Of a stretch of 64,000 nucleotides of DNA, positions 1-64,000 are shown piece by piece. A program made the translations under genes and the position numbers. The stretch comes from Dissulfurispira thermophila. GTDB lineage: Bacteria; Nitrospirota; Thermodesulfovibrionia; Thermodesulfovibrionales; Dissulfurispiraceae. The stretch covers positions 1,860,001-1,924,000 of the forward strand of contig NZ_AP022873.1 of NCBI RefSeq assembly GCF_014701235.1. Direction: 5' to 3'. Position 1 is the stretch's first letter, and every line of letters starts with the position of its first letter. The notes below the pieces were generated by a model that saw only the letters and a program-made list of their open reading frames with translations, did not search any database and was not told where the DNA came from.

Positions 1-194
1 TTTAGTGCCATTCCAAATACGCCGTTTGGAAACTCCAGAAGTTCTGATGCCATGCAGTTATCAAGACCATAAATTCTGGCAATACCGTCACCAACATTGG
101 TAACGACTCCGACCTCGCTAACATCAACCCGCTTTTCAAAATCGGCTATTTGTTTTTTCAGATACTCGCTAATCTCTTCTACCTTGATTTCCAT
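1..194 (-). CDS. atpA: ATP synthase F1 subunit alpha (N-terminal part, cut by window edge)
   Basis: Only the first 64 codons are visible; the gene continues below position 1. The reading frame opens [15 protein letters not shown] and continues with [17 protein letters not shown] and [14 protein letters not shown], the beta-barrel start of F1 alpha subunits. Alpha carries the non-catalytic nucleotide sites of the F1 hexamer on the cytoplasmic side of the membrane. It follows atpH with a 4-bp gap and is the last visible gene of the operon that starts at 1798. The ATG at 194 has a purine-rich GGGGTGAGAG stretch just upstream. Confidence 0.93.
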
Positions 195-198
195 ACTC

Positions 199-738
199 TC
201 ACCCCTTTATAAGCTTATCTCTTAAAAGCCTTAATTGGCCCTTTATACTGCTGTCATACATTGTGCTGCCCACCTTAATACGAACACCACCAAGAAGAAC
301 AGGATCTACAACAAACTCCATATCAACATCTCTTCCAGTAATCTCCCTGAGAGAATCTCTCAATTTTCCCTCATAATCTTTACTTACCTGAACAGGGGAT
401 GTCACAACTGCTTTTACTCGTTTCTTCATATCGAGATATCCTGCTACTATAGCCATTACTATCTCAGACATTGCACTGAGAGCCTTTGATGCAGAAAGAT
501 ACCGAATATACTTGACAGTCGTTTCCGACATCTTAAGTCTTTGCCCCAGATAGTTAATTATCTGCTGGTTTTCTGCTTCACTAAATACAGGGCTTATCAT
601 AATATTTCTAAATGTCTTGTCTTTTTCCATCAGGTCAGATATTGCACTCAATTGCTCGATTGCCTGTGGAACCTCATTAATATTCATTGTGTTTAAAAAC
701 TGCCTTGCATATCGCTTTATGCCTTTTACCTTTTTCAA
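199..738 (-). CDS. atpH: ATP synthase F1 subunit delta
   Basis: This is a 179-aa OSCP/delta-family protein, normal length. The N-terminal helical domain begins with [11 protein letters not shown]. The C-terminal part has the family signature [14 protein letters not shown] followed by YDSSIKGQL (about residues 144-168). Delta ties the peripheral b/b' stalk to the top of F1. It lies between the b-type subunits and atpA, the standard order, so function is secure from family and context. Confidence 0.95.
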
Positions 739-791
739 TTTCTTCCCTCTTGATTTTAAGTTATTAAGTTATAAATTTAATTCACTTATTT

Positions 792-1382
792 CTAATTCTT
801 TGTGCTTATAAGCTTTAGAGATTCCTGAAATAGCTTTTCGTGGTCATCCTTTGTTATTTTTGCTTTTATTTTTTCCTCTGCAAGCTGCATGGCTGCATCC
901 ACAGCTTCTGCCTTAATTGCCTCTTTTGCCTTCTTGACCTCATACTCGATATTTGTTTTTGCTTGCTCCAAAATCTTAACCTTTAGCCTTTCACCCTCTT
1001 GTATAAGCCTTTCCTTTTCTTTTTCACCTGAAACCTTTGCTGAAGATATTATATCTTCCACCTCTTTATCTTTAACCTTAAGCCTCTCCTCAACTTCTCT
1101 GAGTGCCTTCATAGCAAGCTCTTTTGCCTCCTGAGCCTCTTTAATACTTTTCTCTATAAGTTCTTTTCTCTGCTGAAGGTAATTTTTCAGAGGCTTATTG
1201 AGAAATTTAACAAGTATAAATACGAGTATTGCAAAATTAACTATCCTCCACACCCACTCCATTATCGAACCACCGTGCTCGCCTCCTGCTTCTGCAGCAA
1301 ATACAGCAACCGGAAATAGTGAAAAATAAACAGTAAACAATAAATTTGAAATTTGAAATTTGAAACCTGAAATTTTTTTCAT
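792..1382 (-). CDS. atpF: ATP synthase F0 subunit b
   Basis: The 196-aa protein has an N-terminal signal-like hydrophobic stretch (about residues 13-30, ending VAVFA). A Gly/Glu/His-rich linker and a single membrane helix (about 42-60, MEWVWRIVNFAILVFILV) follow, then a long charged coiled coil. This is the b subunit of the F0 peripheral stalk. The extra N-terminal hydrophobic segment is also known in b subunits of deltaproteobacteria. Its ATG overlaps the stop of the upstream b' gene (ATGA), so translation is coupled. Residues 6-14 are encoded by a run of AAATTTC-type units also found in other genes of the window. Confidence 0.93.
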   Translation of the reverse strand: MKKISGFKFQISNLLFTVYFSLFPVAVFAAEAGGEHGGSIMEWVWRIVNFAILVFILVKFLNKPLKNYLQQRKELIEKSIKEAQEAKELAMKALREVEERLKVKDKEVEDIISSAKVSGEKEKERLIQEGERLKVKILEQAKTNIEYEVKKAKEAIKAEAVDAAMQLAEEKIKAKITKDDHEKLFQESLKLISTKN

Positions 1383-1798
1383 ACCCTCACCAACCTGCTA
1401 ACAATTTCATCTGAGAACTTCTCGATGTCTGCCCTTAATGCCGCCCTTGCTTTTTCAGCCTCTGTCTGCAGTTCCTTTCGTGCTTTCTCGATTAGTTCCA
1501 CAGCCTCGGCCTCTGCCTTTGTAAGCATCTCTTTCTGCCTTGCAATCCCAGCCTCTCTTAATGAATCAAAGATCTCTCTTGCCTTATTTTTAGCTGACAT
1601 AAGCTCTGCATTCATCCTTTCAACTGCTTCATCCTTCTTGAGCATTAGTGATTTTGCTTCGTCAAGGGCACCTGCTGTAGCAGTTTCTCTTTCTTTAAAT
1701 ATTTTTGCAAGGGGTTTAAAAAGAATGGCGTTCAAGACAAAGAGTAGGATAAGAAAGTTTGCAAGGAGAACAAAAAACCATTGATTAAACTCTAACAT
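1379..1798 (-). CDS. ATP synthase F0 subunit b' (second b-type subunit)
   Basis: This is a 139-aa b-type subunit: one N-terminal membrane helix (about residues 5-25, FFVLLANFLILLFVLNAILF), then FKPLAKIFKERE and a charged coiled coil to the C-terminus. With the following atpF it would form a b/b' heterodimeric stalk, as in phototrophs and many Nitrospirota and deltaproteobacteria. It is the first gene after the promoter at 1905-1933. It could also be labelled atpF1, atpG or atpX, since symbols vary between lineages. Confidence 0.9.
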   Translation of the reverse strand: MLEFNQWFFVLLANFLILLFVLNAILFKPLAKIFKERETATAGALDEAKSLMLKKDEAVERMNAELMSAKNKAREIFDSLREAGIARQKEMLTKAEAEAVELIEKARKELQTEAEKARAALRADIEKFSDEIVSRLVRV

Positions 1799-1844
1799 AT
1801 TACACCCCTCTCATAGTCTTACAGTAGCGCCTCTCCCAGCGCCG

Positions 1845-1888
1845 TGCTTTATTTTATAGTTTTTTATGCTTTATTTTATAGTTTTTTA
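1845..1888. repeat. Tandem 22-bp duplication in the atp leader
   Basis: Two exact, adjacent copies of a 22-base unit (TGCTTTATTTTATAGTTTTT plus TA) occupy 1845-1866 and 1867-1888. They lie between the predicted transcription start (about 1898) and the first atp gene, so they would be transcribed in the 5' leader. No coding potential is seen. Function is unknown; it may be replication slippage. Confidence 0.9.
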
Positions 1889-1904
1889 AAAAATGCTGGA
1901 TTGA

Positions 1905-1933
1905 ACATTACCACACAGCTTTTTTTTTGTCAA
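1905..1933 (-). promoter_or_regulatory. Sigma70-type promoter of the atp operon
   Basis: On the minus strand a perfect TTGACA (1928-1933) is followed by a 17-base spacer and TAATGT (1905-1910). The expected start is near 1898, giving a leader of about 100 nt before the b' ATG at 1798. The same -10 hexamer and spacing occur before the HU gene at 34204-34232. Confidence 0.75.
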
Positions 1934-2009
1934 GAATTTGAGCGATTATAATTTTTTATAATTAATTAGATTAAAATTATAATTACAAACGAATTGGCAA
2001 TGAGTAAGT

Positions 2010-3128
2010 TCAGTCCTTTATCTCATTTATAGTCTGAGTTATTATCTCTGCAGCAGCTTTTATTTCTTCGAAGGTATTATCTTTACCTACACTCAGTCTT
2101 ACTGAAGATAAGGCATCTTTATCAGATAGACCCATTGCCTTCAAAACAGGAGAAGGCTTTCTGAGACCAGCATGGCATGCAGAGCCTGATGAAAATGCTA
2201 TTTTATTGCTTAGTTTCAAAACAATATCATCAGCAACAATTCCCTCAATAGCTATATTCAAGGTATTCGGAAGCCGCAATGTCTTATGCCCATTGAGCTT
2301 AATAACAAGCCTACCTTCTAATAACGAAAACAGCATATCCCTGAGTTTTACCAAGTGTTCGCATCTAAAAGACATATCTCTCAAAGCAATCTCACATGCC
2401 TTCCCGAATCCTAAAATCCCTATGATATTCTCTGTTCCAGGTCTCATTCCCCTCTCATGTCCAGCGCCAAACATTATGGGCATCATATCAATACCGTTTC
2501 TCAAGTATAACGCACCAACACCTTTTGGTCCGTAAAACTTATGTGACACAACAGTTAACATATCAACCATTAATTCAGGAATCTTCAAATCCATTTTCCC
2601 AATACTCTGCGCAGCATCTGTATGGAATGTTATATTGTTTTCATGGGCAATCATACCAATTTCTTTAATTGGCTGCAATACCCCTGTTTCATTGTTAGAA
2701 TGCATGATAGTTATAAGAATAGTATCTTTTCTTATTGCCTTCTTTACATCATCAGGGTCAACTATTCCACTGGAATCTACTCTGATATAAGTGGCTTCAA
2801 ATCCATTCATCTCAAGCCATTTTACGGGATTTAAAATAGCAGGATGCTCAATAACAGATGTTATTATATGTCCTCTTCGATATTTATAAGCAGTGCCAAT
2901 TATGGCAAGGTTGTTAGATTCTGTACCTCCTGATGTGAAAATTATTTCTGAGGAATCACAGCGAATTAGATCCGAAACCTGTTTCCTTGCTCTGTCCACA
3001 GCAGCCCTTGCTGCCATGCCAATGCTGTGACTACTTGAAGGATTGCCATAAAGGCTAAAGGCATCCATCATAGCTTTTTTCACTTCTTCATCAATAGGGG
3101 TTGTAGCATTACAATCCAGATAAATCAT
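2010..3128 (-). CDS. NifS/IscS-family cysteine desulfurase
   Basis: This is a 372-aa class-V PLP aminotransferase. It starts MIYLDCNATTPID and has the TSGGTESNN cofactor motif (about residues 65-73). The PLP lysine is in SHKFYGPKG (about 191-199), and the mobile-loop catalytic cysteine is in SSGSACHAG (about 314-322). It mobilises sulfur from cysteine for Fe-S clusters and thio-modified tRNA. No iscU or other Fe-S assembly gene adjoins it; it is the last gene of the rpoN-hpf-rapZ run, 4 bp after rapZ. Group I (NifS/IscS) is clear, but the exact orthologue (IscS, NifS or a tRNA-dedicated enzyme) is not. Confidence 0.92.
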   Translation of the reverse strand: MIYLDCNATTPIDEEVKKAMMDAFSLYGNPSSSHSIGMAARAAVDRARKQVSDLIRCDSSEIIFTSGGTESNNLAIIGTAYKYRRGHIITSVIEHPAILNPVKWLEMNGFEATYIRVDSSGIVDPDDVKKAIRKDTILITIMHSNNETGVLQPIKEIGMIAHENNITFHTDAAQSIGKMDLKIPELMVDMLTVVSHKFYGPKGVGALYLRNGIDMMPIMFGAGHERGMRPGTENIIGILGFGKACEIALRDMSFRCEHLVKLRDMLFSLLEGRLVIKLNGHKTLRLPNTLNIAIEGIVADDIVLKLSNKIAFSSGSACHAGLRKPSPVLKAMGLSDKDALSSVRLSVGKDNTFEEIKAAAEIITQTINEIKD

Positions 3129-3132
3129 GCGC

Positions 3133-4071
3133 CTATACCATATCCCTGTGTATTACATATGACTTTATCCCATGCTTTTTATCTAGATGTTTTGAAATCT
3201 CTTCAACAATCGCAGGAGACCTATGCATCCCTCCTGTACAGCCTATGCCCACAACAAGATATGTTCTCCCTTCTCTAATATAATGCGGCAATAGAAAATC
3301 AATAAGGCCGGTTATATGAGATAAAAATTCCTTTGTCTCCTTTTTCTTTATAACAAAATCATAAACTACTGGGTCAGTGCCTTTTAGTGCCTTGAGTTCA
3401 GGAATAAAATATGGGTTAGGCAAAAATCTTACATCAAACAGAATATCCACATTTTGCGGCACTCCGAATTTATATCCAAACGATATAAGTGATATATTGA
3501 CAGCTTGTTTCTCTGTTAGGCTCCCATACAGGGATGTTATCAGATGCCTTAACTGATGAGGTGTATAGGTTGAGGTATCGATTATTCTATCAGCAGCATC
3601 CCTTATAACAGACAGCAGTGTTATTTCCTCTTCTATAGCCGTCTCTATATCCATCTCACCCCTCATAGACAACACAGGATGTGGGCGCCTCGTCTCTTTG
3701 TATCTTCTCAACATCACATTCTTTTCTGCCTCTAAAAATAGTATCTCTATCTTGTATCGGTCTTTAATAGATGACAGGATATTGTAAACATCAGATAAAA
3801 ATTCCTTTTCCCTTATATCAATGCTTATACCTATTTTTTCCATACCTTGCTTAGTTTTGATAGTGGAAAGAAATGATTCTATGAGTGTAACGGGGAGATT
3901 GTCTATACAAAAAAAGCCTATATCTTCAAGTGCCCTCAAGGCAACTGTCTTGCCTGCACCAGAAAGCCCGCTGACGATTACTACATAAGGCGATGGGCTA
4001 TAGGCTGCAGGTGATATGTTTTGATCTTCTATACCCATTTCCTTATTTTTTACCTCTTGCCTATTGCCCAT
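3133..4071 (-). CDS. rapZ: RNase adapter RapZ / nucleotide-binding YvcJ family
   Basis: The 312-aa protein has an N-terminal Walker A GLSGAGKT (about residues 35-42) and a C-terminal domain with IGCTGGMHRSPAIVEEI. That C-terminal domain senses GlcN6P and binds RNase E in E. coli. Family members normally start right at the IVSG strand, but here about 27 extra residues precede it. They are encoded by simple repeat-like DNA (TTGCCTATTGCCC units), so the true start may be the internal ATG at 4038. The rpoN-hpf-rapZ order matches the enterobacterial rpoN operon, without ptsN. Confidence 0.9.
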   Translation of the reverse strand: MGNRQEVKNKEMGIEDQNISPAAYSPSPYVVIVSGLSGAGKTVALRALEDIGFFCIDNLPVTLIESFLSTIKTKQGMEKIGISIDIREKEFLSDVYNILSSIKDRYKIEILFLEAEKNVMLRRYKETRRPHPVLSMRGEMDIETAIEEEITLLSVIRDAADRIIDTSTYTPHQLRHLITSLYGSLTEKQAVNISLISFGYKFGVPQNVDILFDVRFLPNPYFIPELKALKGTDPVVYDFVIKKKETKEFLSHITGLIDFLLPHYIREGRTYLVVGIGCTGGMHRSPAIVEEISKHLDKKHGIKSYVIHRDMV

Positions 4072-4081
4072 TGCCTCTTGC

Positions 4082-4603
4082 CTATTTCATTGGCTCTATC
4101 AGTCCATAATTGCCGTCTTTTCTGCGATAGACAACATTGATAGCTCCGCTTACATCATTGCTGAAAACAAAGAAATCTTTATCGAGGAGTTCCATTTGAT
4201 CAACAGCCTCTTCAGGACTCATTGGCTTCATGTCAAATCTCTTATTTTTGATAATCCTTCCCTTTTCTGACGACGCAACTGCTATAGTCTGAGTATGAGT
4301 CTTTTTCTCCCCTTTCCTGTAAGCATGTATCTTTTCTTTATGTTTTAGCACCTGTTTTTCGAGCTTTTCTACGACCTCATCTATAGCAGAATAAACCTCA
4401 CCTGTTACGCTTTCTGCCTGGATCATAACTCCATTCACTTTCAGAAGCACCTCTGCCTTGTGCCTGTATTTCTCCACGCCAAGTGTCACTATAGCCTCGC
4501 TAATATTAGAGATATACTTTTCAAACCTACCAATCTTTTCCTCAGCATAACTCCTTAGTGCTGGCGTTATCTCCAGATGACGACCATTGACAATAATGTT
4601 CAT
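4082..4603 (-). CDS. hpf: Ribosome hibernation promoting factor, long form
   Basis: The 173-aa product begins MNIIVNGRHLEITPALRSY. The N-terminal S30AE/YfiA domain (about residues 1-105) binds the 30S decoding site in stationary phase. The C-terminal dimerisation domain (FDMKPMSPEEAVDQMELL and FFVFSNDVSGAINVVYRR) is typical of long HPF, which forms 100S ribosome dimers. I chose the ATG at 4603 because GGAGG lies 6-7 bases upstream; the ATG at 4621 has no such site. It directly follows rpoN with a 10-bp gap. Confidence 0.94.
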   Translation of the reverse strand: MNIIVNGRHLEITPALRSYAEEKIGRFEKYISNISEAIVTLGVEKYRHKAEVLLKVNGVMIQAESVTGEVYSAIDEVVEKLEKQVLKHKEKIHAYRKGEKKTHTQTIAVASSEKGRIIKNKRFDMKPMSPEEAVDQMELLDKDFFVFSNDVSGAINVVYRRKDGNYGLIEPMK

Positions 4604-4613
4604 GCCTTCCTCC

Positions 4614-6044
4614 TTATTCATATATCTTTCTCTGATTCTGGGGCGGAATCTTCAATTCCTCCCGATATTTTGCAACTGTCCTTCTCGCAATTATAATATT
4701 TTGTTTTTTCAACATGTCTGTTATCATTTGATCACTCAAGGGTTTTCTCGGATCTTCCTCTGAGATAATCCTTTTAATAATATCCTTAACAAAGGTAGAT
4801 GAAACCTGGCCATTGTCTGAGTGTATTGCACTACTAAAAAAGAATCTGAAACTAAAAACCCCATGACTGCATGCAAGAAACTTGTTTGATGTCACTCTGC
4901 TCACTGTGCTTTCGTGCATATTAATATCAGATGCCACATCCCTTAGATTCAATGGCTTAAGAAATTGGACTCCTTTGTCAAAAAAATCCCTCTGAAATTT
5001 AAGAATGCTCTCTGAAACTTTATATATCGTTTTATTTCTCTGATCAAGACTCTTTATCAATTCAGTAGCAAGCCTTAACTTTTCCTTTAGAAATTCCCTC
5101 TCTTCCTTAGTTAGAGATTCCTTTCTCAAAAGAAGCTTGCGATAGCTGTTGTTCAGTCTGAGTCTTGGCATGCCTTCTTCATTCAGTATTATCTGGTATC
5201 CCTCATCGCTCTTTGTTATAAAGACATCTGGGACTATATAATTGGTCTCAACACTAGAAAAACTCGTAGCAGGTCTCGGATTAAGCCCCTCTATTATTTT
5301 AACAGCAGCAATTATATCATCTATAGGTGAATTATATTGTCTTGCTATATTATTGTATTTCTTTTTCTGCAAGTCTTCCATGTTATTAACAATTATCTTC
5401 TCAATCAGGGTGCCGCTTAAATTCAACGCCTTAAGCTGTAATAATAGACATTCCTTGAGATTACGCGCTCCAACGCCCGGAGGGTCAAAGCCTTGAACAA
5501 GCTCAACAGCAGATTTCACCGTATCAATATTAGCATCTGTAGAGGAAATCAGTTCGTCTTCAGTTGCCCTGAGATAGCCGTCTTCATCAATATTACCGAT
5601 TACAACCTCTGCAACAATCCTTACTCTGTCAGGTGCATTACTCAATCTCAATTGCCAAAGCAAGTGATCATATAAGTCCAGCTTTTTAGAAAAAAATATC
5701 TCATATGACGGTTGCTCTTCGATATCAGGAGCAAAATAACCAAGGTCTCTTCCGTCGCTGCCTCTTTCTTCGAAGTATTCGTCAACACTGAAATTCATAA
5801 GACCTTCAAGCGGTATTTCAGTGTCATCTACACTAACAGATGCACCTATATCCTCGACGATCTGTCCATCCATTTCGGGCTCTTCAATTTCTTCTTCTAA
5901 AAAAGGATTCTCTACAAGCTCATTGTTCAGTGTCTGAGCAAGTTCAATCTGAGGCATCTGCAAAAGTTTAATAGCCTGCTGGAGTTGAGGTGTAAGAATG
6001 AGCTTCTGAGAGAGTTTTAAATCTAATCTACTTTCCAGTGCCAT
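4614..6044 (-). CDS. rpoN: RNA polymerase sigma-54 factor
   Basis: This is a 476-aa sigma-54. Region I is Gln/Leu-rich (SQKLILTPQLQQAIKLLQMP) and an acidic region II follows. The core-binding domain comes next. The DNA-binding part holds the HTH (residues around MHESTVSRVTSNK) and the C-terminal RpoN box ARRTVAKYREELKIP. It directs RNA polymerase to -24/-12 promoters and needs AAA+ activators; none is encoded in the window. The start overlaps the lptB stop by one base (TAATG), so the two are co-translated. Confidence 0.97.
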   Translation of the reverse strand: MALESRLDLKLSQKLILTPQLQQAIKLLQMPQIELAQTLNNELVENPFLEEEIEEPEMDGQIVEDIGASVSVDDTEIPLEGLMNFSVDEYFEERGSDGRDLGYFAPDIEEQPSYEIFFSKKLDLYDHLLWQLRLSNAPDRVRIVAEVVIGNIDEDGYLRATEDELISSTDANIDTVKSAVELVQGFDPPGVGARNLKECLLLQLKALNLSGTLIEKIIVNNMEDLQKKKYNNIARQYNSPIDDIIAAVKIIEGLNPRPATSFSSVETNYIVPDVFITKSDEGYQIILNEEGMPRLRLNNSYRKLLLRKESLTKEEREFLKEKLRLATELIKSLDQRNKTIYKVSESILKFQRDFFDKGVQFLKPLNLRDVASDINMHESTVSRVTSNKFLACSHGVFSFRFFFSSAIHSDNGQVSSTFVKDIIKRIISEEDPRKPLSDQMITDMLKKQNIIIARRTVAKYREELKIPPQNQRKIYE

Positions 6045-6778
6045 TATAATCTAAACTCCTCTCCGAGATATGCCTCTTTTACAGAAGGATTTTTCACCAG
6101 GTCATCTGGTGAACCCTCTGCTAAAACCTGTCCATTATTAATAATATATGCCCTGTCTGTAATTGAAAGAGTTTCCCTTACATTATGATCAGTTATAAGA
6201 ATACCAAGCCCCTTTGATTTCAGATATGACATCATCTTTTTCAATTCTATTATTGCAATGGGATCTATACCTGCAAAAGGCTCATCAAATAGTATAAACA
6301 TTGGCTTTAAGGCAATTGCCCTTGCGATCTCAGTGCGTCTTCTTTCTCCACCCGAGAGTCTATATCCATCTCTGTCTGCAAAATTTGTCAAATTAAACTC
6401 ATCAAGAAGTCTATCAACTTCATCTTTTAAATTTTGAGTCCTAAGCCTTGAATTTTGAATCTCCAAAACAGCTTGCAGATTTTGTCTCACAGTTAGTTTT
6501 CTGAATATCGAGGGTTCCTGCGGTAGGTAACCAATTCCCCTTCTTGCCCGCTGATACATAGGAAGCCTTTTTATATCCTCTCCATCAAGTGTAATATCAC
6601 CATGTTCAGGCCGTATCATACCAACCACCATATAGAATGTCGTGGTCTTTCCTGCACCGTTCGGACCAAGCAATCCAACTATCTCACCTGTCCTAACAGA
6701 TATGCTCACATTACTCACCACACATCTCTTGCCGTATGTCTTTGATAGGTTTTTTATTTCAAGGACATGATTATTCAT
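6044..6778 (-). CDS. lptB: LPS export ABC transporter ATP-binding protein LptB
   Basis: This is a 244-aa ABC ATPase with Walker A GPNGAGKTT, Q-loop LPQEPSIF, signature LSGGERRR and Walker B FILFDEPFAGIDP. The C-terminal EAYLGEEFRL is typical of LptB. It powers LPS extraction from the inner membrane with LptF/G/C. It sits in the conserved order lptC-lptA-lptB-rpoN. Around residues 104-114 (QNSRLRTQNLK) the coding DNA looks like the AAATTC-type filler repeat found elsewhere in the window, but the protein length is near normal there. Confidence 0.96.
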   Translation of the reverse strand: MNNHVLEIKNLSKTYGKRCVVSNVSISVRTGEIVGLLGPNGAGKTTTFYMVVGMIRPEHGDITLDGEDIKRLPMYQRARRGIGYLPQEPSIFRKLTVRQNLQAVLEIQNSRLRTQNLKDEVDRLLDEFNLTNFADRDGYRLSGGERRRTEIARAIALKPMFILFDEPFAGIDPIAIIELKKMMSYLKSKGLGILITDHNVRETLSITDRAYIINNGQVLAEGSPDDLVKNPSVKEAYLGEEFRL

Positions 6779-6804
6779 AATGGTATCAGATGGTTAAATT
6801 CAGG

Positions 6805-7491
6805 CTAAGGTTGCTGTTTTTCACCCTTTCTCTCTATCAACAGCACCTTACTATTTTCTACTATAGAACGGTCATCTTTCATAAAATATATCATCTTTGT
6901 GCCTATGACCACATTTTCGCCTTCTGTTGCCTTTGGCTCTCCTGTGAATATAATCCGCTCTTCAGGCTCTGCAAAATATGTGGCAAATTTAGATGTTACA
7001 ACTCTATCGCCCTTTATAAGTTTAACATTGCCTTCAGCATCTATTCTTTTAATATTGCTGCTCCCTTTTTCTTCAGAATAATACACGAGCATCTTATCAG
7101 CAAAAAGCGTCATCTCTCCTTTTCGTGCTACAACTGATTTCTCAAAAAGGGCTGTCTTTGCCTTATTGTCAGCAGTTAAAGTCTCAGAAGTAATAACTGT
7201 AGGTTCTTTCGAGGTTGTCTTTTTTTCTTGAGCAAAAAGATAGGAGACAGAACACAGGAGACAAAACACAGTCAATAGAACACAGAACATATAACACGGA
7301 AAACAGACTTTTATTTGATTAATCGATGAAGCGATAAATGGGTTTAAACTTTGAATTTTAAACCTTGAATAACCCGAAGAGCTAACCTCTTCAACTATTA
7401 ACCCCTTCACCGTTTTCTGAAAGTCTGTATTCTGACTTCTGGAAGTCTGACTTCTGTCTTCTGTCCTCTGTCTTCTGATTTCATTTCCCAT
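6805..7491 (-). CDS. lptA: LPS transport periplasmic protein LptA (OstA-like), with odd N-terminal extension
   Basis: The C-terminal about 135 residues form the OstA/LptA beta-jellyroll (ITSETLTADNKAKTALFEK, LFADKMLVYYSEE, GEPKATEGENVVIGTKMIYF). This protein bridges LPS across the periplasm. The signal peptide (about residues 68-88, ending VSYLFA) is preceded by 67 residues rich in Arg, Gln and Ser. These are encoded by CTTCTGTCTTCTG-type and AAATTCAAA-type repeat DNA. Start options are the ATG at 7491, which overlaps the lptC stop, or the internal ATG at 7290, which would give a clean signal peptide of about 20 residues. I keep the long frame because of the coupling, but the biologically relevant start may be 7290. 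Confidence 0.85.
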   Translation of the reverse strand: MGNEIRRQRTEDRSQTSRSQNTDFQKTVKGLIVEEVSSSGYSRFKIQSLNPFIASSINQIKVCFPCYMFCVLLTVFCLLCSVSYLFAQEKKTTSKEPTVITSETLTADNKAKTALFEKSVVARKGEMTLFADKMLVYYSEEKGSSNIKRIDAEGNVKLIKGDRVVTSKFATYFAEPEERIIFTGEPKATEGENVVIGTKMIYFMKDDRSIVENSKVLLIERKGEKQQP

Positions 7492-7987
7492 AAAATATCG
7501 CCTTTACATTTTTATTCAATGTTGCCTTGTCAGTCGTTGCTGTCATAGCATCGCCCTGTGCAAAAAACCTCTTTCCCAGAATCTGAACCTTCTCATCTGA
7601 AAGAATCTCGTTTTTCGAAGAATCCCAAAATAATGTGCTCGCTACAATTTCATAATCCTTAGTAAAAGCATTTATATTTCCATCTATCTTCAGATTTTTA
7701 TTCTCGATATCATACATGCCGCTACTTGAAGTAAGGGTAAGCTCTTTTTCAGGAAATATTATCTTCAGGTTATCAAGCTTTACATCGCTGCTCGTTAAAA
7801 ACACAGCCTTTTCAGCATTCAATATCCATTTCACAAGCCCTGCCTTCTTCTGAGTAATACTCACTTTATCCATATACGAATTATCCTCAACCCGCAATTT
7901 GACCTTTGTGTCCTTTTCCTGATCTACATACATTATCAATACTGTCAGAAGAAAGAGGGAGGCAAAAACAAACAATATTTTTTTCAT
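7481..7987 (-). CDS. lptC: LPS export system protein LptC
   Basis: The 168-aa protein has one N-terminal membrane anchor (about residues 3-21) and then an OstA-like beta-strand domain (KAGLVKWILNAEKAVFL, MYDIENKNLKIDGNI, ILGKRFFAQGDAM). LptC hands LPS from LptBFG to LptA at the periplasmic face. Sequence conservation in this family is low, so the call rests on fold-type pattern, length and position upstream of lptA and lptB. The last 11 bases overlap lptA. Confidence 0.88.
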   Translation of the reverse strand: MKKILFVFASLFLLTVLIMYVDQEKDTKVKLRVEDNSYMDKVSITQKKAGLVKWILNAEKAVFLTSSDVKLDNLKIIFPEKELTLTSSSGMYDIENKNLKIDGNINAFTKDYEIVASTLFWDSSKNEILSDEKVQILGKRFFAQGDAMTATTDKATLNKNVKAIFYGK

Positions 7988-8080
7988 ATAAAAATTTTAC
8001 CACACAAGAACTATCTTGTAAAGGCAAATTACATGCCATCTAAAGACAGGTGTTAGGCTATAGGATTGGAGTTTTACCTA

Positions 8081-8914
8081 TCACCTCTTGCCTATTGCCT
8101 GCCTCATTACATCCACTGGCGGTATTACTCCTGTCCATATCTCAAAGGCAAAGACACCTTGATATAGAAGCATTCCGAGACCATCCATTGTCTTACAACC
8201 AATCATGGAAGCATTCTTCAAAAGAGGGGTCTCTTTATATATCAGGTCACAGACTATGTGGTTTTTATTAATCACTGATATATCAACAGGCACAGGGTCA
8301 TCGGGCTTAAGTCCAAGAGGTGTTGCATTGATAATAACACCTATATCTGAAAAAAAATCTTTATTCCTGACAGACTCTATGTCCGCAAGCAGAACATTTC
8401 CCTTGAGCCTATTAAGGTGATCCCTTAACAAAACAGCCTTTTTATTATCTATATCAAAGAGATAAACCTCCTTTGCCTCTTTACAAAGATAATAACCTAT
8501 TGCACGGGAAGCTCCCCCAGAACCAAGAATAAGGATTTTTTTACCTCTGACATCTATATTCGATTCAGTTAAAGATCGCATAAAACCTCTTCCATCGGTG
8601 TTATAGCCTATCAGCTTACCGTTATCATTTTTTATTGTGTTAACTGCTCCAATAAATGATGCCTCTTCACTGATTTCATCCAGAAAGTTTATAACATTTT
8701 CTTTATGAGGAACTGTCACATTGACTCCGCTTAAATTCAATGCCTTTATAGCCTTTACAGCATCACCCAATAAATCAGGGCTTACGAGAAATGTCACATA
8801 ACAATAATCAAGCCCCAGATATTTAAAAGCAGCATTATGCATTAGAGGCGACAGACTGTGTTCTACTGGATAGCCAAAAAGCCCTGTCACCCTTGTCTTT
8901 CCACTTATGTTCAT
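8081..8914 (-). CDS. aroE: Shikimate dehydrogenase (NADP+)
   Basis: The 277-aa enzyme has the substrate-binding motif GYPVEHSLSPLMHNAAF (about residues 15-31), NVTVPHKE with the catalytic Lys, GGASRA in the dinucleotide-binding loop, and INATPLGL. It reduces 3-dehydroshikimate in aromatic amino acid and chorismate synthesis; chorismate also feeds the futalosine menaquinone route suggested by mqnD at 31.4 kb. AAGGAGGG precedes the ATG at optimal distance. It overlaps the upstream DUF512 gene by 4 bp. Confidence 0.96.
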   Translation of the reverse strand: MNISGKTRVTGLFGYPVEHSLSPLMHNAAFKYLGLDYCYVTFLVSPDLLGDAVKAIKALNLSGVNVTVPHKENVINFLDEISEEASFIGAVNTIKNDNGKLIGYNTDGRGFMRSLTESNIDVRGKKILILGSGGASRAIGYYLCKEAKEVYLFDIDNKKAVLLRDHLNRLKGNVLLADIESVRNKDFFSDIGVIINATPLGLKPDDPVPVDISVINKNHIVCDLIYKETPLLKNASMIGCKTMDGLGMLLYQGVFAFEIWTGVIPPVDVMRQAIGKR

Positions 8915-10287
8915 ATGCCCTCCTTCGCAATTGCATCTACAAGACCCTTTGGTGTTGATTCAATAACCACTGCCTTTATCCCTAAGACATCTTCGATATC
9001 CTGTGCTGACACATCGTCGAGAAGCACTTCATCGCCTTCCCTCATAACAACATCAGGGATAAGCAGAACATCGTCCTTTTTAACAATGCCTGAAAGGGTT
9101 TTGATTATATCCCTTCCTGTAAGAAGTCCTGTCACTGTCACACTCTGACCAAAAAATGTATTCTCCACAGGTACTGCTTCTATACCAATTCCATCCCTGA
9201 CGAGTTTATTAATAAATCTTGAAAGATATGGATAAAAAGAAGTGCCAGTAAATGTAACAAACATCTTCTTTTTAGATACATGCGGAGATTTTATTCTCTT
9301 TGCCTGATGAATAAACATTGGCACCATACCAACTCCATTCTCTATCTGCGGAAGTTCACCATAATGTTCCAGAGGTGGAAACGAAATGCCTGCCTTTATG
9401 TACAGTTCATCAGATGCATAGACAATATTATCCCCATGTTTTCTTTTAAATCTGCCCTGTAGTTTCTGGATTATCTCTATTGCCCTATAGGCATCGTCCT
9501 TCCCTACCGGCACCAGAGCCTTCTTTCTATGTGATGTAAGTCCAACAGGAACCACAGCTATAGATGCAACATAAGGATAATATTTATAGAGGTCAGTTAT
9601 AGTCTTCTCAAGGTCCTTACCATCATTATAACCAGGACAAAGGACTATCTGTGCATGCATTATTATTTTATGAGAAGCCATAAACTTTATTTCTTTTATA
9701 ATATCAGAAGCATGTGGATTACCAATCAGTCTGTTCCTTATTTCTGTATTTGTTGAATGCACAGAAATATAAATAGGACTGAGTCTTTGTTCAACAATCC
9801 TCTTTTTATCCGCATCAGAAAGATTGGTCATTGTTATATAATTGCCATAGAGAAAAGACATCCTATAGTCCTCATCCCTCACATATAGTGTTCTCCTCAA
9901 TCCCCTTGGGAGTTGTGCAACAAAGCAAAATATACAGTTGTTTCTGCATGTTTTAATCTTAAATGGTTTAAGCACTATACCTAAGGATTGATGAAGGGTA
10001 TTCTCCCCAAAAATCTGAGACTTTTGGGGGACATCGGTGATAGCCGAATGTTGAAGGTCAAAGGTATTGGTATTGATAAACAGTTTTTTATTTCCCCTCT
10101 TAATAAGAAATTTTAACTCCGGTTCGTTGCCATAAAACATCAGATCTATTTCATCCCTGACTTCACGACCATTTATGGCAATAAGCCTGTCACCGGCAAG
10201 CAGTCCTACCCTCTCTGCAATACTGCCTCTTTGTATTTCTTCTATTTCCACGCCTCTGTTATTTCTCATCATGTCTGTTTTAGCCAT
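8911..10287 (-). CDS. DUF512 / radical-SAM-like protein with N-terminal PDZ domain
   Basis: The 458-aa protein has a PDZ-like N-terminus (GSIAERVGLLAGDRLIAING, about residues 21-40). A CRNNCIFCFVAQLPRGLRR segment has a CX3CX2C spacing typical of radical SAM Fe-S clusters, and RDEDYRMSFLYGNYITMTNL follows. The C-terminus is the DUF512 domain. The family is widespread in anaerobes and has no established reaction. Oddity: between the PDZ and Cys motifs about 25 residues (around 77-101) include PQKSQIFGE, encoded by a copy of the dispersed palindrome. That stretch looks like an in-frame insertion. Confidence 0.9.
   Translation of the reverse strand: MAKTDMMRNNRGVEIEEIQRGSIAERVGLLAGDRLIAINGREVRDEIDLMFYGNEPELKFLIKRGNKKLFINTNTFDLQHSAITDVPQKSQIFGENTLHQSLGIVLKPFKIKTCRNNCIFCFVAQLPRGLRRTLYVRDEDYRMSFLYGNYITMTNLSDADKKRIVEQRLSPIYISVHSTNTEIRNRLIGNPHASDIIKEIKFMASHKIIMHAQIVLCPGYNDGKDLEKTITDLYKYYPYVASIAVVPVGLTSHRKKALVPVGKDDAYRAIEIIQKLQGRFKRKHGDNIVYASDELYIKAGISFPPLEHYGELPQIENGVGMVPMFIHQAKRIKSPHVSKKKMFVTFTGTSFYPYLSRFINKLVRDGIGIEAVPVENTFFGQSVTVTGLLTGRDIIKTLSGIVKKDDVLLIPDVVMREGDEVLLDDVSAQDIEDVLGIKAVVIESTPKGLVDAIAKEGI
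10005..10031. repeat. Dispersed palindrome copy inside the DUF512 gene
   Basis: CCCCAAAAATCT-GAG-ACTTTTGGGGGA forms a near-perfect hairpin. It belongs to the family also at 12601, 30087, 31288, 31766, 45400 and 59294 (CCCCARAAAGTC arm, short loop, inverted arm). It lies in frame in the host gene (residues about 86-95). Confidence 0.8.
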
Positions 10288-10294
10288 TCTTTTT

Positions 10295-10831
10295 TCACAT
10301 AGCTGACTGTTTCAAACCTCTATAAATATACTGCATCCCTGAAACAATCGTCAGCACTGCAACCACAACAAACATCCAATCAGAAGGCCGAGGGATATTA
10401 TTCATGTTAATAAACAGCAATGTATATGCAATAAGTATCAATTGCGATGCAATAGCTACCTTGCCAATTAATGAAGGCTCTATCTTTGTTATGTGTGCAG
10501 ATAAATATAACAATATCCATCCCAGCACCACAATCACATCACGGCTTATAACTGTTATAGTCAACCACAGTGGTACCCAGTCATAGACAGAAAAGAGTAT
10601 AAATGATGTCACAAGAAGTGATTTATCTGCAAGCGGGTCAAGGAATGCACCGAGTCTTGTTTTCTGCCCAGTCAATCTTGCCATTAGGCCGTCAAGCGTA
10701 TCAGAAATTGCAGCAAATATGAACAGAAGCAGTGCATAATCATATCTTTTATAAATCAGCGAAGATACAAAAACAGGGATTATAATAATCCTGATGAATG
10801 TAATGATATTGGGGATATTGATAATATTCAT
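10295..10831 (-). CDS. pgsA: CDP-diacylglycerol--glycerol-3-phosphate 3-phosphatidyltransferase
   Basis: This is a 178-aa multi-pass membrane protein. The CDP-alcohol phosphotransferase signature DX2DGX2ARX8GX3DX3D is met by DTLDGLMARLTGQKTRLGAF followed by LDPLADK. It makes phosphatidylglycerolphosphate, the precursor of phosphatidylglycerol and cardiolipin. The N-terminus NIPNIITFIRIIIIPVF is typical of PgsA rather than PssA. It overlaps the TPR gene upstream by 4 bp. Confidence 0.93.
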   Translation of the reverse strand: MNIINIPNIITFIRIIIIPVFVSSLIYKRYDYALLLFIFAAISDTLDGLMARLTGQKTRLGAFLDPLADKSLLVTSFILFSVYDWVPLWLTITVISRDVIVVLGWILLYLSAHITKIEPSLIGKVAIASQLILIAYTLLFINMNNIPRPSDWMFVVVAVLTIVSGMQYIYRGLKQSAM

Positions 10832-11922
10832 GGCATATTAAACGGAATACCTGTAAAATTCAGTCTTACTCCTATCTTTTTGTAACAATTCTGTCCCCTG
10901 CCTTTTATCTTCTGAGTCCCGATGTGCGTTAAGAGCATTTCCGAATGGCACCTTTCGAGTTTAAAACCATGCATATCAGCACCTTGAAAAGCAGACATAA
11001 GTTTTTTTTCAGCAAGGTCATATCTGCCCTGCATAAACATTAATTCCCCAAGTGTCAGATTACAATATATAATTCCCCTCGGGTCCTTTGTCTTCTTGAA
11101 ATTCCTCAATGCCGTGTCTATATAAGCCCTGACATGCTCAAGATTTCCATTCATTTTATATACATTTGCAAGACTCCAAAGAGTATATGAATAACTCACT
11201 ACATCGCCTATACCTTTGTAAAGCTCTACAGCCTTTTTAAAGTGTCTCAAGGCATCGTTATAATTGCCTGTCATTCTGAATGCATTACCAATGCCGCAGT
11301 GAGAATAAGCAATACCAAATCTGTCTTTGAGTTTTTTGAATATGTCATTTGCTTGCTTATAGTAACTCAAAGACTCTCTGAACCTACCTGCAATCCTGTG
11401 CACCCCACCAAGCCCGCACAATGAATATGCCTCTCCTGATTTATCTTTTACACCTAAAAATATGTCTCTTGACTCTTCAAATTTTTTAATAGCACTTGTA
11501 ATATCTCCAGCTATTCTCAATGCACCTGCCTCTGCCCATAACGAAAAAGCAATCCCCTTTTTATCATCATCTCTCTTATATATCTTTCTTGCAGCAGATA
11601 TAAATCTTATCGCATCCTTCCACATTCCCATTGCCCTTAGAGACATCCCTATCCCCACCATACAATCTGCAGCAGTCAATCTATTGCCAATCGCCTCTGA
11701 TGCCTCAAGCGCATCTTCATAATTCTTCAAAGCCCTATCAAAATTTCCTGTCATCCTGTAAATATCAGCTATTGCAATAGTACAGGACAAGATGCCATCA
11801 ACAATATTATGTCTTTTGCTGATCAAAAGGGCCTTTTTAAAAAGCCCAAGAGAGTCTCTGAATTCTGATCTTTCCCTTGATTTCTCTGCCTGCCTGATTA
11901 ATCTATATATTCTGTCTTCCAT
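10828..11922 (-). CDS. Tetratricopeptide-repeat protein
   Basis: The 364-aa soluble protein is built almost entirely of about eight TPR units of 36-40 residues (FDRALKNYEDALEASEAIGN, YNDALRHFKKAVELYKGIGD, LEHVRAYIDTALRNFKKTKD). There is no signal peptide or enzymatic domain. Unit-to-unit similarity to the Rapsyn/LGN-like (TPR_12) class suggests a protein-interaction scaffold. Partner and role are unknown. It lies between rpe and pgsA in a tight operon, which gives no strong functional clue. Confidence 0.88.
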   Translation of the reverse strand: MEDRIYRLIRQAEKSRERSEFRDSLGLFKKALLISKRHNIVDGILSCTIAIADIYRMTGNFDRALKNYEDALEASEAIGNRLTAADCMVGIGMSLRAMGMWKDAIRFISAARKIYKRDDDKKGIAFSLWAEAGALRIAGDITSAIKKFEESRDIFLGVKDKSGEAYSLCGLGGVHRIAGRFRESLSYYKQANDIFKKLKDRFGIAYSHCGIGNAFRMTGNYNDALRHFKKAVELYKGIGDVVSYSYTLWSLANVYKMNGNLEHVRAYIDTALRNFKKTKDPRGIIYCNLTLGELMFMQGRYDLAEKKLMSAFQGADMHGFKLERCHSEMLLTHIGTQKIKGRGQNCYKKIGVRLNFTGIPFNMP

Positions 11923-11927
11923 TGCCT

Positions 11928-12581
11928 TTATTTTAATAGCTCCCTCAACCGTCTGATCAGGATACTGTAATCCTCTGAATTAAAAAATGCAGAACCCATA
12001 ACAAGGATATCAGCACCAGCAGATGCCACCTCTTTTGCATTATCAGGTTTTATCCCACCATCCACCTCTATGATAACATTCAATCCCCTTTCATTGATTA
12101 GACTTCTCAATGCCCTTATCTTATCAAGTACGCATGGTATAAACTCCTGCCCGCCAAAACCAGGATTAACCGACATAAGAAGCACCATATCAATGTCAGA
12201 TAATATATGATCAAGACTCCATAAAGGAGTAGCTGGGTTCAAAGACACACCTGCCTTTACTCCGCTCTCCTTTATCCATTGCACAGTCCTGTGAAGATGA
12301 ACAGATGCCTCAATATGCACAGTAATGTAGTCTGCACCAGCCTTAATAAAATCTCTTAAAAACTTATCTGGTTCCTCTATCATTAAATGGACATCAAGAG
12401 GAATATTGCTTATTTTTCTTATTGCCTCGACAAATGCAGGGCCGATAGTAATATTCGGGACAAAATGTCCATCCATTATGTCCAGATGAAGCATATCAGC
12501 CCCCGCGGCCTCAGCAGCCTTTATCTCCTCGCCAAGTCTCATAAAATCAGCAGACAATATCGATGGTGCAATCTTTACCAT
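11928..12581 (-). CDS. rpe: Ribulose-phosphate 3-epimerase
   Basis: The 217-aa TIM barrel shows all family motifs: APSILSADFMRLGEE, HLDIMDGHFVPNITIG, DVHLMIEEPD, VLLMSVNPGFGGQEF and EVDGGI. It interconverts ribulose-5-P and xylulose-5-P in the pentose phosphate pathway. AGGAGGGG precedes the ATG at 12581. A dispersed palindrome sits between it and the PASTA gene. Confidence 0.97.
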   Translation of the reverse strand: MVKIAPSILSADFMRLGEEIKAAEAAGADMLHLDIMDGHFVPNITIGPAFVEAIRKISNIPLDVHLMIEEPDKFLRDFIKAGADYITVHIEASVHLHRTVQWIKESGVKAGVSLNPATPLWSLDHILSDIDMVLLMSVNPGFGGQEFIPCVLDKIRALRSLINERGLNVIIEVDGGIKPDNAKEVASAGADILVMGSAFFNSEDYSILIRRLRELLK

Positions 12582-12600
12582 TTCCCCTCCTAACCTATGT

Positions 12601-12627
12601 CCCCAAAAAGTCTCCGACTTTTTGGGG
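12601..12627. repeat. Dispersed palindrome copy (intergenic)
   Basis: CCCCAAAAAGTC-TCC-GACTTTTTGGGG is a perfect 12-bp-arm hairpin. It lies between the stop of the PASTA gene and rpe, and is the cleanest member of the family listed at 10005. No T-run follows on the minus strand, so it is unlikely to be a classical terminator. Confidence 0.85.
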
Positions 12628-12632
12628 TACCC

Positions 12633-13142
12633 CTATTTCTCAAAATTCCCAAGACTCACAATCACACTGAAATTATCTCCACCCTTTTCATTTGTCTCAG
12701 GTCTCTGTGCAAGCACTATATTTTTTGGCACTTTATCAGAATGCACATAAAGCACCCTGCCTATTCTTATGCCCTTTTCTTTCAATATGCCTTCTGAGAC
12801 ATCAAAAGGCTGTCCAACAATATCAGGCACATATCTTACTTTTGGTCCTTTGCTTAATACAACCCCTATTTCCCTTCCCTCTTTCACGGCATAGTTTGGT
12901 GGTATATCTTGCCGTATTATATATCCCTGCGGAATATACGAATCATAGTCTTCACCCTCAAGCCTTATATACAAACCTTTTTTCCTGAGCAGATCATTAG
13001 CATCGACCATGCCCTTACCTCTCAAATCAGGTACCATAACTGTTTTGCTAAAACTCAGTATTTTAAAAGTAAAGTGCCCTGAAATTATACCAATGGCAAA
13101 TATAGCAATTATATAAAGCGGTATCTTTATTAGTTTATTCAT
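12633..13142 (-). CDS. Membrane-anchored PASTA-domain protein
   Basis: The 169-aa protein has an N-terminal membrane helix (about residues 7-27) and then two PASTA repeats (VPDLRGKGMVDANDLLRKKG at about 37-56 and YVPDIVGQPFDVSEGILKEK at about 103-122). PASTA domains bind peptidoglycan fragments in PBP2x and Ser/Thr kinases. Here there is no kinase or transpeptidase domain, so it is a stand-alone periplasmic PASTA protein. The start overlaps the rsmB stop by 4 bp. Confidence 0.88.
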   Translation of the reverse strand: MNKLIKIPLYIIAIFAIGIISGHFTFKILSFSKTVMVPDLRGKGMVDANDLLRKKGLYIRLEGEDYDSYIPQGYIIRQDIPPNYAVKEGREIGVVLSKGPKVRYVPDIVGQPFDVSEGILKEKGIRIGRVLYVHSDKVPKNIVLAQRPETNEKGGDNFSVIVSLGNFEK

Positions 13143-14443
13143 GCTATCTTTTTTAATCTTGCAGCAAAAAAACCATCCATATTATGTCTGTGGGGGAATG
13201 TCCTGTAAACTAAATACCCTTCGGCATACAGAACCTCGAAATGCCTCAAAAAATCATAGTCTCCCTTTATAATACTAAAATTAGGATGGTCATGTAAAAA
13301 TTCCTTAATAACATCCTCTCCTTCTTCTGGTTCTGTGGAACATACAGAATATACCATAATACCACCTCTCTTAAGAAATCGGGACACTATCTTGAGCATA
13401 TTAAGTTGGTTTTCTCTGTATCTGATAAGGTCTTTCCCTGAATGTCTGTATTTTACATCAGGATTTCTCCTGATAACACCAATAGAAGAACACGGAGCGT
13501 CAAGAAGGATTCTGTCAAAATAATCAATCTTATTTAAATCCATCGCATTCCCATGAATAATCTTGATTGATTTAAGTCTGAGCCTTGAAATATTTTCCTC
13601 CAATTGTTTCATCCTTTTTTCTTCAGCCTCTACTGCTGCAATCTCTCCACTATCTTTCATCATCTGCGCAATATGAGTTGTCTTTCCACCTGGAGCAGCA
13701 CAGGCATCCAGAACCTTCTCATGAGGCAATGGATTTAAAAGATATGTTACAAGCTGTGCAGCCTCATCCTGGAAAAATAAGTTGTGAGTTAAAAATTCTG
13801 TTGATGGAAATTCCTTTAAAACAATCCCAACTGGTGAGAATTCTGTAGGATAAGCCTCTATACCCTTCTCAACAAATCTCTTTAATATTTCTTCTCTTTT
13901 TCCTGCACTCTCTGCTCTCAAAACAACAGGCGCTATCCTGTTATTTGCCTCTGCAAGCTTTAGTGCCTCATTAAACCCAAATCTTTTAATCCACCTTTGT
14001 ACAAGCCATCGAGGATGGGATGTAGTAATTGATATATATTCAACAGAATCATCTTTAGGAGGATATTTTATTTCTTCTTTATGCCTCAGAAAATTCCTTA
14101 ATACCGCATTTACTAATGCCCTTTTCCCCTGATTAAACCTTTCAAGATTCACCGCCTCATCAACTACTGCCCATTCAGGCACGCGCATATATTTAAGTTG
14201 ATAAACAGCAACCCTGAGATTATTCAATGTGTTATGTGAAAGACCTGAAGGCCTTTTCAAAAAATTCCTGAGCATCCAGTCAAGATAATCCCTGTATCTC
14301 AAGACTCCATAAACAATCTCCATGAGAAACGCCCTGTCCCTTTTATCAAGGTTGATAGATAATTCATCAATCGCTTCTTTAGGCTTTATCCCTTTATTGA
14401 AGATTTTATTGAGAGCTGTAATAGCAAGTTGGCGGGTATTCAT
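13139..14443 (-). CDS. rsmB: 16S rRNA (cytosine-967-C5)-methyltransferase
   Basis: The 434-aa protein has an N-terminal NusB-like RNA-binding domain (about residues 1-130) and a Rossmann methyltransferase domain. That domain shows DACAAPGGKTTHIAQ (SAM), DAPCSSIGVIRRNPDVKY with the release Cys, and YSVCSTEPEEGEDVI with the catalytic Cys. It methylates C967 of 16S rRNA. It clusters with fmt and def, a common bacterial arrangement. Confidence 0.96.
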   Translation of the reverse strand: MNTRQLAITALNKIFNKGIKPKEAIDELSINLDKRDRAFLMEIVYGVLRYRDYLDWMLRNFLKRPSGLSHNTLNNLRVAVYQLKYMRVPEWAVVDEAVNLERFNQGKRALVNAVLRNFLRHKEEIKYPPKDDSVEYISITTSHPRWLVQRWIKRFGFNEALKLAEANNRIAPVVLRAESAGKREEILKRFVEKGIEAYPTEFSPVGIVLKEFPSTEFLTHNLFFQDEAAQLVTYLLNPLPHEKVLDACAAPGGKTTHIAQMMKDSGEIAAVEAEEKRMKQLEENISRLRLKSIKIIHGNAMDLNKIDYFDRILLDAPCSSIGVIRRNPDVKYRHSGKDLIRYRENQLNMLKIVSRFLKRGGIMVYSVCSTEPEEGEDVIKEFLHDHPNFSIIKGDYDFLRHFEVLYAEGYLVYRTFPHRHNMDGFFAARLKKIA

Positions 14444-14958
14444 TTCCCAAAGAATTCTATTGCCTCTTTGACCCTTGATAGATCAACACGGGTGTTAAAG
14501 CAAGGACCAAATGGCCTTTCGTTTGGAATACCTAGGACAGGAAGTGGATAAGCATCTGCTATGCCGCTGCTCAAATCTCTTTCGCATGCAACAGCAACAA
14601 CTGCCTCAGGCCTCACATCACTTACTATGCGTCGGGCAAGATTGCCTCCTGTGGCTACGAAAAGTTTTAAATGGTTATCTTCTGCAACAGCTATAAGGTC
14701 TTTTATATTGCATCTTCCGCAACGTTTACAGTTATAAATATCATTAGTAATCCTCACATCGCAATCATTTATCTGCAGACAGTGTGGAAGCAAAAGTAAT
14801 ATCCTCTTTGTCTTAAAGCCCTGCATTCGCACAAGCTTATTATTTAGGTCAATAATATATAACTGGAATCTCTCTTTCTTATCCTTTAAAAATGCGCCTA
14901 CAAGCATAAGCACAGGATAAAGCACCTTTAAGACTATTGCCCTAAATAAATCTGTCAT
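14440..14958 (-). CDS. DUF116 family protein
   Basis: The 172-aa protein has a hydrophobic N-terminal segment and the conserved cysteine cluster YNCKRCGRCNIKDL (about residues 79-92). It ends with a domain containing VAVACERDLSSGIADAYPLP and GPCFNTRVDL. The DUF116 family has no assigned reaction; the Cys pattern suggests Fe-S or zinc binding. Members are often found beside fmt and rsmB, as here (overlap of 17 bp with fmt and 4 bp with rsmB). Confidence 0.88.
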   Translation of the reverse strand: MTDLFRAIVLKVLYPVLMLVGAFLKDKKERFQLYIIDLNNKLVRMQGFKTKRILLLLPHCLQINDCDVRITNDIYNCKRCGRCNIKDLIAVAEDNHLKLFVATGGNLARRIVSDVRPEAVVAVACERDLSSGIADAYPLPVLGIPNERPFGPCFNTRVDLSRVKEAIEFFGK

Positions 14959-15901
14959 ACCCTTCCTTTAACATCCTGCCTGATAAAAATGCCCTTGCAG
15001 CCATAATCTTTTTACCTTCAGGCTGGAGTTCATCTATAATTAAAAACCCCTTTCCTGTCTCAACAAATATTTGTCCATTAGATGCCTTCACAATCCTCCC
15101 CGGTACCGAGCGTTGTGTGTCATATGTCAACTCCAGACCCTTGATGTTCGGCGATTGACGCCTGACCTTTATAATCTTTATCCTTTCATTGCCTAAATAA
15201 CAAAATGCAGATGGCCATGGATACATGCCTCTAACAAAATTAAACAATTCATCAGCACTTCTGGTCCAGTCTATTTTACCGTCTTGTTTTTTAAGTGGTG
15301 GGGCATAACTCACCTCTCCCATTTGAGGCATGGGTTTTATTTTACCTTCTCTCATTCCCCTTATAGTATCAAGCAAGACATCTGCACCGAGTCTCGAGAG
15401 TTTATCAAATAATGTCTCTGCATTATCATCATCCTGAATCTCTAACTCAGCCCTCAAGAGAATATCACCTGTATCAAGCCCTTTATCCATAAGCATCGTT
15501 GTTATGCCTGTAACCTTTTCACCATTAATCAGTGCCCACTGAATTGGTGCTGCACCTCTATACTTTGGCAAAAGTGATGCATGGACATTTATGCAGCCAA
15601 TTTTTGGCATGTTGAGTATTTCATTCGGTAATATCTTCCCATAAGCTACAACAATGATAAATTCAGGATTTAAGACCTTTAACTCTTTATAAAAACTTTC
15701 CTCTCTGATATTGACAGGCTGGATAACTTTTATACCATGCGATAATGCAAGCTCCTTTACAGGTGGTGCTGAAAGCACATGACCCCTGCCTTTCACTTTA
15801 TCAGGCTGGGTAACAACAAGTGCAATATCTTCTTTTGCCTCTATCAGTGCCTTTAATGAAGGGACAGCAAATTGAGGGGTACCAAAAAAGATTAAAGCCA
15901 T
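14942..15901 (-). CDS. fmt: Methionyl-tRNA formyltransferase
   Basis: The 319-aa enzyme has FFGTPQFAVPSLKALIEA at the N-terminus, the formyl-folate motif HASLLPKYRGAAPIQWALI (about residues 108-126) with catalytic Asn/His/Asp positions, and MDKGLDTGDIL. It formylates initiator Met-tRNA. The C-terminal OB-type domain is present (VPGRIVKASNGQIFVETGKG). The partner deformylase gene is 10 bp upstream. Confidence 0.97.
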   Translation of the reverse strand: MALIFFGTPQFAVPSLKALIEAKEDIALVVTQPDKVKGRGHVLSAPPVKELALSHGIKVIQPVNIREESFYKELKVLNPEFIIVVAYGKILPNEILNMPKIGCINVHASLLPKYRGAAPIQWALINGEKVTGITTMLMDKGLDTGDILLRAELEIQDDDNAETLFDKLSRLGADVLLDTIRGMREGKIKPMPQMGEVSYAPPLKKQDGKIDWTRSADELFNFVRGMYPWPSAFCYLGNERIKIIKVRRQSPNIKGLELTYDTQRSVPGRIVKASNGQIFVETGKGFLIIDELQPEGKKIMAARAFLSGRMLKEGYDRFI

Positions 15902-15911
15902 TTCATTTTTC

Positions 15912-16430
15912 CTATCCTCTTATTCTCTCAACTTCTTGCCTTTTTAGGTATCTCTTTTTGAAGAATTCCCGCTTAATCGAACTCATCCTGTCAACAAACA
16001 AAATACCATCGAGATGATCTATTTCATGTTGAAGCGCCCTTGCCAAAAGACCTGTGCCTTCAATCTGGAAAGGTTTGCCATTCCTATCAAGTCCTTTTAC
16101 AACAACCCTTCCTGCCCTTTTTATAGTAGAAGTATAACCCGGCACGCTCAGGCATCCTTCCTCTGAATCAATAAAACCATCCGCTTCTATTATTTCGGGA
16201 TTAATCAGAACGATAAGTGGATGTTTTTCATTCTTTGTGCTTACATCAATAACTATAAGTCTCTTTGAGACACCAACCTGGGGTGCTGCAAGGCCAATGC
16301 CTGGAGCAGCATACATAGTCTCTACCATATTGTCTATAAGGCGCTGCAAATCTTTATCAATATTCTCAACAGGCAGTGCCTTTTTCTTTAAGATTTCATC
16401 AGGATATTTTCTAATCTCCAAGATAGCCAT
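15912..16430 (-). CDS. def: Peptide deformylase
   Basis: The 172-aa metalloenzyme has all three motifs: GIGLAAPQVG (motif 1), EEGCLSVPG (motif 2, metal Cys) and QHEIDHLDG (motif 3, metal HEXXH). It removes the N-formyl group from nascent proteins. It is co-transcribed with fmt. Confidence 0.97.
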   Translation of the reverse strand: MAILEIRKYPDEILKKKALPVENIDKDLQRLIDNMVETMYAAPGIGLAAPQVGVSKRLIVIDVSTKNEKHPLIVLINPEIIEADGFIDSEEGCLSVPGYTSTIKRAGRVVVKGLDRNGKPFQIEGTGLLARALQHEIDHLDGILFVDRMSSIKREFFKKRYLKRQEVERIRG

Positions 16431-16444
16431 AGGAAATTATAACA

Positions 16445-17647
16445 CTAACAAATAGGATATTTCCCTTTGCTCAAATCCATGCAGAATTTATTTATCCCTG
16501 ATAACTCTTGCTCGAATATCTCCTCTGCCAATTTTGCTATCTCGTTAATCTTCCTTCCCCTCTCAAGCAAAACCTGCGCAGTGGCCATCTGTGGTCTATC
16601 TATAGGTGTGCCTATCATGCTCAAAAGAAGGACATAAACTTCTTTTACCCCTTCTATTCTTTCATAAATCTCTTTTGCTATCCTGTGCGCCATAACATTG
16701 TATATCTTCCCAACATGACTCACAGGATTCTTTCCTGCTGCTGCCTCTGTTCCCATTGGTCTATTCATAGATATAAGCCCATTAACTCTATTGCCTCTGC
16801 CAACCTGTCCTGAATCAGCATCCTCTGCTGATGTCCCAAGAAGGCTCAGATAAATGCCCCCCAGTCCCCTCCCCTTTTCATCGAGCGTATTGAAATAAAC
16901 ATCTATGTCTTTAAATCCTTCAAATCCTTTCACAAACCTTGTCATATCTTCTTGCACAAGTGCCTTTCTCTCAAAATAATCTTGCTCTGATTCTATATAT
17001 CGGGCAATAAAAGGCATTGCAACTGTCAAACTCAAGGCATTTCCTCTCCTCAAACCCATAACCTTTATATCTTCTCCTGTTTCAGGATATTTATGTTTAA
17101 ATTTCTTTGAGTTTAGGTATTTTTCGAGTTCAAGAACAACCCTCTCCACAGGACTCAAAGGATAATACCCAACAGCAGCAGAGGTATCATTGGCAGGCCT
17201 GACTTTGCCAGGCCTCAAAAAAATATCAGTCAATTCTTCTGACCCCTGAGCAAGAACAACACGATATCTTAAATGCCTTTCAGGGTCAACAAATCTAAGA
17301 TTTTTCTTAATCCATTTCTTTGCGGCATCTATAGCAATGTCAGCAACTGGCACCTCTTTCCCGGCAGCCATAAATGTTGCCCTGTCGCCTATGATAAGTT
17401 CCATTGGTTTTAAAACCCTGCCTCCACCAAACTTCCTTTCAATTTTCCCAGCAGCTAAAAGGCCCTTGTCTATATTGTGGTGGAGCACTGTACCGAATTC
17501 TTTGATGTACTCCTTTGACAATGCAACAGAAATAGCATCCATAATTGAATCGCACATATAATCTGGATGGCCAGTGCCTTTACGCTCTACAATTTCAACG
17601 CTGTGATCTGTAACAGACTTTCCTTTAAATGTCTCAACAACTATCAT
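16445..17647 (-). CDS. Archaeal-type S-adenosylmethionine synthetase
   Basis: The 400-aa protein is of the archaeal MAT family, not bacterial MetK. It shows VEIVERKGTGHPDYMCDSIM near residues 17-36, KFGGGRVLKPMELIIGDRAT, VNGLISMNRPMGTEAAAGKN and SMIGTPIDRPQMATAQVLLE. It makes AdoMet from ATP and methionine. Bacteria with this form are scattered (some Aquificota, Nitrospirota and deltaproteobacteria), which points to old transfer from archaea. No bacterial-type metK is in the window. It lies between mlaD and def. Confidence 0.93.
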   Translation of the reverse strand: MIVVETFKGKSVTDHSVEIVERKGTGHPDYMCDSIMDAISVALSKEYIKEFGTVLHHNIDKGLLAAGKIERKFGGGRVLKPMELIIGDRATFMAAGKEVPVADIAIDAAKKWIKKNLRFVDPERHLRYRVVLAQGSEELTDIFLRPGKVRPANDTSAAVGYYPLSPVERVVLELEKYLNSKKFKHKYPETGEDIKVMGLRRGNALSLTVAMPFIARYIESEQDYFERKALVQEDMTRFVKGFEGFKDIDVYFNTLDEKGRGLGGIYLSLLGTSAEDADSGQVGRGNRVNGLISMNRPMGTEAAAGKNPVSHVGKIYNVMAHRIAKEIYERIEGVKEVYVLLLSMIGTPIDRPQMATAQVLLERGRKINEIAKLAEEIFEQELSGINKFCMDLSKGKYPIC

Positions 17648-17666
17648 GATTAAAGTTTATCACACC

Positions 17667-18653
17667 TTAAAAAACACTGAACTTAAAATATTTCTTTGGA
17701 TTTGCCTTAATATCCTTTACAAGCTCACTTAAGTCTTTGGTCAGTGTCTTAAGCTCTGATACACTCTCCTTAAACTCGTTTTCGAGCTTTTTATCCTTGA
17801 CCAGACTCCCTGCCACTCCCTCTCCTGCCTCTATTTTTTCGAGAATCTCTGAAAGTTGTTTTGATGCCTTGCTGAGGTTTTCATATAGCATGGGGTCCTC
17901 TGCAAGTTTCTTTAATGACCCGTCGCCTTCTGTCACCTTCTTACCAAATGTCTCAACAGAGGATGCAGCAGAAAGCATCTTATTGTAAAGGGATGGGTCT
18001 TCTATAAGTTTTTTAACTGTCCCATCTGAATCTTTGAAATCCTTTAATATTGTAGACAATGATTTTGATGCATCTCGCAGGTCATTATAGAGTTGAGGAT
18101 CTGTAAGGAATTTTGAATTTGCAATTCCTGTAGCACTCTTTTCTATCTTTTTAAGAAAGACATTGAGATCTCCTATAAACTCTGTAATCTTAGACAGAGC
18201 GATTGAGCCTGCTTTAACAATATCTTTAATCTCTATCTGCTCAACACCCTTTATTACATCCCCATGTGATACTGGTGCAACATCAGGAGAACCATGACTG
18301 ATTTCAATATACTTGTCTCCAAGAAGTCCTATGGTCTGTACAGTAACAGTAGAGTCTTTGCGAATATACTTTGCCGATTTCTTATCTATAGACATGGTGA
18401 CTATAGTGCCGTGTTCTGCATGAAGGCTTATACCTTTGACAGCCCCTATCTCTATGCCTGATATCCATACAGGAGAACCTTTTCTCAGACCCCTCACATC
18501 CTTAATCTGAGCCTTTATCTCTATCTTTGGTGAGAATACATCCTCTATGCCGCCTGCAAAGAATACAGCAAACAACAAAAGCAAGAGCGCAGATGTTACA
18601 ACTATGCCCACCTTGAGTTTTGACCACATAAACTCTTTTTTCACATCAAACAT
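17667..18653 (-). CDS. mlaD: MlaD-type MCE-domain lipid transport protein
   Basis: The 328-aa protein has one N-terminal membrane helix (about residues 12-32) and one MCE/MlaD domain (about 40-115, VRGLRKGSPVWISGIEIGAV and GLLGDKYIEIS). A long helical C-terminal region carries repeated LYNDL/LYNKM/LYENL segments. It is the periplasmic substrate-binding part of a phospholipid transporter linking inner and outer membranes. It overlaps mlaF by 8 bp, giving the order mlaE-mlaF-mlaD. Confidence 0.93.
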   Translation of the reverse strand: MFDVKKEFMWSKLKVGIVVTSALLLLLFAVFFAGGIEDVFSPKIEIKAQIKDVRGLRKGSPVWISGIEIGAVKGISLHAEHGTIVTMSIDKKSAKYIRKDSTVTVQTIGLLGDKYIEISHGSPDVAPVSHGDVIKGVEQIEIKDIVKAGSIALSKITEFIGDLNVFLKKIEKSATGIANSKFLTDPQLYNDLRDASKSLSTILKDFKDSDGTVKKLIEDPSLYNKMLSAASSVETFGKKVTEGDGSLKKLAEDPMLYENLSKASKQLSEILEKIEAGEGVAGSLVKDKKLENEFKESVSELKTLTKDLSELVKDIKANPKKYFKFSVF

Positions 18654-19392
18654 TTTTTACACCTGTATAATTCAATTCACTGAGGAACACCTGAATATCA
18701 GGAATATTTGAATGTAATAGTTTTTCTCTATCGTCGTCAAATGCCAGTTCTCCATCCTTCAAAAACATAAACCTGTCTGCAACCCTCAATGCATCTACAA
18801 CCTTGTGTGTAACAATAATAAAACCCTTTCCACCTTTTGATAATTCAAGAATAAGCTTGCAGATATTTTCTGCATTTACAGGGTCAAGACCTGACGTGGG
18901 CTCATCATAGAGAAACATCTTTGGGTCACATACAGATAATGACCTTGCTATAGAAACCCTTCTGTGCATCCCTCCGCTCAACTGCTCTGGCATAAGTTCC
19001 ATTGCATGCTCTACACCAACAACCCTCAAAAGCTCTCTAACCTTTCTATCTATCTCCTCTTCTGACATCTTTGTATATTCCCTCAGGCAAAATGCTACAT
19101 TTTCCTTTACGCTCAATGAATCAAAAAGCGCTCCCTCTTGAAAGACGAGGCTAAATTTCATCCTCACACTTCTCATCTCTTCCTCTGTTTTGTCTGTTAT
19201 ATCTTCCCCATCAATGATTATCCTGCCAGAGTCTGGTTTTATTAGCCCCATTATTAATTTGAGTATTGTTGTCTTGCCTTCGCCACTGCCTCCAAGGATA
19301 GCAACCTTTTCATCAAAGTTTATAGCAAAACTCAGATTATTTATAATCTGTCTCTGCCCATATGAAAAGCATACATCATCAAACACAATCAT
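18646..19392 (-). CDS. mlaF: Phospholipid ABC transporter ATP-binding protein MlaF
   Basis: The 248-aa ABC ATPase has Walker A GGSGEGKTT, signature LSGGMHRRVSIARSL and Walker B MFLYDEPTSGLDP, followed by the H-loop TH. The GMHRR variant of the signature is characteristic of Mla/Ttg2A ATPases. It pairs with MlaE and drives lipid movement at the inner membrane. Confidence 0.95.
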   Translation of the reverse strand: MIVFDDVCFSYGQRQIINNLSFAINFDEKVAILGGSGEGKTTILKLIMGLIKPDSGRIIIDGEDITDKTEEEMRSVRMKFSLVFQEGALFDSLSVKENVAFCLREYTKMSEEEIDRKVRELLRVVGVEHAMELMPEQLSGGMHRRVSIARSLSVCDPKMFLYDEPTSGLDPVNAENICKLILELSKGGKGFIIVTHKVVDALRVADRFMFLKDGELAFDDDREKLLHSNIPDIQVFLSELNYTGVKNV

Positions 19393-20180
19393 ATCGAAAA
19401 TCCCAGCACATAAAGCAATACCCTCGTTAGTATAAAATCAGAAACTATAATCATTATAATCGAAGCTACAACAGCCCTTGTAGTAGATTTTCTGAGTCCT
19501 GTTGCACCACCCTTTGTAGAAAGTCCTATGTAACAGCATATACATGCTATCAGGTAACCAAATACAAATGGTTTAATTGCTCCTGAAAAGACATTTTCAA
19601 AGACCAATTCCTCTCTTATAGAACTCCAGTATAATGCACCGCTCTGATTACTAACAAACACTGCTATGTAATATCCTCCGAAAAGTGAGACAGCATCACC
19701 TATGATTGTCAGAGCGGGGAGCATTATTATAGAACTTACAATCCTTGGAGTTACAAGTTTTTTTATAGGGTCAATGCCAAATACCCTCAATGTGTCAACC
19801 TGATGCCCAAGTACCATTAATCCTAATTCCGAAGCCATTCCTGCACCAACCCTTCCTGTAAATACAAGTGCAGCTACTACAGGTCCCAGCTCTCTGATAA
19901 CTGATATACCAACCACCTTTCCTGTATAAACCTTCATCCCGAGTCTTGATAGTTCCGCAGACAACTGGAGAGAAAGCGCCATACCAACAAAGAGTGCTAC
20001 AATAAAGATAATAAAAAAAGAACCTGCCCCTGCATAATCCATCTGCTCAATGGCATCTTTGAAATAAAACGGTCTTTTAAAGATATTCAAAACACCCTTA
20101 AAAGAAAGCATATAGAGGTCCTGAAGGTCTCTTATCAATTCCTTCAGTCTATTCATTACCACGCCGCTCCCTTGCTTCAT
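19389..20180 (-). CDS. mlaE: Phospholipid ABC transporter permease MlaE
   Basis: This is a 263-aa membrane protein of the MlaE/Ttg2B family, with about five hydrophobic helices and the conserved segments VGISVIRELGPVVAALVFTG, RVGAGMASELG and VLGHQVDTLRVFGIDP. It is the permease of the Mla lipid transporter. AGGGAGCG lies upstream of the ATG, and the second Met (about residue 9) is an alternative start. Confidence 0.95.
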   Translation of the reverse strand: MKQGSGVVMNRLKELIRDLQDLYMLSFKGVLNIFKRPFYFKDAIEQMDYAGAGSFFIIFIVALFVGMALSLQLSAELSRLGMKVYTGKVVGISVIRELGPVVAALVFTGRVGAGMASELGLMVLGHQVDTLRVFGIDPIKKLVTPRIVSSIIMLPALTIIGDAVSLFGGYYIAVFVSNQSGALYWSSIREELVFENVFSGAIKPFVFGYLIACICCYIGLSTKGGATGLRKSTTRAVVASIIMIIVSDFILTRVLLYVLGFSI

Positions 20181-20184
20181 CTCT

Positions 20185-21093
20185 TTATGCCCTTTTCCAT
20201 CTTCTATGTATCCACAGCCATTCTGATGGGTGTTGTTCTATATAATCTTCGATAAATTCAGAAAATCTCTTTGTATCCTCTATCAAAGCCTTTTCAACAT
20301 CCTCTTTTTCTGACAATATAACCTCGGGATAGATATTGATGACATGCTTATGTGCATTAGGTTCATCAAGGCGGTTAATGAATATAGGAATTACTGCAGC
20401 ACCTGTCTTTCTTGCCATCAACGCTGGCATCTTTGATGTCCATGCTGGTCTGCCCAAAAAATCTATTTTATATCCTTCATCCTTTAAAACAGCCTGGTCC
20501 ATCAATATCCCAATCCCCCTGTTTTTCTTTAACTCTCGCATCATGCCTTTTAGTGCACCCTTTTTATAAATCACATTGTTCCCATATCTTGCCCTCACAT
20601 TCTCTATAAGCCTATTAAGATATATATTATCCTGTGTGCGGGCTACAACAGAGACATTATCAACCTTTACACCAAAGACAAGTGCCATTAATTCCCAGTT
20701 GCCACAGTGACCAGTTATGAATATCACACCTTTGTTTTTTGATTTTGCATTCAGATAGTTATCAATGCCTCTAATCTCTACATTATCAATGATGCCTTTG
20801 CCATAACCCCAATAAATTTTAATAATCTCTGCAAAAGACCTGCCGAGATTCTTGAAAGTCTCACGAGCTATACTGACTGCAATTGTTCTATTACTAACTG
20901 CTAATGGCGTAAGCTTGTTAGCATATGTCTTTTTTATATTTTCAATAGCAATCTTCCTTCTATCCTGCCATATATAAAAAACTAAAAGGCCGAGGATTTC
21001 CCCGACCTTTAATGCCAATCTGTGCGGAAGTATTGCAAGAGGAAAAGAAAAAGCAATAATAAGAGAAGTCGTAAATAGCCATCTAATCTTCAT
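20185..21093 (-). CDS. LpxL/HtrB-family lipid A acyltransferase
   Basis: The 302-aa protein has an N-terminal membrane anchor. It shows the acyltransferase motif ITGHCGNWELMALVFG (HX4E, about residues 128-143), GIGILMDQAV and PSEWLWIHRRWK at the C-terminus. It is a late acyltransferase adding a secondary acyl chain to lipid A. Which position or chain it uses cannot be told from sequence. It lies directly downstream of the Lon-like gene and upstream of mlaE, consistent with an envelope-lipid gene set. Confidence 0.9.
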   Translation of the reverse strand: MKIRWLFTTSLIIAFSFPLAILPHRLALKVGEILGLLVFYIWQDRRKIAIENIKKTYANKLTPLAVSNRTIAVSIARETFKNLGRSFAEIIKIYWGYGKGIIDNVEIRGIDNYLNAKSKNKGVIFITGHCGNWELMALVFGVKVDNVSVVARTQDNIYLNRLIENVRARYGNNVIYKKGALKGMMRELKKNRGIGILMDQAVLKDEGYKIDFLGRPAWTSKMPALMARKTGAAVIPIFINRLDEPNAHKHVINIYPEVILSEKEDVEKALIEDTKRFSEFIEDYIEQHPSEWLWIHRRWKRA

Positions 21094-23531
21094 TTATTAT
21101 TTGCGTTATTGTCTCCTTCTTTTTTCTCTGCTGCCTTTTCTTCTTCTTTTTCTTTTTTCTTCTCAAGTGCTTCTGATATTTCCTCAAGCCTCTTCATTAC
21201 AAGATAATTTATTGTGCCTTCAGGGTATGTGCCGTCCTCTCTCTGCACACCCGCAGACATGCCCGTGAGTATTTCAAGCCCCTCCTCCATTTTTTCGATA
21301 GGGTATATGAAAAATTTGTTGTCCTTTACAGCATCAACAACCTCCTGCCTGAGCATAAGGTGTTTTATATTCCTTTTGGGAATTATCACACCATGCCCAT
21401 CAAGCCCTCTAACCTTGCATAAATCAAAGAAACCTTCTATCTTTTCATTTACACCACCTATTGGCTGGACATCACCATTTTGGTCCATAGAGCCTGTCAC
21501 AGCGATATTCTGCTTTAAAGGCACCCCTGAGATGCTACTTAAAAGTGCATAAAGCTCTGCGCATGTAGCACTGTCACCCTCTACCATCTCGTAAAGCTGC
21601 TCAAAGGTTATAGATGCAGAAAGACTTATAGGCCTTTTTGTTGCATATTTACTGCCGAGATAGCTTGATATAATCATGATTGCCTTTTCATGAATCTTTC
21701 CGCTCATCTTTGTCTCGCGCTCTATATTTACAACCCCAGCCTTTCCTGTGTATGTCCTTGCAGTTATCCTCGAAGGCTTTCCAAAGCTGTAATCTCCTAA
21801 ATCTAATACCGCAAGACCATTAACCTGTCCAACCTTTTCCCCATCTGTCTCTACTATAAGTGTATCTTCCAGTATCATTTCCCTAATACGCTCTTCAATT
21901 CTGTTTGCCCTGTAAATCTTCTCTTCAATAGCCTTTGTCACATGTTCTGCCTTTACAATATTGCTTCCTGCATTTTTCGCCCAGTAGTGTGCTTCCCTTA
22001 TAATGTCTGCTATATAACTGAATTTTGTTGAAAGCTTGTCCTGATGCTCTGCAAGCCTTGAACCGTATTCCACAATCTTTGCCACCCCGCTTCTATCAAA
22101 TGGCAAGAGGTTTTCTTCCTTCTGACAACTTGCTACAAAAAATGCATATTTCTCTATGTTCTCATTCGTCCTTGGCATCCTGCTGTCAAAATCAGCCTTT
22201 ACCTTGAACAATTCCTTATATTCTTCATCAAGGTTATACAATAAATAATAAAGATATGGATTGCCCACAAGTATAACCTTCACATCAAGAGGTATTGGCT
22301 CAGGTTTCAGTGCTGTTGTGCTTAAAAGCCTATATTGTTCCCATACATCTTCTATTTTTATCTCTTTGTTTTTTATTGACCTCTTCAATGCATCATAAGA
22401 AAATATATTCCTTAAAAGGTCAAGGGCATTTATTACTATGTATCCACCGTTTGCCCTATGTAGCGAACCTGCCTTTATCATAGAGAAATCTGTCAATGCC
22501 ATCCCATACTGAACCTTATATTCTATCCTCCCAAATAGATTTAGATAAGTAGGATTACTCTCAAAAACAACTGGAGCGCCTTTGCAGTCAGCATTATTGA
22601 CAATCACATTCACAGTGTATCTCACAAATGATACCTCTGGTTTAGGCATCTTCATAAAAGGCAGAGGTGGAGCCTGTTCTTCGGTTATTTTGAAATCATC
22701 CAGATGTGAAAGTATGTCTTCTTTTACTGCATCGAGATATGCAACTATCTTCTCATACCCCTTATATTTCTCCTTCAGTTCTTCTATAAAATGTCCTACA
22801 GCAGCAAGGGCAATCTCCCTTTCGAGCCGCGACAGCATGTCTTTTACAAGCTTTTCTGCTTCACGCACTGCCCGAACAACATCATCCAGTTTTTCCTGAA
22901 GCATCTTGCCTATCTCTTCAACCTTTTTCCTTGTCTTTTCATCAAGAGCAGCAAACTCTTCTTCTGTAAGTGGCTCTCCGTTCTTTTTTATAGGGACAAT
23001 TAAAAGTCCTGTTACAGCCTTTCTTATTGCAAAGCCCTTAGCCATGGCATCTTCTTCAAGGCTCGTGAAAAGTGACTTCTGTTTTTGCTGAAATTCCTCA
23101 AGTATCTTGCTTCGCTGCTTTTCATATTCTTTAGATTCAAAAGCCTTTGGTATCTCAATCCTCAAGTTCTTTATAAGGGTATCCATATCCTTCTGAAAGA
23201 CAACTCCTTTGCCGGGATCAAGAGATACAGCAAGCGGATTATCAGGATCTTTGAAGTTATAGACATAACACCAGTCACTTGGGACACTTTCCTTTGATGC
23301 CCGCTCATTCAACAATGTCCTTATTGTCCTCATCTTGCCTGTGCCGCTTTCACCAAGCACATATATATTAAAGCCCTTGCTTATAAGCCCCAGGCCAAAA
23401 TCAAGTGACCTCAAAGCCCTTTCCTGCCCTATTGTTCCTTCAAACTTGCCAATATCATCTGTTGTATCAAATCGAAATATACTTAAATCACAACACTTGT
23501 AAAGCTCTTCAGGTCTTAGTTTCATTACCAT
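21090..23531 (-). CDS. Lon-like ATP-dependent protease (AAA_32 / LonB-type)
   Basis: This is an 813-aa protein. The N-terminal region carries Walker A GESGTGK (residues 60-66), and a helical insertion follows. The C-terminal Lon protease domain has the catalytic Ser in EGDSATCAELYALLS (near residue 656) and the catalytic Lys in GGVNEKIEGF (near residue 699). A charged Glu/Lys tail ends the protein. It lacks the Lon substrate-binding N-domain, which is typical of the soluble AAA_32/Lon-like group whose substrates are poorly known. GGAGGTAAGAC precedes the ATG at 23531. Confidence 0.9.
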   Translation of the reverse strand: MVMKLRPEELYKCCDLSIFRFDTTDDIGKFEGTIGQERALRSLDFGLGLISKGFNIYVLGESGTGKMRTIRTLLNERASKESVPSDWCYVYNFKDPDNPLAVSLDPGKGVVFQKDMDTLIKNLRIEIPKAFESKEYEKQRSKILEEFQQKQKSLFTSLEEDAMAKGFAIRKAVTGLLIVPIKKNGEPLTEEEFAALDEKTRKKVEEIGKMLQEKLDDVVRAVREAEKLVKDMLSRLEREIALAAVGHFIEELKEKYKGYEKIVAYLDAVKEDILSHLDDFKITEEQAPPLPFMKMPKPEVSFVRYTVNVIVNNADCKGAPVVFESNPTYLNLFGRIEYKVQYGMALTDFSMIKAGSLHRANGGYIVINALDLLRNIFSYDALKRSIKNKEIKIEDVWEQYRLLSTTALKPEPIPLDVKVILVGNPYLYYLLYNLDEEYKELFKVKADFDSRMPRTNENIEKYAFFVASCQKEENLLPFDRSGVAKIVEYGSRLAEHQDKLSTKFSYIADIIREAHYWAKNAGSNIVKAEHVTKAIEEKIYRANRIEERIREMILEDTLIVETDGEKVGQVNGLAVLDLGDYSFGKPSRITARTYTGKAGVVNIERETKMSGKIHEKAIMIISSYLGSKYATKRPISLSASITFEQLYEMVEGDSATCAELYALLSSISGVPLKQNIAVTGSMDQNGDVQPIGGVNEKIEGFFDLCKVRGLDGHGVIIPKRNIKHLMLRQEVVDAVKDNKFFIYPIEKMEEGLEILTGMSAGVQREDGTYPEGTINYLVMKRLEEISEALEKKKEKEEEKAAEKKEGDNNANNK

Positions 23532-23623
23532 GTCTTACCTCCTCATATTAGCTTACTGCTCATCGTTCATTATTCATAGCAAAAAAAACTTAAGACTATT
23601 AACTATGAACTATCCGTTATGAG

Positions 23624-24589
23624 CTATTTTGCCCTTGGATGATGTTCTAAATAAACCTTTCTTATCCTGTCACCTGTCACCTTTGTATAAATCTGCGTTG
23701 TTGATATATCAGAATGTCCAAGCATCTTCTGAACAGATCTTAAATCTGCTCCACCTTCGAGCAGATGAGTTGCAAATGAATGCCTTATAGTATGAGGTGT
23801 GAGCTTAAGTCCAACAATATTACCTAATTTTTTCAGTGCCTGCCAGAATCTTTGCCTTGTCATAGGCATTCCTCTACTTGTCAGGAATACAAAAGGTGAC
23901 TGCTTGTTTTTAAGCAGACCCTGCCTTAACTCATGCATATATCTTCTTACCTTTTCTATTGCCCTTTGATTTATTGGTACTATCCTTTCCTTTGCCCCCT
24001 TACCCATAATCCTCAAAAAGCCACCCTCGAAATTCAGATCATTAACCTTTATAGATATTATCTCACTAACCCTTAATCCTGATGAATACATCAACTCAAG
24101 CATTGCAGAGTCTCTGATAAACAACTGATAGCCTGTAGTTGGCGGCTCATAGTCCAGTAGTTTTTTTATATCATCAATATTTAATGCCTTTGGGAGTCTT
24201 TCCCATTGTTTCGGTGTCTTTATAGTTTCTGTTGGATCCTCAGAAATAACCTTTTCTATTATCAAAAACTTCGAAAAACCCTTCACAGAAGATATAAATC
24301 TACATACAGTTCGAGCAGACTGCCCCTTATCTCTAAGTTCGCCCATATAGTTTACAATACTTTCTCGTGTAAAAGACTGCAAAAAGTTATTAGTAGGCTG
24401 TTGACTAAAGTCTGTTTTTTTAGCAATATATTCGAAGAATCCCTTTAAGTCAAGGCAATAAGATTCCACTGTGTTTCTTGACAGCCCTTTTTCAACAGTA
24501 AGGTATGAGGCAAATCTATTAAGCAACGAAACCACATCAGCATCAAGGTGCTGAATATCTGTGTGATCTTTCTTATTCTTTAAATTCAT
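23624..24589 (-). CDS. xerD: Tyrosine recombinase of the XerC/XerD family
   Basis: The 321-aa protein has an N-terminal SAM-like core-binding domain (LTVEKGLSRNTVESY) and a C-terminal catalytic domain. It shows SGLRVSEI (Arg I), HTIRHSFATHLLEGGADLRS (His-X2-Arg), LGHSDISTTQIYTKV (His and Tyr nucleophile). Full catalytic set and size suggest chromosome dimer resolution at dif. XerC versus XerD cannot be decided with certainty, and no dif-like site or mobile element is visible next to it. Confidence 0.88.
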   Translation of the reverse strand: MNLKNKKDHTDIQHLDADVVSLLNRFASYLTVEKGLSRNTVESYCLDLKGFFEYIAKKTDFSQQPTNNFLQSFTRESIVNYMGELRDKGQSARTVCRFISSVKGFSKFLIIEKVISEDPTETIKTPKQWERLPKALNIDDIKKLLDYEPPTTGYQLFIRDSAMLELMYSSGLRVSEIISIKVNDLNFEGGFLRIMGKGAKERIVPINQRAIEKVRRYMHELRQGLLKNKQSPFVFLTSRGMPMTRQRFWQALKKLGNIVGLKLTPHTIRHSFATHLLEGGADLRSVQKMLGHSDISTTQIYTKVTGDRIRKVYLEHHPRAK

Positions 24590-24592
24590 ACC

Positions 24593-25402
24593 TTATATCT
24601 CAAGTTCTGTGCGTACAAAATCGCTCTTTTTATTTGTTACATACTCATCAATTCCTGTAGATATTTTCAATTTCTGATACAAAATATCAGCAAGCTTCAG
24701 CAGATTTATGGTATCCTCTCTGTTATACATCAACAATAATTCCCTTGCCTCGATACTACCTCTCCTTGCTTGCTCCCAGAGTTTAACCGCAGCATAGCCA
24801 TCCATTCCCTTAACAGAATCATCCCTTTCTATACCAAATATTGTTTCGAGCTTCTTTAGACCACCATTAATCTCAAGCCTTCGTGCTGCAAAACAGAGGT
24901 CAAAATGGGGAATATCAAATCTCACACCTGGAAAAGACCTCATAAGAAAAGGAATGTCAAACACTGCACCATAAAAAGTTATCAGGCACTTATAGCCAGA
25001 CAGTGCCTTGTTTATATTTTCTGCTGTAAGATTTTCCCCTCTGACAAGGCACCTCCAGTCATATCCATCATAAAGCCCTACGACTGTAACATAGCCACCC
25101 TGATTTGGCTGAAAGCCGTTAGTCTCAATATCAAGACAGACAGCACCATCTTTAAACACATCAAAAAGCCTCCAGTGCTCTCTCCGTTTCATTATCTTTG
25201 CAAAATACTCTGCATTGCCAATGCCAAGTTCCATTGAAGACTGCATCAATTGATTATCATAGATTCTTTTTCTTTCAGGACTTATACCATCTATCTCATC
25301 ACAATTACAAAAGTCATCCCATGTAATGATTCCATTCCTCCAGATATGTCTTTCGAGTTTTTCTCCTATGCCGTTAAGTAATGAAAATGTATGCCTTATC
25401 AC
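24593..25402 (-). CDS. YprB-type RNase H-like exonuclease domain protein
   Basis: The 269-aa protein shows a DEDD-type 3'-5' exonuclease pattern: CLDIETNGF (Asp-X-Glu, about residue 89), TFYGAVFDIPFL, FDLCFAARRL and YNREDTINL (the last Asp). It matches the YprB RNase H-like domain family, which acts on nucleic acids; the physiological substrate is unknown. It is the most upstream gene of the long minus-strand run, 3 bp before xerD. Confidence 0.85.
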   Translation of the reverse strand: MIRHTFSLLNGIGEKLERHIWRNGIITWDDFCNCDEIDGISPERKRIYDNQLMQSSMELGIGNAEYFAKIMKRREHWRLFDVFKDGAVCLDIETNGFQPNQGGYVTVVGLYDGYDWRCLVRGENLTAENINKALSGYKCLITFYGAVFDIPFLMRSFPGVRFDIPHFDLCFAARRLEINGGLKKLETIFGIERDDSVKGMDGYAAVKLWEQARRGSIEARELLLMYNREDTINLLKLADILYQKLKISTGIDEYVTNKKSDFVRTELEI

Positions 25403-25514
25403 AAAATATTCCTTTCTGAAAATTATTTTGTTCTTATTATACTCTAAAACAACCCTGAAAAGGACAGAGGCTTTTAGAGTGTCAAAGCTAAATGCCCGTG
25501 AACGTCGTACTAAG

Positions 25515-25578
25515 TGACTGCAAGGCAGTCATCCTGAAGGCAAATACCCGAAGGATCTCAAAGGCATGAGACCCTTCG
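25515..25578. repeat. Two-hairpin intergenic element
   Basis: In the 287-bp divergent gap between the YprB-like gene and truA, TGACTGC-AAG-GCAGTCA (25515-25531) is a perfect hairpin. A second, longer stem (CGAAGG and TCTC pairing with GAGA and CCTTCG, 25549-25578) follows. The sequence style resembles common dispersed intergenic repeats of bacteria; no second copy is in the window. Function is unknown. Confidence 0.5.
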
Positions 25579-25689
25579 CAGTCCATCATGCTTTTAACAA
25601 TTCTACACACATTTGGGGGGAAGTCAAATAAAAATTTGGTCATAAATTGTAAATTTAATTGATAATCTGTAAAAATAAAAACAACAAAA

Positions 25690-26508
25690 ATGAGAAATAT
25701 AAAACTTTCCATACAATATGACGGCACTAATTACAACGGATGGCAGATACAGCCCTCTGAGATTTCAGATTTGAGATTTGAGATTGCAAATTACAAAAAA
25801 AAGAAAGACATTATTACAATACAGGGAATAATCCAGTCCACAATCAAAAAAATCACGGGTGAAGATGCAAAGGTCATTGCCGCCGGGAGGACAGATACAG
25901 GAGTGCATGCTATAGAGCAAATTGCATCTTTTAAGACATCATCTCACCTATCAGCAGATGTCATAAAAAGGGCATTAAATGCTGTCTTACCTTATGACAT
26001 AAGGATATTAGATGCATGCGATGCAGCAGATGATTTTCATCCAAGATATAATGCAAAAAGCAAGACTTATGTTTATATCATCTCTAACTCTGCAATAATA
26101 TCTCCTTTTCTTTACAGGTATGCATGGAAAATCCCACACAATCTTGACATCGAAAAGATGAAGACTGCATCAGAATTTTTAAAAGGCAGACATGACTTCT
26201 CTGCATTCAGGGCAAGTGGCTGTGGAGCAAAAAATCCTGTGCGGACTATTCTAAATATCTCGATTGAAAGATTAAATGCTATTCATCTTTTCGATATGCA
26301 TTTATCAGGCAATTTTTTAAAGATACGATTACAAGCAGATGCATTTTTAAGGCACATGGTTAGAAATATAGTTGGAACACTTGTTGAGATCGGGAAGGGG
26401 AAAATAGAACCTGAAGATATAAAAAAAATCATTAATTCTAAAAAAAGAAATCTTGCCGGACCAACATCACCTGCAAAAGGTCTGTTTTTAGAGAAGGTAT
26501 TTTTTTAA
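25690..26508 (+). CDS. truA: tRNA pseudouridine(38-40) synthase
   Basis: The 272-aa protein has the TruA signature AAGRTDTGVHA with catalytic Asp69, the N-terminal QYDGTNYNGWQ and the C-terminal RHMVRNIVGTLVEIGKG. It modifies anticodon-arm uridines 38-40. Oddity: between WQIQP and TIQGIIQ there are about 19 extra residues (about 23-41), encoded by AGATTTGAGATTTGAG repeat DNA; other TruA proteins have only about 5 residues here. It converges on, and overlaps by 4 bp, the TraR gene. Confidence 0.95.
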   Translation: MRNIKLSIQYDGTNYNGWQIQPSEISDLRFEIANYKKKKDIITIQGIIQSTIKKITGEDAKVIAAGRTDTGVHAIEQIASFKTSSHLSADVIKRALNAVLPYDIRILDACDAADDFHPRYNAKSKTYVYIISNSAIISPFLYRYAWKIPHNLDIEKMKTASEFLKGRHDFSAFRASGCGAKNPVRTILNISIERLNAIHLFDMHLSGNFLKIRLQADAFLRHMVRNIVGTLVEIGKGKIEPEDIKKIINSKKRNLAGPTSPAKGLFLEKVFF

Positions 26509-27104
26509 ACTTCCTCTTCACGCTCTATCTTTTCAAGCAACTCTTTTTTTTCCTGGCAATCCCTACAGTAGATTGCAAAAGGCATTATTTTAAGGCGCTC
26601 CTCGCTTATCTCATCACCACATTCTTCACATATGCCGTATGTGTTTTCATCAAGCTTTCTTAGTGCAGCATCTATTTTAATTAATGTCTCTCTGTGGGTG
26701 CTTAACTGCTTAAGGTTTATATCTTCAGAAAGGTCAACTACAGACATATCTCCATCATCCATAACAGTCTCTACAAGTTGCTTCCTTTCACCTGACTTAA
26801 ACTTCTTGATCTCTGATTTAGCTTCCCTGACAATGTCTTCTCTTTTCTGTATAAGCAGCTTTCTAAGCCTTTCTTTCCTTGCTTTCTCATCTTCAATAAT
26901 AGACTTTTTCTTTATAGCAGCCTCTGTCTTTTTTTGTGTTGTCTTCTTCTTTTCTGGCATCCTTTTCTTCTCCATTTTTGTCTTTATTCCTGTCTTTGCC
27001 TTAGATTTTTCTTTTGTTGTCTTTTTTGCAGCAGTGGTTTTTGTCTTTGACAGCACCTTTGTTTTAGTCTTTGGCTTTGGCGCCTTTTTTGTTTTCTTTG
27101 GCAT
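26505..27104 (-). CDS. DksA/TraR-type zinc-finger protein with Lys-rich N-terminal tail
   Basis: The 199-aa protein ends in a C4 zinc finger (YGICEECGDEISEERLK and IYCRDCQEKKE, about residues 158-188) of the TraR/DksA family. A coiled coil precedes it (about 80-150). The first about 70 residues are almost only Lys, Thr, Ala and Glu. DksA-like proteins act in the RNA polymerase secondary channel in the stringent response. The basic tail is not found in E. coli DksA and could bind nucleic acid. SD GAGGAGG lies before the ATG. Confidence 0.88.
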   Translation of the reverse strand: MPKKTKKAPKPKTKTKVLSKTKTTAAKKTTKEKSKAKTGIKTKMEKKRMPEKKKTTQKKTEAAIKKKSIIEDEKARKERLRKLLIQKREDIVREAKSEIKKFKSGERKQLVETVMDDGDMSVVDLSEDINLKQLSTHRETLIKIDAALRKLDENTYGICEECGDEISEERLKIMPFAIYCRDCQEKKELLEKIEREEEV

Positions 27105-27114
27105 TATCCCTCCT

Positions 27115-27145
27115 CAAAAAACAGGTTAGGGCTAAGGCTAACCTT
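27115..27145 (-). terminator. Rho-independent terminator after the 46-aa ORF
   Basis: On the minus strand AGGTTAG and CTAACCT form a 7-bp stem with an 8-base loop, followed by G and six Ts. The hairpin includes the stop codon of the 46-aa ORF and lies just before the Shine-Dalgarno of the TraR gene. It may therefore separate the ribosomal operon from TraR or act as an attenuator. Confidence 0.65.
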
Positions 27146-27278
27146 TTTCAGTAGCAGTCTCTTCCTTAAAAACTTCTATGATGCTTCTGACCTTAATGCC
27201 TGCCTGCTCAAGTGCCTTTTGAACATCCATAAGTTTTGCATCAGTAACCTTCACAATGTAATTGCTGTTTGTAGCCAT
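27138..27278 (-). CDS. Small conserved-looking protein of unknown function (46 aa)
   Basis: The ORF starts MATNSNYIVKVTDAKLMD and ends with a Glu/Thr-rich tail. A very strong Shine-Dalgarno GGAGGTAAATAT sits directly before the ATG. Predicted secondary structure by eye is strand-helix-strand (YIVKV, VQKALEQAG, VRSIIEV), a half ferredoxin-like pattern. It lies 38 bp after frr in the rpsB-tsf-pyrH-frr operon and ends in a terminator hairpin. I do not recognise a family. Confidence 0.7.
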   Translation of the reverse strand: MATNSNYIVKVTDAKLMDVQKALEQAGIKVRSIIEVFKEETATEKG

Positions 27279-27316
27279 ATATTTACCTCCATTATTTCAA
27301 TGAGCCATAACTTAAT

Positions 27317-27871
27317 TTATACTTCCATTATCTCTTTTTCCTTATGCTGAAGAATCTCGTCAACTTTATGTATATATGAATCAGTAATCTTTTGAATTTC
27401 ATCCTGCAGTCTTTTAACATCATCCTCGCTGAGATGCTGCTCTTTTTCAGACTTCTTTATCTCATCATTTATATCCCTTCTTATGTTCCTAACAGCAACC
27501 CGTGCCTCTTCAGCCCTCTTTTTCGCAACCTTTACAAGCTCCTTTCTCCTTTCCTCTGTAAGAGGGGGTATATTAAGCCTGATTATCTTACCGTCATTTG
27601 TTGGAGTAAGACCAAGTCCTGATTTGAGTATAGCCTTCTCTATTTCAGAGATAAGCTTTGGTTCCCATGGCTGAATGGTTATCTGTCGTGGATCTGGAAT
27701 ACCAAGCGTTGCAACTTGATTAAGAGGTGTGGGTGTTCCATAATAGTCCACTGTTATACCATCCAGCAAAGAAAGAGATGCCCTACCTGTCCTTATAGCA
27801 GCAAAGTCCTTCTTTAATGCATCTATGGACCCGTTCATCCTATCTGCAGCCTTTTTCTTAAATTCCTGCAT
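27317..27871 (-). CDS. frr: Ribosome recycling factor
   Basis: The 184-aa protein has typical RRF segments: [20 protein letters not shown] (about residues 25-44), [25 protein letters not shown] and [15 protein letters not shown]. It splits post-termination ribosomes together with EF-G. It is the fourth gene of rpsB-tsf-pyrH-frr, the classical bacterial order. Confidence 0.97.
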
Positions 27872-27877
27872 GTTAGA

Positions 27878-29233
<1,356 letters not shown>

Positions 29234-29237
<4 letters not shown>

Positions 29238-29992
29238 TCTGCCATTTCCTCCTGCATGATTTTTTCTTCTATAGCCTCTCTTTCGACTTCCTCTTCTGCA
29301 GTCTTGGCGAGCACCCCTTTACCCTCTAAAACTGCATCAGCCATCTTAGATGCAATGAGCTTAATAGCCCTTATTGCGTCATCATTACCGGGAATGACAT
29401 AATCTGCATCATCTGGGTCACAATTTGTATCAACAACAGCCACTACAGGAATGGAAAGCCTTCTTGCCTCTGCAACTGCAATCTTCTCCTTCTTAGGGTC
29501 AATAACAAAGAGCGCACCCGGTAGGCTCTTCATATCTTTTATTCCTGCCAGATTCTTTTCAAGCTTAATCCTCTCTTTTTCAAGTTGTGCAACTTCTTTT
29601 TTTGTAAGGACATTGTATGTGCCGTCTTCCTTCATCGCCTCTATCTTTTTGAGCCTTTCTATGCTCTGCCTTACTGTAAAAAAGTTTGTGAGCATACCGC
29701 CAAGCCATCTGTTATTTACATAAAACGCACCTGCCCTCTGTGCCTCTTCTGCTATGGAATCCTGCGCCTGTTTTTTTGTACCAACGAATAATACAGGTGC
29801 ACCTGTAGACGCTACAGTCCTGATAAAACTATAAGCATCTTCAACCCCTTTTAAAGTCTTTTGCAGATCAACAATGTGGATTCCATTCCTTTCTCCGAAA
29901 ATATATTTCTTCATTTTCGGATTCCATCTCTTTACCTGATGCCCGAAATGAACACCTGACTCAAGCAACTCCTTCATACTTATAACAGCCAT
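29234..29992 (-). CDS. rpsB: 30S ribosomal protein S2
   Basis: The 252-aa product starts [19 protein letters not shown], the usual S2 start. It shows [33 protein letters not shown] and [20 protein letters not shown]. The frame is open 22 codons further upstream, but that stretch ([13 protein letters not shown]) is not S2-like. GGAGG lies 6 bases before the ATG at 29992, which decides the start. First gene of the rpsB-tsf-pyrH-frr operon. Confidence 0.96.
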
Positions 29993-30086
29993 ATTTCCTC
30001 CTAAATGGTTTTTCCTCCGCCTAGTTCTCTTAAACCCATAACAACAGCAATGTTGCAATTATGAGACCATTTGAGAACACTTTGCA

Positions 30087-30112
30087 CCCGGAAAGTCTAT
30101 GACCTTCTGGGG
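30087..30112. repeat. Dispersed palindrome copy in the rpsB leader
   Basis: CCCGGAAAGTC-TAT-GACCTTCTGGGG plus downstream ACCCC is a degenerate member of the window's palindrome family. It lies about 95-120 bp upstream of the rpsB start and would be part of the transcribed leader. Confidence 0.7.
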
Positions 30113-30143
30113 ACCCCGTTTCAGGCGTGTGTTTTAGCTGATA

Positions 30144-30173
30144 AAGATAGCACAAATGCCCCTTATTTTTCAA
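30144..30173 (-). promoter_or_regulatory. Possible promoter of the rpsB operon
   Basis: On the minus strand TTGAAA (30168-30173) and TATCTT (30144-30149) have an 18-base spacer. This would give a leader of about 145 nt. It overlaps the cysK stop codon. The hexamers are only partial matches, so this is tentative. Confidence 0.35.
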
Positions 30174-31099
30174 ATCCCTTCTGGCAAGAACAAGCCTGTA
30201 CTTAAATATCTGTCTCCTCTATCAGGGAATATAACAACAAGCTTCCTATTTTTCCCCAGCCTTTCTGCTACCTTCATAGCAGCCCACATGGCAGCACCTG
30301 ATGATATACCTGCAAGTATGCCCTCCTTTAAAGCCAGTTGCTTCGTTGTATTTGCAGCATCTTCATCTGTTACCTGTATTACTTCATTATATATTTTTAC
30401 ATTCAAAACCCCTGGATAAAAACCTGCTCCTATACCTGCGATCTTGTGCTTCCCAGGATTACCGCCTGAAAGCACAGGTGAACCAGCGGGTTCAACAGCA
30501 GTTATCCATATATCAGGATTCTTTTCCCTTAATGCCTCACCTGTGCCTGTTATTGTACCACCTGTGCCAACTCCTGCTACAAAGGCATCAGGCACACAAC
30601 CAATGGCATTTATTATCTCAACAGCAGTTGTTTGTCTGTGTATTTCAGGGTTTGCCTTGTTTTCAAACTGCTGAGGCATAAAAAAATCAGGATTATTCCT
30701 GTATATCTCCTCTGCCTTTTCTACTGCACCCATCATACCTTTTTCGCCAGGTGTCAGCACGAGTTCAGCACCAAATGCCTGCAGCAACTGCCTCCTTTCC
30801 ATTGACATTGTCTCTGGCATTGTGAGAATAAGTTTATATCCCTTAACAGCAGATACCATTGCAAGCCCAATCCCTGTGTTTCCGCTTGTCGGCTCAATAA
30901 TGGTGCTGCCTTTTCTTAACCTCCCTTCTTTTTCCGCTGTCTCTATCATTGACAGTGCTATCCTGTCCTTTACAGAGCCGCCCGGATTAAAGCCTTCAAG
31001 TTTTGCCCATATCTCAGCACTGTTGTCAGATGCCATCTTTCTTATCCTGACAAGCGGTGTATTGCCTATAAGACCCAAAATACTTTCATGCAGTTTCAT
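30170..31099 (-). CDS. cysK: Cysteine synthase (O-acetylserine sulfhydrylase)
   Basis: The 309-aa PLP enzyme shows GNTPLVRIRKM, the PLP lysine in FNPGGSVKDRIA (about residue 43), the PTSGNTGIGLAMV phosphate loop, GTGGTITGTGEAL and the C-terminal VVIFPDRGDRYLSTGLF. It makes cysteine from O-acetylserine and sulfide, supplying the cysteine desulfurase and Fe-S/Sec metabolism. It is probably transcribed from its own promoter in the divergent gap. Confidence 0.96.
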   Translation of the reverse strand: MKLHESILGLIGNTPLVRIRKMASDNSAEIWAKLEGFNPGGSVKDRIALSMIETAEKEGRLRKGSTIIEPTSGNTGIGLAMVSAVKGYKLILTMPETMSMERRQLLQAFGAELVLTPGEKGMMGAVEKAEEIYRNNPDFFMPQQFENKANPEIHRQTTAVEIINAIGCVPDAFVAGVGTGGTITGTGEALREKNPDIWITAVEPAGSPVLSGGNPGKHKIAGIGAGFYPGVLNVKIYNEVIQVTDEDAANTTKQLALKEGILAGISSGAAMWAAMKVAERLGKNRKLVVIFPDRGDRYLSTGLFLPEGI

Positions 31100-31372
31100 A
31101 AAACCTCCACTTCAGATAGGCTTAAGGCTTTAGGCTGAAGGACATAAAATAGTCTTAAAAAAACATCAGACCTAATGCCTTAAGCCTATTCTTCAGCCTT
31201 AAGCCTATAGCCTTCAGCCTTCAGCCTATTTTCTGTCATCTAATAACCTCCCATTGATAAAGGCTTTGAGAGCATACCTGAATAATACCCAAAAAAATCT
31301 GCGATTTTTTGGAGACCCCTTTTTTCCTAATGTCTGGTAAATAATAAATATTTAATGCTAAAATTGCAAATT
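31100..31372. other. Divergent intergenic gap with simple repeats
   Basis: This 270-bp gap holds a string of TAAGCCTATAGCCTTCAGCC-type units in both orientations (about 31118-31228; the 16-mer AGGCTTTAGGCTGAAG at 31125-31140 recurs exactly at 40495-40510). A copy of the dispersed palindrome (CCCAAAAAAATCT-GCG-ATTTTTTGG) is at 31288-31312. Promoters for cysK and mqnD must lie here, but I see no convincing pair of hexamers. Confidence 0.7.
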
Positions 31373-32221
31373 ATGATAAGCCTGGGTTTCTCACCATGTC
31401 CTAATGACACCTTCATCTTTTACGCTCTCGTTAATAAAAAAATAGACCTAAGAGGTCTTGACTTCAGCCCTGTTATCAAAGATGTGGAGACATTAAACCA
31501 GCTTGCAATAAAAAGAGCAGTAGATGTAACAAAAATATCATGCCATGCCTTTTATTATTTACAGAAAGATTACCAATTCCTGAGATCAGGAGGGGCATTT
31601 GGCCGCGGATGTGGACCGCTATTAGTCCAGAAGACAAAAGACAGAAGTCAGAAGTTAGAAATAAAGAAGATAGCTATTCCCGGTGAACTTACAACAGCAT
31701 TTCTCTTATTAAAACTCTATTTATCATCAAACTCATCACTTATCACTCCTCACTCGTCATTCGCACCCCAGAAAGTCGCAGACTTTCTGGAGACCTTGTC
31801 ATTCATTGCCATGCCCTTCAATAAGATTATGGATGCTGTGAAAGATGAAAAAGTAGATGCTGGTCTTATAATACATGAAAGCAGATTCACATATCATGAA
31901 TATGGACTTGCAAAGATTGCAGACCTTGGAGATTGGTGGGAAAAAGAGACAGGATTGCCCATTCCACTCGGGGGCATAATTGCGAAAAAATCTCTTGGTA
32001 CAACAACCATAAAAACAATTGAATCTCTGATAAGGGCAAGTGTAGAATACTCTATGGTTCATAAGGAAGATACAATTTCTTTTATCAAAAATTATTCACA
32101 AGAACTGTCAGATGATGTAATATTTAAACACATATCCCTTTATGTAAATAATTATACTATTGATATTGGCAGTGACGGCGAAGCAGCACTTAATGAATTG
32201 ATAAAAAGGGCAAAAAAATAG
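31373..32221 (+). CDS. mqnD: 1,4-dihydroxy-6-naphthoate synthase (futalosine menaquinone pathway), with repeat insertions
   Basis: The protein begins MISLGFSPCPNDTFIFYAL and continues VDVTKISCHAFYYL, both MqnD motifs. The C-terminal ETGLPIPLGGIIAKKSL and EYSMVHKEDTISFIKNYSQE also fit. MqnD makes dihydroxynaphthoate from cyclic dehypoxanthinyl futalosine. I start at the ATG at 31373; an upstream in-frame ATG (31355) adds six non-family residues. Two stretches look inserted: KTKDRSQKLEIKK (about residues 88-100) from an AGACAGAAGTCAGAAG repeat, and SSNSSLITPHSSFAPQKVAD (about 118-137), which contains a dispersed-palindrome copy. Confidence 0.85.
   Translation: MISLGFSPCPNDTFIFYALVNKKIDLRGLDFSPVIKDVETLNQLAIKRAVDVTKISCHAFYYLQKDYQFLRSGGAFGRGCGPLLVQKTKDRSQKLEIKKIAIPGELTTAFLLLKLYLSSNSSLITPHSSFAPQKVADFLETLSFIAMPFNKIMDAVKDEKVDAGLIIHESRFTYHEYGLAKIADLGDWWEKETGLPIPLGGIIAKKSLGTTTIKTIESLIRASVEYSMVHKEDTISFIKNYSQELSDDVIFKHISLYVNNYTIDIGSDGEAALNELIKRAKK
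31766..31790. repeat. Dispersed palindrome copy inside mqnD
   Basis: CCCCAGAAAGTC-GCA-GACTTTCTGG followed by AGACC sits inside the mqnD reading frame and encodes PQKVADFLE. Nearly the same sequence is intergenic at 45400-45426. Confidence 0.85.
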
Positions 32222-32235
32222 TAAGGAGAATGACT

Positions 32236-33939
32236 ATGACAGCATCAATAGCCGAATTTACAAAAGAACCAAAGATTGCATATTTCTCGATGGAAATAGG
32301 GGTCAGGAGTGATATGCCAACATACAGCGGAGGACTCGGCGTGCTTGCGGGAGACACAATCAAATCAGCAGCAGACTTAAATCTTCCGCTCGTTGCAGTA
32401 ACAATCCTCACCAAAAAAGGGTACTTTAAGCAAGAACTCGATATATACGGCAGACAGACAGAACTACCCGATGAATGGGACCCGAATAATTTCATGACCC
32501 AACTTAAAGAAAAAGTGAGCGTTTTTATCGAAGACAGAGAGGTTTACATCAGTGCATGGCTTTATGTTGTTGAAAGTATGAGGGGAACAAAGGTTCCAAT
32601 TATATTTCTTGATACAGACCTACCTGAAAATGCACCTGAAGATAGAGGTATTACACATTACCTCTATGGTGGAGATCAGGCTTATAGACTAAAACAAGAA
32701 ATAGTCCTTGGTATCGGCGGCACAAGAATGCTTGATGAGCTTGGATTTGAAATCAAAAAATATCATATGAATGAAGGGCACTCAGCACTCTTGACCCTTG
32801 AGTTATTAAAAAAATACAAAAGAGACATAGAAGAGGTCTGGGATGAAAGGCTGGTGTGGGATGAAGAAAAGGTAAGAAGCCTGTGTGTATTTACAACGCA
32901 TACGCCTGTTGCAGCCGGACATGACAAATTTCCATATGACCTTGTGCAAAAGATAATGTGCAATATCATTCCAATCAATGTGATACAGGAATTGGCTGGA
33001 CGCGAACACCTCAACATGACAATGCTTGCACTAAACCTCAGCAACTATATAAATGGAGTTGCTAAAAAACATGGTGAGGTATCAAAGGGGATGTTTCCGG
33101 GGTATGAAATACATGCCATAACAAATGGTGTCCATTCATTCACCTGGACATGCGACAGTATGAAAAGACTATATGACAAATATCTTCCGGGATGGGCAAA
33201 TGAGCCAGAAATATTCGTTCGCGTTGGACGCATACCTGACGATGAACTATGGGAGGCCCATATGGAGGCAAAGAGGCACCTCATAGATTATGTCAATCGT
33301 GAAACACAGACAGGCATGAATTACGATACCCTTACCATTGGTTTTGCCCGGCGGGCAACTGCATACAAAAGGGCTGACCTTCTTTTTACAGATATTGACA
33401 GATTGGCTTATATTGGTGAGGGCAGACTGCAGATAATATACGCTGGAAAGGCACATCCGAGGGATGAGTCAGGGAAACAGCTTATACAACGTATATTTGA
33501 AATAAAAGAAAAGCTTAAAGACAAGATAAAAATTGCATTCCTTAAGAATTATAATATGGAACTTGCATTAAAACTCGTCTCAGGCGTTGATGTATGGCTC
33601 AACACTCCACTGAGACCGCTTGAGGCATCAGGCACAAGTGGCATGAAGGCAACTCACAATGGTGTTCCTAATTTTAGTGTGCTTGACGGCTGGTGGATAG
33701 AGGGATGGATAGAAGGATTCACAGGATGGGCAATAGGACCTTTGCCTGATGTGCCTGCAGACCCTGCAAGAGATGCAGATGACCTCTATTATAAACTGGA
33801 GACTGTTATTATACCGACATTTTACAATGACAAACATACATGGATCAGGATAATGCAAAACGCAATAGGAAAAAACGCATATTATTTCAACTCTCACAGG
33901 ATGATGAGGAGATATGTAACAGAGGCTTATATAAGATAA
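32236..33939 (+). CDS. glgP: Alpha-glucan phosphorylase (GT35, short form)
   Basis: The product of about 567 aa belongs to the short phosphorylase type (TIGR02094-like). It has FSMEIGVRSDMPTYSGGLG, HMNEGHSALLTLELL, FTTHTPVAAGHDKF, FARRATAYKRADL and the PLP-binding EASGTSGMKATHNGVPN. It releases glucose-1-P from glycogen or maltodextrin. AAGGAG is 7 bases before the ATG at 32236 and only 1 base before the ATG at 32230, so the second ATG is preferred. The gene is 14 bp after mqnD. No other glycogen gene is nearby. Confidence 0.93.
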   Translation: MTASIAEFTKEPKIAYFSMEIGVRSDMPTYSGGLGVLAGDTIKSAADLNLPLVAVTILTKKGYFKQELDIYGRQTELPDEWDPNNFMTQLKEKVSVFIEDREVYISAWLYVVESMRGTKVPIIFLDTDLPENAPEDRGITHYLYGGDQAYRLKQEIVLGIGGTRMLDELGFEIKKYHMNEGHSALLTLELLKKYKRDIEEVWDERLVWDEEKVRSLCVFTTHTPVAAGHDKFPYDLVQKIMCNIIPINVIQELAGREHLNMTMLALNLSNYINGVAKKHGEVSKGMFPGYEIHAITNGVHSFTWTCDSMKRLYDKYLPGWANEPEIFVRVGRIPDDELWEAHMEAKRHLIDYVNRETQTGMNYDTLTIGFARRATAYKRADLLFTDIDRLAYIGEGRLQIIYAGKAHPRDESGKQLIQRIFEIKEKLKDKIKIAFLKNYNMELALKLVSGVDVWLNTPLRPLEASGTSGMKATHNGVPNFSVLDGWWIEGWIEGFTGWAIGPLPDVPADPARDADDLYYKLETVIIPTFYNDKHTWIRIMQNAIGKNAYYFNSHRMMRRYVTEAYIR

Positions 33940-34203
33940 TCTGCTCACTATCCTTTTAAAAACAACTTGGGGTGAGCTATGAACGATTTAAACTATCAAT
34001 CATAAACTGTTGCTATCATTAACCTAATTTTAATATGTTAAAACGAGTATTACAATTTGTCAGTTATCTCATCATTTCGCTGAGCTTTGGACTGCTGGTT
34101 ATCACTTCCTTAGTATTATTAATCTCTTGTCCTTTTCCCTCAATGTTCTCTATAAACTGGTTAATATGTCTATACCTATCTGGTTCAGATCTTTAATTTT
34201 CTC
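33940..34203. other. Non-coding gap upstream of HU
   Basis: AT-rich sequence with no convincing gene. On the minus strand (about 34065-34195) a 40-codon open stretch without a start codon reads like hydrophilic protein (HINQFIENIEGKGQEINNTK), possibly a relic of a lost gene. No tRNA, and no hairpin followed by T-run, is seen after glgP. Confidence 0.5.
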
Positions 34204-34232
34204 TTGACAAATGCCATTTTTCTTGTTAATGT
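34204..34232 (+). promoter_or_regulatory. Sigma70-type promoter of the HU gene
   Basis: A perfect TTGACA (34204-34209), 17-base spacer and TAATGT (34227-34232). The same -10 and spacing are seen at the atp promoter. The expected start at about 34239 gives a leader of about 50 nt to the HU ATG. Confidence 0.75.
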
Positions 34233-34287
34233 TTATAGCAAATCATTGATATTCAATAATCCACAAAAGAAAGGGGGGAAGTAATTT

Positions 34288-34560
34288 ATGACAAAGGCAG
34301 AGCTTATCGATAAGATTGCATCAGTAGCAAGCCTTACAAAGACCGATGCTGCAAAGGCACTCGATGCAACTCTTGATGCAGTAAAGGCAGCTCTTAAAAA
34401 AGGCCAGAAAGTCACACTTGTCGGTTTCGGGACATTTTCAGTGTCAAAGAGAAAGGCAAGAAAAGGCCGCAATCCAAGGACAGGAGCAGAAATCAAGATT
34501 CCTGCAACAAAGGTCCCAAAGTTTACAGCCGGAAAGACACTAAAAGATGCAGTAAAATAA
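34288..34560 (+). CDS. hup: HU-family DNA-binding protein
   Basis: The 90-aa protein begins MTKAELIDKIASVASLTKT. It has the HU signature GFGTFSVSKRKARKGRNPRT (about residues 46-65), and the end KVPKFTAGKTLKDAVK is typical. It is a nucleoid-compacting, DNA-bending homodimer. A strong SD (AAAGGGGGGAAG) precedes the ATG. Its own promoter and terminator make it a single-gene unit. Confidence 0.97.
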   Translation: MTKAELIDKIASVASLTKTDAAKALDATLDAVKAALKKGQKVTLVGFGTFSVSKRKARKGRNPRTGAEIKIPATKVPKFTAGKTLKDAVK

Positions 34561-34581
34561 TCTGATAATCTTTAAAATGAG

Positions 34582-34612
34582 GGGTGGCTGCTTTTAGTCA
34601 CCCTTTATTTTT
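34582..34612 (+). terminator. Rho-independent terminator of the HU gene
   Basis: GGGTGGCT and AGTCACCC form an 8-bp stem (one G-U pair) with a 6-base loop GCTTTT, followed by TTTATTTTT. It begins 22 bp after the HU stop. Confidence 0.85.
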
Positions 34613-34630
34613 GCCAGAGGAGGAGGGAAT

Positions 34631-34936
34631 ATGCTTGCAGAATTTAGCATCATACCAATAGGCGTTGGCAGCAGCATTGGAGACCAGTTGGCTATTGCAT
34701 TAAAAATTGTTGACGAAAGTGGTATGCCATATAAGGTCAATCCAATGGGTACAGTTGTTGAAGGTGAATGGGATAATATAATGAATCTTATAAAGCAGTG
34801 TCGCGATGAGGTCATGAAAAAAGGAGATAGGGTAATCATATCCATAACTATTGACGACAGAAAGGGAAAACAAAACAGAATAGAAGAAAAAGTTGCCTCT
34901 GTTGAGAAAAGAATAGGAAAGATATTAAAAAAATAA
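34631..34936 (+). CDS. UPF0045 / MTH1187-family thiamine-binding-like protein
   Basis: The 101-aa protein (EFSIIPIGVGSSIGDQLAIA, MGTVVEGEWDNIMNLIKQCR, DRVIISITIDDRKGK) matches the MTH1187/YkoF-like ferredoxin-fold family. Some members bind thiamine or hydroxymethylpyrimidine. There is no thiamine gene beside it; the neighbours are a Usp protein and an exchanger. SD AGGAGGAGG is present. Confidence 0.87.
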   Translation: MLAEFSIIPIGVGSSIGDQLAIALKIVDESGMPYKVNPMGTVVEGEWDNIMNLIKQCRDEVMKKGDRVIISITIDDRKGKQNRIEEKVASVEKRIGKILKK

Positions 34937-34941
34937 CCTTG

Positions 34942-35877
34942 ATGAGTGGCATTTTGACAATAAATAAGATACTTGCTGCAATAGACCTTGGACCAGATAC
35001 AGAAAAGATACTTGCATATGCAGAATGGCTTTATAAGGTAGTAATCAGTGTCACTGGAGATACGCAGATTTTCTATGGCATAGATAAAGACAAAAAGGGT
35101 GATGCTCAAATAGAAATGCTTTATGTAATTGACTATGCTGTTACTCCTCCTGCATATCTGACCCCATATATAGAAAAAGAAAAGAGATTAGATGAAGGAG
35201 AACTCAAAAAATGGGCAGATAAACTCAATAACATGGGCATAAAAATAAGACACACTATTGCAGTTGGAAGGCTGATCGATGCATTTAATACAATAATAAA
35301 GGAGATAAGGGCAGATATACTCGTGCTCGGATATAGATCCCATGTTATCAGACCAAGCAGTTCAGAGCGCATTATAAAGTCGCTTAATATACCAATGTTA
35401 GTTATCAGGGGTAAAAAATCAGAAGGTGCTTATATAGGCGGTATCAGTATAAAACGGATTCTATGCGCAGTAGATTTTTCAGAACCCTCGAAAAAGGCAT
35501 TAGAATTCGCAAGGTCATTATCTGAGGAGACTTCATCAGAACTCGTTGTGACCCATATAATTTCGAGTCTTAAAATAGAAAAAGGTTTTAAAAAATGGAA
35601 AGACCTGACAGAAAAAGACAAAAGCAATTACAGCAGCGGACTCATAGAAAATGCCGAGGAACAGATGTGCTCTCTCCTTAAGGTGTGCAATAAGACAGAG
35701 GGGATTGTAAAAATAGGAATCCCCCATGAAACTATAAATAATTTGGCAACACAAACAGATGCAGATATAATTGTCATAGGAGCAAGGGGACTTTCTTATA
35801 CAAAGGGATTACTGCTTGGGAGTGTATCAGAGTCAGTAATAAAATCGTCTCCTTGCCCTGTTATAATTGTTCGATAA
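34942..35877 (+). CDS. Tandem universal-stress-protein (UspA) domain protein
   Basis: The protein of about 311 aa has two Usp domains. The second ends with the ATP-binding signature GARGLSYTKGLLLGSVSESV (GX2GX9GS), followed by CPVIIVR. The first ends VLGYRSHVIRPSSSERIIKS and lacks the full glycine motif, so it may not bind ATP. Proteins of this type act in stress and energy adaptation. The ATG at 34942 is used; a TTG one codon earlier is possible. Confidence 0.9.
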   Translation: MSGILTINKILAAIDLGPDTEKILAYAEWLYKVVISVTGDTQIFYGIDKDKKGDAQIEMLYVIDYAVTPPAYLTPYIEKEKRLDEGELKKWADKLNNMGIKIRHTIAVGRLIDAFNTIIKEIRADILVLGYRSHVIRPSSSERIIKSLNIPMLVIRGKKSEGAYIGGISIKRILCAVDFSEPSKKALEFARSLSEETSSELVVTHIISSLKIEKGFKKWKDLTEKDKSNYSSGLIENAEEQMCSLLKVCNKTEGIVKIGIPHETINNLATQTDADIIVIGARGLSYTKGLLLGSVSESVIKSSPCPVIIVR

Positions 35878-35881
35878 AGAC

Positions 35882-36877
35882 ATGGAAATTCTCTTTCTCA
35901 TATTCAGCCTGATGATGATACTTCTCAGTGCTGAATTTTTTACAAATGGCATTGAATCTCTCGGAAGAAGACTCTCATTATCACAAGCAGTTGTTGGAAG
36001 CATCCTTGCTGCTGTTGGAACTGCTATGCCTGAAACAATACTCCCCTTTGTTGCAATCCTAATGCATAGCGGCGATGCAGCAAAAAAGATAGGAGTGGGA
36101 GCCATATTAGGAGCACCTTTTATGCTTTCTACGCTTGCTTTCTTTCTTGTTGGAGTTTCTGTAGTTGGCAGTTTTATTGCAAAAAAGAGGGAGTTTAAAC
36201 TCTCTGTCGAAGTCCATTCCATGAAGCGCGACCTCTTATTTTTTATTGCAATGTACTCTACTGCTATATTTCTTCCACTTCTAATTCCAAAGTCTAATGT
36301 TTTTATAGCAATAGCCCTTCTCATTGGTTATATTGTGTATGCCTACTTCACATTCCGAGGTGAAAGTGGAGATATAATGCATGCAGAGGAGTTGTATTTC
36401 AAAAGATTTTTTGTCAAGAATAATCAACCCTCGGGTTTGCCTCTTATAATATTTCAAGTATTATTTGCACTTGTAATAATGATAAACAGCGCCCACTCAT
36501 TTGTAAGCAATCTCGAAAAACTCTCGCTTTCATGGGGCATGAATCCAATGCTCTTTGCCCTTTTGGTAGCTCCTATTGCAACAGAACTTCCAGAAAAATT
36601 CAACAGCGTCACATGGACACTGAAAGGAAGGGATACACTTGCCATGGGCAATATTACAGGCGCAATGGTATTTCAATCCACATTTCCAGTGTCAATAGGC
36701 TTACTATTCACAGACTGGAGCATTTCAGGATTTGCCCTATTTTCTGCAATTCTGGCATTAATATCAGCAATTGTTGCAATAGCAAATATTCAGATAAGCG
36801 GCAAAGTCTCTCCTCTTACAATACTGTCTGGCGGTTTATTTTATGTTATATACGCAGTTGCAATTATAGCAAAATAA
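35882..36877 (+). CDS. Sodium/calcium exchanger-family (CaCA) membrane protein
   Basis: This is a 331-aa membrane protein with about ten hydrophobic helices in two inverted halves. The alpha-repeats are VVGSILAAVGTAMPE (about residues 36-50) and LLVAPIATELPEKFNS (about 221-236), matching the CaCA pattern with its conserved Pro-Glu. The ion (Ca2+/Na+ or K+/H+) cannot be assigned. The ATG at 35882 follows the Usp stop by 4 bp; the frame is open back to a TTG at 35867. It may be co-transcribed with the Usp gene. Confidence 0.88.
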   Translation: MEILFLIFSLMMILLSAEFFTNGIESLGRRLSLSQAVVGSILAAVGTAMPETILPFVAILMHSGDAAKKIGVGAILGAPFMLSTLAFFLVGVSVVGSFIAKKREFKLSVEVHSMKRDLLFFIAMYSTAIFLPLLIPKSNVFIAIALLIGYIVYAYFTFRGESGDIMHAEELYFKRFFVKNNQPSGLPLIIFQVLFALVIMINSAHSFVSNLEKLSLSWGMNPMLFALLVAPIATELPEKFNSVTWTLKGRDTLAMGNITGAMVFQSTFPVSIGLLFTDWSISGFALFSAILALISAIVAIANIQISGKVSPLTILSGGLFYVIYAVAIIAK

Positions 36878-36904
36878 AATCCCCTTCACTCCTTCCCCTT
36901 ATGG

Positions 36905-37249
36905 CTATGTCGGAGTCTGCCCATATTCTATGATATTTATAACATCTTCATCAGGCTTTGGAAGACCTGCCAGCTTCCATGCTGTGAGCGGATCCATAAA
37001 TTGTTCATTTACACAGTTTTTTGGCTGATGCACATTTCTGCACACAGCATTGAGAATCGGGAAGTAATTGTATTTTTTATAATAATCCCTTACAAATTTA
37101 AGTATATCAATTCGCTCCTTTGTTAGTTCTTCTATTCCCTCTCTTTCTGCCAGTGCACATGCAACCTGTTCATTCCAGTCATCAAAATTTACAAGATACC
37201 CCTCATCGTCAACATTAATTTTCAAACTTCCATACTCAATTATAGGCAT
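36905..37249 (-). CDS. DsrC/TusE-family protein lacking the C-terminal cysteines
   Basis: The 114-aa protein begins MPIIEYGSLKINVDDEGYL and has NFDDWNEQVACALAEREGI and AWKLAGLPKPDEDVIN, all DsrC/TusE family features. In true DsrC the conserved GLPKP is followed by GCV with the sulfur-carrying Cys, and a second Cys lies 10 residues before. Here both are absent (KLAGLPKPDED). Two other cysteines (about residues 70 and 79, VCRNVHQPKNC) lie earlier. It is therefore a DsrC-like protein that probably cannot form the DsrC trisulfide. It sits at the end of the SOD operon. Confidence 0.85.
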   Translation of the reverse strand: MPIIEYGSLKINVDDEGYLVNFDDWNEQVACALAEREGIEELTKERIDILKFVRDYYKKYNYFPILNAVCRNVHQPKNCVNEQFMDPLTAWKLAGLPKPDEDVINIIEYGQTPT

Positions 37250-37268
37250 TTTTCTACCTCCTCAAATT

Positions 37269-37523
37269 TTATTTTCTCTCCTGAAAATTTTTGATAAACT
37301 GCCCTACCTGCACCCCGAGATAAACACATTTTATATTGTTCATGCAGTCATCGGCATCCTTTTTTTCAAGATGTGTTATTAGTTCCTGACCTCCTTTCTC
37401 AAACTTAACAATATAGGCATTCTTTTCTTCATCAAAAGTCAATCCTACAGAGATACCATGCTGTGTAATCTCTGGATACATCTCCATAATCTTTTCCTTT
37501 AATGCAACAATAGTATATCCCAT
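37269..37523 (-). CDS. Conserved-looking 84-aa protein of unknown function
   Basis: The small soluble protein has IVALKEKIMEMYPEITQHGI, SVGLTFDEEKNAYIVKFEKG and ELITHLEKKDADDCMNNIKC. The pattern is helix, two strands and a C-terminal helix, with two Cys. A GGAGGAGG SD is present. It lies 19 bp after the SOD gene and 19 bp before the DsrC-like gene, so it is co-transcribed with them. I do not recognise a family. Confidence 0.75.
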   Translation of the reverse strand: MGYTIVALKEKIMEMYPEITQHGISVGLTFDEEKNAYIVKFEKGGQELITHLEKKDADDCMNNIKCVYLGVQVGQFIKNFQERK

Positions 37524-37542
37524 TGAGCCTCCTCCTTTATAG

Positions 37543-38121
37543 TTATTTAAGCCTCGACTCTACTGCATTGCAGTCTATGTTTTTGAAGAATGCCTCTATA
37601 TAATCTGCCTTTTTAAGCCCATAATCTATCATGAACGCGTGTTCAAAAACATCCATTATCAATATCGGATTGCATCCAGATGGATGCGAGACATCATGCT
37701 CGTTTATCCAGAAATTTATAAGCCTTCCATTAGTCATATCCTGATATAAAACTGCCCAGCCAATTCCTCTCATTGTGCCGACTGCCTTAAAATCCTTTTC
37801 CCACGATTCATAGCTTCCAAAGTCTTCTGTAATCTTTTTTGCAAGTTTACCTTCCTTATTTATTCCCCCTTTTCCACCAAGGTTTTCGAAATAGTATTCA
37901 TGGAGCCTCATACCATTAAATTCCCAACCAAGCCTTCTCTTTAATTCAGCAAATTCAGGTGAGGCTGTTTTCCCATTCTTCAGCATAGACTCAAGGGTAT
38001 CTAAAATCTTATTGGTATTTGTTACATACCCTTGATAGAGGGTAAAATGATTTTTTAAAAGGGTTTCACTGAAACCTTCCATGCCGATCAACCTCGAATA
38101 ATCCTTTGCTGTGTAAGACAT
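37543..38121 (-). CDS. sodB: Iron/manganese superoxide dismutase
   Basis: The 192-aa protein retains all four metal ligands: His in LLKNHFTLYQGYV, His in MRLHEYYFE, and Asp and His in IMDVFEHAFMIDYG. Sequence is divergent from the E. coli enzymes and closer to archaeal and deltaproteobacterial Fe-SODs. It dismutates superoxide. The ATG at 38121 has a good SD (AAAGGAGGT, 8 bases). Directly upstream, in another frame, is an ORF encoding a Tat signal (see 38088-38225); the SOD itself has no signal. Confidence 0.93.
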   Translation of the reverse strand: MSYTAKDYSRLIGMEGFSETLLKNHFTLYQGYVTNTNKILDTLESMLKNGKTASPEFAELKRRLGWEFNGMRLHEYYFENLGGKGGINKEGKLAKKITEDFGSYESWEKDFKAVGTMRGIGWAVLYQDMTNGRLINFWINEHDVSHPSGCNPILIMDVFEHAFMIDYGLKKADYIEAFFKNIDCNAVESRLK

Positions 38122-38225
38122 CTTTTTGACCTCCTTTCATTTGCTAATACCATGTGCAAATTACCCAGTGACGGTAATGTCATACCTAAAAAAGTCAGAG
38201 TTAAAAATTCACGTCTGTTAAGCAT
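38088..38225 (-). CDS. Out-of-frame ORF encoding a twin-arginine signal peptide, overlapping the SOD start
   Basis: The 45-aa ORF starts 4 bp after the nitroreductase stop. It reads MLNRREFLTLTFLGM, followed by TLPSLGNLHMVLA. This has the n-region NRREFL, hydrophobic core and VLA end of a Tat or Sec signal peptide. It continues through the SOD Shine-Dalgarno and stops 33 bases inside the SOD gene, in a different frame from it. It could be a signal peptide once fused to SOD and now frameshifted, a sequencing indel, or a leader peptide coupling the two genes. The signal pattern is clear; expression is uncertain. Confidence 0.5.
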   Translation of the reverse strand: MLNRREFLTLTFLGMTLPSLGNLHMVLANERRSKRCLTQQRIIRG

Positions 38226-38229
38226 GGTG

Positions 38230-38859
38230 CTAATAATAATTATATCTCACAAATTCCTTGATGTCCCTTCTCCATGCCCTCGGCAGAAGGGTCACGCCTT
38301 CCCTTAAATAGCCTACAGCTATAAGCATTGGTATTATCTTATCAGCGGGTATGTTGAATTCCTTTTTTACACACTCCTCATCAAATCCATCCATTGGGTG
38401 AGTTTCTAACCCAAGACCTTTTGCAGCAATCATCAGATTCATTGCAAACAGAGAGGTATTTTTTACTGCAAATATCTTTCTTTTCAAGCTATCTATCGAA
38501 CCATAAAGATTATTTGCCATACCTCTATATGTCTCTCTCATCTCTGGTTTCATATATCCAAGCCCTTGCCAGCTATCAAGCATCCTGTCTATATTCTCTT
38601 CCATTGCATTTGGGTCAGCAATTACAATCAATACTACAGATGCCTCCTCGACCTTTGGCTGATTAAAAGCACACTGCCTTAACACCCTTTTCCTTTCAGG
38701 GTCTCTTACTACTACCACCTTCCATGGCTGGAGGTTAAAAGACGACGGCGAAAGATTTGCAATCTCAAACAATTCTTTCAACTTATCATCAGAAATGTCT
38801 TTGCCTATCTCAAAGAAATTTATAGACCGCCTCTCTTTGATTGCCTGTATCACATCCAT
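38230..38859 (-). CDS. Nitroreductase-family FMN oxidoreductase
   Basis: The 209-aa protein has IKERRSINFFE at the N-terminus, SSFNLQPWKVVVVRDPERK (FMN binding, about residues 37-55) and ETHPMDGFDEECVKKEFNIP. These FMN enzymes reduce nitro compounds, quinones or other electrophiles with NAD(P)H; the natural substrate is unknown. It is the second gene of the ferritin-like/nitroreductase/SOD operon. SD GGAGGTATTCT is present. Confidence 0.92.
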   Translation of the reverse strand: MDVIQAIKERRSINFFEIGKDISDDKLKELFEIANLSPSSFNLQPWKVVVVRDPERKRVLRQCAFNQPKVEEASVVLIVIADPNAMEENIDRMLDSWQGLGYMKPEMRETYRGMANNLYGSIDSLKRKIFAVKNTSLFAMNLMIAAKGLGLETHPMDGFDEECVKKEFNIPADKIIPMLIAVGYLREGVTLLPRAWRRDIKEFVRYNYY

Positions 38860-38875
38860 AGAATACCTCCTGATT

Positions 38876-39160
38876 TTAAATGCCTGTAATTTCTTTCACT
38901 TCTTCTTTACCATGCTCCAATTCTTTTTCTTGTTCTTTATCAATCATCAGCAGCATAGTTTGAAACTCTCCTACATGTGTCTTTTCTTCTTTAGCAATAT
39001 CAAGTAATATTTTTCTTATATTCTCATCAGTAACTAATGAAGCCATTTGCTCATAAAGATTTATTGCGTCGAGTTCAGCTATTATCCCTGCCCTGAGTAC
39101 TTCCTTATTTATGTCCTCCTTTTTTATCTTTTCAAGATCAATTGGGATTTTTGATAACAT
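38876..39160 (-). CDS. Encapsulin-type ferritin-like protein (stand-alone FLP)
   Basis: The 94-aa protein shows IIAELDAINLYEQMASLVTD (about residues 26-45) and LDIAKEEKTHVGEFQTMLLM, followed by DKEQEKELEHG and EEVKEITG. This matches the diiron demi-ferritin fused to encapsulin shells in Pyrococcus and Thermotoga relatives, and the separate encapsulated ferritins. The E and EXXH iron ligands are present. Such proteins oxidise and store iron inside a nanocompartment; no encapsulin gene is in the window. It is the first gene of the SOD operon. A MITE-like element begins 29 bp upstream. Confidence 0.85.
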   Translation of the reverse strand: MLSKIPIDLEKIKKEDINKEVLRAGIIAELDAINLYEQMASLVTDENIRKILLDIAKEEKTHVGEFQTMLLMIDKEQEKELEHGKEEVKEITGI

Positions 39161-39189
39161 GTTAAGCCCTCCTTCTAAAATATAAATTT

Positions 39190-39396
39190 GTGGGTTTCAC
39201 GAAATTCGTAACCCTTGATATTATTGATTTATTTGACCTATTGTTTTTAGACTTACCCACCTATCAAGATTTTCATTTATTTTCAATTAGTTATATGTCT
39301 AAAAATCTCCCTTTCACCCCATTTTTAGCAGTTTCCCCCTCACCCTATCCCTCTCTCCAAAAGGGAGAGGGAATTTTTTAATTTTGTAAAACCCTA
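39190..39396. mobile_element. MITE-like element, copy 1 (207 bp)
   Basis: The ends are inverted repeats: GTGGGTTTCACGAAATT on the left and, read inward from the right, TAGGGTTTTACAAAATT. The element is flanked by an exact 12-bp direct repeat AAATATAAATTT (39178-39189 and 39397-39408), as expected for target-site duplication. It encodes no transposase. Its right part, including the GGGAGAGGG hairpin, is the reverse complement of most of copy 2 at 44629-44717. It lies between the FLP gene and its probable promoter. Confidence 0.75.
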
Positions 39397-39482
39397 AAAT
39401 ATAAATTTGTAAATATCAACAACCAATGCCATTTACTTTTGTAAAATCTTTTTATTTTTACAAAATCAAGATGTTTCTAATC

Positions 39483-39511
39483 TATATTAGCATACTAATT
39501 TATAATGTCAA
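39483..39511 (-). promoter_or_regulatory. Possible promoter of the FLP-nitroreductase-SOD operon
   Basis: On the minus strand a perfect TTGACA (39506-39511) is followed 17-19 bases later by AT-rich AATATAGA. The spacer holds TTAGTATGCTAA, a short inverted repeat that could be a repressor site. If real, the MITE copy lies within a leader of about 310 nt. Confidence 0.4.
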
Positions 39512-39595
39512 TATCATTAACTCAAATCTGCCTCTCGATAGACTTGAGCATCAGGACTTGCTTTAATGTCAGCAAATCAAGTATTATCAATGCAT

Positions 39596-39693
39596 GGGAG
39601 TGCATGGGGTTCTGGTGTCCCCCACGGACTTCAAATCCGGTGTTGCCGCCCAAAAGGTGGCATGGTGGGTTCGATTCCCACACGCTCCCGCCA
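39596..39693 (+). tRNA. selC: tRNA-Sec (anticodon TCA)
   Basis: The 98-nt gene has encoded CCA. The acceptor GGGAGTG pairs with the 3' strand CGCTCCC, and there is a long D stem (ATGGGG with CCCC). The anticodon arm CGGACTTCAAATCCG carries TCA. A long variable arm (GCCGCC with GGTGGC) and the T arm GTGGGTTCGATTCCCAC complete it. The extended acceptor, big variable arm and UCA anticodon are diagnostic of bacterial selenocysteine tRNA. It decodes UGA in selenoproteins such as the peroxiredoxin at 44745. No selA, selB or selD gene is in the window. Confidence 0.95.
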
Positions 39694-39821
39694 ATACAAA
39701 TTTTAAGAAGACAGACTTAAAGAAGACAGTAAAGATATAAAATTGGTGAAGCGATTATTAACCCATTCACCAATCCTTTAGCCTTAAGTATTAACCTGTG
39801 TTTTTGAGATATAATTTCTGC

Positions 39822-40094
39822 ATGAACAGACAAGAAATACACATAAAAGAAATAAAAGAACTCGCAAAGAAATTTACCCCAGAGCAGATAGAAGGCTGCA
39901 TCTCACAGCAAATGCATGTGGGGACAAATGTATGTGATATATCAGGCACAACAGAGCAAGTGATAAATGATTTATCCAAGGCAAGATTTGTAAGGGATTT
40001 GATGGATAAGGGAATGTCAATGACAGATGCAGTGCGTGAGCTCGCAAAAAGAATACGGCTTGTGCAGATGGCATTTAAAGAAGAGAAGGAATAG
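39822..40094 (+). CDS. Small protein of unknown function (90 aa)
   Basis: The protein starts MNRQEIHIKEIKELAKKFT and contains CISQQMHVGTNVC and RFVRDLMDKGMSMTDAVREL. It is mostly helical with two Cys. A perfect TATAAT (39810-39815) ends 6 bases before the ATG and no Shine-Dalgarno is visible, so the message may be leaderless. It is 18 bp upstream of the HMA-domain gene. I do not recognise a named family. Confidence 0.75.
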   Translation: MNRQEIHIKEIKELAKKFTPEQIEGCISQQMHVGTNVCDISGTTEQVINDLSKARFVRDLMDKGMSMTDAVRELAKRIRLVQMAFKEEKE

Positions 40095-40112
40095 ATATAT
40101 CAGGAAGACGGT

Positions 40113-40328
40113 ATGGGAAAAGTCTCTATAAATGTGCAGAAAGAGTTTTGTGAGGAATGTTCTCTTGCATTGAGAAGATTTATAGGGAAGATGAACGGCG
40201 TAAATTCCATAGATACCGAAAATGAGAAAATAATAATAGACTTTGATGCTTCAAAGGTCATGGAGAAGGATATTCTTAAAATCACAAAGGAAAGCATAGA
40301 AAAACTGGGATATAAGATATTTGATTAA
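40113..40328 (+). CDS. Heavy-metal-associated (HMA) domain protein
   Basis: The 71-aa single HMA domain has the metal-binding CX2C in EFCEECSLALRRFIG (about residues 12-26) and the usual beta-alpha-beta-beta-alpha-beta pattern (VNSIDTENEKIIIDFDASKV, LGYKIFD). The family carries Cu+ or similar soft metals, or senses them. No copper ATPase is nearby. It is likely co-transcribed with the 90-aa protein upstream. Confidence 0.85.
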   Translation: MGKVSINVQKEFCEECSLALRRFIGKMNGVNSIDTENEKIIIDFDASKVMEKDILKITKESIEKLGYKIFD

Positions 40329-40332
40329 TTTA

Positions 40333-40423
40333 TGGCGGAGGGGGAGGGATTCGAACCCCCGGTGAGATGCAATCCCACAACGGTTTTCAAGACCGCCGCT
40401 TTAAACCGCTCAGCCACCCCTCC
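40333..40423 (-). tRNA. tRNA-Ser (anticodon TGA)
   Basis: The 91-nt gene includes CCA. The 5' strand GGAGGGG pairs with the 3' strand before CCA. The D arm is GGCTGAGCGGTTTAAAGC. The anticodon loop CTTGAAA carries TGA at 40387-40389, a long class II variable arm follows, and the T arm is GGGGGTTCGAATCCC. It reads UCN serine codons. Confidence 0.95.
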
Positions 40424-40730
40424 AGAGAATTAGTTATTTTATCAAACCTCAAACAGAAAATTCTATAAAAGCCTTTCACCTAACCATAGGCTATAGGCTT
40501 TAGGCTGAAGAATAGGCTACCGCCTACGGCAATTCAAAGTTCAAAGTTCAAAATTTAATTAGATGACAGATGCTGCGAAAAGGCTTTAAACTCCGCACTT
40601 GCAGCTACATCTATCTTGAATCCGTCACTACCTATCCTTCTGATTCAGGTTAAGGTTAAGGTCGAGGATAAAAAGCAAAATTTACTTTTCACGCCTTTAA
40701 ATCTTAACCTTAAACTTAACCTCAACCCTA
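40424..40730. other. Repeat-rich gap between tRNA-Ser and the PPC-domain gene
   Basis: The gap holds TAGGCTATAGGC-type units (from about 40484), TTCAAAGTTCAAAGTTC units (about 40531-40550), and one copy of a 61-bp direct repeat (40568-40628). Inverted AGGTTAAGGTTAAGG and CTTAACCTTAAACTTAACC blocks follow (about 40643-40728). No gene is supported here. Confidence 0.7.
40568..40628. repeat. 61-bp direct repeat, copy 1
   Basis: It starts AGATGCTGCGAAAAGGCTTT and ends GAATCCGTCAC. It is identical to copy 2 at 41220-41280 except for one base (GCAGCT versus GTAGCT). The two copies, in the same orientation, bracket the PPC/DUF296 gene. Confidence 0.9.
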
Positions 40731-41165
40731 TTATAATTTCAGTAGTACCAAATTCGAAATAGGATCAAGTTCTCTTACTGCATTTATGCCCTTTATCTCG
40801 ATTATTATTGCCTCAAGCACAAGGAATGTCTCTGCATTTTCCCTTACACAACCTACCCTTACATCATCCCTCTTTCCAAATGCCCCATGAAAATGAGCCT
40901 TCGGTTCATCAGCCTGCCAAAAGATAGTTCCAAGCCCCACGATCTCATGGCTTTCGTTAAGCTCACGCCATATAGGAATTGGTGGCAGTTCTTCTTTTTC
41001 AGGACCAACCACAAATCTGCCACTTCTCATGCCACCAACAAGATAGAATACGCATGCTCTTATATTTTCTTTTTTTGCAATCTCGCAGAGCCCCTGCAAA
41101 ATATTGTCCCTGTCCTCAAACCGTGCAACAATAACCCTTCCTGTCTCACCAATTTGATACTTCAT
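40731..41165 (-). CDS. PPC/DUF296-domain putative DNA-binding protein
   Basis: The protein of about 144 aa starts MKYQIGETGRVIVARFEDRD. It has VGGMRSGRFVVGP, PKAHFHGAFGKRD and VGCVRENAETFLVLEAIIIE, the hallmark segments of the PPC (DUF296) trimeric fold. In plants it is joined to AT-hooks; bacterial members are of unknown function. An ATG four codons upstream (41177) is less likely, since GGGAGGC lies just before the ATG at 41165. It is bracketed by 61-bp direct repeats. Confidence 0.88.
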   Translation of the reverse strand: MKYQIGETGRVIVARFEDRDNILQGLCEIAKKENIRACVFYLVGGMRSGRFVVGPEKEELPPIPIWRELNESHEIVGLGTIFWQADEPKAHFHGAFGKRDDVRVGCVRENAETFLVLEAIIIEIKGINAVRELDPISNLVLLKL

Positions 41166-41219
41166 AGAGCCTCCCATGTTTTAGCTTAAAATAAGCGATT
41201 TTATTCAGATTTGTAAGGT

Positions 41220-41280
41220 AGATGCTGCGAAAAGGCTTTAAACTCCGCACTTGTAGCTACATCTATCTTGAATCCGTCAC
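41220..41280. repeat. 61-bp direct repeat, copy 2
   Basis: Second copy of the repeat at 40568-40628, same orientation, 60 of 61 bases identical. It lies in the 230-bp gap between the PPC gene and the heptosyltransferase gene; no gene is supported in that gap. Confidence 0.9.
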
Positions 41281-41395
41281 CACTTCACCTCTTCACCAAT
41301 TCACCCCTAAAGCCTATTTACCTCATATACACATGAACAAAGACTTTTTAAAGTCTTGTAGCAGTGCCTACCTTACAAAACAACTCAATTTTGAT

Positions 41396-42415
41396 TTAAC
41401 AAATGCTCATTACTGCTTCATATACATCTTCAACAGATATATCATCCATACATTTGACCTTCCTACAATTCTTCTTATAACACGGTGCACACTCAACACC
41501 AGACTTAACCACAATATTGTTCTTGCCATAAGGCCCTGTCCTCACTGGATTTGTAGGTCCAAATATTGCAACTATAGGAATACCAAATGCAGCAGCTATA
41601 TGCATTGGTCCTGAGTCATTGGAGACAACATATCTTGCACCTCTGACTATAGATATAAGTTCCTTTATGTCTGTTTTTCCTGCCAATGCCTTTGCCTTTC
41701 CATTAGAACAAAACTCAATACCTTTGGCTATTTCTGCATCCATCGAACTTCCCACTACCACAGTCTTTATATCAAGCATTGATGCAAGACTACCAAAATT
41801 CACAGGCTTCCATCTCTTTGTCATCCATCGAGCACCCGGAACAAGCACTGCATAATCTCCAATATCTCTCTTTAGTCTCTTTACATCTTCAGATTCTTTA
41901 ATAAGCGGCATGGGGAATTTCACATCCCCTATCTCACAGCCAAGAGCAGATGCAATCTTCAGATACCTGTCAACCGCATGTATTTCTTTGCCTCCTTTAA
42001 TTCTATGTGTATAAAACATGCTGCTATATTCCCTTGCTTCTTTAAATCCAATCCTGACACGAGAGCGGGTCATATATGTCAAAATACCGCTTCTCATAAG
42101 ACCCTGAAGATCTATAACTATATCATAAGATTCCCTCTCGAGCTCTTTAAAAAGGCTTATGAATTCAGCCACTGTTTCTTTTATTCTACCTTTATTTTTC
42201 CACTGGTCTTTATTAATTATCCAGAGTCTCTTCACCATTGGATGGTTTTCGAGGAGTCCTTCAAGACCCTTTGCTACTATCCAATGTATCTCAGCAAAAG
42301 GGAAGGCGTCCTTTACAGCATTAAGAAATGGAAGGCTATGCACAATATCACCGAGAGAACTTGGTTTGATAACTAATATCTTTTTTGGAATCTTATTAAT
42401 CAAGACCTTATTCAT
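41396..42415 (-). CDS. LPS heptosyltransferase (GT9, WaaC-like)
   Basis: The 339-aa protein has KILVIKPSSLGDIVHSLPFL at the N-terminus, VVIDLQGLMRSGILTYMTRS, VLVPGARWMTKRWKP and SNDSGPMHIAAAFGIPIVAI, the GT9 sugar-nucleotide motif. It adds a heptose to the LPS inner core. WaaC (heptose I) is more likely than WaaF given that a second GT9 follows upstream, but specificity is inferred. It overlaps the WaaF-GmhB gene by 8 bp. Confidence 0.88.
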   Translation of the reverse strand: MNKVLINKIPKKILVIKPSSLGDIVHSLPFLNAVKDAFPFAEIHWIVAKGLEGLLENHPMVKRLWIINKDQWKNKGRIKETVAEFISLFKELERESYDIVIDLQGLMRSGILTYMTRSRVRIGFKEAREYSSMFYTHRIKGGKEIHAVDRYLKIASALGCEIGDVKFPMPLIKESEDVKRLKRDIGDYAVLVPGARWMTKRWKPVNFGSLASMLDIKTVVVGSSMDAEIAKGIEFCSNGKAKALAGKTDIKELISIVRGARYVVSNDSGPMHIAAAFGIPIVAIFGPTNPVRTGPYGKNNIVVKSGVECAPCYKKNCRKVKCMDDISVEDVYEAVMSIC

Positions 42416-43943
42416 GAGATAATATTAAATCAACAACGTCTTTCAATGTCTCAACAACAAAATCAGCATGGGCTGACCATTGTTGCTTGCCTGTTTTAAC
42501 CAACACACCTATAGCACCAACTGCCTTTGCAAGAAGCATATCAACATCTTTGTCTCCAACAACATAAGATTTTTTTAAGTTAATTTTGTGCCTTACCCTT
42601 GCATCCAAAAGCATTTTAGGTTCAGGCTTTCTACATGCACAACTATCGTCAGGCATATGCGGGCAATAATAAAAGTCATCAAATCCATACCTATCAACAA
42701 ATACCTGATTTACTTCCTTTACAAATCGTTCATCTACAATCCCTCTACCTATTCCAGATTGGTTGCTGACACCTATTAGCAAAAATCCATTTCTTTTCAA
42801 TTCCGTCAATCTGTCAATATCAGGATAGACCTCGAAATCACGCCAGTTATTTAAATAATCAGCATCCTTGCACAATGTGCCGTCTCTGTCAAAGAATACA
42901 GCTTTTCTCACAGGTAATAACTCTTTGATTCCCCAATACACATCCTCAGGTGTAATGGTGTACATGCATCGCATGTCATTATTTTTGCATGTGCGATTAA
43001 AACAAGGGCTGCATGAAAGGTCTGTTTTTACAACAATATGACCATCTCCAACGGGTCCTGTCAAATCAGGACTTGTGGAACCAAATACAACAACTATAGG
43101 GGTTCCAACTGCATAGCCTATGTGCATTGGTCCTGAGTCATTTGTTACCAGCACATCACATTCTGATATAACTGAAATAAGCTCTCTAATAGAAGTCTTC
43201 CCAGCTAAATTAAGCAATAAATCTGTCTGACTGCTGACTTCTGACCTTTGTCTCCTGATTAGATATGCTATCTCTTCTGCAATATCCACTTCATTATTAC
43301 TGCCAAAGATTGCAATGCCACCGCCTGTTTCATTTAAAAACCAGTTTGCAACCTGTGCGAACCTTTCTGGAAACCATCTCTTTGATGAACCATATGTAGC
43401 ACCAGGATTTATTCCGAGAATAGGTCTTTTCAGCAATGACAATTTATCCCTTGCTGATAGCCTCTCATCAATAGAAAGATAAATCCATGGATCTGAATAT
43501 TCTGCATTTATGCCTGCAGCCTTAAGAAGATGAAGATAATAATCTATATGATGCATCTTTCTGTCATCATCATCAAATGGAATCGGTTTTGTCAGAAAAA
43601 ACCCCCTTTTATCTCTGCTATACCCTATCCTTTGGGGAATACCTGCCAAAAATGTTATAAGTGCGGCATCAAAGGCATTCTGTAAGAGTATCGCACTGGA
43701 AAAATGCCTTTTTCTTAAATCTATTGCAAGCCTTAGTTTTCCAAACATTCCCTTAAAGTCTTCTTTATATAATATAATCTCATCAATATCTGGATTCATT
43801 TCAAATATCGGCGAAACAGATGGTTTTACAAGAAGACTAATGTTTGATTCTGGATATGCTATCCGCAATGCCCTTATAGCTGGCAAGGTCATAACAGCAT
43901 CGCCAATCCAATTAACACCTCGAATTAAAATCTTATTGCTCAT
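42408..43943 (-). CDS. waaF: Fused heptosyltransferase II (WaaF) and D-heptose bisphosphate phosphatase (GmhB)
   Basis: This is a 511-aa two-domain protein. Residues 1-340 are a GT9 heptosyltransferase (LIRGVNWIGDAVMTLPAIRA, TNDSGPMHIGYAVGTP). Residues about 345-511 are a HAD phosphatase of the GmhB type, with VFFDRDGTLCKDADYLNNW, SNQSGIGRGI, a zinc loop CPHMPDDSCACRKPEP and VGDKDVDMLLA. Together they would use the ADP-heptose pathway phosphatase and the transferase that consumes its product. Residues about 229-241 (RRQRSEVSSQTD) look like an insertion from AGAAGTCAGCAG repeat DNA. Confidence 0.92.
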   Translation of the reverse strand: MSNKILIRGVNWIGDAVMTLPAIRALRIAYPESNISLLVKPSVSPIFEMNPDIDEIILYKEDFKGMFGKLRLAIDLRKRHFSSAILLQNAFDAALITFLAGIPQRIGYSRDKRGFFLTKPIPFDDDDRKMHHIDYYLHLLKAAGINAEYSDPWIYLSIDERLSARDKLSLLKRPILGINPGATYGSSKRWFPERFAQVANWFLNETGGGIAIFGSNNEVDIAEEIAYLIRRQRSEVSSQTDLLLNLAGKTSIRELISVISECDVLVTNDSGPMHIGYAVGTPIVVVFGSTSPDLTGPVGDGHIVVKTDLSCSPCFNRTCKNNDMRCMYTITPEDVYWGIKELLPVRKAVFFDRDGTLCKDADYLNNWRDFEVYPDIDRLTELKRNGFLLIGVSNQSGIGRGIVDERFVKEVNQVFVDRYGFDDFYYCPHMPDDSCACRKPEPKMLLDARVRHKINLKKSYVVGDKDVDMLLAKAVGAIGVLVKTGKQQWSAHADFVVETLKDVVDLILSHE

Positions 43944-44010
43944 GCTTTAGTTTAACATTTCAATTATCCTCCATTCACCAGCAAAGATTTCTTTAATTAA
44001 AAAAAATTAC

Positions 44011-44040
44011 TTGACAATAATAATTCTAATCTGATAACAT
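44011..44040 (+). promoter_or_regulatory. Possible promoter and operator of the perR operon
   Basis: A perfect TTGACA (44011-44016) and a weaker TAACAT (44035-44040, spacer 18). Imperfect inverted AT-rich blocks (ATAATAATTCTAA at 44017 and TTAAGAATAATTAT about 20 bases later) surround the start site and could be a Fur/PerR-type operator for self-regulation. Confidence 0.45.
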
Positions 44041-44074
44041 CTTCTTGTTAAGAATAATTATAGAAAGGTAGGTA

Positions 44075-44479
44075 ATGGAAAAATATAGAGAGATAGGCTT
44101 GAAACTCACGCCTCAGAGGCTTGCAATCCTCAACTATCTTGATGGCAACAAGGAACATCCTTCAGCAGAAGACATCTACAAGGCAGTTTCAAAAAAGTTT
44201 CCTATGATGTCTTTTGCAACTGTTTATAACACACTGGAGACATTAAGACAGAGAGGCAGTCTCATAGAACTCACGATTGACCCTGACAAAAAGAGATTTG
44301 ATCCAAATACAAAACCTCACCACCATCTGATATGTGTTAAATGCAAAAAGATCGTGGATATATACGGTGACTATAAGTTACCCATCTCCAATAGTGATAA
44401 AGAGGGTTTTGAGATAATCGGTAATCATATAGAGTTTTATGGCATATGTTTGAAATGTAAAAAAGGAGGAGGTGAGTAA
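44075..44479 (+). CDS. perR: Fur-family peroxide regulator (PerR-like)
   Basis: The 134-aa protein has a winged helix (KLTPQRLAILNYL, MSFATVYNTLETLRQRG) and a C-terminal dimer domain. That domain has the metal site DPNTKPHHHLICVKCKK and the structural zinc CX2C pairs (CVKC and CLKC). The sequence FDPNTKPHHH resembles PerR more than Fur. It is followed by the RCKP protein, a Sec-peroxiredoxin and superoxide reductase, so it probably controls this peroxide and superoxide defence cluster. PerR versus Fur is inferred from context. Confidence 0.87.
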   Translation: MEKYREIGLKLTPQRLAILNYLDGNKEHPSAEDIYKAVSKKFPMMSFATVYNTLETLRQRGSLIELTIDPDKKRFDPNTKPHHHLICVKCKKIVDIYGDYKLPISNSDKEGFEIIGNHIEFYGICLKCKKGGGE

Positions 44480-44480
44480 A

Positions 44481-44585
44481 GTGGCAGTCTTTAAATGCAG
44501 TAAATGCGGCACAACAAAAGAAGGCAGATGCAAGCCGCAGAAATGTCCAAAGTGCGGTGAAAAAGGAACGATGCTGAAATCATAA
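44481..44585 (+). CDS. RCKP-type mini-rubredoxin (34 aa)
   Basis: The ORF starts at a GTG directly after the perR stop and encodes VFKCSKCGTTKEGRCKP, then QKCPKCGEKGTMLKS. The RCKPQKCPKC pattern is that of the RCKP-type rubrerythrin-like domain. Two CX2C pairs would bind one iron (or zinc). GGAGG lies about 11 bases before the GTG. It probably serves as an electron carrier for peroxide or superoxide reduction. Confidence 0.8.
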   Translation: MAVFKCSKCGTTKEGRCKPQKCPKCGEKGTMLKS

Positions 44586-44628
44586 AAATTTTCCACCTGA
44601 AAAGGAGTCTTTGACTCCTAATTAAAAT

Positions 44629-44717
44629 TAGGGTTTCACAAAATTAAAAAATTCCCTCTCACCTTTGGGGAGAGGGATAGTGTGAGGGATAAGGATTACG
44701 AATTTCGTTAAACCCAC
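44629..44717. mobile_element. MITE-like element, copy 2 (89 bp)
   Basis: The inverted ends are TAGGGTTTCACAAAATT and, read inward from the right, GTGGGTTTAACGAAATT. A 9-bp direct repeat AATTAAAAT flanks it (44620-44628 and 44718-44726). The inner CCCTCTCACCTTTGGGGAGAGGG hairpin matches, in reverse, the right part of copy 1 at 39190-39396. It lies between the RCKP ORF and the Sec-peroxiredoxin. No ORF is inside, so a transposase elsewhere in the genome would have moved it. Confidence 0.75.
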
Positions 44718-44744
44718 AATTAAAATGCATAGGAGGTATACATC

Positions 44745-45362
44745 ATGAGTGAAATTTGCTGTGGATTAAGGGTTGGACAAGATGTCCCAGATTTTAAAAT
44801 CGAGACATTCGAGCCTACAAAAGGTGACTTTGGAGAGATAAGCCTTGAGACACTAAAGGCAGACAAAAAATGGACAATACTTTTCTTTTATCCCGCTGCT
44901 TTTACATTTGTTTGAGCCACTGAATTTGCTGCTCTGGCAGAGCAGTATGACAGATTCAAAAAGATGGGTGCAGAGATTATAACTGTAAGCACAGATACAA
45001 AATTTGTCCAGCTTGCATGGCAGAGAGAAGAAAAGATGCTAAAAGATGTAAAATACCCTATGGGTGCAGACCCCACAGGAAAACTATCAAAGATGTTTGG
45101 CGTGTACGATGAAGATACAGGTCTTGCATTGAGAGGGACATTTATAATCAGCCCTAAAGGAAAGTTGTTAAATTCTGAGGTCAACTTCTATAATATGGGA
45201 AGAAATATTGACGAACTCATGAGAAAGTTCAAGGCAAACCTTCACCTTTCAAAACATGCTGCAGAAGGATGTCCGGCAAAATGGAAAGACGAAGGAGACA
45301 AGACCCTCACACCTTCTCCTCAAATGGTTGGAAAGGTATATGAGGCATACGAAGGCAAATAA
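44745..45362 (+). CDS. prxU: Selenocysteine-containing peroxiredoxin (AhpC/Prx1 type)
   Basis: The frame from the ATG at 44745 runs to a TAA at 45362 with a single in-frame TGA at codon 57 (44913-44915). Translation gives FFYPAAFTFV-U-ATEF. The UGA replaces the peroxidatic Cys in the PXXXTXXC motif of 2-Cys peroxiredoxins. The rest is intact: GTFIISPKGKLLNSEV, a C-terminal EGCPAKW resolving Cys, and TLTPSPQMVGKVYEAYEGK. Length 205 aa is normal. A hairpin fit for a bacterial SECIS lies just after the UGA and tRNA-Sec is 5 kb away. SD AGGAGG is present. It reduces hydroperoxides, with electrons probably from the rubredoxin-like proteins nearby. Confidence 0.92.
44913..44946 (+). promoter_or_regulatory. 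UGA-Sec codon and SECIS-like hairpin
   Basis: After the TGA (44913-44915), GCTGCTC-TGGCA-GAGCAGT (44928-44946) forms a 7-bp stem with one G-U pair and a 5-base loop containing GG. The loop lies about 20 bases after the UGA, within the window required for SelB binding to bacterial SECIS elements. No conventional gene feature explains this stem. Confidence 0.75.
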
Positions 45363-45399
45363 TATAGCGGGGCATTAGCCCTGCCAATAATCAACATGA

Positions 45400-45426
45400 C
45401 CCCAGAAAGTCGTAAGACTTTCTGGG
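45400..45426. repeat. Dispersed palindrome copy (intergenic)
   Basis: CCCCAGAAAGTC-GTAA-GACTTTCTGGG lies between the Sec-peroxiredoxin stop and the SD of the superoxide reductase gene. Its left arm and inverted right arm are the same as in the copy inside mqnD (31766). No T-run follows. Confidence 0.85.
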
Positions 45427-45445
45427 ATGCAAAAAGGAGGCAGAA

Positions 45446-45820
45446 ATGACAAAGAGACTGCAAATTTACAAATGCGAGATCTGCGGTAACATAGTTGAGA
45501 TGCTCCATGAAGGTATTGGGCAATTAGTGTGCTGTGGTCAGCCTATGAAGCTGAATGAAGAAAACACAGTAGATGCATCAAAAGAAAAACATGTCCCTTT
45601 AGTAGAAAAGATAGAGGGCGGTTTTAGAGTAAAGGTTGGCAGTGTTCCTCATCCAATGGAAGAAAAGCATTACATCGAATGGATAGAGGTCATAGCAGAT
45701 GGAAAGGCTTATCGCCAATTTTTAAAGCCAGGTGATGCACCAGAAGCTGTTTTCATGATTGATGCATCAGCAATCACAGCAAGAGAATACTGCAATTTAC
45801 ATGGGCTCTGGAAGGCTTAA
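45446..45820 (+). CDS. dfx: Desulfoferrodoxin (2Fe superoxide reductase)
   Basis: The 124-aa protein has an N-terminal desulforedoxin domain ([13 protein letters not shown] and CCGQPM, about residues 8-33, Fe(Cys)4). The C-terminal SOR domain has the catalytic Fe(His)4Cys site: [17 protein letters not shown] and [10 protein letters not shown]. It reduces superoxide to peroxide in the cytoplasm without making oxygen, which suits anaerobes. The peroxide is then removed by the upstream peroxiredoxin or by rubrerythrin. SD AAGGAGG. Confidence 0.96.
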
Positions 45821-45844
45821 AAATAAAAAATCAGGAGGTCTGAG

Positions 45845-46252
45845 ATGTCATTATTTGTATGGAGTGATAAATTCAGTGTAAATATCAAGCAGATCGATGA
45901 GCAACACAAAAAATTAGTTAATATGCTTAATGAACTTCATGATGCAATGAAAACCGGAAAAGGCAAAGAGACAACTGGGAAAATTTTGTCAGGATTAATA
46001 GACTATGTCGGGACACATTTTGCTACAGAAGAAAAGCTGATGCAGCAATATGGCTACACAGAGTATGCATCCCACAAGGCTGAACATGACAAACTAACAC
46101 AGAAGGCAATATCGCTCAAAAAAGACTTTGAGCAAGGGGCACCAATACTCACGGTAGAGCTTTTAAATTTTTTGAAAGAATGGCTACAGACCCATATCCT
46201 CGGAACTGATAAGAAATATGGTCCATTTTTAAATAGCAAGGGAGTTGTTTAA
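45845..46252 (+). CDS. Bacteriohemerythrin
   Basis: This is a 135-aa four-helix protein with the hemerythrin ligand set: QIDEQHKKLVNML, HFATEEKLMQQYGY, SHKAEHDKL and LQTHILGTDKKYG. The diiron site binds O2. Short single-domain forms deliver, store or scavenge oxygen in microaerophiles and anaerobes. It lies between the SOR and rubredoxin genes, supporting a role in oxygen handling. SD AGGAGG. Confidence 0.95.
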   Translation: MSLFVWSDKFSVNIKQIDEQHKKLVNMLNELHDAMKTGKGKETTGKILSGLIDYVGTHFATEEKLMQQYGYTEYASHKAEHDKLTQKAISLKKDFEQGAPILTVELLNFLKEWLQTHILGTDKKYGPFLNSKGVV

Positions 46253-46264
46253 AGGAGCAATACA

Positions 46265-46450
46265 ATGACAGAAATAACACAGAAAACAAAAGAATATGTA
46301 TGCCAGTTATGTGGATATATCTACAATCCCCAAAAGGGAGACAAAAAAAACAAGATACCGCCTGGAATTCCATTTGAGGAATTGCCTGATGATTATACTT
46401 GCCCGCTCTGCGGGGCAATAAAAGCAAGGTTTGCACCAATGTTGGATTGA
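46265..46450 (+). CDS. Rubredoxin
   Basis: This is a 61-aa one-iron electron carrier with [16 protein letters not shown] (about residues 11-26) and [18 protein letters not shown]. The four Cys, the Gly-Tyr and the Asp-Asp-Tyr-Thr are all as in classic rubredoxins. It would give electrons to superoxide reductase, the flavodiiron protein and rubrerythrin encoded around it. Confidence 0.96.
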
Positions 46451-46459
46451 GGAGGAAAT

Positions 46460-46903
46460 ATGTGCATAGCATATGAGATGAGATGCCAATGTGGCAGTAA
46501 AACAGCAAGCTTTCATTTTAAAGATAACATTATGACCGAACACGTAATAAAGACACTTTATTGTCCAAATTGTTCATCTGACATAAATGTTAACCCTGAA
46601 AAGATGATTGTTGACAATGGATGGGTTATTGAATACGATATGGATATAGCAAAATTTATGGGACAAAAGATTTCTAATGCACACATTACACCTGATATTC
46701 TATTTGATGAAGGTTACTGTACATGGAATGGCATTTATCCCGGAGACCACATAGACAGCTTAAAAGAGCGAGAAGGCATTACTGCTCTTGCAAAAACTAA
46801 TCCATTAATGTATCTCAATAAAATGAAGTCATGGGCAAAAGAAAGGACAGAGAGATTAAAAAATGAAGGATGGAGAAAGGCAAAAATTGGAAGTAAATCA
46901 TAA
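46460..46903 (+). CDS. Unknown protein with N-terminal zinc-ribbon-like cysteines (147 aa)
   Basis: The protein starts MCIAYEMRCQCGSKTASFHF and has TLYCPNCSSDINVNPEKMIV, so CXC and CX2C pairs could hold one metal. The rest (VIEYDMDIAKFMGQKISNAH, MYLNKMKSWAKERTERLK) is not recognised. There is no signal peptide. It follows rubredoxin by 9 bp with a strong GAGGAGG SD and is co-transcribed with the ROS genes. Its position between rubredoxin and ferritin suggests a metal or redox role, but no function can be assigned. Confidence 0.82.
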   Translation: MCIAYEMRCQCGSKTASFHFKDNIMTEHVIKTLYCPNCSSDINVNPEKMIVDNGWVIEYDMDIAKFMGQKISNAHITPDILFDEGYCTWNGIYPGDHIDSLKEREGITALAKTNPLMYLNKMKSWAKERTERLKNEGWRKAKIGSKS

Positions 46904-47054
46904 GAGTCACTGTTCAGTTAATGATATTACTTTCCCCACAGAGATAACATGCCCTGTATGTGGCTATGAGGTAGAACTCTGGACAGATGGAGATGAAACA
47001 AGGTGTTATATATGCGGTTATAAGATATTCCCTAATGAAGGAATAATTCATTAA
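46863..47054 (+). CDS. Small double-CX2C zinc-ribbon/rubredoxin-like protein
   Basis: The frame of up to 63 aa ends with EITCPVCGYEVELWTD, then GDETRCYICGYKIFPNEGI. The two CX2CGY knuckles are spaced like a rubredoxin or zinc ribbon. It overlaps the preceding gene by 41 bases in another frame; the ATG at 46863 has no clear SD, so the start is uncertain and coupling to the upstream gene is likely. It may be an iron-binding electron carrier. Confidence 0.7.
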   Translation: MKDGERQKLEVNHKSHCSVNDITFPTEITCPVCGYEVELWTDGDETRCYICGYKIFPNEGIIH

Positions 47055-47108
47055 ACTATAGGGCATAAGGAGTCAAGTATATGGAATTAGTGTCAATATA
47101 TAGGTTTT

Positions 47109-47290
47109 TACAAGGGCAGGAGACGCCTCCCGGCCAATCCTCCATGATGACGAGGGTTCAGAGACCCAATCAACCTATTATGGCTTTGGGAGGCAGGGAA
47201 CAGACTCCTTAGAGGGTTCATTGACCCAGGAAACATGGAGTTCTCCTGCCTGTCCAACTTTAACGGGTAAAACCCGTTTATATAAATCTT
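47109..47290 (+). ncRNA. Candidate structured RNA upstream of the ferritin gene
   Basis: A GC-rich island of about 150 bases in AT-rich surroundings. A 9-bp closing stem GGCAGGAGA (47115-47123) pairs with TCTCCTGCC (47242-47250). A 7-bp stem CTCCATG (47140-47146) pairs with CATGGAG (47234-47240). Two look-alike hairpins GGGT..ACCC lie at 47154-47167 and 47214-47227. GCCTCCC (47125-47131) can pair with GGGAGGC (47188-47194) as a pseudoknot. A terminator-like hairpin follows, 29 bp before the SD of the ferritin gene. TATATA at 47097-47102 could be its -10. It is either a separate RNA or a riboswitch-like attenuator; I do not recognise an Rfam class. A 43-aa ORF (47081-47212) with a good SD overlaps it. 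Confidence 0.55.
47262..47290 (+). terminator. Terminator-like hairpin before the ferritin gene
   Basis: AACGGG-TAAAA-CCCGTT (47262-47278) is followed by TTATATAAATC. The stem is 6 bp and the T-run is broken, so termination may be weak or conditional. It follows the structured element at 47115-47250 directly. Confidence 0.5.
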
Positions 47291-47318
47291 ATAACACAAA
47301 TTCTTAGTAGGAGGAATC

Positions 47319-47735
47319 ATGGCAAGCAAAGAATTATTAGAAAAACTGAATGAGGCAATAGCAAGAGAAATGCAAGTGAGCATCCAGTATATGTGGCAGC
47401 ATATAATGGTTAAAGGTATCAATGCACAGTCCATCGGACCGATTTTCAGACAAATAGCCATTGCTGAGATGATGCATGCTGAGCTCATTGCAGAAAGACT
47501 CGATTATTTAGGTGGCACACCAACAACAAAACCAGCACCAATAGACATTGGAAAAAGTGCAAAAGACATGCTCGAGATAGACAAAAAGGCTGAAGAAGAT
47601 GCGATAGCAATGTACAAAGACATCATAAAGCTTGCAGAAAAAGAAAGTGACTATACAACAAAAAAACTCTTTGAGCAAATCCTTGCTGATGAAGAAAACC
47701 ACCACAATACCTTCAGCAGTCTATTAGAAGATTAG
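47319..47735 (+). CDS. Ferritin-like diiron protein (bacterioferritin family)
   Basis: This is a 138-aa four-helix protein with LNEAIAREMQVSIQYMWQHI, IAIAEMMHAELIAERLDYLG (EX2H) and LFEQILADEENHHNTFSSLL (EX2H). These give a ferritin-type diiron centre. It probably stores or detoxifies iron; it is shorter than E. coli Bfr (158 aa) and heme binding cannot be judged. SD TAGGAGGAATC is present. The structured leader just upstream may regulate it. Confidence 0.87.
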   Translation: MASKELLEKLNEAIAREMQVSIQYMWQHIMVKGINAQSIGPIFRQIAIAEMMHAELIAERLDYLGGTPTTKPAPIDIGKSAKDMLEIDKKAEEDAIAMYKDIIKLAEKESDYTTKKLFEQILADEENHHNTFSSLLED

Positions 47736-47748
47736 TTAAGGAGGTTCA

Positions 47749-48963
47749 ATGAAAGCAATTGAACTCAAAAATGACATATACTGGGTTGGTGCAATTGACT
47801 GGGCAGTAAGAGACTTCCATGGCTATGAAACCCCGCGTGGCACAACATATAACAATTATCTGATAATAGACAAGGAAATAACCCTTCTTGATACAGTTAA
47901 ATACGATTTCTCTGACATTACTATCAAAAATATAAAGTCCGTTATTGACCCATCAAAGATAAAAAACATTGTTATAAATCATATTGAGAATGACCATGTT
48001 ACGAGCATTGATAAAATAATGGATTTAACGCCAAATGCAACCATCTATATTACAGAAAAAGGCAAAAGAGGGCTTGATAGGTTCTTTGATACCTCAAAAT
48101 GGAATATAAAGATCGTAAATACAGGAGACACGCTTAATATAGGAAAGAGAACCCTTCTCTTTATAGAGACGCCAATGCTTCACTGGCCTGACTCGATGAT
48201 GACTTACATAAAAGAGGATAAGATACTTATAAGTCAAGACGCATTTGGTCAGCACATAGCATCAGCAGTAAGATTTGATGATGAGTTCATAACCTGTGAT
48301 TCCATGTCAGAGCTTGAAGATGCAGTTATAGATTATTATGCAAACATTCTCATGCCGTTTGGGCAACTAATAAAGGCAAAGATTGCAGACATTCAGAAGT
48401 TAGGACTTCAGATAGAAATGATTGCACCTGACCACGGCATTATATGGAGGACAAATCCCCAGAAGGTCTTACAGATGTATCTTGACATGGCAAACGGCAA
48501 GACAAATCTCAGCGTCTCCATTATTTATGACACTATGTGGCACAGCACAGAACAGATGACATTACCCATTATGCAAGGGATAAAAGACGAAGGAGTTGAA
48601 TGCAAGGTCATCAAACTAAGGGCTACACCCATGAGCATGGCTATTAAAGACTTCTGGAAATCAAGGGGTGCACTAATTGGGACGCCAACCCTTAACAACA
48701 TCATGTATCCGAGTGTTGCACATTTCTTGACACATCTCAGAGGACTGAGACCAAAGAATCGCATTGTTGGTGCATTTGGCAGTTACGGATGGGGCGGAGG
48801 TGCAGTAAAAGAGGCATATGAAAACTTTAATCGAATGGGTCTGGAGATATTCGAACCAGGACTGCAAATACTTTTTAAGCCCTCTTTTGAAGACGAGACA
48901 AAATGTTATGAATTTGGAAAAGAGTTTGCAAGAAAAGTAAAAGAATATCATCAGAAATTTTAA
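47749..48963 (+). CDS. fprA: Flavodiiron protein (FprA-type A-type flavoprotein)
   Basis: The 404-aa protein has an N-terminal beta-lactamase-like diiron domain with ligands in VINHIENDHVTSI (HXEXDH), PMLHWPDSMMTY, SQDAFGQH and APDHGIIWR. The C-terminal flavodoxin domain (about residues 250-400) has SVSIIYDTMWHSTEQM and FGSYGWGGGAVKEAYENF. It reduces O2 to water and/or NO to N2O with electrons from rubredoxin, which is encoded 1.3 kb upstream. SD AAGGAGG. It is 13 bp after the ferritin gene. Confidence 0.96.
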   Translation: MKAIELKNDIYWVGAIDWAVRDFHGYETPRGTTYNNYLIIDKEITLLDTVKYDFSDITIKNIKSVIDPSKIKNIVINHIENDHVTSIDKIMDLTPNATIYITEKGKRGLDRFFDTSKWNIKIVNTGDTLNIGKRTLLFIETPMLHWPDSMMTYIKEDKILISQDAFGQHIASAVRFDDEFITCDSMSELEDAVIDYYANILMPFGQLIKAKIADIQKLGLQIEMIAPDHGIIWRTNPQKVLQMYLDMANGKTNLSVSIIYDTMWHSTEQMTLPIMQGIKDEGVECKVIKLRATPMSMAIKDFWKSRGALIGTPTLNNIMYPSVAHFLTHLRGLRPKNRIVGAFGSYGWGGGAVKEAYENFNRMGLEIFEPGLQILFKPSFEDETKCYEFGKEFARKVKEYHQKF

Positions 48964-48982
48964 TAATTATAGGGAGGACAGT

Positions 48983-49477
48983 ATGAGCAAAACAGAAAAA
49001 AACTTATGGGATGCATTTGCCGGTGAATCACAAGCCAACAGAAAATATCTTGCCTTTGCCAAAAAAGCAGAGGAAGAAGGATACACACAAATTGCAAAGC
49101 TCTTCAGGGCTGCTGCAGAGGCAGAGACAGTGCATGCTCACAATCACTTAAAAGAAGTCGGGGGAATTAAAAGCACAAAAGAAAATCTTCAAGAAGCCAT
49201 AGGTGGAGAGACATATGAATTTGAAAAGATGTATCCACCGATGATTGAAGATGCAAAGGCTGAAGGAAACAGCGGAGCAGAGAGAAGTTTCAGTTATGCC
49301 AATGCCGTTGAGAAAATCCATGCCGCACTATATAGAAAAGCCCTTGAGAACATCGGCAAAAACCCTGATGTTGATTATTATGTATGTCAGGTCTGCGGAA
49401 ACACTGTAGAAAACGAAGCCCCTGAAGAATGCCCGATCTGCGGGGCAAAAAAACAAGCATTTAAAAAAATAGACTAA
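48983..49477 (+). CDS. rbr: Rubrerythrin
   Basis: The 164-aa protein has an N-terminal diiron four-helix domain (LWDAFAGESQANRKYLAFAK, AAAEAETVHAHNHLKEVGG, YANAVEKIHAALYRKALE). The C-terminal rubredoxin domain is VCQVCGNTVENEAPEECPIC. It is an NADH/rubredoxin-dependent H2O2 peroxidase in anaerobes. SD GGGAGG. It is co-transcribed with fprA. Confidence 0.97.
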   Translation: MSKTEKNLWDAFAGESQANRKYLAFAKKAEEEGYTQIAKLFRAAAEAETVHAHNHLKEVGGIKSTKENLQEAIGGETYEFEKMYPPMIEDAKAEGNSGAERSFSYANAVEKIHAALYRKALENIGKNPDVDYYVCQVCGNTVENEAPEECPICGAKKQAFKKID

Positions 49478-49491
49478 TACCAAAAAACATA

Positions 49492-50082
49492 ATGAAAGTG
49501 CTGGCATTTCAGGGTAGCCCGAGGATAGATGGCAATACAGATATACTGCTGAAAGAAACATTAAAGCCTGTATATGAATCATGCCATGATGTCAGATTAT
49601 TTAAACTCAATTTCATGAACATAAAGCCATGTCAGGACTGTGGTGGCTGCGACAACACAGGTAAATGCATCATCAATGATGATATGGATGAGATATACAA
49701 TGCCATAAGGGAGGCTGACAGAATAATCCTTGCCTCCCCGATCTTCTTTTTCGGACTAAGCGCACAAACAAAGACAATGATAGACAGATGCCAATCGTTT
49801 TGGTGCGAAAAATACCTTTTAAAAAGACCAATCCCTGAAGGAAGATATGGGCGAAAGGGACTTCTGCTGATAGTTGGAGGAATGAAAAAAGAGATTGGCA
49901 TTCAATGCGCTGAAGCAACAGCAAAGGCATTTTTCAGGACAATAAGCATACCAGAACACGAGACATTAAGCTTTACAGGTATTGATGCAAAGGGCGCAAT
50001 ACTTGAGCATCCAACAGCATTGAAAGAGGCATATGCAGTGGGAAAGAGATTGGTAGATACTGCGGATCCTTCGACCATCTAA
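49492..50082 (+). CDS. Iron-sulfur flavoprotein / NADPH-dependent FMN reductase family
   Basis: The 196-aa flavodoxin-like protein has FQGSPRIDGNTDILL (FMN phosphate loop, about residues 5-19) and the compact cysteine motif CQDCGGCDNTGKC (about 43-55), which holds a 4Fe-4S cluster in Methanosarcina Isf. LASPIFFFGLSAQTKTMIDR follows. Isf-type proteins pass electrons between ferredoxin and acceptors such as O2 or H2O2 reduction systems. It is the last gene of the ROS cluster and converges with nuoN 7 bp away. Confidence 0.9.
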   Translation: MKVLAFQGSPRIDGNTDILLKETLKPVYESCHDVRLFKLNFMNIKPCQDCGGCDNTGKCIINDDMDEIYNAIREADRIILASPIFFFGLSAQTKTMIDRCQSFWCEKYLLKRPIPEGRYGRKGLLLIVGGMKKEIGIQCAEATAKAFFRTISIPEHETLSFTGIDAKGAILEHPTALKEAYAVGKRLVDTADPSTI

Positions 50083-50089
50083 CAACCTC

Positions 50090-51481
50090 TTATCCTATCA
50101 CCACCGATGGCATTATGCCTATGACAAATATCATTAGCACTGTAATAAGTATTGCAATGCCTAATGACGGTGAAGGTGCTATGGCTACTTCCTCTTTCAT
50201 CTCTTTCATGTACATATTCATTACTATCCTGAGATAATAATATGCAGAGATGGCGCTAAATATCACGGCTATTACTACAAGCCATGTGTATCCTGCCTTT
50301 ACTGCTGCCATGAAGAGATTGAATTTTCCTATAAATCCTGCCGTTGGAGGTATGCCTGTCAGGGAGAACATGAAGATTAACATCAATGCTGCAACCAATG
50401 GATGACTCTTTGAGAGACCTTCATAATCACTGATTTCTTCCCCTTTTTCAAGAAGTATCACTATTGCAAATGCACCTATGTTCATAAATGCATAGATAAG
50501 CATATACACCATCATTGCACTCATTGATTCCTGTGTGCCGGGTATTATTCCTATGAGCATATAGCCTGCATGGGCAATAGATGAGTATGCAAGCATCCTC
50601 TTTATATTTGTCTGCGCAATCGCAAGTATGTTTCCTACCGCCATTGTAAGTATAGCTATACCTATTAGTATTGGTGTCCAGTCTGCCTGAATTGATTGAA
50701 AGGCTATATAAAACACCCTTCCTATTACTGCAAATCCTGCCGCCTTTGGACCCACAGACATAAATGCTGTTATAGAGGCTGGCGCACCCTCATATACATC
50801 AGGTGCCCACATATGAAATGGTGCTGCTGCGATTTTAAATGAAAAGGCTACTACTATAAGCACCATGCTCAAAAGAAGTGTTATTGTGACTTCTGTAGTC
50901 TTCAGATGCTCTGCAATCTTGTAAATGTCAGTTGTTGTTGTCATTCCATAAATAAGAGATATTCCATATAAGAGCAGTGCTGATGAAAATGCACCCAACA
51001 GAAAATATTTCATTGCTGCTTCATTAGACTTTATATCATGCCTTTTTATACCTGCAAGGATGTATGTGCTTAAAGCCATGAGTTCTAATCCAAGGTACAA
51101 GATTATTAAATCCTTTGCAGATGCCATAAGCATCATTCCTGTTGTAGCAAATAAGAGCAGACTGTAATACTCTCCATACTCTGCCTTTTGCCTCTGTATA
51201 TATTTCAGGGAGATGAGTATTGTGAGAATTAAGTTTATCATGAATATCAGTTTAAAGTATGTACTGTAGCCATCGCTTACAAACATGCCTCCAAATGTCT
51301 GTCCATAGCTCGATGGCATTACATACATGGCAGATGCTGCTACAGCCACTGCCACAAATGCAAGCACTGCTTTGTTTTTAAATATAAGTTCCAGTATCAA
51401 AAGCACTGTTGCAGATATTGTAATGATAATCTCGGGTGTTACGGGTGCAAGGTCTAAAAATGGCATGTTCATTGTATTCAT
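50090..51481 (-). CDS. nuoN: NADH-quinone oxidoreductase subunit N
   Basis: This is a 463-aa antiporter-like membrane subunit with about 14 helices. It has GLELMALSTYILAGIKRHD, ILAIAQTNIKRMLAYSSIAH and SLTGIPPTAGFIGKFNLFMA, the Mrp-like signature segments with the conserved Glu and Lys of the proton channels. It is one of three proton-pumping subunits of complex I and the last gene of the operon. The start overlaps the nuoM stop by 4 bp. Confidence 0.96.
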   Translation of the reverse strand: MNTMNMPFLDLAPVTPEIIITISATVLLILELIFKNKAVLAFVAVAVAASAMYVMPSSYGQTFGGMFVSDGYSTYFKLIFMINLILTILISLKYIQRQKAEYGEYYSLLLFATTGMMLMASAKDLIILYLGLELMALSTYILAGIKRHDIKSNEAAMKYFLLGAFSSALLLYGISLIYGMTTTTDIYKIAEHLKTTEVTITLLLSMVLIVVAFSFKIAAAPFHMWAPDVYEGAPASITAFMSVGPKAAGFAVIGRVFYIAFQSIQADWTPILIGIAILTMAVGNILAIAQTNIKRMLAYSSIAHAGYMLIGIIPGTQESMSAMMVYMLIYAFMNIGAFAIVILLEKGEEISDYEGLSKSHPLVAALMLIFMFSLTGIPPTAGFIGKFNLFMAAVKAGYTWLVVIAVIFSAISAYYYLRIVMNMYMKEMKEEVAIAPSPSLGIAILITVLMIFVIGIMPSVVIG

Positions 51482-52992
51482 CTTGACACCTCAATAACTT
51501 GTTGTGCTGTCTGGGCAAGTCCTACTGCATTTATTCTATCTATAAGATTTTGCACAGATACATCCATAAAGCTCAAAAATGTATTTGGATATATACCTAT
51601 CCACAGCACAAGTATAATCAATGGAACTATCGTAATTATTTCCCTCATATTCATATCTGGATACCCTTGTACTTTTGGATTTGTCTCCATAAAAAATACC
51701 CTCTGATACAACCAGAGCATATATGCTGCCCCTATGATTATTCCAGAGGCTGCAAGCACTCCGAGAGTCTTTGATGCTGTAAATCCTCCGAGTATTATCA
51801 AAAATTCCCCTATAAACCCATTTGTGCCAGGAAGCCCTATTGATGCAAGTGTAAAGACCATAAAAAAGGCTGCATATATTGGAAGCACAGTTGCCACGCC
51901 TCCATAGTCTGCTATCTGTCTCGTGTGTGTCCTGTCATAGATTATTCCCACACACAAGAAGAGTGCACCTGTTACTATTCCGTGATTTATCATCTGAAGT
52001 ATCCCGCCCTGTATCCCCTGTGTATTTAATGCAAATATTCCCAGTGTCACAAATCCCATGTGGCTCACTGATGAATAAGCAATAAGTCTCTTTAGGTCTG
52101 TCTGCGCAAGACAGATTATCCCGCCATAGATTATTGCTATGACAGAAAGTATCATCATTACTGGTGCCATTGCCTTTGCTGCATCAGGGAATAATGGCAT
52201 ATTAAATCTCAGAAATCCATATGCACCCATCTTAATGAGTATCCCTGCAAGGATTACGCTACCCGCTGTGGGAGCCTCTGTGTGCGCATCAGGCAGCCAT
52301 GTATGCACCGGCCACATTGGCACCTTTACTGCAAATGCTGCAAAAAATGCCCAGAATAAGATAATCTGCATATTATATGGATAGTTCATTGTCATCATCT
52401 GCAGAATATCAAAAGTCTTTCCTGTATTTATGTAAAGAACTATTATTCCAACAAGCATCAGCACGCTTCCTACCAATGTATAAAGGAAAAACTTTATTGC
52501 TGCATACACCCTGTTTGGACCGCCCCACACCCCTATCAACAGATACATGGGAATCAGCATCGCCTCCCAGAATATATAGAATAAAAACAAATCAAGGCTT
52601 GCAAATACCCCTATCATAGAGCCTTCTATAAGCAGCAGTGCAGCATAAAATTCCTTTGTCTTTTCTTTTATACCTTTCCATGAAACTGTCACACAAAGTA
52701 TTGTAAGGAGTGTTGAGAGCAATACAAAAAGCACACTTATCCCGTCTACTCCCAGTGCATATTTGATCCCCCATGATGGCACCCAATCATGCATTTCAGT
52801 AAACTGCATCTTTGCAGTGGTCTTGTCAAAATTAGTAAATAGTGGAACACTGAGTATAAATGTAATAAGGCTTATTAGCAGTGCTGTCCATTTGATAAAT
52901 GCCTCACTCGTCCTCTTTATCAGAAATATGAATAATGCACCAAATATCGGCAAAAATATAACTGTGCTGAGTACTGGGTATCCTATCTGCAT
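51478..52992 (-). CDS. nuoM: NADH-quinone oxidoreductase subunit M
   Basis: This is a 504-aa antiporter-like subunit with FYIFWEAMLIPMYLLIGVWG, PVHTWLPDAHTEAPTAGSVI, CLAQTDLKRLIAYSSVSHMG and GLPGTNGFIGEFLIILGGF. It is one of the distal proton-pump modules of complex I. The key channel Glu (FWEA) and Lys (PMWP and TDLK regions) are present. Operon position is between nuoL and nuoN. Confidence 0.97.
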   Translation of the reverse strand: MQIGYPVLSTVIFLPIFGALFIFLIKRTSEAFIKWTALLISLITFILSVPLFTNFDKTTAKMQFTEMHDWVPSWGIKYALGVDGISVLFVLLSTLLTILCVTVSWKGIKEKTKEFYAALLLIEGSMIGVFASLDLFLFYIFWEAMLIPMYLLIGVWGGPNRVYAAIKFFLYTLVGSVLMLVGIIVLYINTGKTFDILQMMTMNYPYNMQIILFWAFFAAFAVKVPMWPVHTWLPDAHTEAPTAGSVILAGILIKMGAYGFLRFNMPLFPDAAKAMAPVMMILSVIAIIYGGIICLAQTDLKRLIAYSSVSHMGFVTLGIFALNTQGIQGGILQMINHGIVTGALFLCVGIIYDRTHTRQIADYGGVATVLPIYAAFFMVFTLASIGLPGTNGFIGEFLIILGGFTASKTLGVLAASGIIIGAAYMLWLYQRVFFMETNPKVQGYPDMNMREIITIVPLIILVLWIGIYPNTFLSFMDVSVQNLIDRINAVGLAQTAQQVIEVSR

Positions 52993-53010
52993 CTATCCTC
53001 CTCCTGTCCT

Positions 53011-54936
53011 CTATCGTCTTGCTGCTATCAACACAAGTGTCAATATCACAAAAAGCCCTATTACCATGCTTATGGCATAGTGCTGTAAATGTCCTGTCTG
53101 AAGCTTCCTTAATCTCTCTGCAAAATTCCTTATTGCCCCGGGCACCCCATTGACTATCCCTTCTATAATCTTTCCATCTGTTACTGCAACGAGCATATTG
53201 CTTGCTATCCACTTTACAGGTCTGACTATGATAAAATCATAAAGTTCATCCACATAATATTTATTCCAGAGCACCGTATATATCCCCTTGAATCTTGTTG
53301 CAAGTATTTGTGGTATATCAGGTTTAAAGACATAAAATATCCATGATATGAATATACCTCCTATTGCCATTGCGATTGATACTCCCATTACCATAAATTC
53401 CTCTTCATGAGTTGCTGTCACATGAGGGTGTCCGAGCAAAGGCTCAAAAAAGTGGGCTATAGTATTAGTTCCTCCGAGTGCTGCTGGTATGCCTACCCAT
53501 CCCGCTGATATTGCACCTATTGCAAGAATAATCAAAGGTATTGTCATCACCTTTGGTGATTCATGAAGATGATGTTCCTGTTCATGGGTCCCTCTGAACT
53601 TACCGTGAAATGCCAAAAATATTATCCTGAAACTGTAAAATGCAGTTAAGGCTGCTACCACTGTCCCCATTAACCACACTATCTTCCCAACCATGCCATG
53701 ATTATATGCAAGCCATAATATCTCGTCTTTTGAGAAAAACCCTGCAAGCCCGGGTATGCCTGCTATGCTCAATGATGCTATTAAAAATGTCCAGTATGTT
53801 ATAGGCATGTATTTTTTCAGTCCACCCATTTTCTGTATATCTAACTCCCCAGCCATTGCATGCATCACACTGCCCGCTCCCAGAAATAACAGTGCCTTAA
53901 AGTATGCATGTGTATAAAGATGAAATATCCCAGCTCCATATGCACCGACTCCACATGCCAGAAACATATATCCAAGCTGGCTCACTGTAGAATATGCAAC
54001 TATCCTCTTTATGTCATTTTGCACCAGTGCTATAGTTGCTGCAAAAAGGCTTGTTATTGCACCTGTAAGTGCAACTACATTCATGGCAATCTCTGAGAGA
54101 TTAAATAATGGGTTAAATCTTGCAACCATAAATACACCTGCTGTTACCATTGTTGCAGCGTGTATTAATGCACTGACCGGTGTCGGACCTTCCATTGCAT
54201 CAGGAAGCCACACATGAAGTGGTATCTGAGCTGATTTACCAACTGCACCACAGAATAAAAGCAAAGCCATCAGTGTTATTAAATCCACATCATATCCAAT
54301 AATATTTATGGTATGTCCTGTTAATGTCCCTACTTTTGCAAATATATCTGTGTAATGTAGTGTCCCGAGTGTTAAGAATATCATTATCACACCAAGTCCA
54401 AATCCAAAGTCTCCAAATCTATTCACAATAAATGCCTTTTTCCCGGCATCAGATGCTGATTTCTTTTCATACCAGAATCCAATCAGAAAATATGAGCAGA
54501 GTCCAACTGCCTCCCAACCAAAATAAAGCTGTAAGAGATTATTGCCTGTAACAAGCATGAGCATAGAGAATGTAAACAGACTGAGATATGCAAAAAATCT
54601 GTAATACCCTTTATCTCCATGCATATAGCCAACAGAGTATATATGGACAAGAAGGCTCACGCTCGTTACTACTATGAGCATTATTGCTGTAAGCTGATCT
54701 ATAAGAAATCCTACAGTTACCTTAAAACTGCCTGATATTATCCAGTTGTACACATCATAATTGATTATCCTCCCATTTAAGACCTCTAACAATGTGCTTA
54801 CAGATACAACAAATGAACCTGCTACTGCAATAATGCTAATCCAGTGCGCCCTTTGTTTGATTATCCCTCTACCAAAAATAATGTTGATTACAAAAGCTAT
54901 AAGTGGTAATATCGGAATTAGCAAATATTTATCCAT
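53011..54936 (-). CDS. nuoL: NADH-quinone oxidoreductase subunit L
   Basis: The 641-aa subunit has FLIGFWYEKKSASDAGKKAF, IPLHVWLPDAMEGPTPVSAL and ALVQNDIKRIVAYSTVSQLG. Its long C-terminal part would include the amphipathic lateral helix that runs along the membrane arm. It is the most distal proton-pump module. The gap to nuoK (37 bp) holds CTTCTGTCTTC-type repeat DNA. Confidence 0.97.
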   Translation of the reverse strand: MDKYLLIPILPLIAFVINIIFGRGIIKQRAHWISIIAVAGSFVVSVSTLLEVLNGRIINYDVYNWIISGSFKVTVGFLIDQLTAIMLIVVTSVSLLVHIYSVGYMHGDKGYYRFFAYLSLFTFSMLMLVTGNNLLQLYFGWEAVGLCSYFLIGFWYEKKSASDAGKKAFIVNRFGDFGFGLGVIMIFLTLGTLHYTDIFAKVGTLTGHTINIIGYDVDLITLMALLLFCGAVGKSAQIPLHVWLPDAMEGPTPVSALIHAATMVTAGVFMVARFNPLFNLSEIAMNVVALTGAITSLFAATIALVQNDIKRIVAYSTVSQLGYMFLACGVGAYGAGIFHLYTHAYFKALLFLGAGSVMHAMAGELDIQKMGGLKKYMPITYWTFLIASLSIAGIPGLAGFFSKDEILWLAYNHGMVGKIVWLMGTVVAALTAFYSFRIIFLAFHGKFRGTHEQEHHLHESPKVMTIPLIILAIGAISAGWVGIPAALGGTNTIAHFFEPLLGHPHVTATHEEEFMVMGVSIAMAIGGIFISWIFYVFKPDIPQILATRFKGIYTVLWNKYYVDELYDFIIVRPVKWIASNMLVAVTDGKIIEGIVNGVPGAIRNFAERLRKLQTGHLQHYAISMVIGLFVILTLVLIAARR

Positions 54937-54973
54937 AGTTCTCTCCTCTTTAATCCTCTGTCTTCTGTCTTTT

Positions 54974-55276
54974 TCATCCCTTCATCTCTGTTATTTCATC
55001 TGTATGCACTGCTGCCTTGTTTTTAAATAATGCCACCAATATTGCAAGCCCTATGGCTGCCTCTGCTGCTGCAACTGTTATAATGAAAAACACGAGTATC
55101 TGTCCCCTCAAATCCTGAAGATAATGGCTAAATGCCACAAGACTGATGTTCACAGAATTCAGCATAAGCTCTATAGACATCAGCATTATGATTATATTCC
55201 TCCTGAGCATAAATCCAATCATGCCGATAACAAATATCACTGCGCTTAATCCTATATACCACTCCAAAGGTACCAT
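54974..55276 (-). CDS. nuoK: NADH-quinone oxidoreductase subunit K
   Basis: This is a 100-aa protein with three membrane helices. It shows RRNIIIMLMSIELMLNSVNI with the conserved membrane Glu, AAEAAIGLAILVALFKN with the second Glu, and the usual size. It is part of the membrane-arm proton path. It overlaps nuoJ by one base. Confidence 0.96.
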   Translation of the reverse strand: MVPLEWYIGLSAVIFVIGMIGFMLRRNIIIMLMSIELMLNSVNISLVAFSHYLQDLRGQILVFFIITVAAAEAAIGLAILVALFKNKAAVHTDEITEMKG

Positions 55277-55791
55277 TATCCCTCCGATCTTTTCTTTTTC
55301 GCCAATACGATTGCACCAACTATTGCTATAAGTAATATCAAGGATGCTATCTCAAATGGAAATAAATATTCTGTATATAAGACCTTTCCGATGGTCTTTG
55401 TGTGCGTCTCTTTCTTGATTGCCTCTATGGTATATTGCCCTGTGGGTCCTTGTATGAATTTGCTTATAGCAAAATATATAAACATCAAAATAGATATACC
55501 CAGTGCCACACCTATTGGCCATTCGCCTATAAACCTTTCTGCTGTAAGTTCTTCTTTAAGATTAAGCATCATTATGACAAAGAGAAACAAGACAAGTATA
55601 GCACCAGCATACAATATAAGTTGCACTGCTGATAAAAACTCTGCATTTAAAAATAAATATAATGCTGCTATATGAAAGAACAATGCCAGCATCCACAACA
55701 CGCTGTGCACGGGATTTCTCCTCGTTATGATTAATATTGATAGCACTATCATCACTACTGAAAAGTACCCAAAAAATATCTTTGGCAGCAT
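55276..55791 (-). CDS. nuoJ: NADH-quinone oxidoreductase subunit J
   Basis: This is a 171-aa protein with five helices. It has RNPVHSVLWMLALFFHIAAL, AEFLSAVQLILYAGAILVLF (conserved segment with the pi-bulge helix) and FVIMMLNLKEE. It couples quinone-site movement to the proton channels in complex I. Confidence 0.95.
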   Translation of the reverse strand: MLPKIFFGYFSVVMIVLSILIITRRNPVHSVLWMLALFFHIAALYLFLNAEFLSAVQLILYAGAILVLFLFVIMMLNLKEELTAERFIGEWPIGVALGISILMFIYFAISKFIQGPTGQYTIEAIKKETHTKTIGKVLYTEYLFPFEIASLILLIAIVGAIVLAKKKRSEG

Positions 55792-55795
55792 TAAA

Positions 55796-56341
55796 TTATC
55801 CCTCCTTTCCTCTAAACACGGGTTGATTTTCAGGTGTCGTAAAATCTTCTAACTTTGGCCTCCAGAATCTTTCGAAATATTCCTCTGCCCTTTTTCCAGT
55901 CATGAATTTATCCCAGTTAGAAAGGAGCTTTTCCTTATCCATATAGAGTGCATCTCTCGAATAATCCGAATATTCAAAGTGTGGAGTAAGCACCACTGCA
56001 CCGAAAGGACATGCCTCTACACAGAATGCACAATAAACACACCTCAGGACCTCTATCTCATATCTATCAACAACCTTCTTATGGTCCTTACTTTCACTGG
56101 TATATATATTAATGCACTGTGACGGACATATAGCAGCACAGAGTCCACAACCTACACAGCGCGCCTTTCCATCAGGATTTCTTACAAGTGCATGAAGTCC
56201 CCTGAAACCTGGAAACGGCTCCCTCCTTTCTTCTGGATACTGCCGTGTGACTGCATGGGTAAACATCATTCTCAATGTCAGTGCCATGCCTTTGAATATC
56301 TCAATCAGAAAGACCTTCTTTGCTATGTCCTTGATAGTCAT
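55796..56341 (-). CDS. nuoI: NADH-quinone oxidoreductase subunit I
   Basis: The 181-aa peripheral subunit has two 4Fe-4S ferredoxin motifs: CVGCGLCAAICPSQCI (about residues 61-76) and CVYCAFCVEACPFGAV (about 101-116). They carry clusters N6a and N6b on the way to N2. It is encoded between nuoH and nuoJ as usual. Confidence 0.97.
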   Translation of the reverse strand: MTIKDIAKKVFLIEIFKGMALTLRMMFTHAVTRQYPEERREPFPGFRGLHALVRNPDGKARCVGCGLCAAICPSQCINIYTSESKDHKKVVDRYEIEVLRCVYCAFCVEACPFGAVVLTPHFEYSDYSRDALYMDKEKLLSNWDKFMTGKRAEEYFERFWRPKLEDFTTPENQPVFRGKEG

Positions 56342-56354
56342 GTCCTGCCTCTCT

Positions 56355-57392
56355 TTATATCACATATTTAACTATTGATGTTACAACAATATTTGCCAGT
56401 GCAAGTGGTATCAACACCTTCCAGCCCAGTGCCATTAACTTATCATACCTGTATCTTGGCACAGTAGCCCTCACCCAATAATACAAAAATATATGGAAAT
56501 ACACCTTGCCTAAAAACCATACTATGCCCGGCACAGCCTTTAATGCTGGGATTGCATCTGTCAGCATAGGCGGCAATGTCCATCCTCCCCAAAAACATAT
56601 AACTGCTATGCTGGACATTATTATCATGCCTATGTATTCTGCAGCATAATACAGTGCAAACCTCATACCGCTGTATTCTACAAAATATCCTGCAACAAGC
56701 TCACTCTCTGCCTCTGGCAAATCAAATGGTGTCCTGTTGGTCTCAGCAAACATAGCCACTAAAAACACAAAGTATGCCACAAACTGAGGTATCAAAAACA
56801 TACCATACCAATACCCTTGCTGAGCATTAACTATTTCGCTCAAATTCAATGAACCTGACAATATCATCACTCCCACAAGACTAAGCCCCATTGCCACCTC
56901 ATAACTTATTACCTGTGCAGAAGACCTGAGCCCTCCAAGAAATGAATATTTTGAGTTCGATGCCCATCCAGCCATTACTACTCCATATGCAGATAGAGAA
57001 GACATTGCAAAGATATATAGCAGTCCTATATTTATATTTGCTATTACAAATCCCTCAAAAAACGGAATCACTGCAAGGGAACTCAAAGTTGCAAATACAG
57101 GGATTATAGGTGCTATTTTAAATACGGGCTTGTCTGCATTTGCGGGTATAATGTCCTCTTTGAAAAAGAGTTTCAGCATATCTGCCAGGGGCTGAAGCAC
57201 TCCATGAGGGCCAACCCGCATCGGTCCGAGCCTGACCTGCATATGACCTATAACCTTTCTTTCAAAATAGGTAGCATACATCACATGAAGCATGGTCACA
57301 CCTATTACTACAGCTATCTTGATTATTATAAATACAATATTCAGCATCCAATTAGAACTCCCTGTAAAAAAGACTGTCTCAATGATATTCAA
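56355..57392 (-). CDS. nuoH: NADH-quinone oxidoreductase subunit H
   Basis: This is a 345-aa membrane subunit with eight or so helices. It has YFERKVIGHMQVRLGPMRVG, GPHGVLQPLADMLKLFFKED and FAETNRTPFDLPEAESELVA, the classic NuoH signature with the Glu-rich quinone cavity loop. It forms the quinone site with nuoB and nuoD. It overlaps nuoG by 4 bp. Confidence 0.97.
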   Translation of the reverse strand: MNIIETVFFTGSSNWMLNIVFIIIKIAVVIGVTMLHVMYATYFERKVIGHMQVRLGPMRVGPHGVLQPLADMLKLFFKEDIIPANADKPVFKIAPIIPVFATLSSLAVIPFFEGFVIANINIGLLYIFAMSSLSAYGVVMAGWASNSKYSFLGGLRSSAQVISYEVAMGLSLVGVMILSGSLNLSEIVNAQQGYWYGMFLIPQFVAYFVFLVAMFAETNRTPFDLPEAESELVAGYFVEYSGMRFALYYAAEYIGMIIMSSIAVICFWGGWTLPPMLTDAIPALKAVPGIVWFLGKVYFHIFLYYWVRATVPRYRYDKLMALGWKVLIPLALANIVVTSIVKYVI

Positions 57393-60067
57393 ACTAACAC
57401 CCCCTTTTCACCTAATACTTCAGCCTCAACCTGTCTTTTTTTAATGACACATTCTGTAAAATCCATAATAGGAGATTTTGTTACAAGATGCATCTGCCAT
57501 TTCATAACCTCAAAAACCCCTGTGCCATTATAATTTTTAGGGATCAGAATAACATTTCTTGGCACATCTGAATCTATTTGCACAGATAAATCAACACTTC
57601 CATAATCTGTCTGCACAGTAATATCCTCGCCATTTGCTACCAACAACTCTTGTGATAGTGTCTTGCTAATCCTTACATATGGTTCAGGTGCTATACTCAT
57701 GAGTGCATCAGAATTCCTACTTAAACTATCAGCCTGAAATAAAGGGTCATCTATGCCTATATAAATCTTTCTCCTATCAGACCTTTCAATCATAGATTTA
57801 ATATCAGGAATCTCAATACCCTCAATACTCATTCCATGCCTCAAAGGCTCTCCTTTATAAGGCCACATGCATTGTCCTGTATTGATGTCTTCAAGAGATA
57901 TATCTTTATAAAGAGGTGAGACCCTTGTTATTTCTGAAAATATATCTTCAAAACCCCTGTAATCCATATCAAATCCAAGCATTCTGCTGACATTAGCAAT
58001 TGCCTTCCAGTCCTCTATTCCGATACCATCTACAGCCTTTTTCGTCATCTGTAGCCTTCGCTCCAGATTAGTATAAGAACCTTCCTTTTCTGCCCATGAA
58101 AGAGAAGGTATCACCACATCAGCCATATAAGCTATATCTGTCATAAAAACATCATGCACCACTAAAAAATCGAGTTTGGACAATGCATCACTGACATACC
58201 TCCTATTCGGGAGATTTGACACCGCATCATCTCCAATCACATACATTGCCTTTATCTTATTATGGTGTGCAGCATCTATCATCTCCATAAGGCTATATCC
58301 TAAATCAGATGAAACCTCCACCCCAAAAAATTCCTCATACCTTTTTCTAAATATATCGACTGCCATAGGTCTTCCACCCAAAAGCATATCAGGCAGACAC
58401 CCCATATCTACAAGACCTTGTTCATTAGGTAATTCTGAAAGCAGATATATCCTGCCATTTAGTAAATATATAAGTGCTGCAAGTAAGAGCAGATTTGTAT
58501 GTCCATGTGTCTTCTGGATAATGTCTCTGCCTATAATAATCGCTGGATTGGTCATAACAGAGAGTGTATCTATAGCATAATTAATATCCTTTGATGCTAT
58601 ACCGCAGATCTCTTGAGCCTCCTCTATCTCAACCACTGGAATGTCTCTTATAATCTTCTCAAATGCAGAATTCAAGCCGCACAATGGCCTTTCATTTCTT
58701 ATACCTGTTATCAGAGACAATAAGAGTGCTGTCTCTGTAAATGGATGGGGAATCAGTTTTTTTGAGGAAAATATCTTTAATCCATTCGCATATCCCATTG
58801 TTATTACAGGCACAGCCTTCTGATACCCTGCCCTTATCTGCAAGCCAAGCACGGGATTTACAGATGTTGGATCTCCTCCTACAACAAAAATCCCATCTGA
58901 GTTAGCTATTCCATGTATAGGATTTGCTGTTACACCCTGTCCAAATATATTTTCAAAGAATTTTTGTGCCTGCGCATATGCAAAGCCTGCTACAGAGTCT
59001 ATATTATTTGTCCCGAGTACAACCCTCATGAATTTTTGAAACACATAATTATCCTCATTAGTGCATCTACCTGATGCAATACCAGCTATTGAATTACTGC
59101 CATATGTATCTTTTATTTCTTTTAGACGACTGGCTATATATGAAAATGCCTCATCCCATGTAGCTCTTTTGAATTCTCCGTCTTTCTTAATCAACGGAGA
59201 ATCAAGCCTATTTTTACTCCCAACATAGTCATAACCAAAACGCCCTCTGTTACAGAGGAGCCCCTTATTCAATCCCTTATCATGCCTCGGTGTCCCCAAA
59301 AAATCGTAAGATCCTTTGGGGTGCAGAACTGGTATTGCCCTGACAATAGAATTACCTCTTACCTGAAGTGTGAGAGAACATCCCACTCCACAAAATGAAC
59401 ATACCGTATCCACCTCTTTTTCTATCTGCCACGGTCTATATGTGTGCTTATGAAGCCTGGACATTATTGCACCTACGGGGCAGACAGTCAGACAGTTCCC
59501 ACAATACTCACAATTATATCTTCCCCCTGAAAATGGCTCTACAAAAGACTTACTGCTCCTGTTAGTAATCGAAATAGCAGATGCCCCTTGCACTTTATCG
59601 CACATTCTCACACACCTTGCACACAAGATACACCGCTCCATATTTCTTACAATAATCGGGTCATCATAATTTTCAGGATGGGTCCTTTTGCCCTCTACAA
59701 ATCTTCCTGTGGAAGGACCGTATTTTACAACAAGGTCCTGAAGGTCGCACTCACCTGCCTTATCACAATAAGGACAGTCGAGTGGATGATTTATCAACAA
59801 AAACTCCAAAATACCCTTTCTTGCCTCAACAACCCTTTCTGTCTCTGTCCATATAACCATACCATCTGCAACATATTGTGTGCATGCGGTCTGAAGTCTC
59901 GGCATCTTTTCTATTTCCACAAGACATAACCTGCACCCTCCATAAGGCTCAAGCATGTCATGATGACAAAGCGTTGGGATCTTTATACCTGCTTTTTCCG
60001 CTGCCTTAAGAATAGTTATAGCCTTCTGGAGCGTTATCTTTTTTCCATCTATAGTCACGGTAATCAT
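57389..60067 (-). CDS. nuoG: NADH-quinone oxidoreductase subunit G
   Basis: This is an 892-aa protein. A 2Fe-2S domain (PYGGCRLCLVEIE), the His-Cys3 cluster (HPLDCPYCDKAGECDLQD) and two 4Fe-4S motifs (CILCARCVRMCD, CEYCGNCLTVCPVGA) come first. The N7-type cluster (CSFCGVGCSL) and a molybdopterin-oxidoreductase-like domain follow (GRFGYDYV, ATWDEAFSYIASRL). Unlike most NuoG it keeps a clear formate-dehydrogenase-like pattern. Residues about 245-265 (LHPKGSYDFLGTPRHDKG) lie just before NKGLLCNRG. They look like an in-frame insertion of the dispersed palindrome (59294-59321). Confidence 0.94.
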   Translation of the reverse strand: MITVTIDGKKITLQKAITILKAAEKAGIKIPTLCHHDMLEPYGGCRLCLVEIEKMPRLQTACTQYVADGMVIWTETERVVEARKGILEFLLINHPLDCPYCDKAGECDLQDLVVKYGPSTGRFVEGKRTHPENYDDPIIVRNMERCILCARCVRMCDKVQGASAISITNRSSKSFVEPFSGGRYNCEYCGNCLTVCPVGAIMSRLHKHTYRPWQIEKEVDTVCSFCGVGCSLTLQVRGNSIVRAIPVLHPKGSYDFLGTPRHDKGLNKGLLCNRGRFGYDYVGSKNRLDSPLIKKDGEFKRATWDEAFSYIASRLKEIKDTYGSNSIAGIASGRCTNEDNYVFQKFMRVVLGTNNIDSVAGFAYAQAQKFFENIFGQGVTANPIHGIANSDGIFVVGGDPTSVNPVLGLQIRAGYQKAVPVITMGYANGLKIFSSKKLIPHPFTETALLLSLITGIRNERPLCGLNSAFEKIIRDIPVVEIEEAQEICGIASKDINYAIDTLSVMTNPAIIIGRDIIQKTHGHTNLLLLAALIYLLNGRIYLLSELPNEQGLVDMGCLPDMLLGGRPMAVDIFRKRYEEFFGVEVSSDLGYSLMEMIDAAHHNKIKAMYVIGDDAVSNLPNRRYVSDALSKLDFLVVHDVFMTDIAYMADVVIPSLSWAEKEGSYTNLERRLQMTKKAVDGIGIEDWKAIANVSRMLGFDMDYRGFEDIFSEITRVSPLYKDISLEDINTGQCMWPYKGEPLRHGMSIEGIEIPDIKSMIERSDRRKIYIGIDDPLFQADSLSRNSDALMSIAPEPYVRISKTLSQELLVANGEDITVQTDYGSVDLSVQIDSDVPRNVILIPKNYNGTGVFEVMKWQMHLVTKSPIMDFTECVIKKRQVEAEVLGEKGVLV
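59294..59321. repeat. Dispersed palindrome copy inside nuoG
   Basis: CCCCAAAAAATC-GTA-AGATCCTTTGGGG, in frame in nuoG, encodes HPKGSYDFLG on the minus strand. It belongs to the same family as the copies at 10005, 12601 and 31766; the right arm has diverged more. Confidence 0.75.
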
Positions 60068-61335
60068 GCTGCTACTTTTATCTCCTTACTGAACTCTTTG
60101 CTGATGTGCTGTTCAAATTCCTGCCTGAAATTATTTATAAAACTCTGCACAACTACTGCTGCACCATCTCCTAATGGACAGAATGTCTTGCCTGCAATAT
60201 TTTTTGACACCTCAATCAGCAATTCTATATCACCTGCCATGCCTGACCCACTACATATTCTCTCAAGGATTGCCCTCATCCACCCAATACCTTCTCTGCA
60301 TGGCGTGCATTTACCGCATGATTCATGTTCAAAAAACTTCATTGCCCTAAGACATATCTTTGCAAGGTCAACTGTCTCATCAAAGACCATGACAGCGCCT
60401 GAGCCAAGCATACTACCATATTTGGGCATATTCACAAAATCCATTGGACAATCTATTTTGTCAGGAGTAAGTATTGGAGTTGATATACCACCGGGTATTA
60501 CAGCCTTGAGCTTTTTATCATCACGGATGCCTCCACAGTGCGTATAAATAATCTCCCTTAATGTTGTACCCATTGGCAATTCATATACACCCGGATTTTT
60601 CACATTGCCACTTACAGAAAACAATTTAGGACCAGGACACTCAGGACTGCCAATTTTTGAGTATGCCTCAGCACCAATTTCTATGATATACGGAATATTT
60701 GCAAGTGTCTCTACATTATTTACAACAGTTGGCTTTGAAAGAAACCCCTCATTGACGGGAAATGGGGGCTTTATTTTTGGCTGTCCTCTTTTGCCCTCAA
60801 GTGACTCTATAAGGGCTGTCTCTTCTCCGCATATATATGCACCAGCACCCTGATGCACATAGAGATGGAAGTTTACCTCCTTTCCGTGTATATTGTCTCC
60901 AAGATAACCCCTATTATAAGCCTGTTTAATTGCCTTTTCCAATATATCCTTTGCCTTTGGATACTCACCCCTCAGATAAATATATCCATATTCTGCCTGA
61001 AGTGCATATCCTGATATAATCATCCCCTCTATCAAAAGGTGTGGATTTTTTTCGAGTATTGGCTTGTCTTTAAATGTACCCGGCTCACCTTCATCTGCAT
61101 TACAAATGAGATATTTTGGCTTTTTAGGGTCTGCTGCTGCAAATGACCACTTCATGCCTGTTGGAAAGCCTGCACCACCTCTGCCGCGCAATCCAGACCT
61201 CTTGACCTCATCAATAATATCTGAGGGCTTCATCTCCAGTGCCTTTAAAATGGCACTGTATCCCCCGAATTTAATATATTCATCCATATCAGTTAAATCA
61301 GACCTGTCTATATTTTTCAACAAAAACCTCTCCAT
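60064..61335 (-). CDS. nuoF: NADH-quinone oxidoreductase subunit F
   Basis: The 423-aa subunit has the FMN/NADH-binding region GLRGRGGAGFPTGMKW (about residues 49-64), CNADEGEPGTFKDK and EGKRGQPKIKPPFP. The C-terminal 4Fe-4S (N3) motif is HESCGKCTPCREG. It accepts electrons from NADH. No extra 2Fe-2S N-terminal domain is present, so it is the complex I form rather than the bifurcating-hydrogenase form. Confidence 0.97.
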   Translation of the reverse strand: MERFLLKNIDRSDLTDMDEYIKFGGYSAILKALEMKPSDIIDEVKRSGLRGRGGAGFPTGMKWSFAAADPKKPKYLICNADEGEPGTFKDKPILEKNPHLLIEGMIISGYALQAEYGYIYLRGEYPKAKDILEKAIKQAYNRGYLGDNIHGKEVNFHLYVHQGAGAYICGEETALIESLEGKRGQPKIKPPFPVNEGFLSKPTVVNNVETLANIPYIIEIGAEAYSKIGSPECPGPKLFSVSGNVKNPGVYELPMGTTLREIIYTHCGGIRDDKKLKAVIPGGISTPILTPDKIDCPMDFVNMPKYGSMLGSGAVMVFDETVDLAKICLRAMKFFEHESCGKCTPCREGIGWMRAILERICSGSGMAGDIELLIEVSKNIAGKTFCPLGDGAAVVVQSFINNFRQEFEQHISKEFSKEIKVAA

Positions 61336-61362
61336 GTCTTCTACTCTCTGTTCTCTATCATC

Positions 61363-61827
61363 TTACTTATATCTCTCCAAAATCTCTATTACATTTTCTT
61401 CTGTAAGATTATCATAAAAATCACTATCCACAAGCATTGCTGGTGCTGTGCCACATGCACCAATGCACTCCATAATTACAAGAGAAAATCTGCCATCATC
61501 TGTTGTGCTGTTTGGCTCAATACCATATCTCGATCTCAATATATCAACAAGCCTCTCTGCACCCATAATCATGCAAGCAACATTTGTGCAGAGTTGAATA
61601 ACATGCCTGCCAATAGGTCTATGTCTGAACATCGAGTAAAATGTAGAAACGCCCTTAACTGTTGCCTTTGGCACATTCAACAAATCACCCACTGCCTCTA
61701 ATGCATCAGGACTTATCCAGCCATGCTCTCTCTGGACAACATAAAGGGCTGGCAAAAGACAAGCGCGGGCATCAAGATACCTCTTCTGTATTTGATTAAT
61801 TTCATTTACAACCCTTTCACTTAACAC
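61363..61827 (-). CDS. nuoE: NADH-quinone oxidoreductase subunit E
   Basis: The 154-aa thioredoxin-fold 2Fe-2S protein has cysteines in LCTNVACMIMGAERLVDIL and MECIGACGTAPAMLVDSDFY, the N1a cluster ligands. The N-terminal part (YVVQREHGWISPDALEAVGD and VSTFYSMF) is typical. The nuoD stop and the nuoE start share one base. The 27-bp gap to nuoF holds CTCTGTTCTC-type repeat DNA. Confidence 0.96.
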   Translation of the reverse strand: MLSERVVNEINQIQKRYLDARACLLPALYVVQREHGWISPDALEAVGDLLNVPKATVKGVSTFYSMFRHRPIGRHVIQLCTNVACMIMGAERLVDILRSRYGIEPNSTTDDGRFSLVIMECIGACGTAPAMLVDSDFYDNLTEENVIEILERYK

Positions 61828-63026
61828 TATCTATCACACTCACCAAGCACTATATCTATTGTTCCTATATTTGCAATCACATCAGCTACAAGGGCATCCT
61901 CACAGAGTTTCGGCAAGACAGACACATGCACAAATGAAGGCGCCCTCAATCTCATCCTATAGGGTCTTCCACTTCCATCGCTTACAATATAAAACCCTAA
62001 TTCACCCTTTGGGACCTCTGTTGCAGCATATATTTCTCCTACTGGCGCTGCTATCGGACCTTTTGTTATCAAGACAAACTGGTGTATTAATGATTCCATG
62101 TCTGTTAATACCTTATCTTTTGGAGGCAGTGTGAATTTTGGAGCATCAGGAGCCATAATAGGACCTCGCGGCATCTTTTCTATGCATTGTTTGATAATCC
62201 TGTTTGACTGCTTTAATTCCTCCATCCTGCATTTATACCTGTCATACACATCACCATTTTTTCCTATAGGGACATCAAATTCCACATATGGATATGCATC
62301 ATAAGGCGCATATTTCCTCACATCATAAGGAACTCCTGAACCTCGCAGAGTTGGACCTGTAAGACCCCAGTTTATTGCATCTTCTGCGCTTATAATGCCT
62401 ATGCCTTTTGTCCTCTGCAGCCATATCCTGTTTTCATCTATAAGGGTCTCATACTGCTCTTGGATTATCTTTGGAAACTCCTCAGTAAATTCGTATAATT
62501 TATCTAAAAACTCCTGACTGACATCGTTTCTGACCCCGCCTATTCTTGCATAGCTAACTGTGAGCCTTGCACCGCATGTCATCTCAAACAAATCAATCAA
62601 TCTCTCCCTGTCTCTAAATCCATACAAAAATGGGGTCATAGCACCAATATCGAGCATATGTGTAGTGAGTCCGATAATATGGCTACTTATCCTCGTCATC
62701 TCACACATGATTGTTCTTATATATTTAGCCCTTTCAGGAGGTTCTATACCAAAGAGCCTTTCCACTGCAACACAATAGCCGACATTATTAGACATGCTCG
62801 AGATATAATCCAATCTGTCTGTTAAAGGCAGTGCTGATAGATATGTCCTATTTTCTGATAATTTCTCAACACCTCTATGAAGATAGCCAACATAGGGCGT
62901 GCATTTAACCACTGTCTCTCCATCGAGCTCAAGCACCACCCTCAAGACTCCGTGTGTAGCCGGATGCTGAGGACCCATGCTTATGGTAATTTCTTTAGTC
63001 TTTAGTTCTTTTGCTACTGCTGTCAT
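61827..63026 (-). CDS. nuoD: NADH-quinone oxidoreductase subunit D
   Basis: The 399-aa 49-kDa subunit starts with [20 protein letters not shown], then [17 protein letters not shown]. It has [28 protein letters not shown] and the C-terminal DIVLGECDR. It forms the quinone-binding site with nuoB. It is separate from nuoC here (not a CD fusion). Confidence 0.97.
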
Positions 63027-63065
63027 CTATTTTTTTCTCCTCTTCACCAAATAAAAGTCTGCCCT

Positions 63066-63605
63066 CTATCTGATCTCATATATCTTATTCCTCTCTGCAA
63101 TCTCTATTGTTTCCTTATATCCCTTCCACTCCATTTCACCAAGGTCTGCCTTTAATGGATAGTCTTTTCTCAATGGATAGCCTTCCCAGTCCTCTGGCAT
63201 AAGTATTCTTCTTAAATCAGGGTGTCCGTTAAATCTGATTCCAAACATATCAAAACATTCCCTCTCATGCCAGTTTGCCCCTGCCCATATATCAGTTACA
63301 CTGTCTATATTGCAGTCATCCTCTGGGACCTCTGCCTTTATTCTTATCATATGCCTGTGCCGCATAGAATACAAGTGATAAACAACCTCAAACCTGTTAT
63401 CTTTTTTGCCTGCATAATCAACACCACAAAGGTCTTCGAGATAGTCAAAATACAACTCCGGGGTGCTAAAAAGATATTTCATTATCTCTTTTAGCCTATC
63501 TTTTTTTATTACCACAGACACCTGCCCACGAAATTCTGTTATATCCTTTACTTCTGTTGGATACCTGTCTTTGATTAGCCCTGCTATTTCTTTAGGCTCC
63601 ATCAT
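63066..63605 (-). CDS. nuoC: NADH-quinone oxidoreductase subunit C
   Basis: The 179-aa 30-kDa subunit has FDYLEDLCGVDYAGKKDNRF, HERECFDMFGIRFNGHPDLR and RILMPEDWEGYPLRKDYPL, the full family signature. It is a structural subunit of the peripheral arm. It sits 25 bp after nuoB and 39 bp before nuoD. Confidence 0.97.
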   Translation of the reverse strand: MMEPKEIAGLIKDRYPTEVKDITEFRGQVSVVIKKDRLKEIMKYLFSTPELYFDYLEDLCGVDYAGKKDNRFEVVYHLYSMRHRHMIRIKAEVPEDDCNIDSVTDIWAGANWHERECFDMFGIRFNGHPDLRRILMPEDWEGYPLRKDYPLKADLGEMEWKGYKETIEIAERNKIYEIR

Positions 63606-63630
63606 AAGTTCTCCTTTTCCATCTTTTGCT

Positions 63631-64000
63631 TCATCTCCATCTGCTCCATTTGAAGTGTTCTTTCCTTATCTTTTCCTGAAGCTTTAGTATCCCTTCCATC
63701 AGTGCCTCAGGTCTTGGAGGACATCCGGGTATATACACATCAACCGGCAGAAATGTATCAACCCCTTGCACAGTGCTATATGTATTAAATATGCCTCCGC
63801 TACATGCACAACTGCCCATAGATATTACATACCTTGGCTCGGGCATCTGGTCATAGACTCTGCGCACTATAGGCGCCATCTTTTTTGTAACAGTGCCTGC
63901 GATTATTACAAAGTCAGCCTGTCGGGGTGAACCTCTGAAGATTACCCCTAATCTGTCTAAATCGTAGTGTGACGATCCCGTCGTCATCATTTCAATAGCA
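63631..64000 (-). CDS. nuoB: NADH-quinone oxidoreductase subunit B (5' part beyond window)
   Basis: The frame is open to the window edge at 64000: before [20 protein letters not shown] the codons give AIE, as in the CCAIEMM of NuoB, so the true start lies outside. Visible motifs are [17 protein letters not shown] and [18 protein letters not shown], two of the Cys ligands of cluster N2. The two tandem Cys ligands lie upstream, beyond the edge. N2 hands electrons to quinone. Confidence 0.96.

What the first reader, a model, noticed from the sequence alone, without database searches (positions are those of the whole stretch)
44745..45362. Selenocysteine peroxiredoxin read through an in-frame UGA
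Codon 57 is TGA exactly where the peroxidatic Cys of the PXXXTXXC motif should be. Both flanks are intact Prx sequence in the same frame, and a 7-bp hairpin with its loop about 20 bases after the UGA fits a bacterial SECIS. tRNA-Sec is in the same window. Sec-peroxiredoxins (PrxU) are known from a few anaerobes such as Eubacterium acidaminophilum. Here one sits in a PerR-headed operon with RCKP mini-rubredoxin and superoxide reductase, giving a complete superoxide-to-water route with a selenoenzyme. Automatic annotation would truncate or split it.
Basis: partly seen in the sequence, partly recalled or inferred. Interest (0 to 1): 0.8.

Follow-up and report, generated by a model that had tools for sequence, protein, structure and literature searches.

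The report
Selenocysteine AhpC-type peroxiredoxin gene
The stop codon inside this peroxide-detoxifying enzyme gene is almost certainly read as the rare amino acid selenocysteine at the reactive site; such enzymes are a known kind, but this one belongs to a widespread branch distinct from the textbook example PrxU, and it is easily misannotated.

Summary
Confirmed. TGA at 44913-44915 lies in frame in a 205-aa peroxiredoxin (44745-45362), exactly at the peroxidatic position (P50xxxT54xxU57). The genome, one 2.37-Mb contig, has selA, selB, tRNA-Sec and selD; selD and a formate dehydrogenase also carry an internal TGA. Of 110 related loci, 103 carry TGA at this codon. All 91 distinct Sec homologues keep a hairpin 20 nt downstream, nearly invariant at silent sites and with compensatory changes. 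Cys homologues lose it even where the peptide is unchanged. So the UGA is a conserved Sec codon, not a pseudogene or sequencing error.

The interpretation needs two corrections. The protein is not a PrxU: it scores 180 bits against PrxU's cut-off of 270, is about 43% identical to Nitrospirota proteins that pass (also TGA), and keeps the AhpC resolving Cys176 that those lack. It belongs to a Sec-AhpC subfamily spread over about nine phyla, with Cys members nested inside. Sec-peroxiredoxins are also not rare: 78 organisms were listed in 2016. The PerR/rubredoxin/superoxide-reductase setting is real, but we saw it only in Nitrospirota. Most likely function: thiol-dependent Sec peroxidase forming an intersubunit selenylsulfide. 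No enzymology or proteomics was done.

The parts
44745..45362 (+). Sec-AhpC: 205-aa typical 2-Cys peroxiredoxin with Sec57 and resolving Cys176
   Evidence: translation with TGA=U; PF00578 124 bits; AhpC structures 5b8a/1yf1 E about 1e-44; alignment of 21 relatives
44913..44915 (+). in-frame UGA, codon 57, at the peroxidatic position
   Evidence: TGA in 103 of 110 aligned homologous loci, TGT/TGC in the other 7
44929..44945 (+). bacterial SECIS apical hairpin CTGCTCT-GGC-AGAGCAG (a G-U wobble at 44928-44946 extends it)
   Evidence: fold z = -2.6; 88-91 of 91 distinct Sec homologues keep each core pair, with compensatory changes; broken in Cys homologues
39596..39693 (+). tRNA-Sec (selC), anticodon UCA
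   Evidence: ARAGORN; RF01852 65.4 bits against a gathering score of 47
44075..44479 (+). Fur/PerR-family regulator, first gene of the cluster
   Evidence: PF01475; best NCBIfam match is a PerR model, 131 bits, below its 180-bit cut-off
44481..44585 (+). RCKP-type mini-rubredoxin, 34 aa
   Evidence: NF045720 66.6 bits against a cut-off of 45
45446..45820 (+). desulfoferrodoxin (superoxide reductase)
   Evidence: TIGR00320 220.7 bits against 146.9; PF01880 and PF06397
45845..49477 (+). rest of the oxidative-stress cluster: hemerythrin, rubredoxin, 147-aa unknown, ferritin-like, flavodiiron protein, rubrerythrin
   Evidence: Pfam; kept in part in several Nitrospirota loci

Best explanation
The gene encodes a selenocysteine-containing AhpC-type (typical 2-Cys) peroxiredoxin. 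SelB, with Sec-tRNA made by SelA and SelD, binds the hairpin just after UGA57 and inserts Sec. The Sec57 selenolate reduces H2O2 or organic peroxides. The resulting selenenic acid is attacked by Cys176 of the partner subunit to give a selenylsulfide, which a thioredoxin-type or AhpF-like reductase reduces. In this Nitrospirota lineage it sits behind a PerR-like regulator and next to a superoxide reductase, so it probably removes the H2O2 that the superoxide reductase makes. Shown here: codon, frame, conservation of UGA, conservation and covariation of the hairpin, Sec machinery, both active-site residues, gene context. Inferred: actual Sec insertion, peroxidase chemistry, the selenylsulfide, the reductant and PerR control.
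For: UGA at the peroxidatic position in 103 of 110 related loci, Cys codons in the other 7, no other residue. Third positions of codons +6 to +10 after UGA have entropy 0-0.16 bits over 91 distinct Sec sequences from about nine phyla, against 1.0-1.9 bits at codons +1 to +4. The core pairs form in 88-91 of 91 with compensatory changes (C-G to A-T, T-A to C-G), and most of those pairs are lost in Cys homologues. L017/L049 encode the same peptide ATEFAALAEQ with other codons and no hairpin. selB 378 bits, selA 630 bits, and selD with its own TGA, all in the same genome; FdhA with TGA. In the phylum SelB occurs in 53 of 55 genomes with the TGA form and 16 of 29 with a Cys form (Fisher p = 7e-6, not corrected for kinship); the two exceptions have a tRNA-Sec over the gathering score. 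Resolving Cys176 in every homologue that reaches it. Context.
Against: No direct evidence of Sec insertion or activity. A minority of close relatives use Cys, so Sec is not essential to the family. Outside Nitrospirota the stress-gene neighbourhood is not kept. No AhpF over the curated cut-off exists in the genome (best 303 of 502.9 bits), so the reductant is unknown. The hairpin is not backed by a measured SelB affinity.
Confidence: 0.95

Rival explanations
1. Pseudogene or sequencing error: TGT or TGC became TGA and the protein is truncated at residue 56.
For: In the standard code the gene falls into ORFs of 56 and 132 aa.
Against: The same TGA in 103 of 110 homologous loci, mostly from independent assemblies; intact frame on both sides; a conserved hairpin under silent-site constraint.
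Confidence: 0.01
2. It is an orthologue of PrxU of Eubacterium acidaminophilum.
For: Same superfamily and same local motif FTFVUATE.
Against: 179.8 bits against the PrxU cut-off of 270; about 43% identity to a Nitrospirota protein that passes it; those examined lack the resolving Cys; on the tree PrxU is separated from this clade by several Cys lineages.
Confidence: 0.04
3. The UGA is read by another route (suppressor tRNA, Trp or another residue), not as Sec.
For: None found.
Against: The position alternates only with Cys codons; tRNA-Sec, SelA, SelB and SelD are present; SECIS conserved; a neighbouring gene, the rubredoxin at 46265-46450, ends in TGA as an ordinary stop.
Confidence: 0.01

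Closest known systems
PrxU (NF040737; Sec-peroxiredoxin first described in Eubacterium acidaminophilum, Soehling et al. 2001, cited in PMC13188914)
   Same: AhpC/TSA family; Sec at the peroxidatic position in FTFVUATE; hairpin just downstream
   Different: Below the PrxU cut-off; about 43% identical; has resolving Cys176 (GCPAKWK) where Nitrospirota PrxU reads TPSGW; different SECIS sequence
AhpC, alkyl hydroperoxide reductase subunit C (TIGR03137)
   Same: Full-length homology, same active-site motif and same resolving Cys
   Different: Sec for Cys and Ala for Pro after it (UATE for CPTE); 196 bits against the equivalog cut-off of 272
Sec-containing AhpC of Blastococcus saxobsidens (PMC5330540)
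   Same: AhpC with Sec followed by a bacterial SECIS
Sec-'Prx', TxxU family of selenoproteome surveys (COG1225/PF00578; PMC9312934, PMC5029168)
   Same: TxxU peroxiredoxins, the same functional kind
   Different: The review's example is filed under Bcp (COG1225), a different peroxiredoxin subfamily; some survey members may nevertheless belong to the clade described here

Membership tests
bacterial selenoprotein | in-frame UGA at a conserved redox Cys position | tested here: met
   UGA alternates only with TGT/TGC
bacterial selenoprotein | SECIS hairpin just downstream, with G in the first two loop positions | tested here: met
   loop GGC starting 20 nt after UGA; covariation and silent-site constraint. 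The consensus rule (loop 16-37 nt after UGA, early G) is from memory
bacterial selenoprotein | selA, selB, selC, selD in the genome | tested here: met
bacterial selenoprotein | Sec demonstrated in the protein | not testable with these tools
   needs mass spectrometry or 75Se labelling
AhpC/Prx1 typical 2-Cys peroxiredoxin | PxxxTxxC/U motif and catalytic Arg | tested here: met
   P50, T54, position 57 and R130 invariant in alignment A1; that R130 is the catalytic Arg is an assignment from general knowledge
AhpC/Prx1 typical 2-Cys peroxiredoxin | C-terminal resolving Cys | tested here: met
   C176 aligned to the CPAKWK of AhpC; present in every homologue reaching that column
AhpC equivalog TIGR03137 | score over the curated cut-off | tested here: not met
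   196.1 against 272 bits
PrxU equivalog NF040737 | score over the curated cut-off | tested here: not met
   179.8 against 270 bits; true members score 368-426

The most novel reading that the evidence does not exclude
Sec entered typical 2-Cys peroxiredoxins at least twice: once in PrxU, which in Nitrospirota lacks the resolving Cys, and once in this separate Sec-AhpC lineage, which keeps it. Both times the CPTE motif became UATE. The Sec-AhpC lineage spread over many phyla with an almost frozen SECIS, and reverted to Cys several times in Nitrospirota, leaving the alanine behind as a scar.
Probability: 0.55. Interest if true: 0.5.

Novelty: new member of a known kind. Interest (0 to 1): 0.42.

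Why it matters
It points to a widespread Sec-AhpC subfamily that no NCBIfam equivalog covers, so its genes are prone to be split into a 56-aa and a 132-aa fragment and the organisms wrongly scored as lacking a peroxiredoxin. Natural Sec and Cys members that differ little, and a SECIS legible from silent sites, make it a good system for asking what Sec buys a peroxidase and how Sec is gained and lost.

Tried and rejected
Pseudogene or error: rejected by conservation. PrxU membership: rejected by score, resolving Cys and tree. Conserved partner genes outside Nitrospirota: none found in 2.5-kb flanks beyond scattered Fur/PerR-like genes. AhpF as partner: no hit over the cut-off; a 547-aa AhpF-like protein at genome 909707-911269 is a candidate only. 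AlphaFold of the single sequence: useless (mean pLDDT 36), not used; the fold rests on homology. Literature on this clade: searches found Sec-Prx in general and one Sec-AhpC in Blastococcus, nothing on this lineage or setting; most subscription papers are not held.

Full report
Observation. The reading frame 44745-45362 (+) is open except for one TGA at 44913-44915, codon 57. Read as Sec it gives a 205-aa protein matching PF00578 at 124 bits and AhpC chains of solved structures at E about 1e-44. Position 57 falls on the peroxidatic Cys of 'FTFVCPTE', and Cys176 on the resolving Cys of 'CPAKWK'. In the standard code the gene splits into 56 aa and, from an internal ATG at 44964, 132 aa.

SECIS. 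The RNA after the UGA folds into CTGCTCT-GGC-AGAGCAG (44929-44945), loop starting 20 nt after the UGA (z = -2.6). Synonymous redraws of the same peptide give a stem this long in 0.45% of cases. Alone that is modest; the comparison is decisive. In 91 distinct Sec homologues the seven core pairs form in 88-91 of 91, with compensatory C-G to A-T and T-A to C-G changes, and third codon positions of codons +6 to +10 are frozen (entropy 0-0.16 bits) while codons +1 to +4 vary freely. In Cys homologues most of these pairs are lost, including L017/L049, whose peptide ATEFAALAEQ is the same.

Genome. The window is part of a single 2,370,875-base contig rated 100% complete. selB is at 2120847-2122691, selA at 20716-22071, selD at 665512-666426 with its own internal TGA, tRNA-Sec in the window at 39596-39693, and a formate dehydrogenase with an internal TGA at 1180011-1182014. 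Across 296 genomes of the phylum, 53 of 55 with the TGA form and 16 of 29 with a Cys form have SelB (tallied by hand from the tables, Fisher p = 7e-6, kinship not corrected). The two TGA genomes without a SelB match, G215 and G038, do have a tRNA-Sec over the gathering score.

What family. It is neither an AhpC equivalog (196 against 272 bits) nor a PrxU (180 against 270), and the same held for three other Sec members and two Cys relatives scored individually. PrxU proper exists in the same phylum, in 12 of 296 genomes, always with a TGA, but the four examined lack the resolving Cys (TPSGW). In a tree of 112 proteins the Sec-AhpC sequences and the seven Cys sequences with 'CATE' form one group (98% SH-aLRT); Cys 'CPTE' sequences lie between it and PrxU. 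Holding all Sec rows as a clade without the CATE-Cys rows costs 52.7 log-likelihood units (p-AU 0.035; a reduced set, and the group was named after seeing the tree). The simplest reading is two gains of Sec and several reversions to Cys that keep the alanine; direction is inferred, not proven. An earlier survey (PMC1794560) listed five Cys-to-Sec and no Sec-to-Cys changes for Prx. Named Sec loci come from Nitrospirota, Planctomycetota, Acidobacteriota, Krumholzibacteriota, Rokuibacteriota, Methylomirabilota, Myxococcota, Binatota and one Bipolaricaulota; nearly all are metagenome bins, so single assignments may be wrong.

Context. Upstream lie a Fur/PerR-family regulator and an RCKP mini-rubredoxin; downstream desulfoferrodoxin, hemerythrin, rubredoxin, a ferritin-like protein, a flavodiiron protein and rubrerythrin. 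Parts of this set accompany the gene, Sec or Cys, in many Nitrospirota loci, but not in the other phyla. PerR control is inferred from position and family; the regulator is below the curated PerR cut-offs.

Mechanism. From established peroxiredoxin chemistry (general knowledge; PMC8533274 for Sec in peroxidases): Sec57 selenolate attacks the peroxide, Cys176 of the partner subunit forms a selenylsulfide, and a thiol reductant closes the cycle. The superoxide reductase encoded by the next gene makes H2O2, which this enzyme and rubrerythrin could remove. None of these steps was measured.

Novelty. Sec-peroxiredoxins are an established kind (PMC5029168: 91 proteins in 78 organisms; PMC2398784: 253 in ocean metagenomes) and a Sec-AhpC has been reported in Blastococcus (PMC5330540). 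What appears undescribed in the papers held is this separate, widespread Sec-AhpC lineage with its frozen SECIS and its setting in a stress-gene cluster. Earlier surveys may have counted some members under 'Prx'.

Noticed in passing
44629-44708: The gap between the RCKP gene and the peroxiredoxin holds a dispersed repeat of up to about 80 bp; 32 further, mostly partial copies (81-97% identical) lie elsewhere in the genome, on both strands.
   Followed up: partly
45367-45427: Two strong hairpins between the peroxiredoxin and desulfoferrodoxin genes, one with an 11-bp stem (CCCAGAAAGTC-GTAA-GACTTTCTGGG) and no U run on the + strand; z = -6.0. Possible processing or partial-termination element.
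   Followed up: partly
46460-46903: 147-aa protein with no Pfam or NCBIfam match, kept beside the stress cluster in many Nitrospirota loci at 48-82% identity.
   Followed up: no
L040:4001-4621: An 89% identical Sec copy in a bin labelled Candidatus Acetothermia, without the stress-gene neighbours; recent transfer or misbinning.
   Followed up: no
L137, L138, L139 (genomes G032, G182, G225): SelB-positive genomes that carry the CPTE-Cys form beside a PerR-like gene, in one case (L137) also with superoxide reductase and rubredoxin: natural Cys counterparts in a similar setting.
   Followed up: partly
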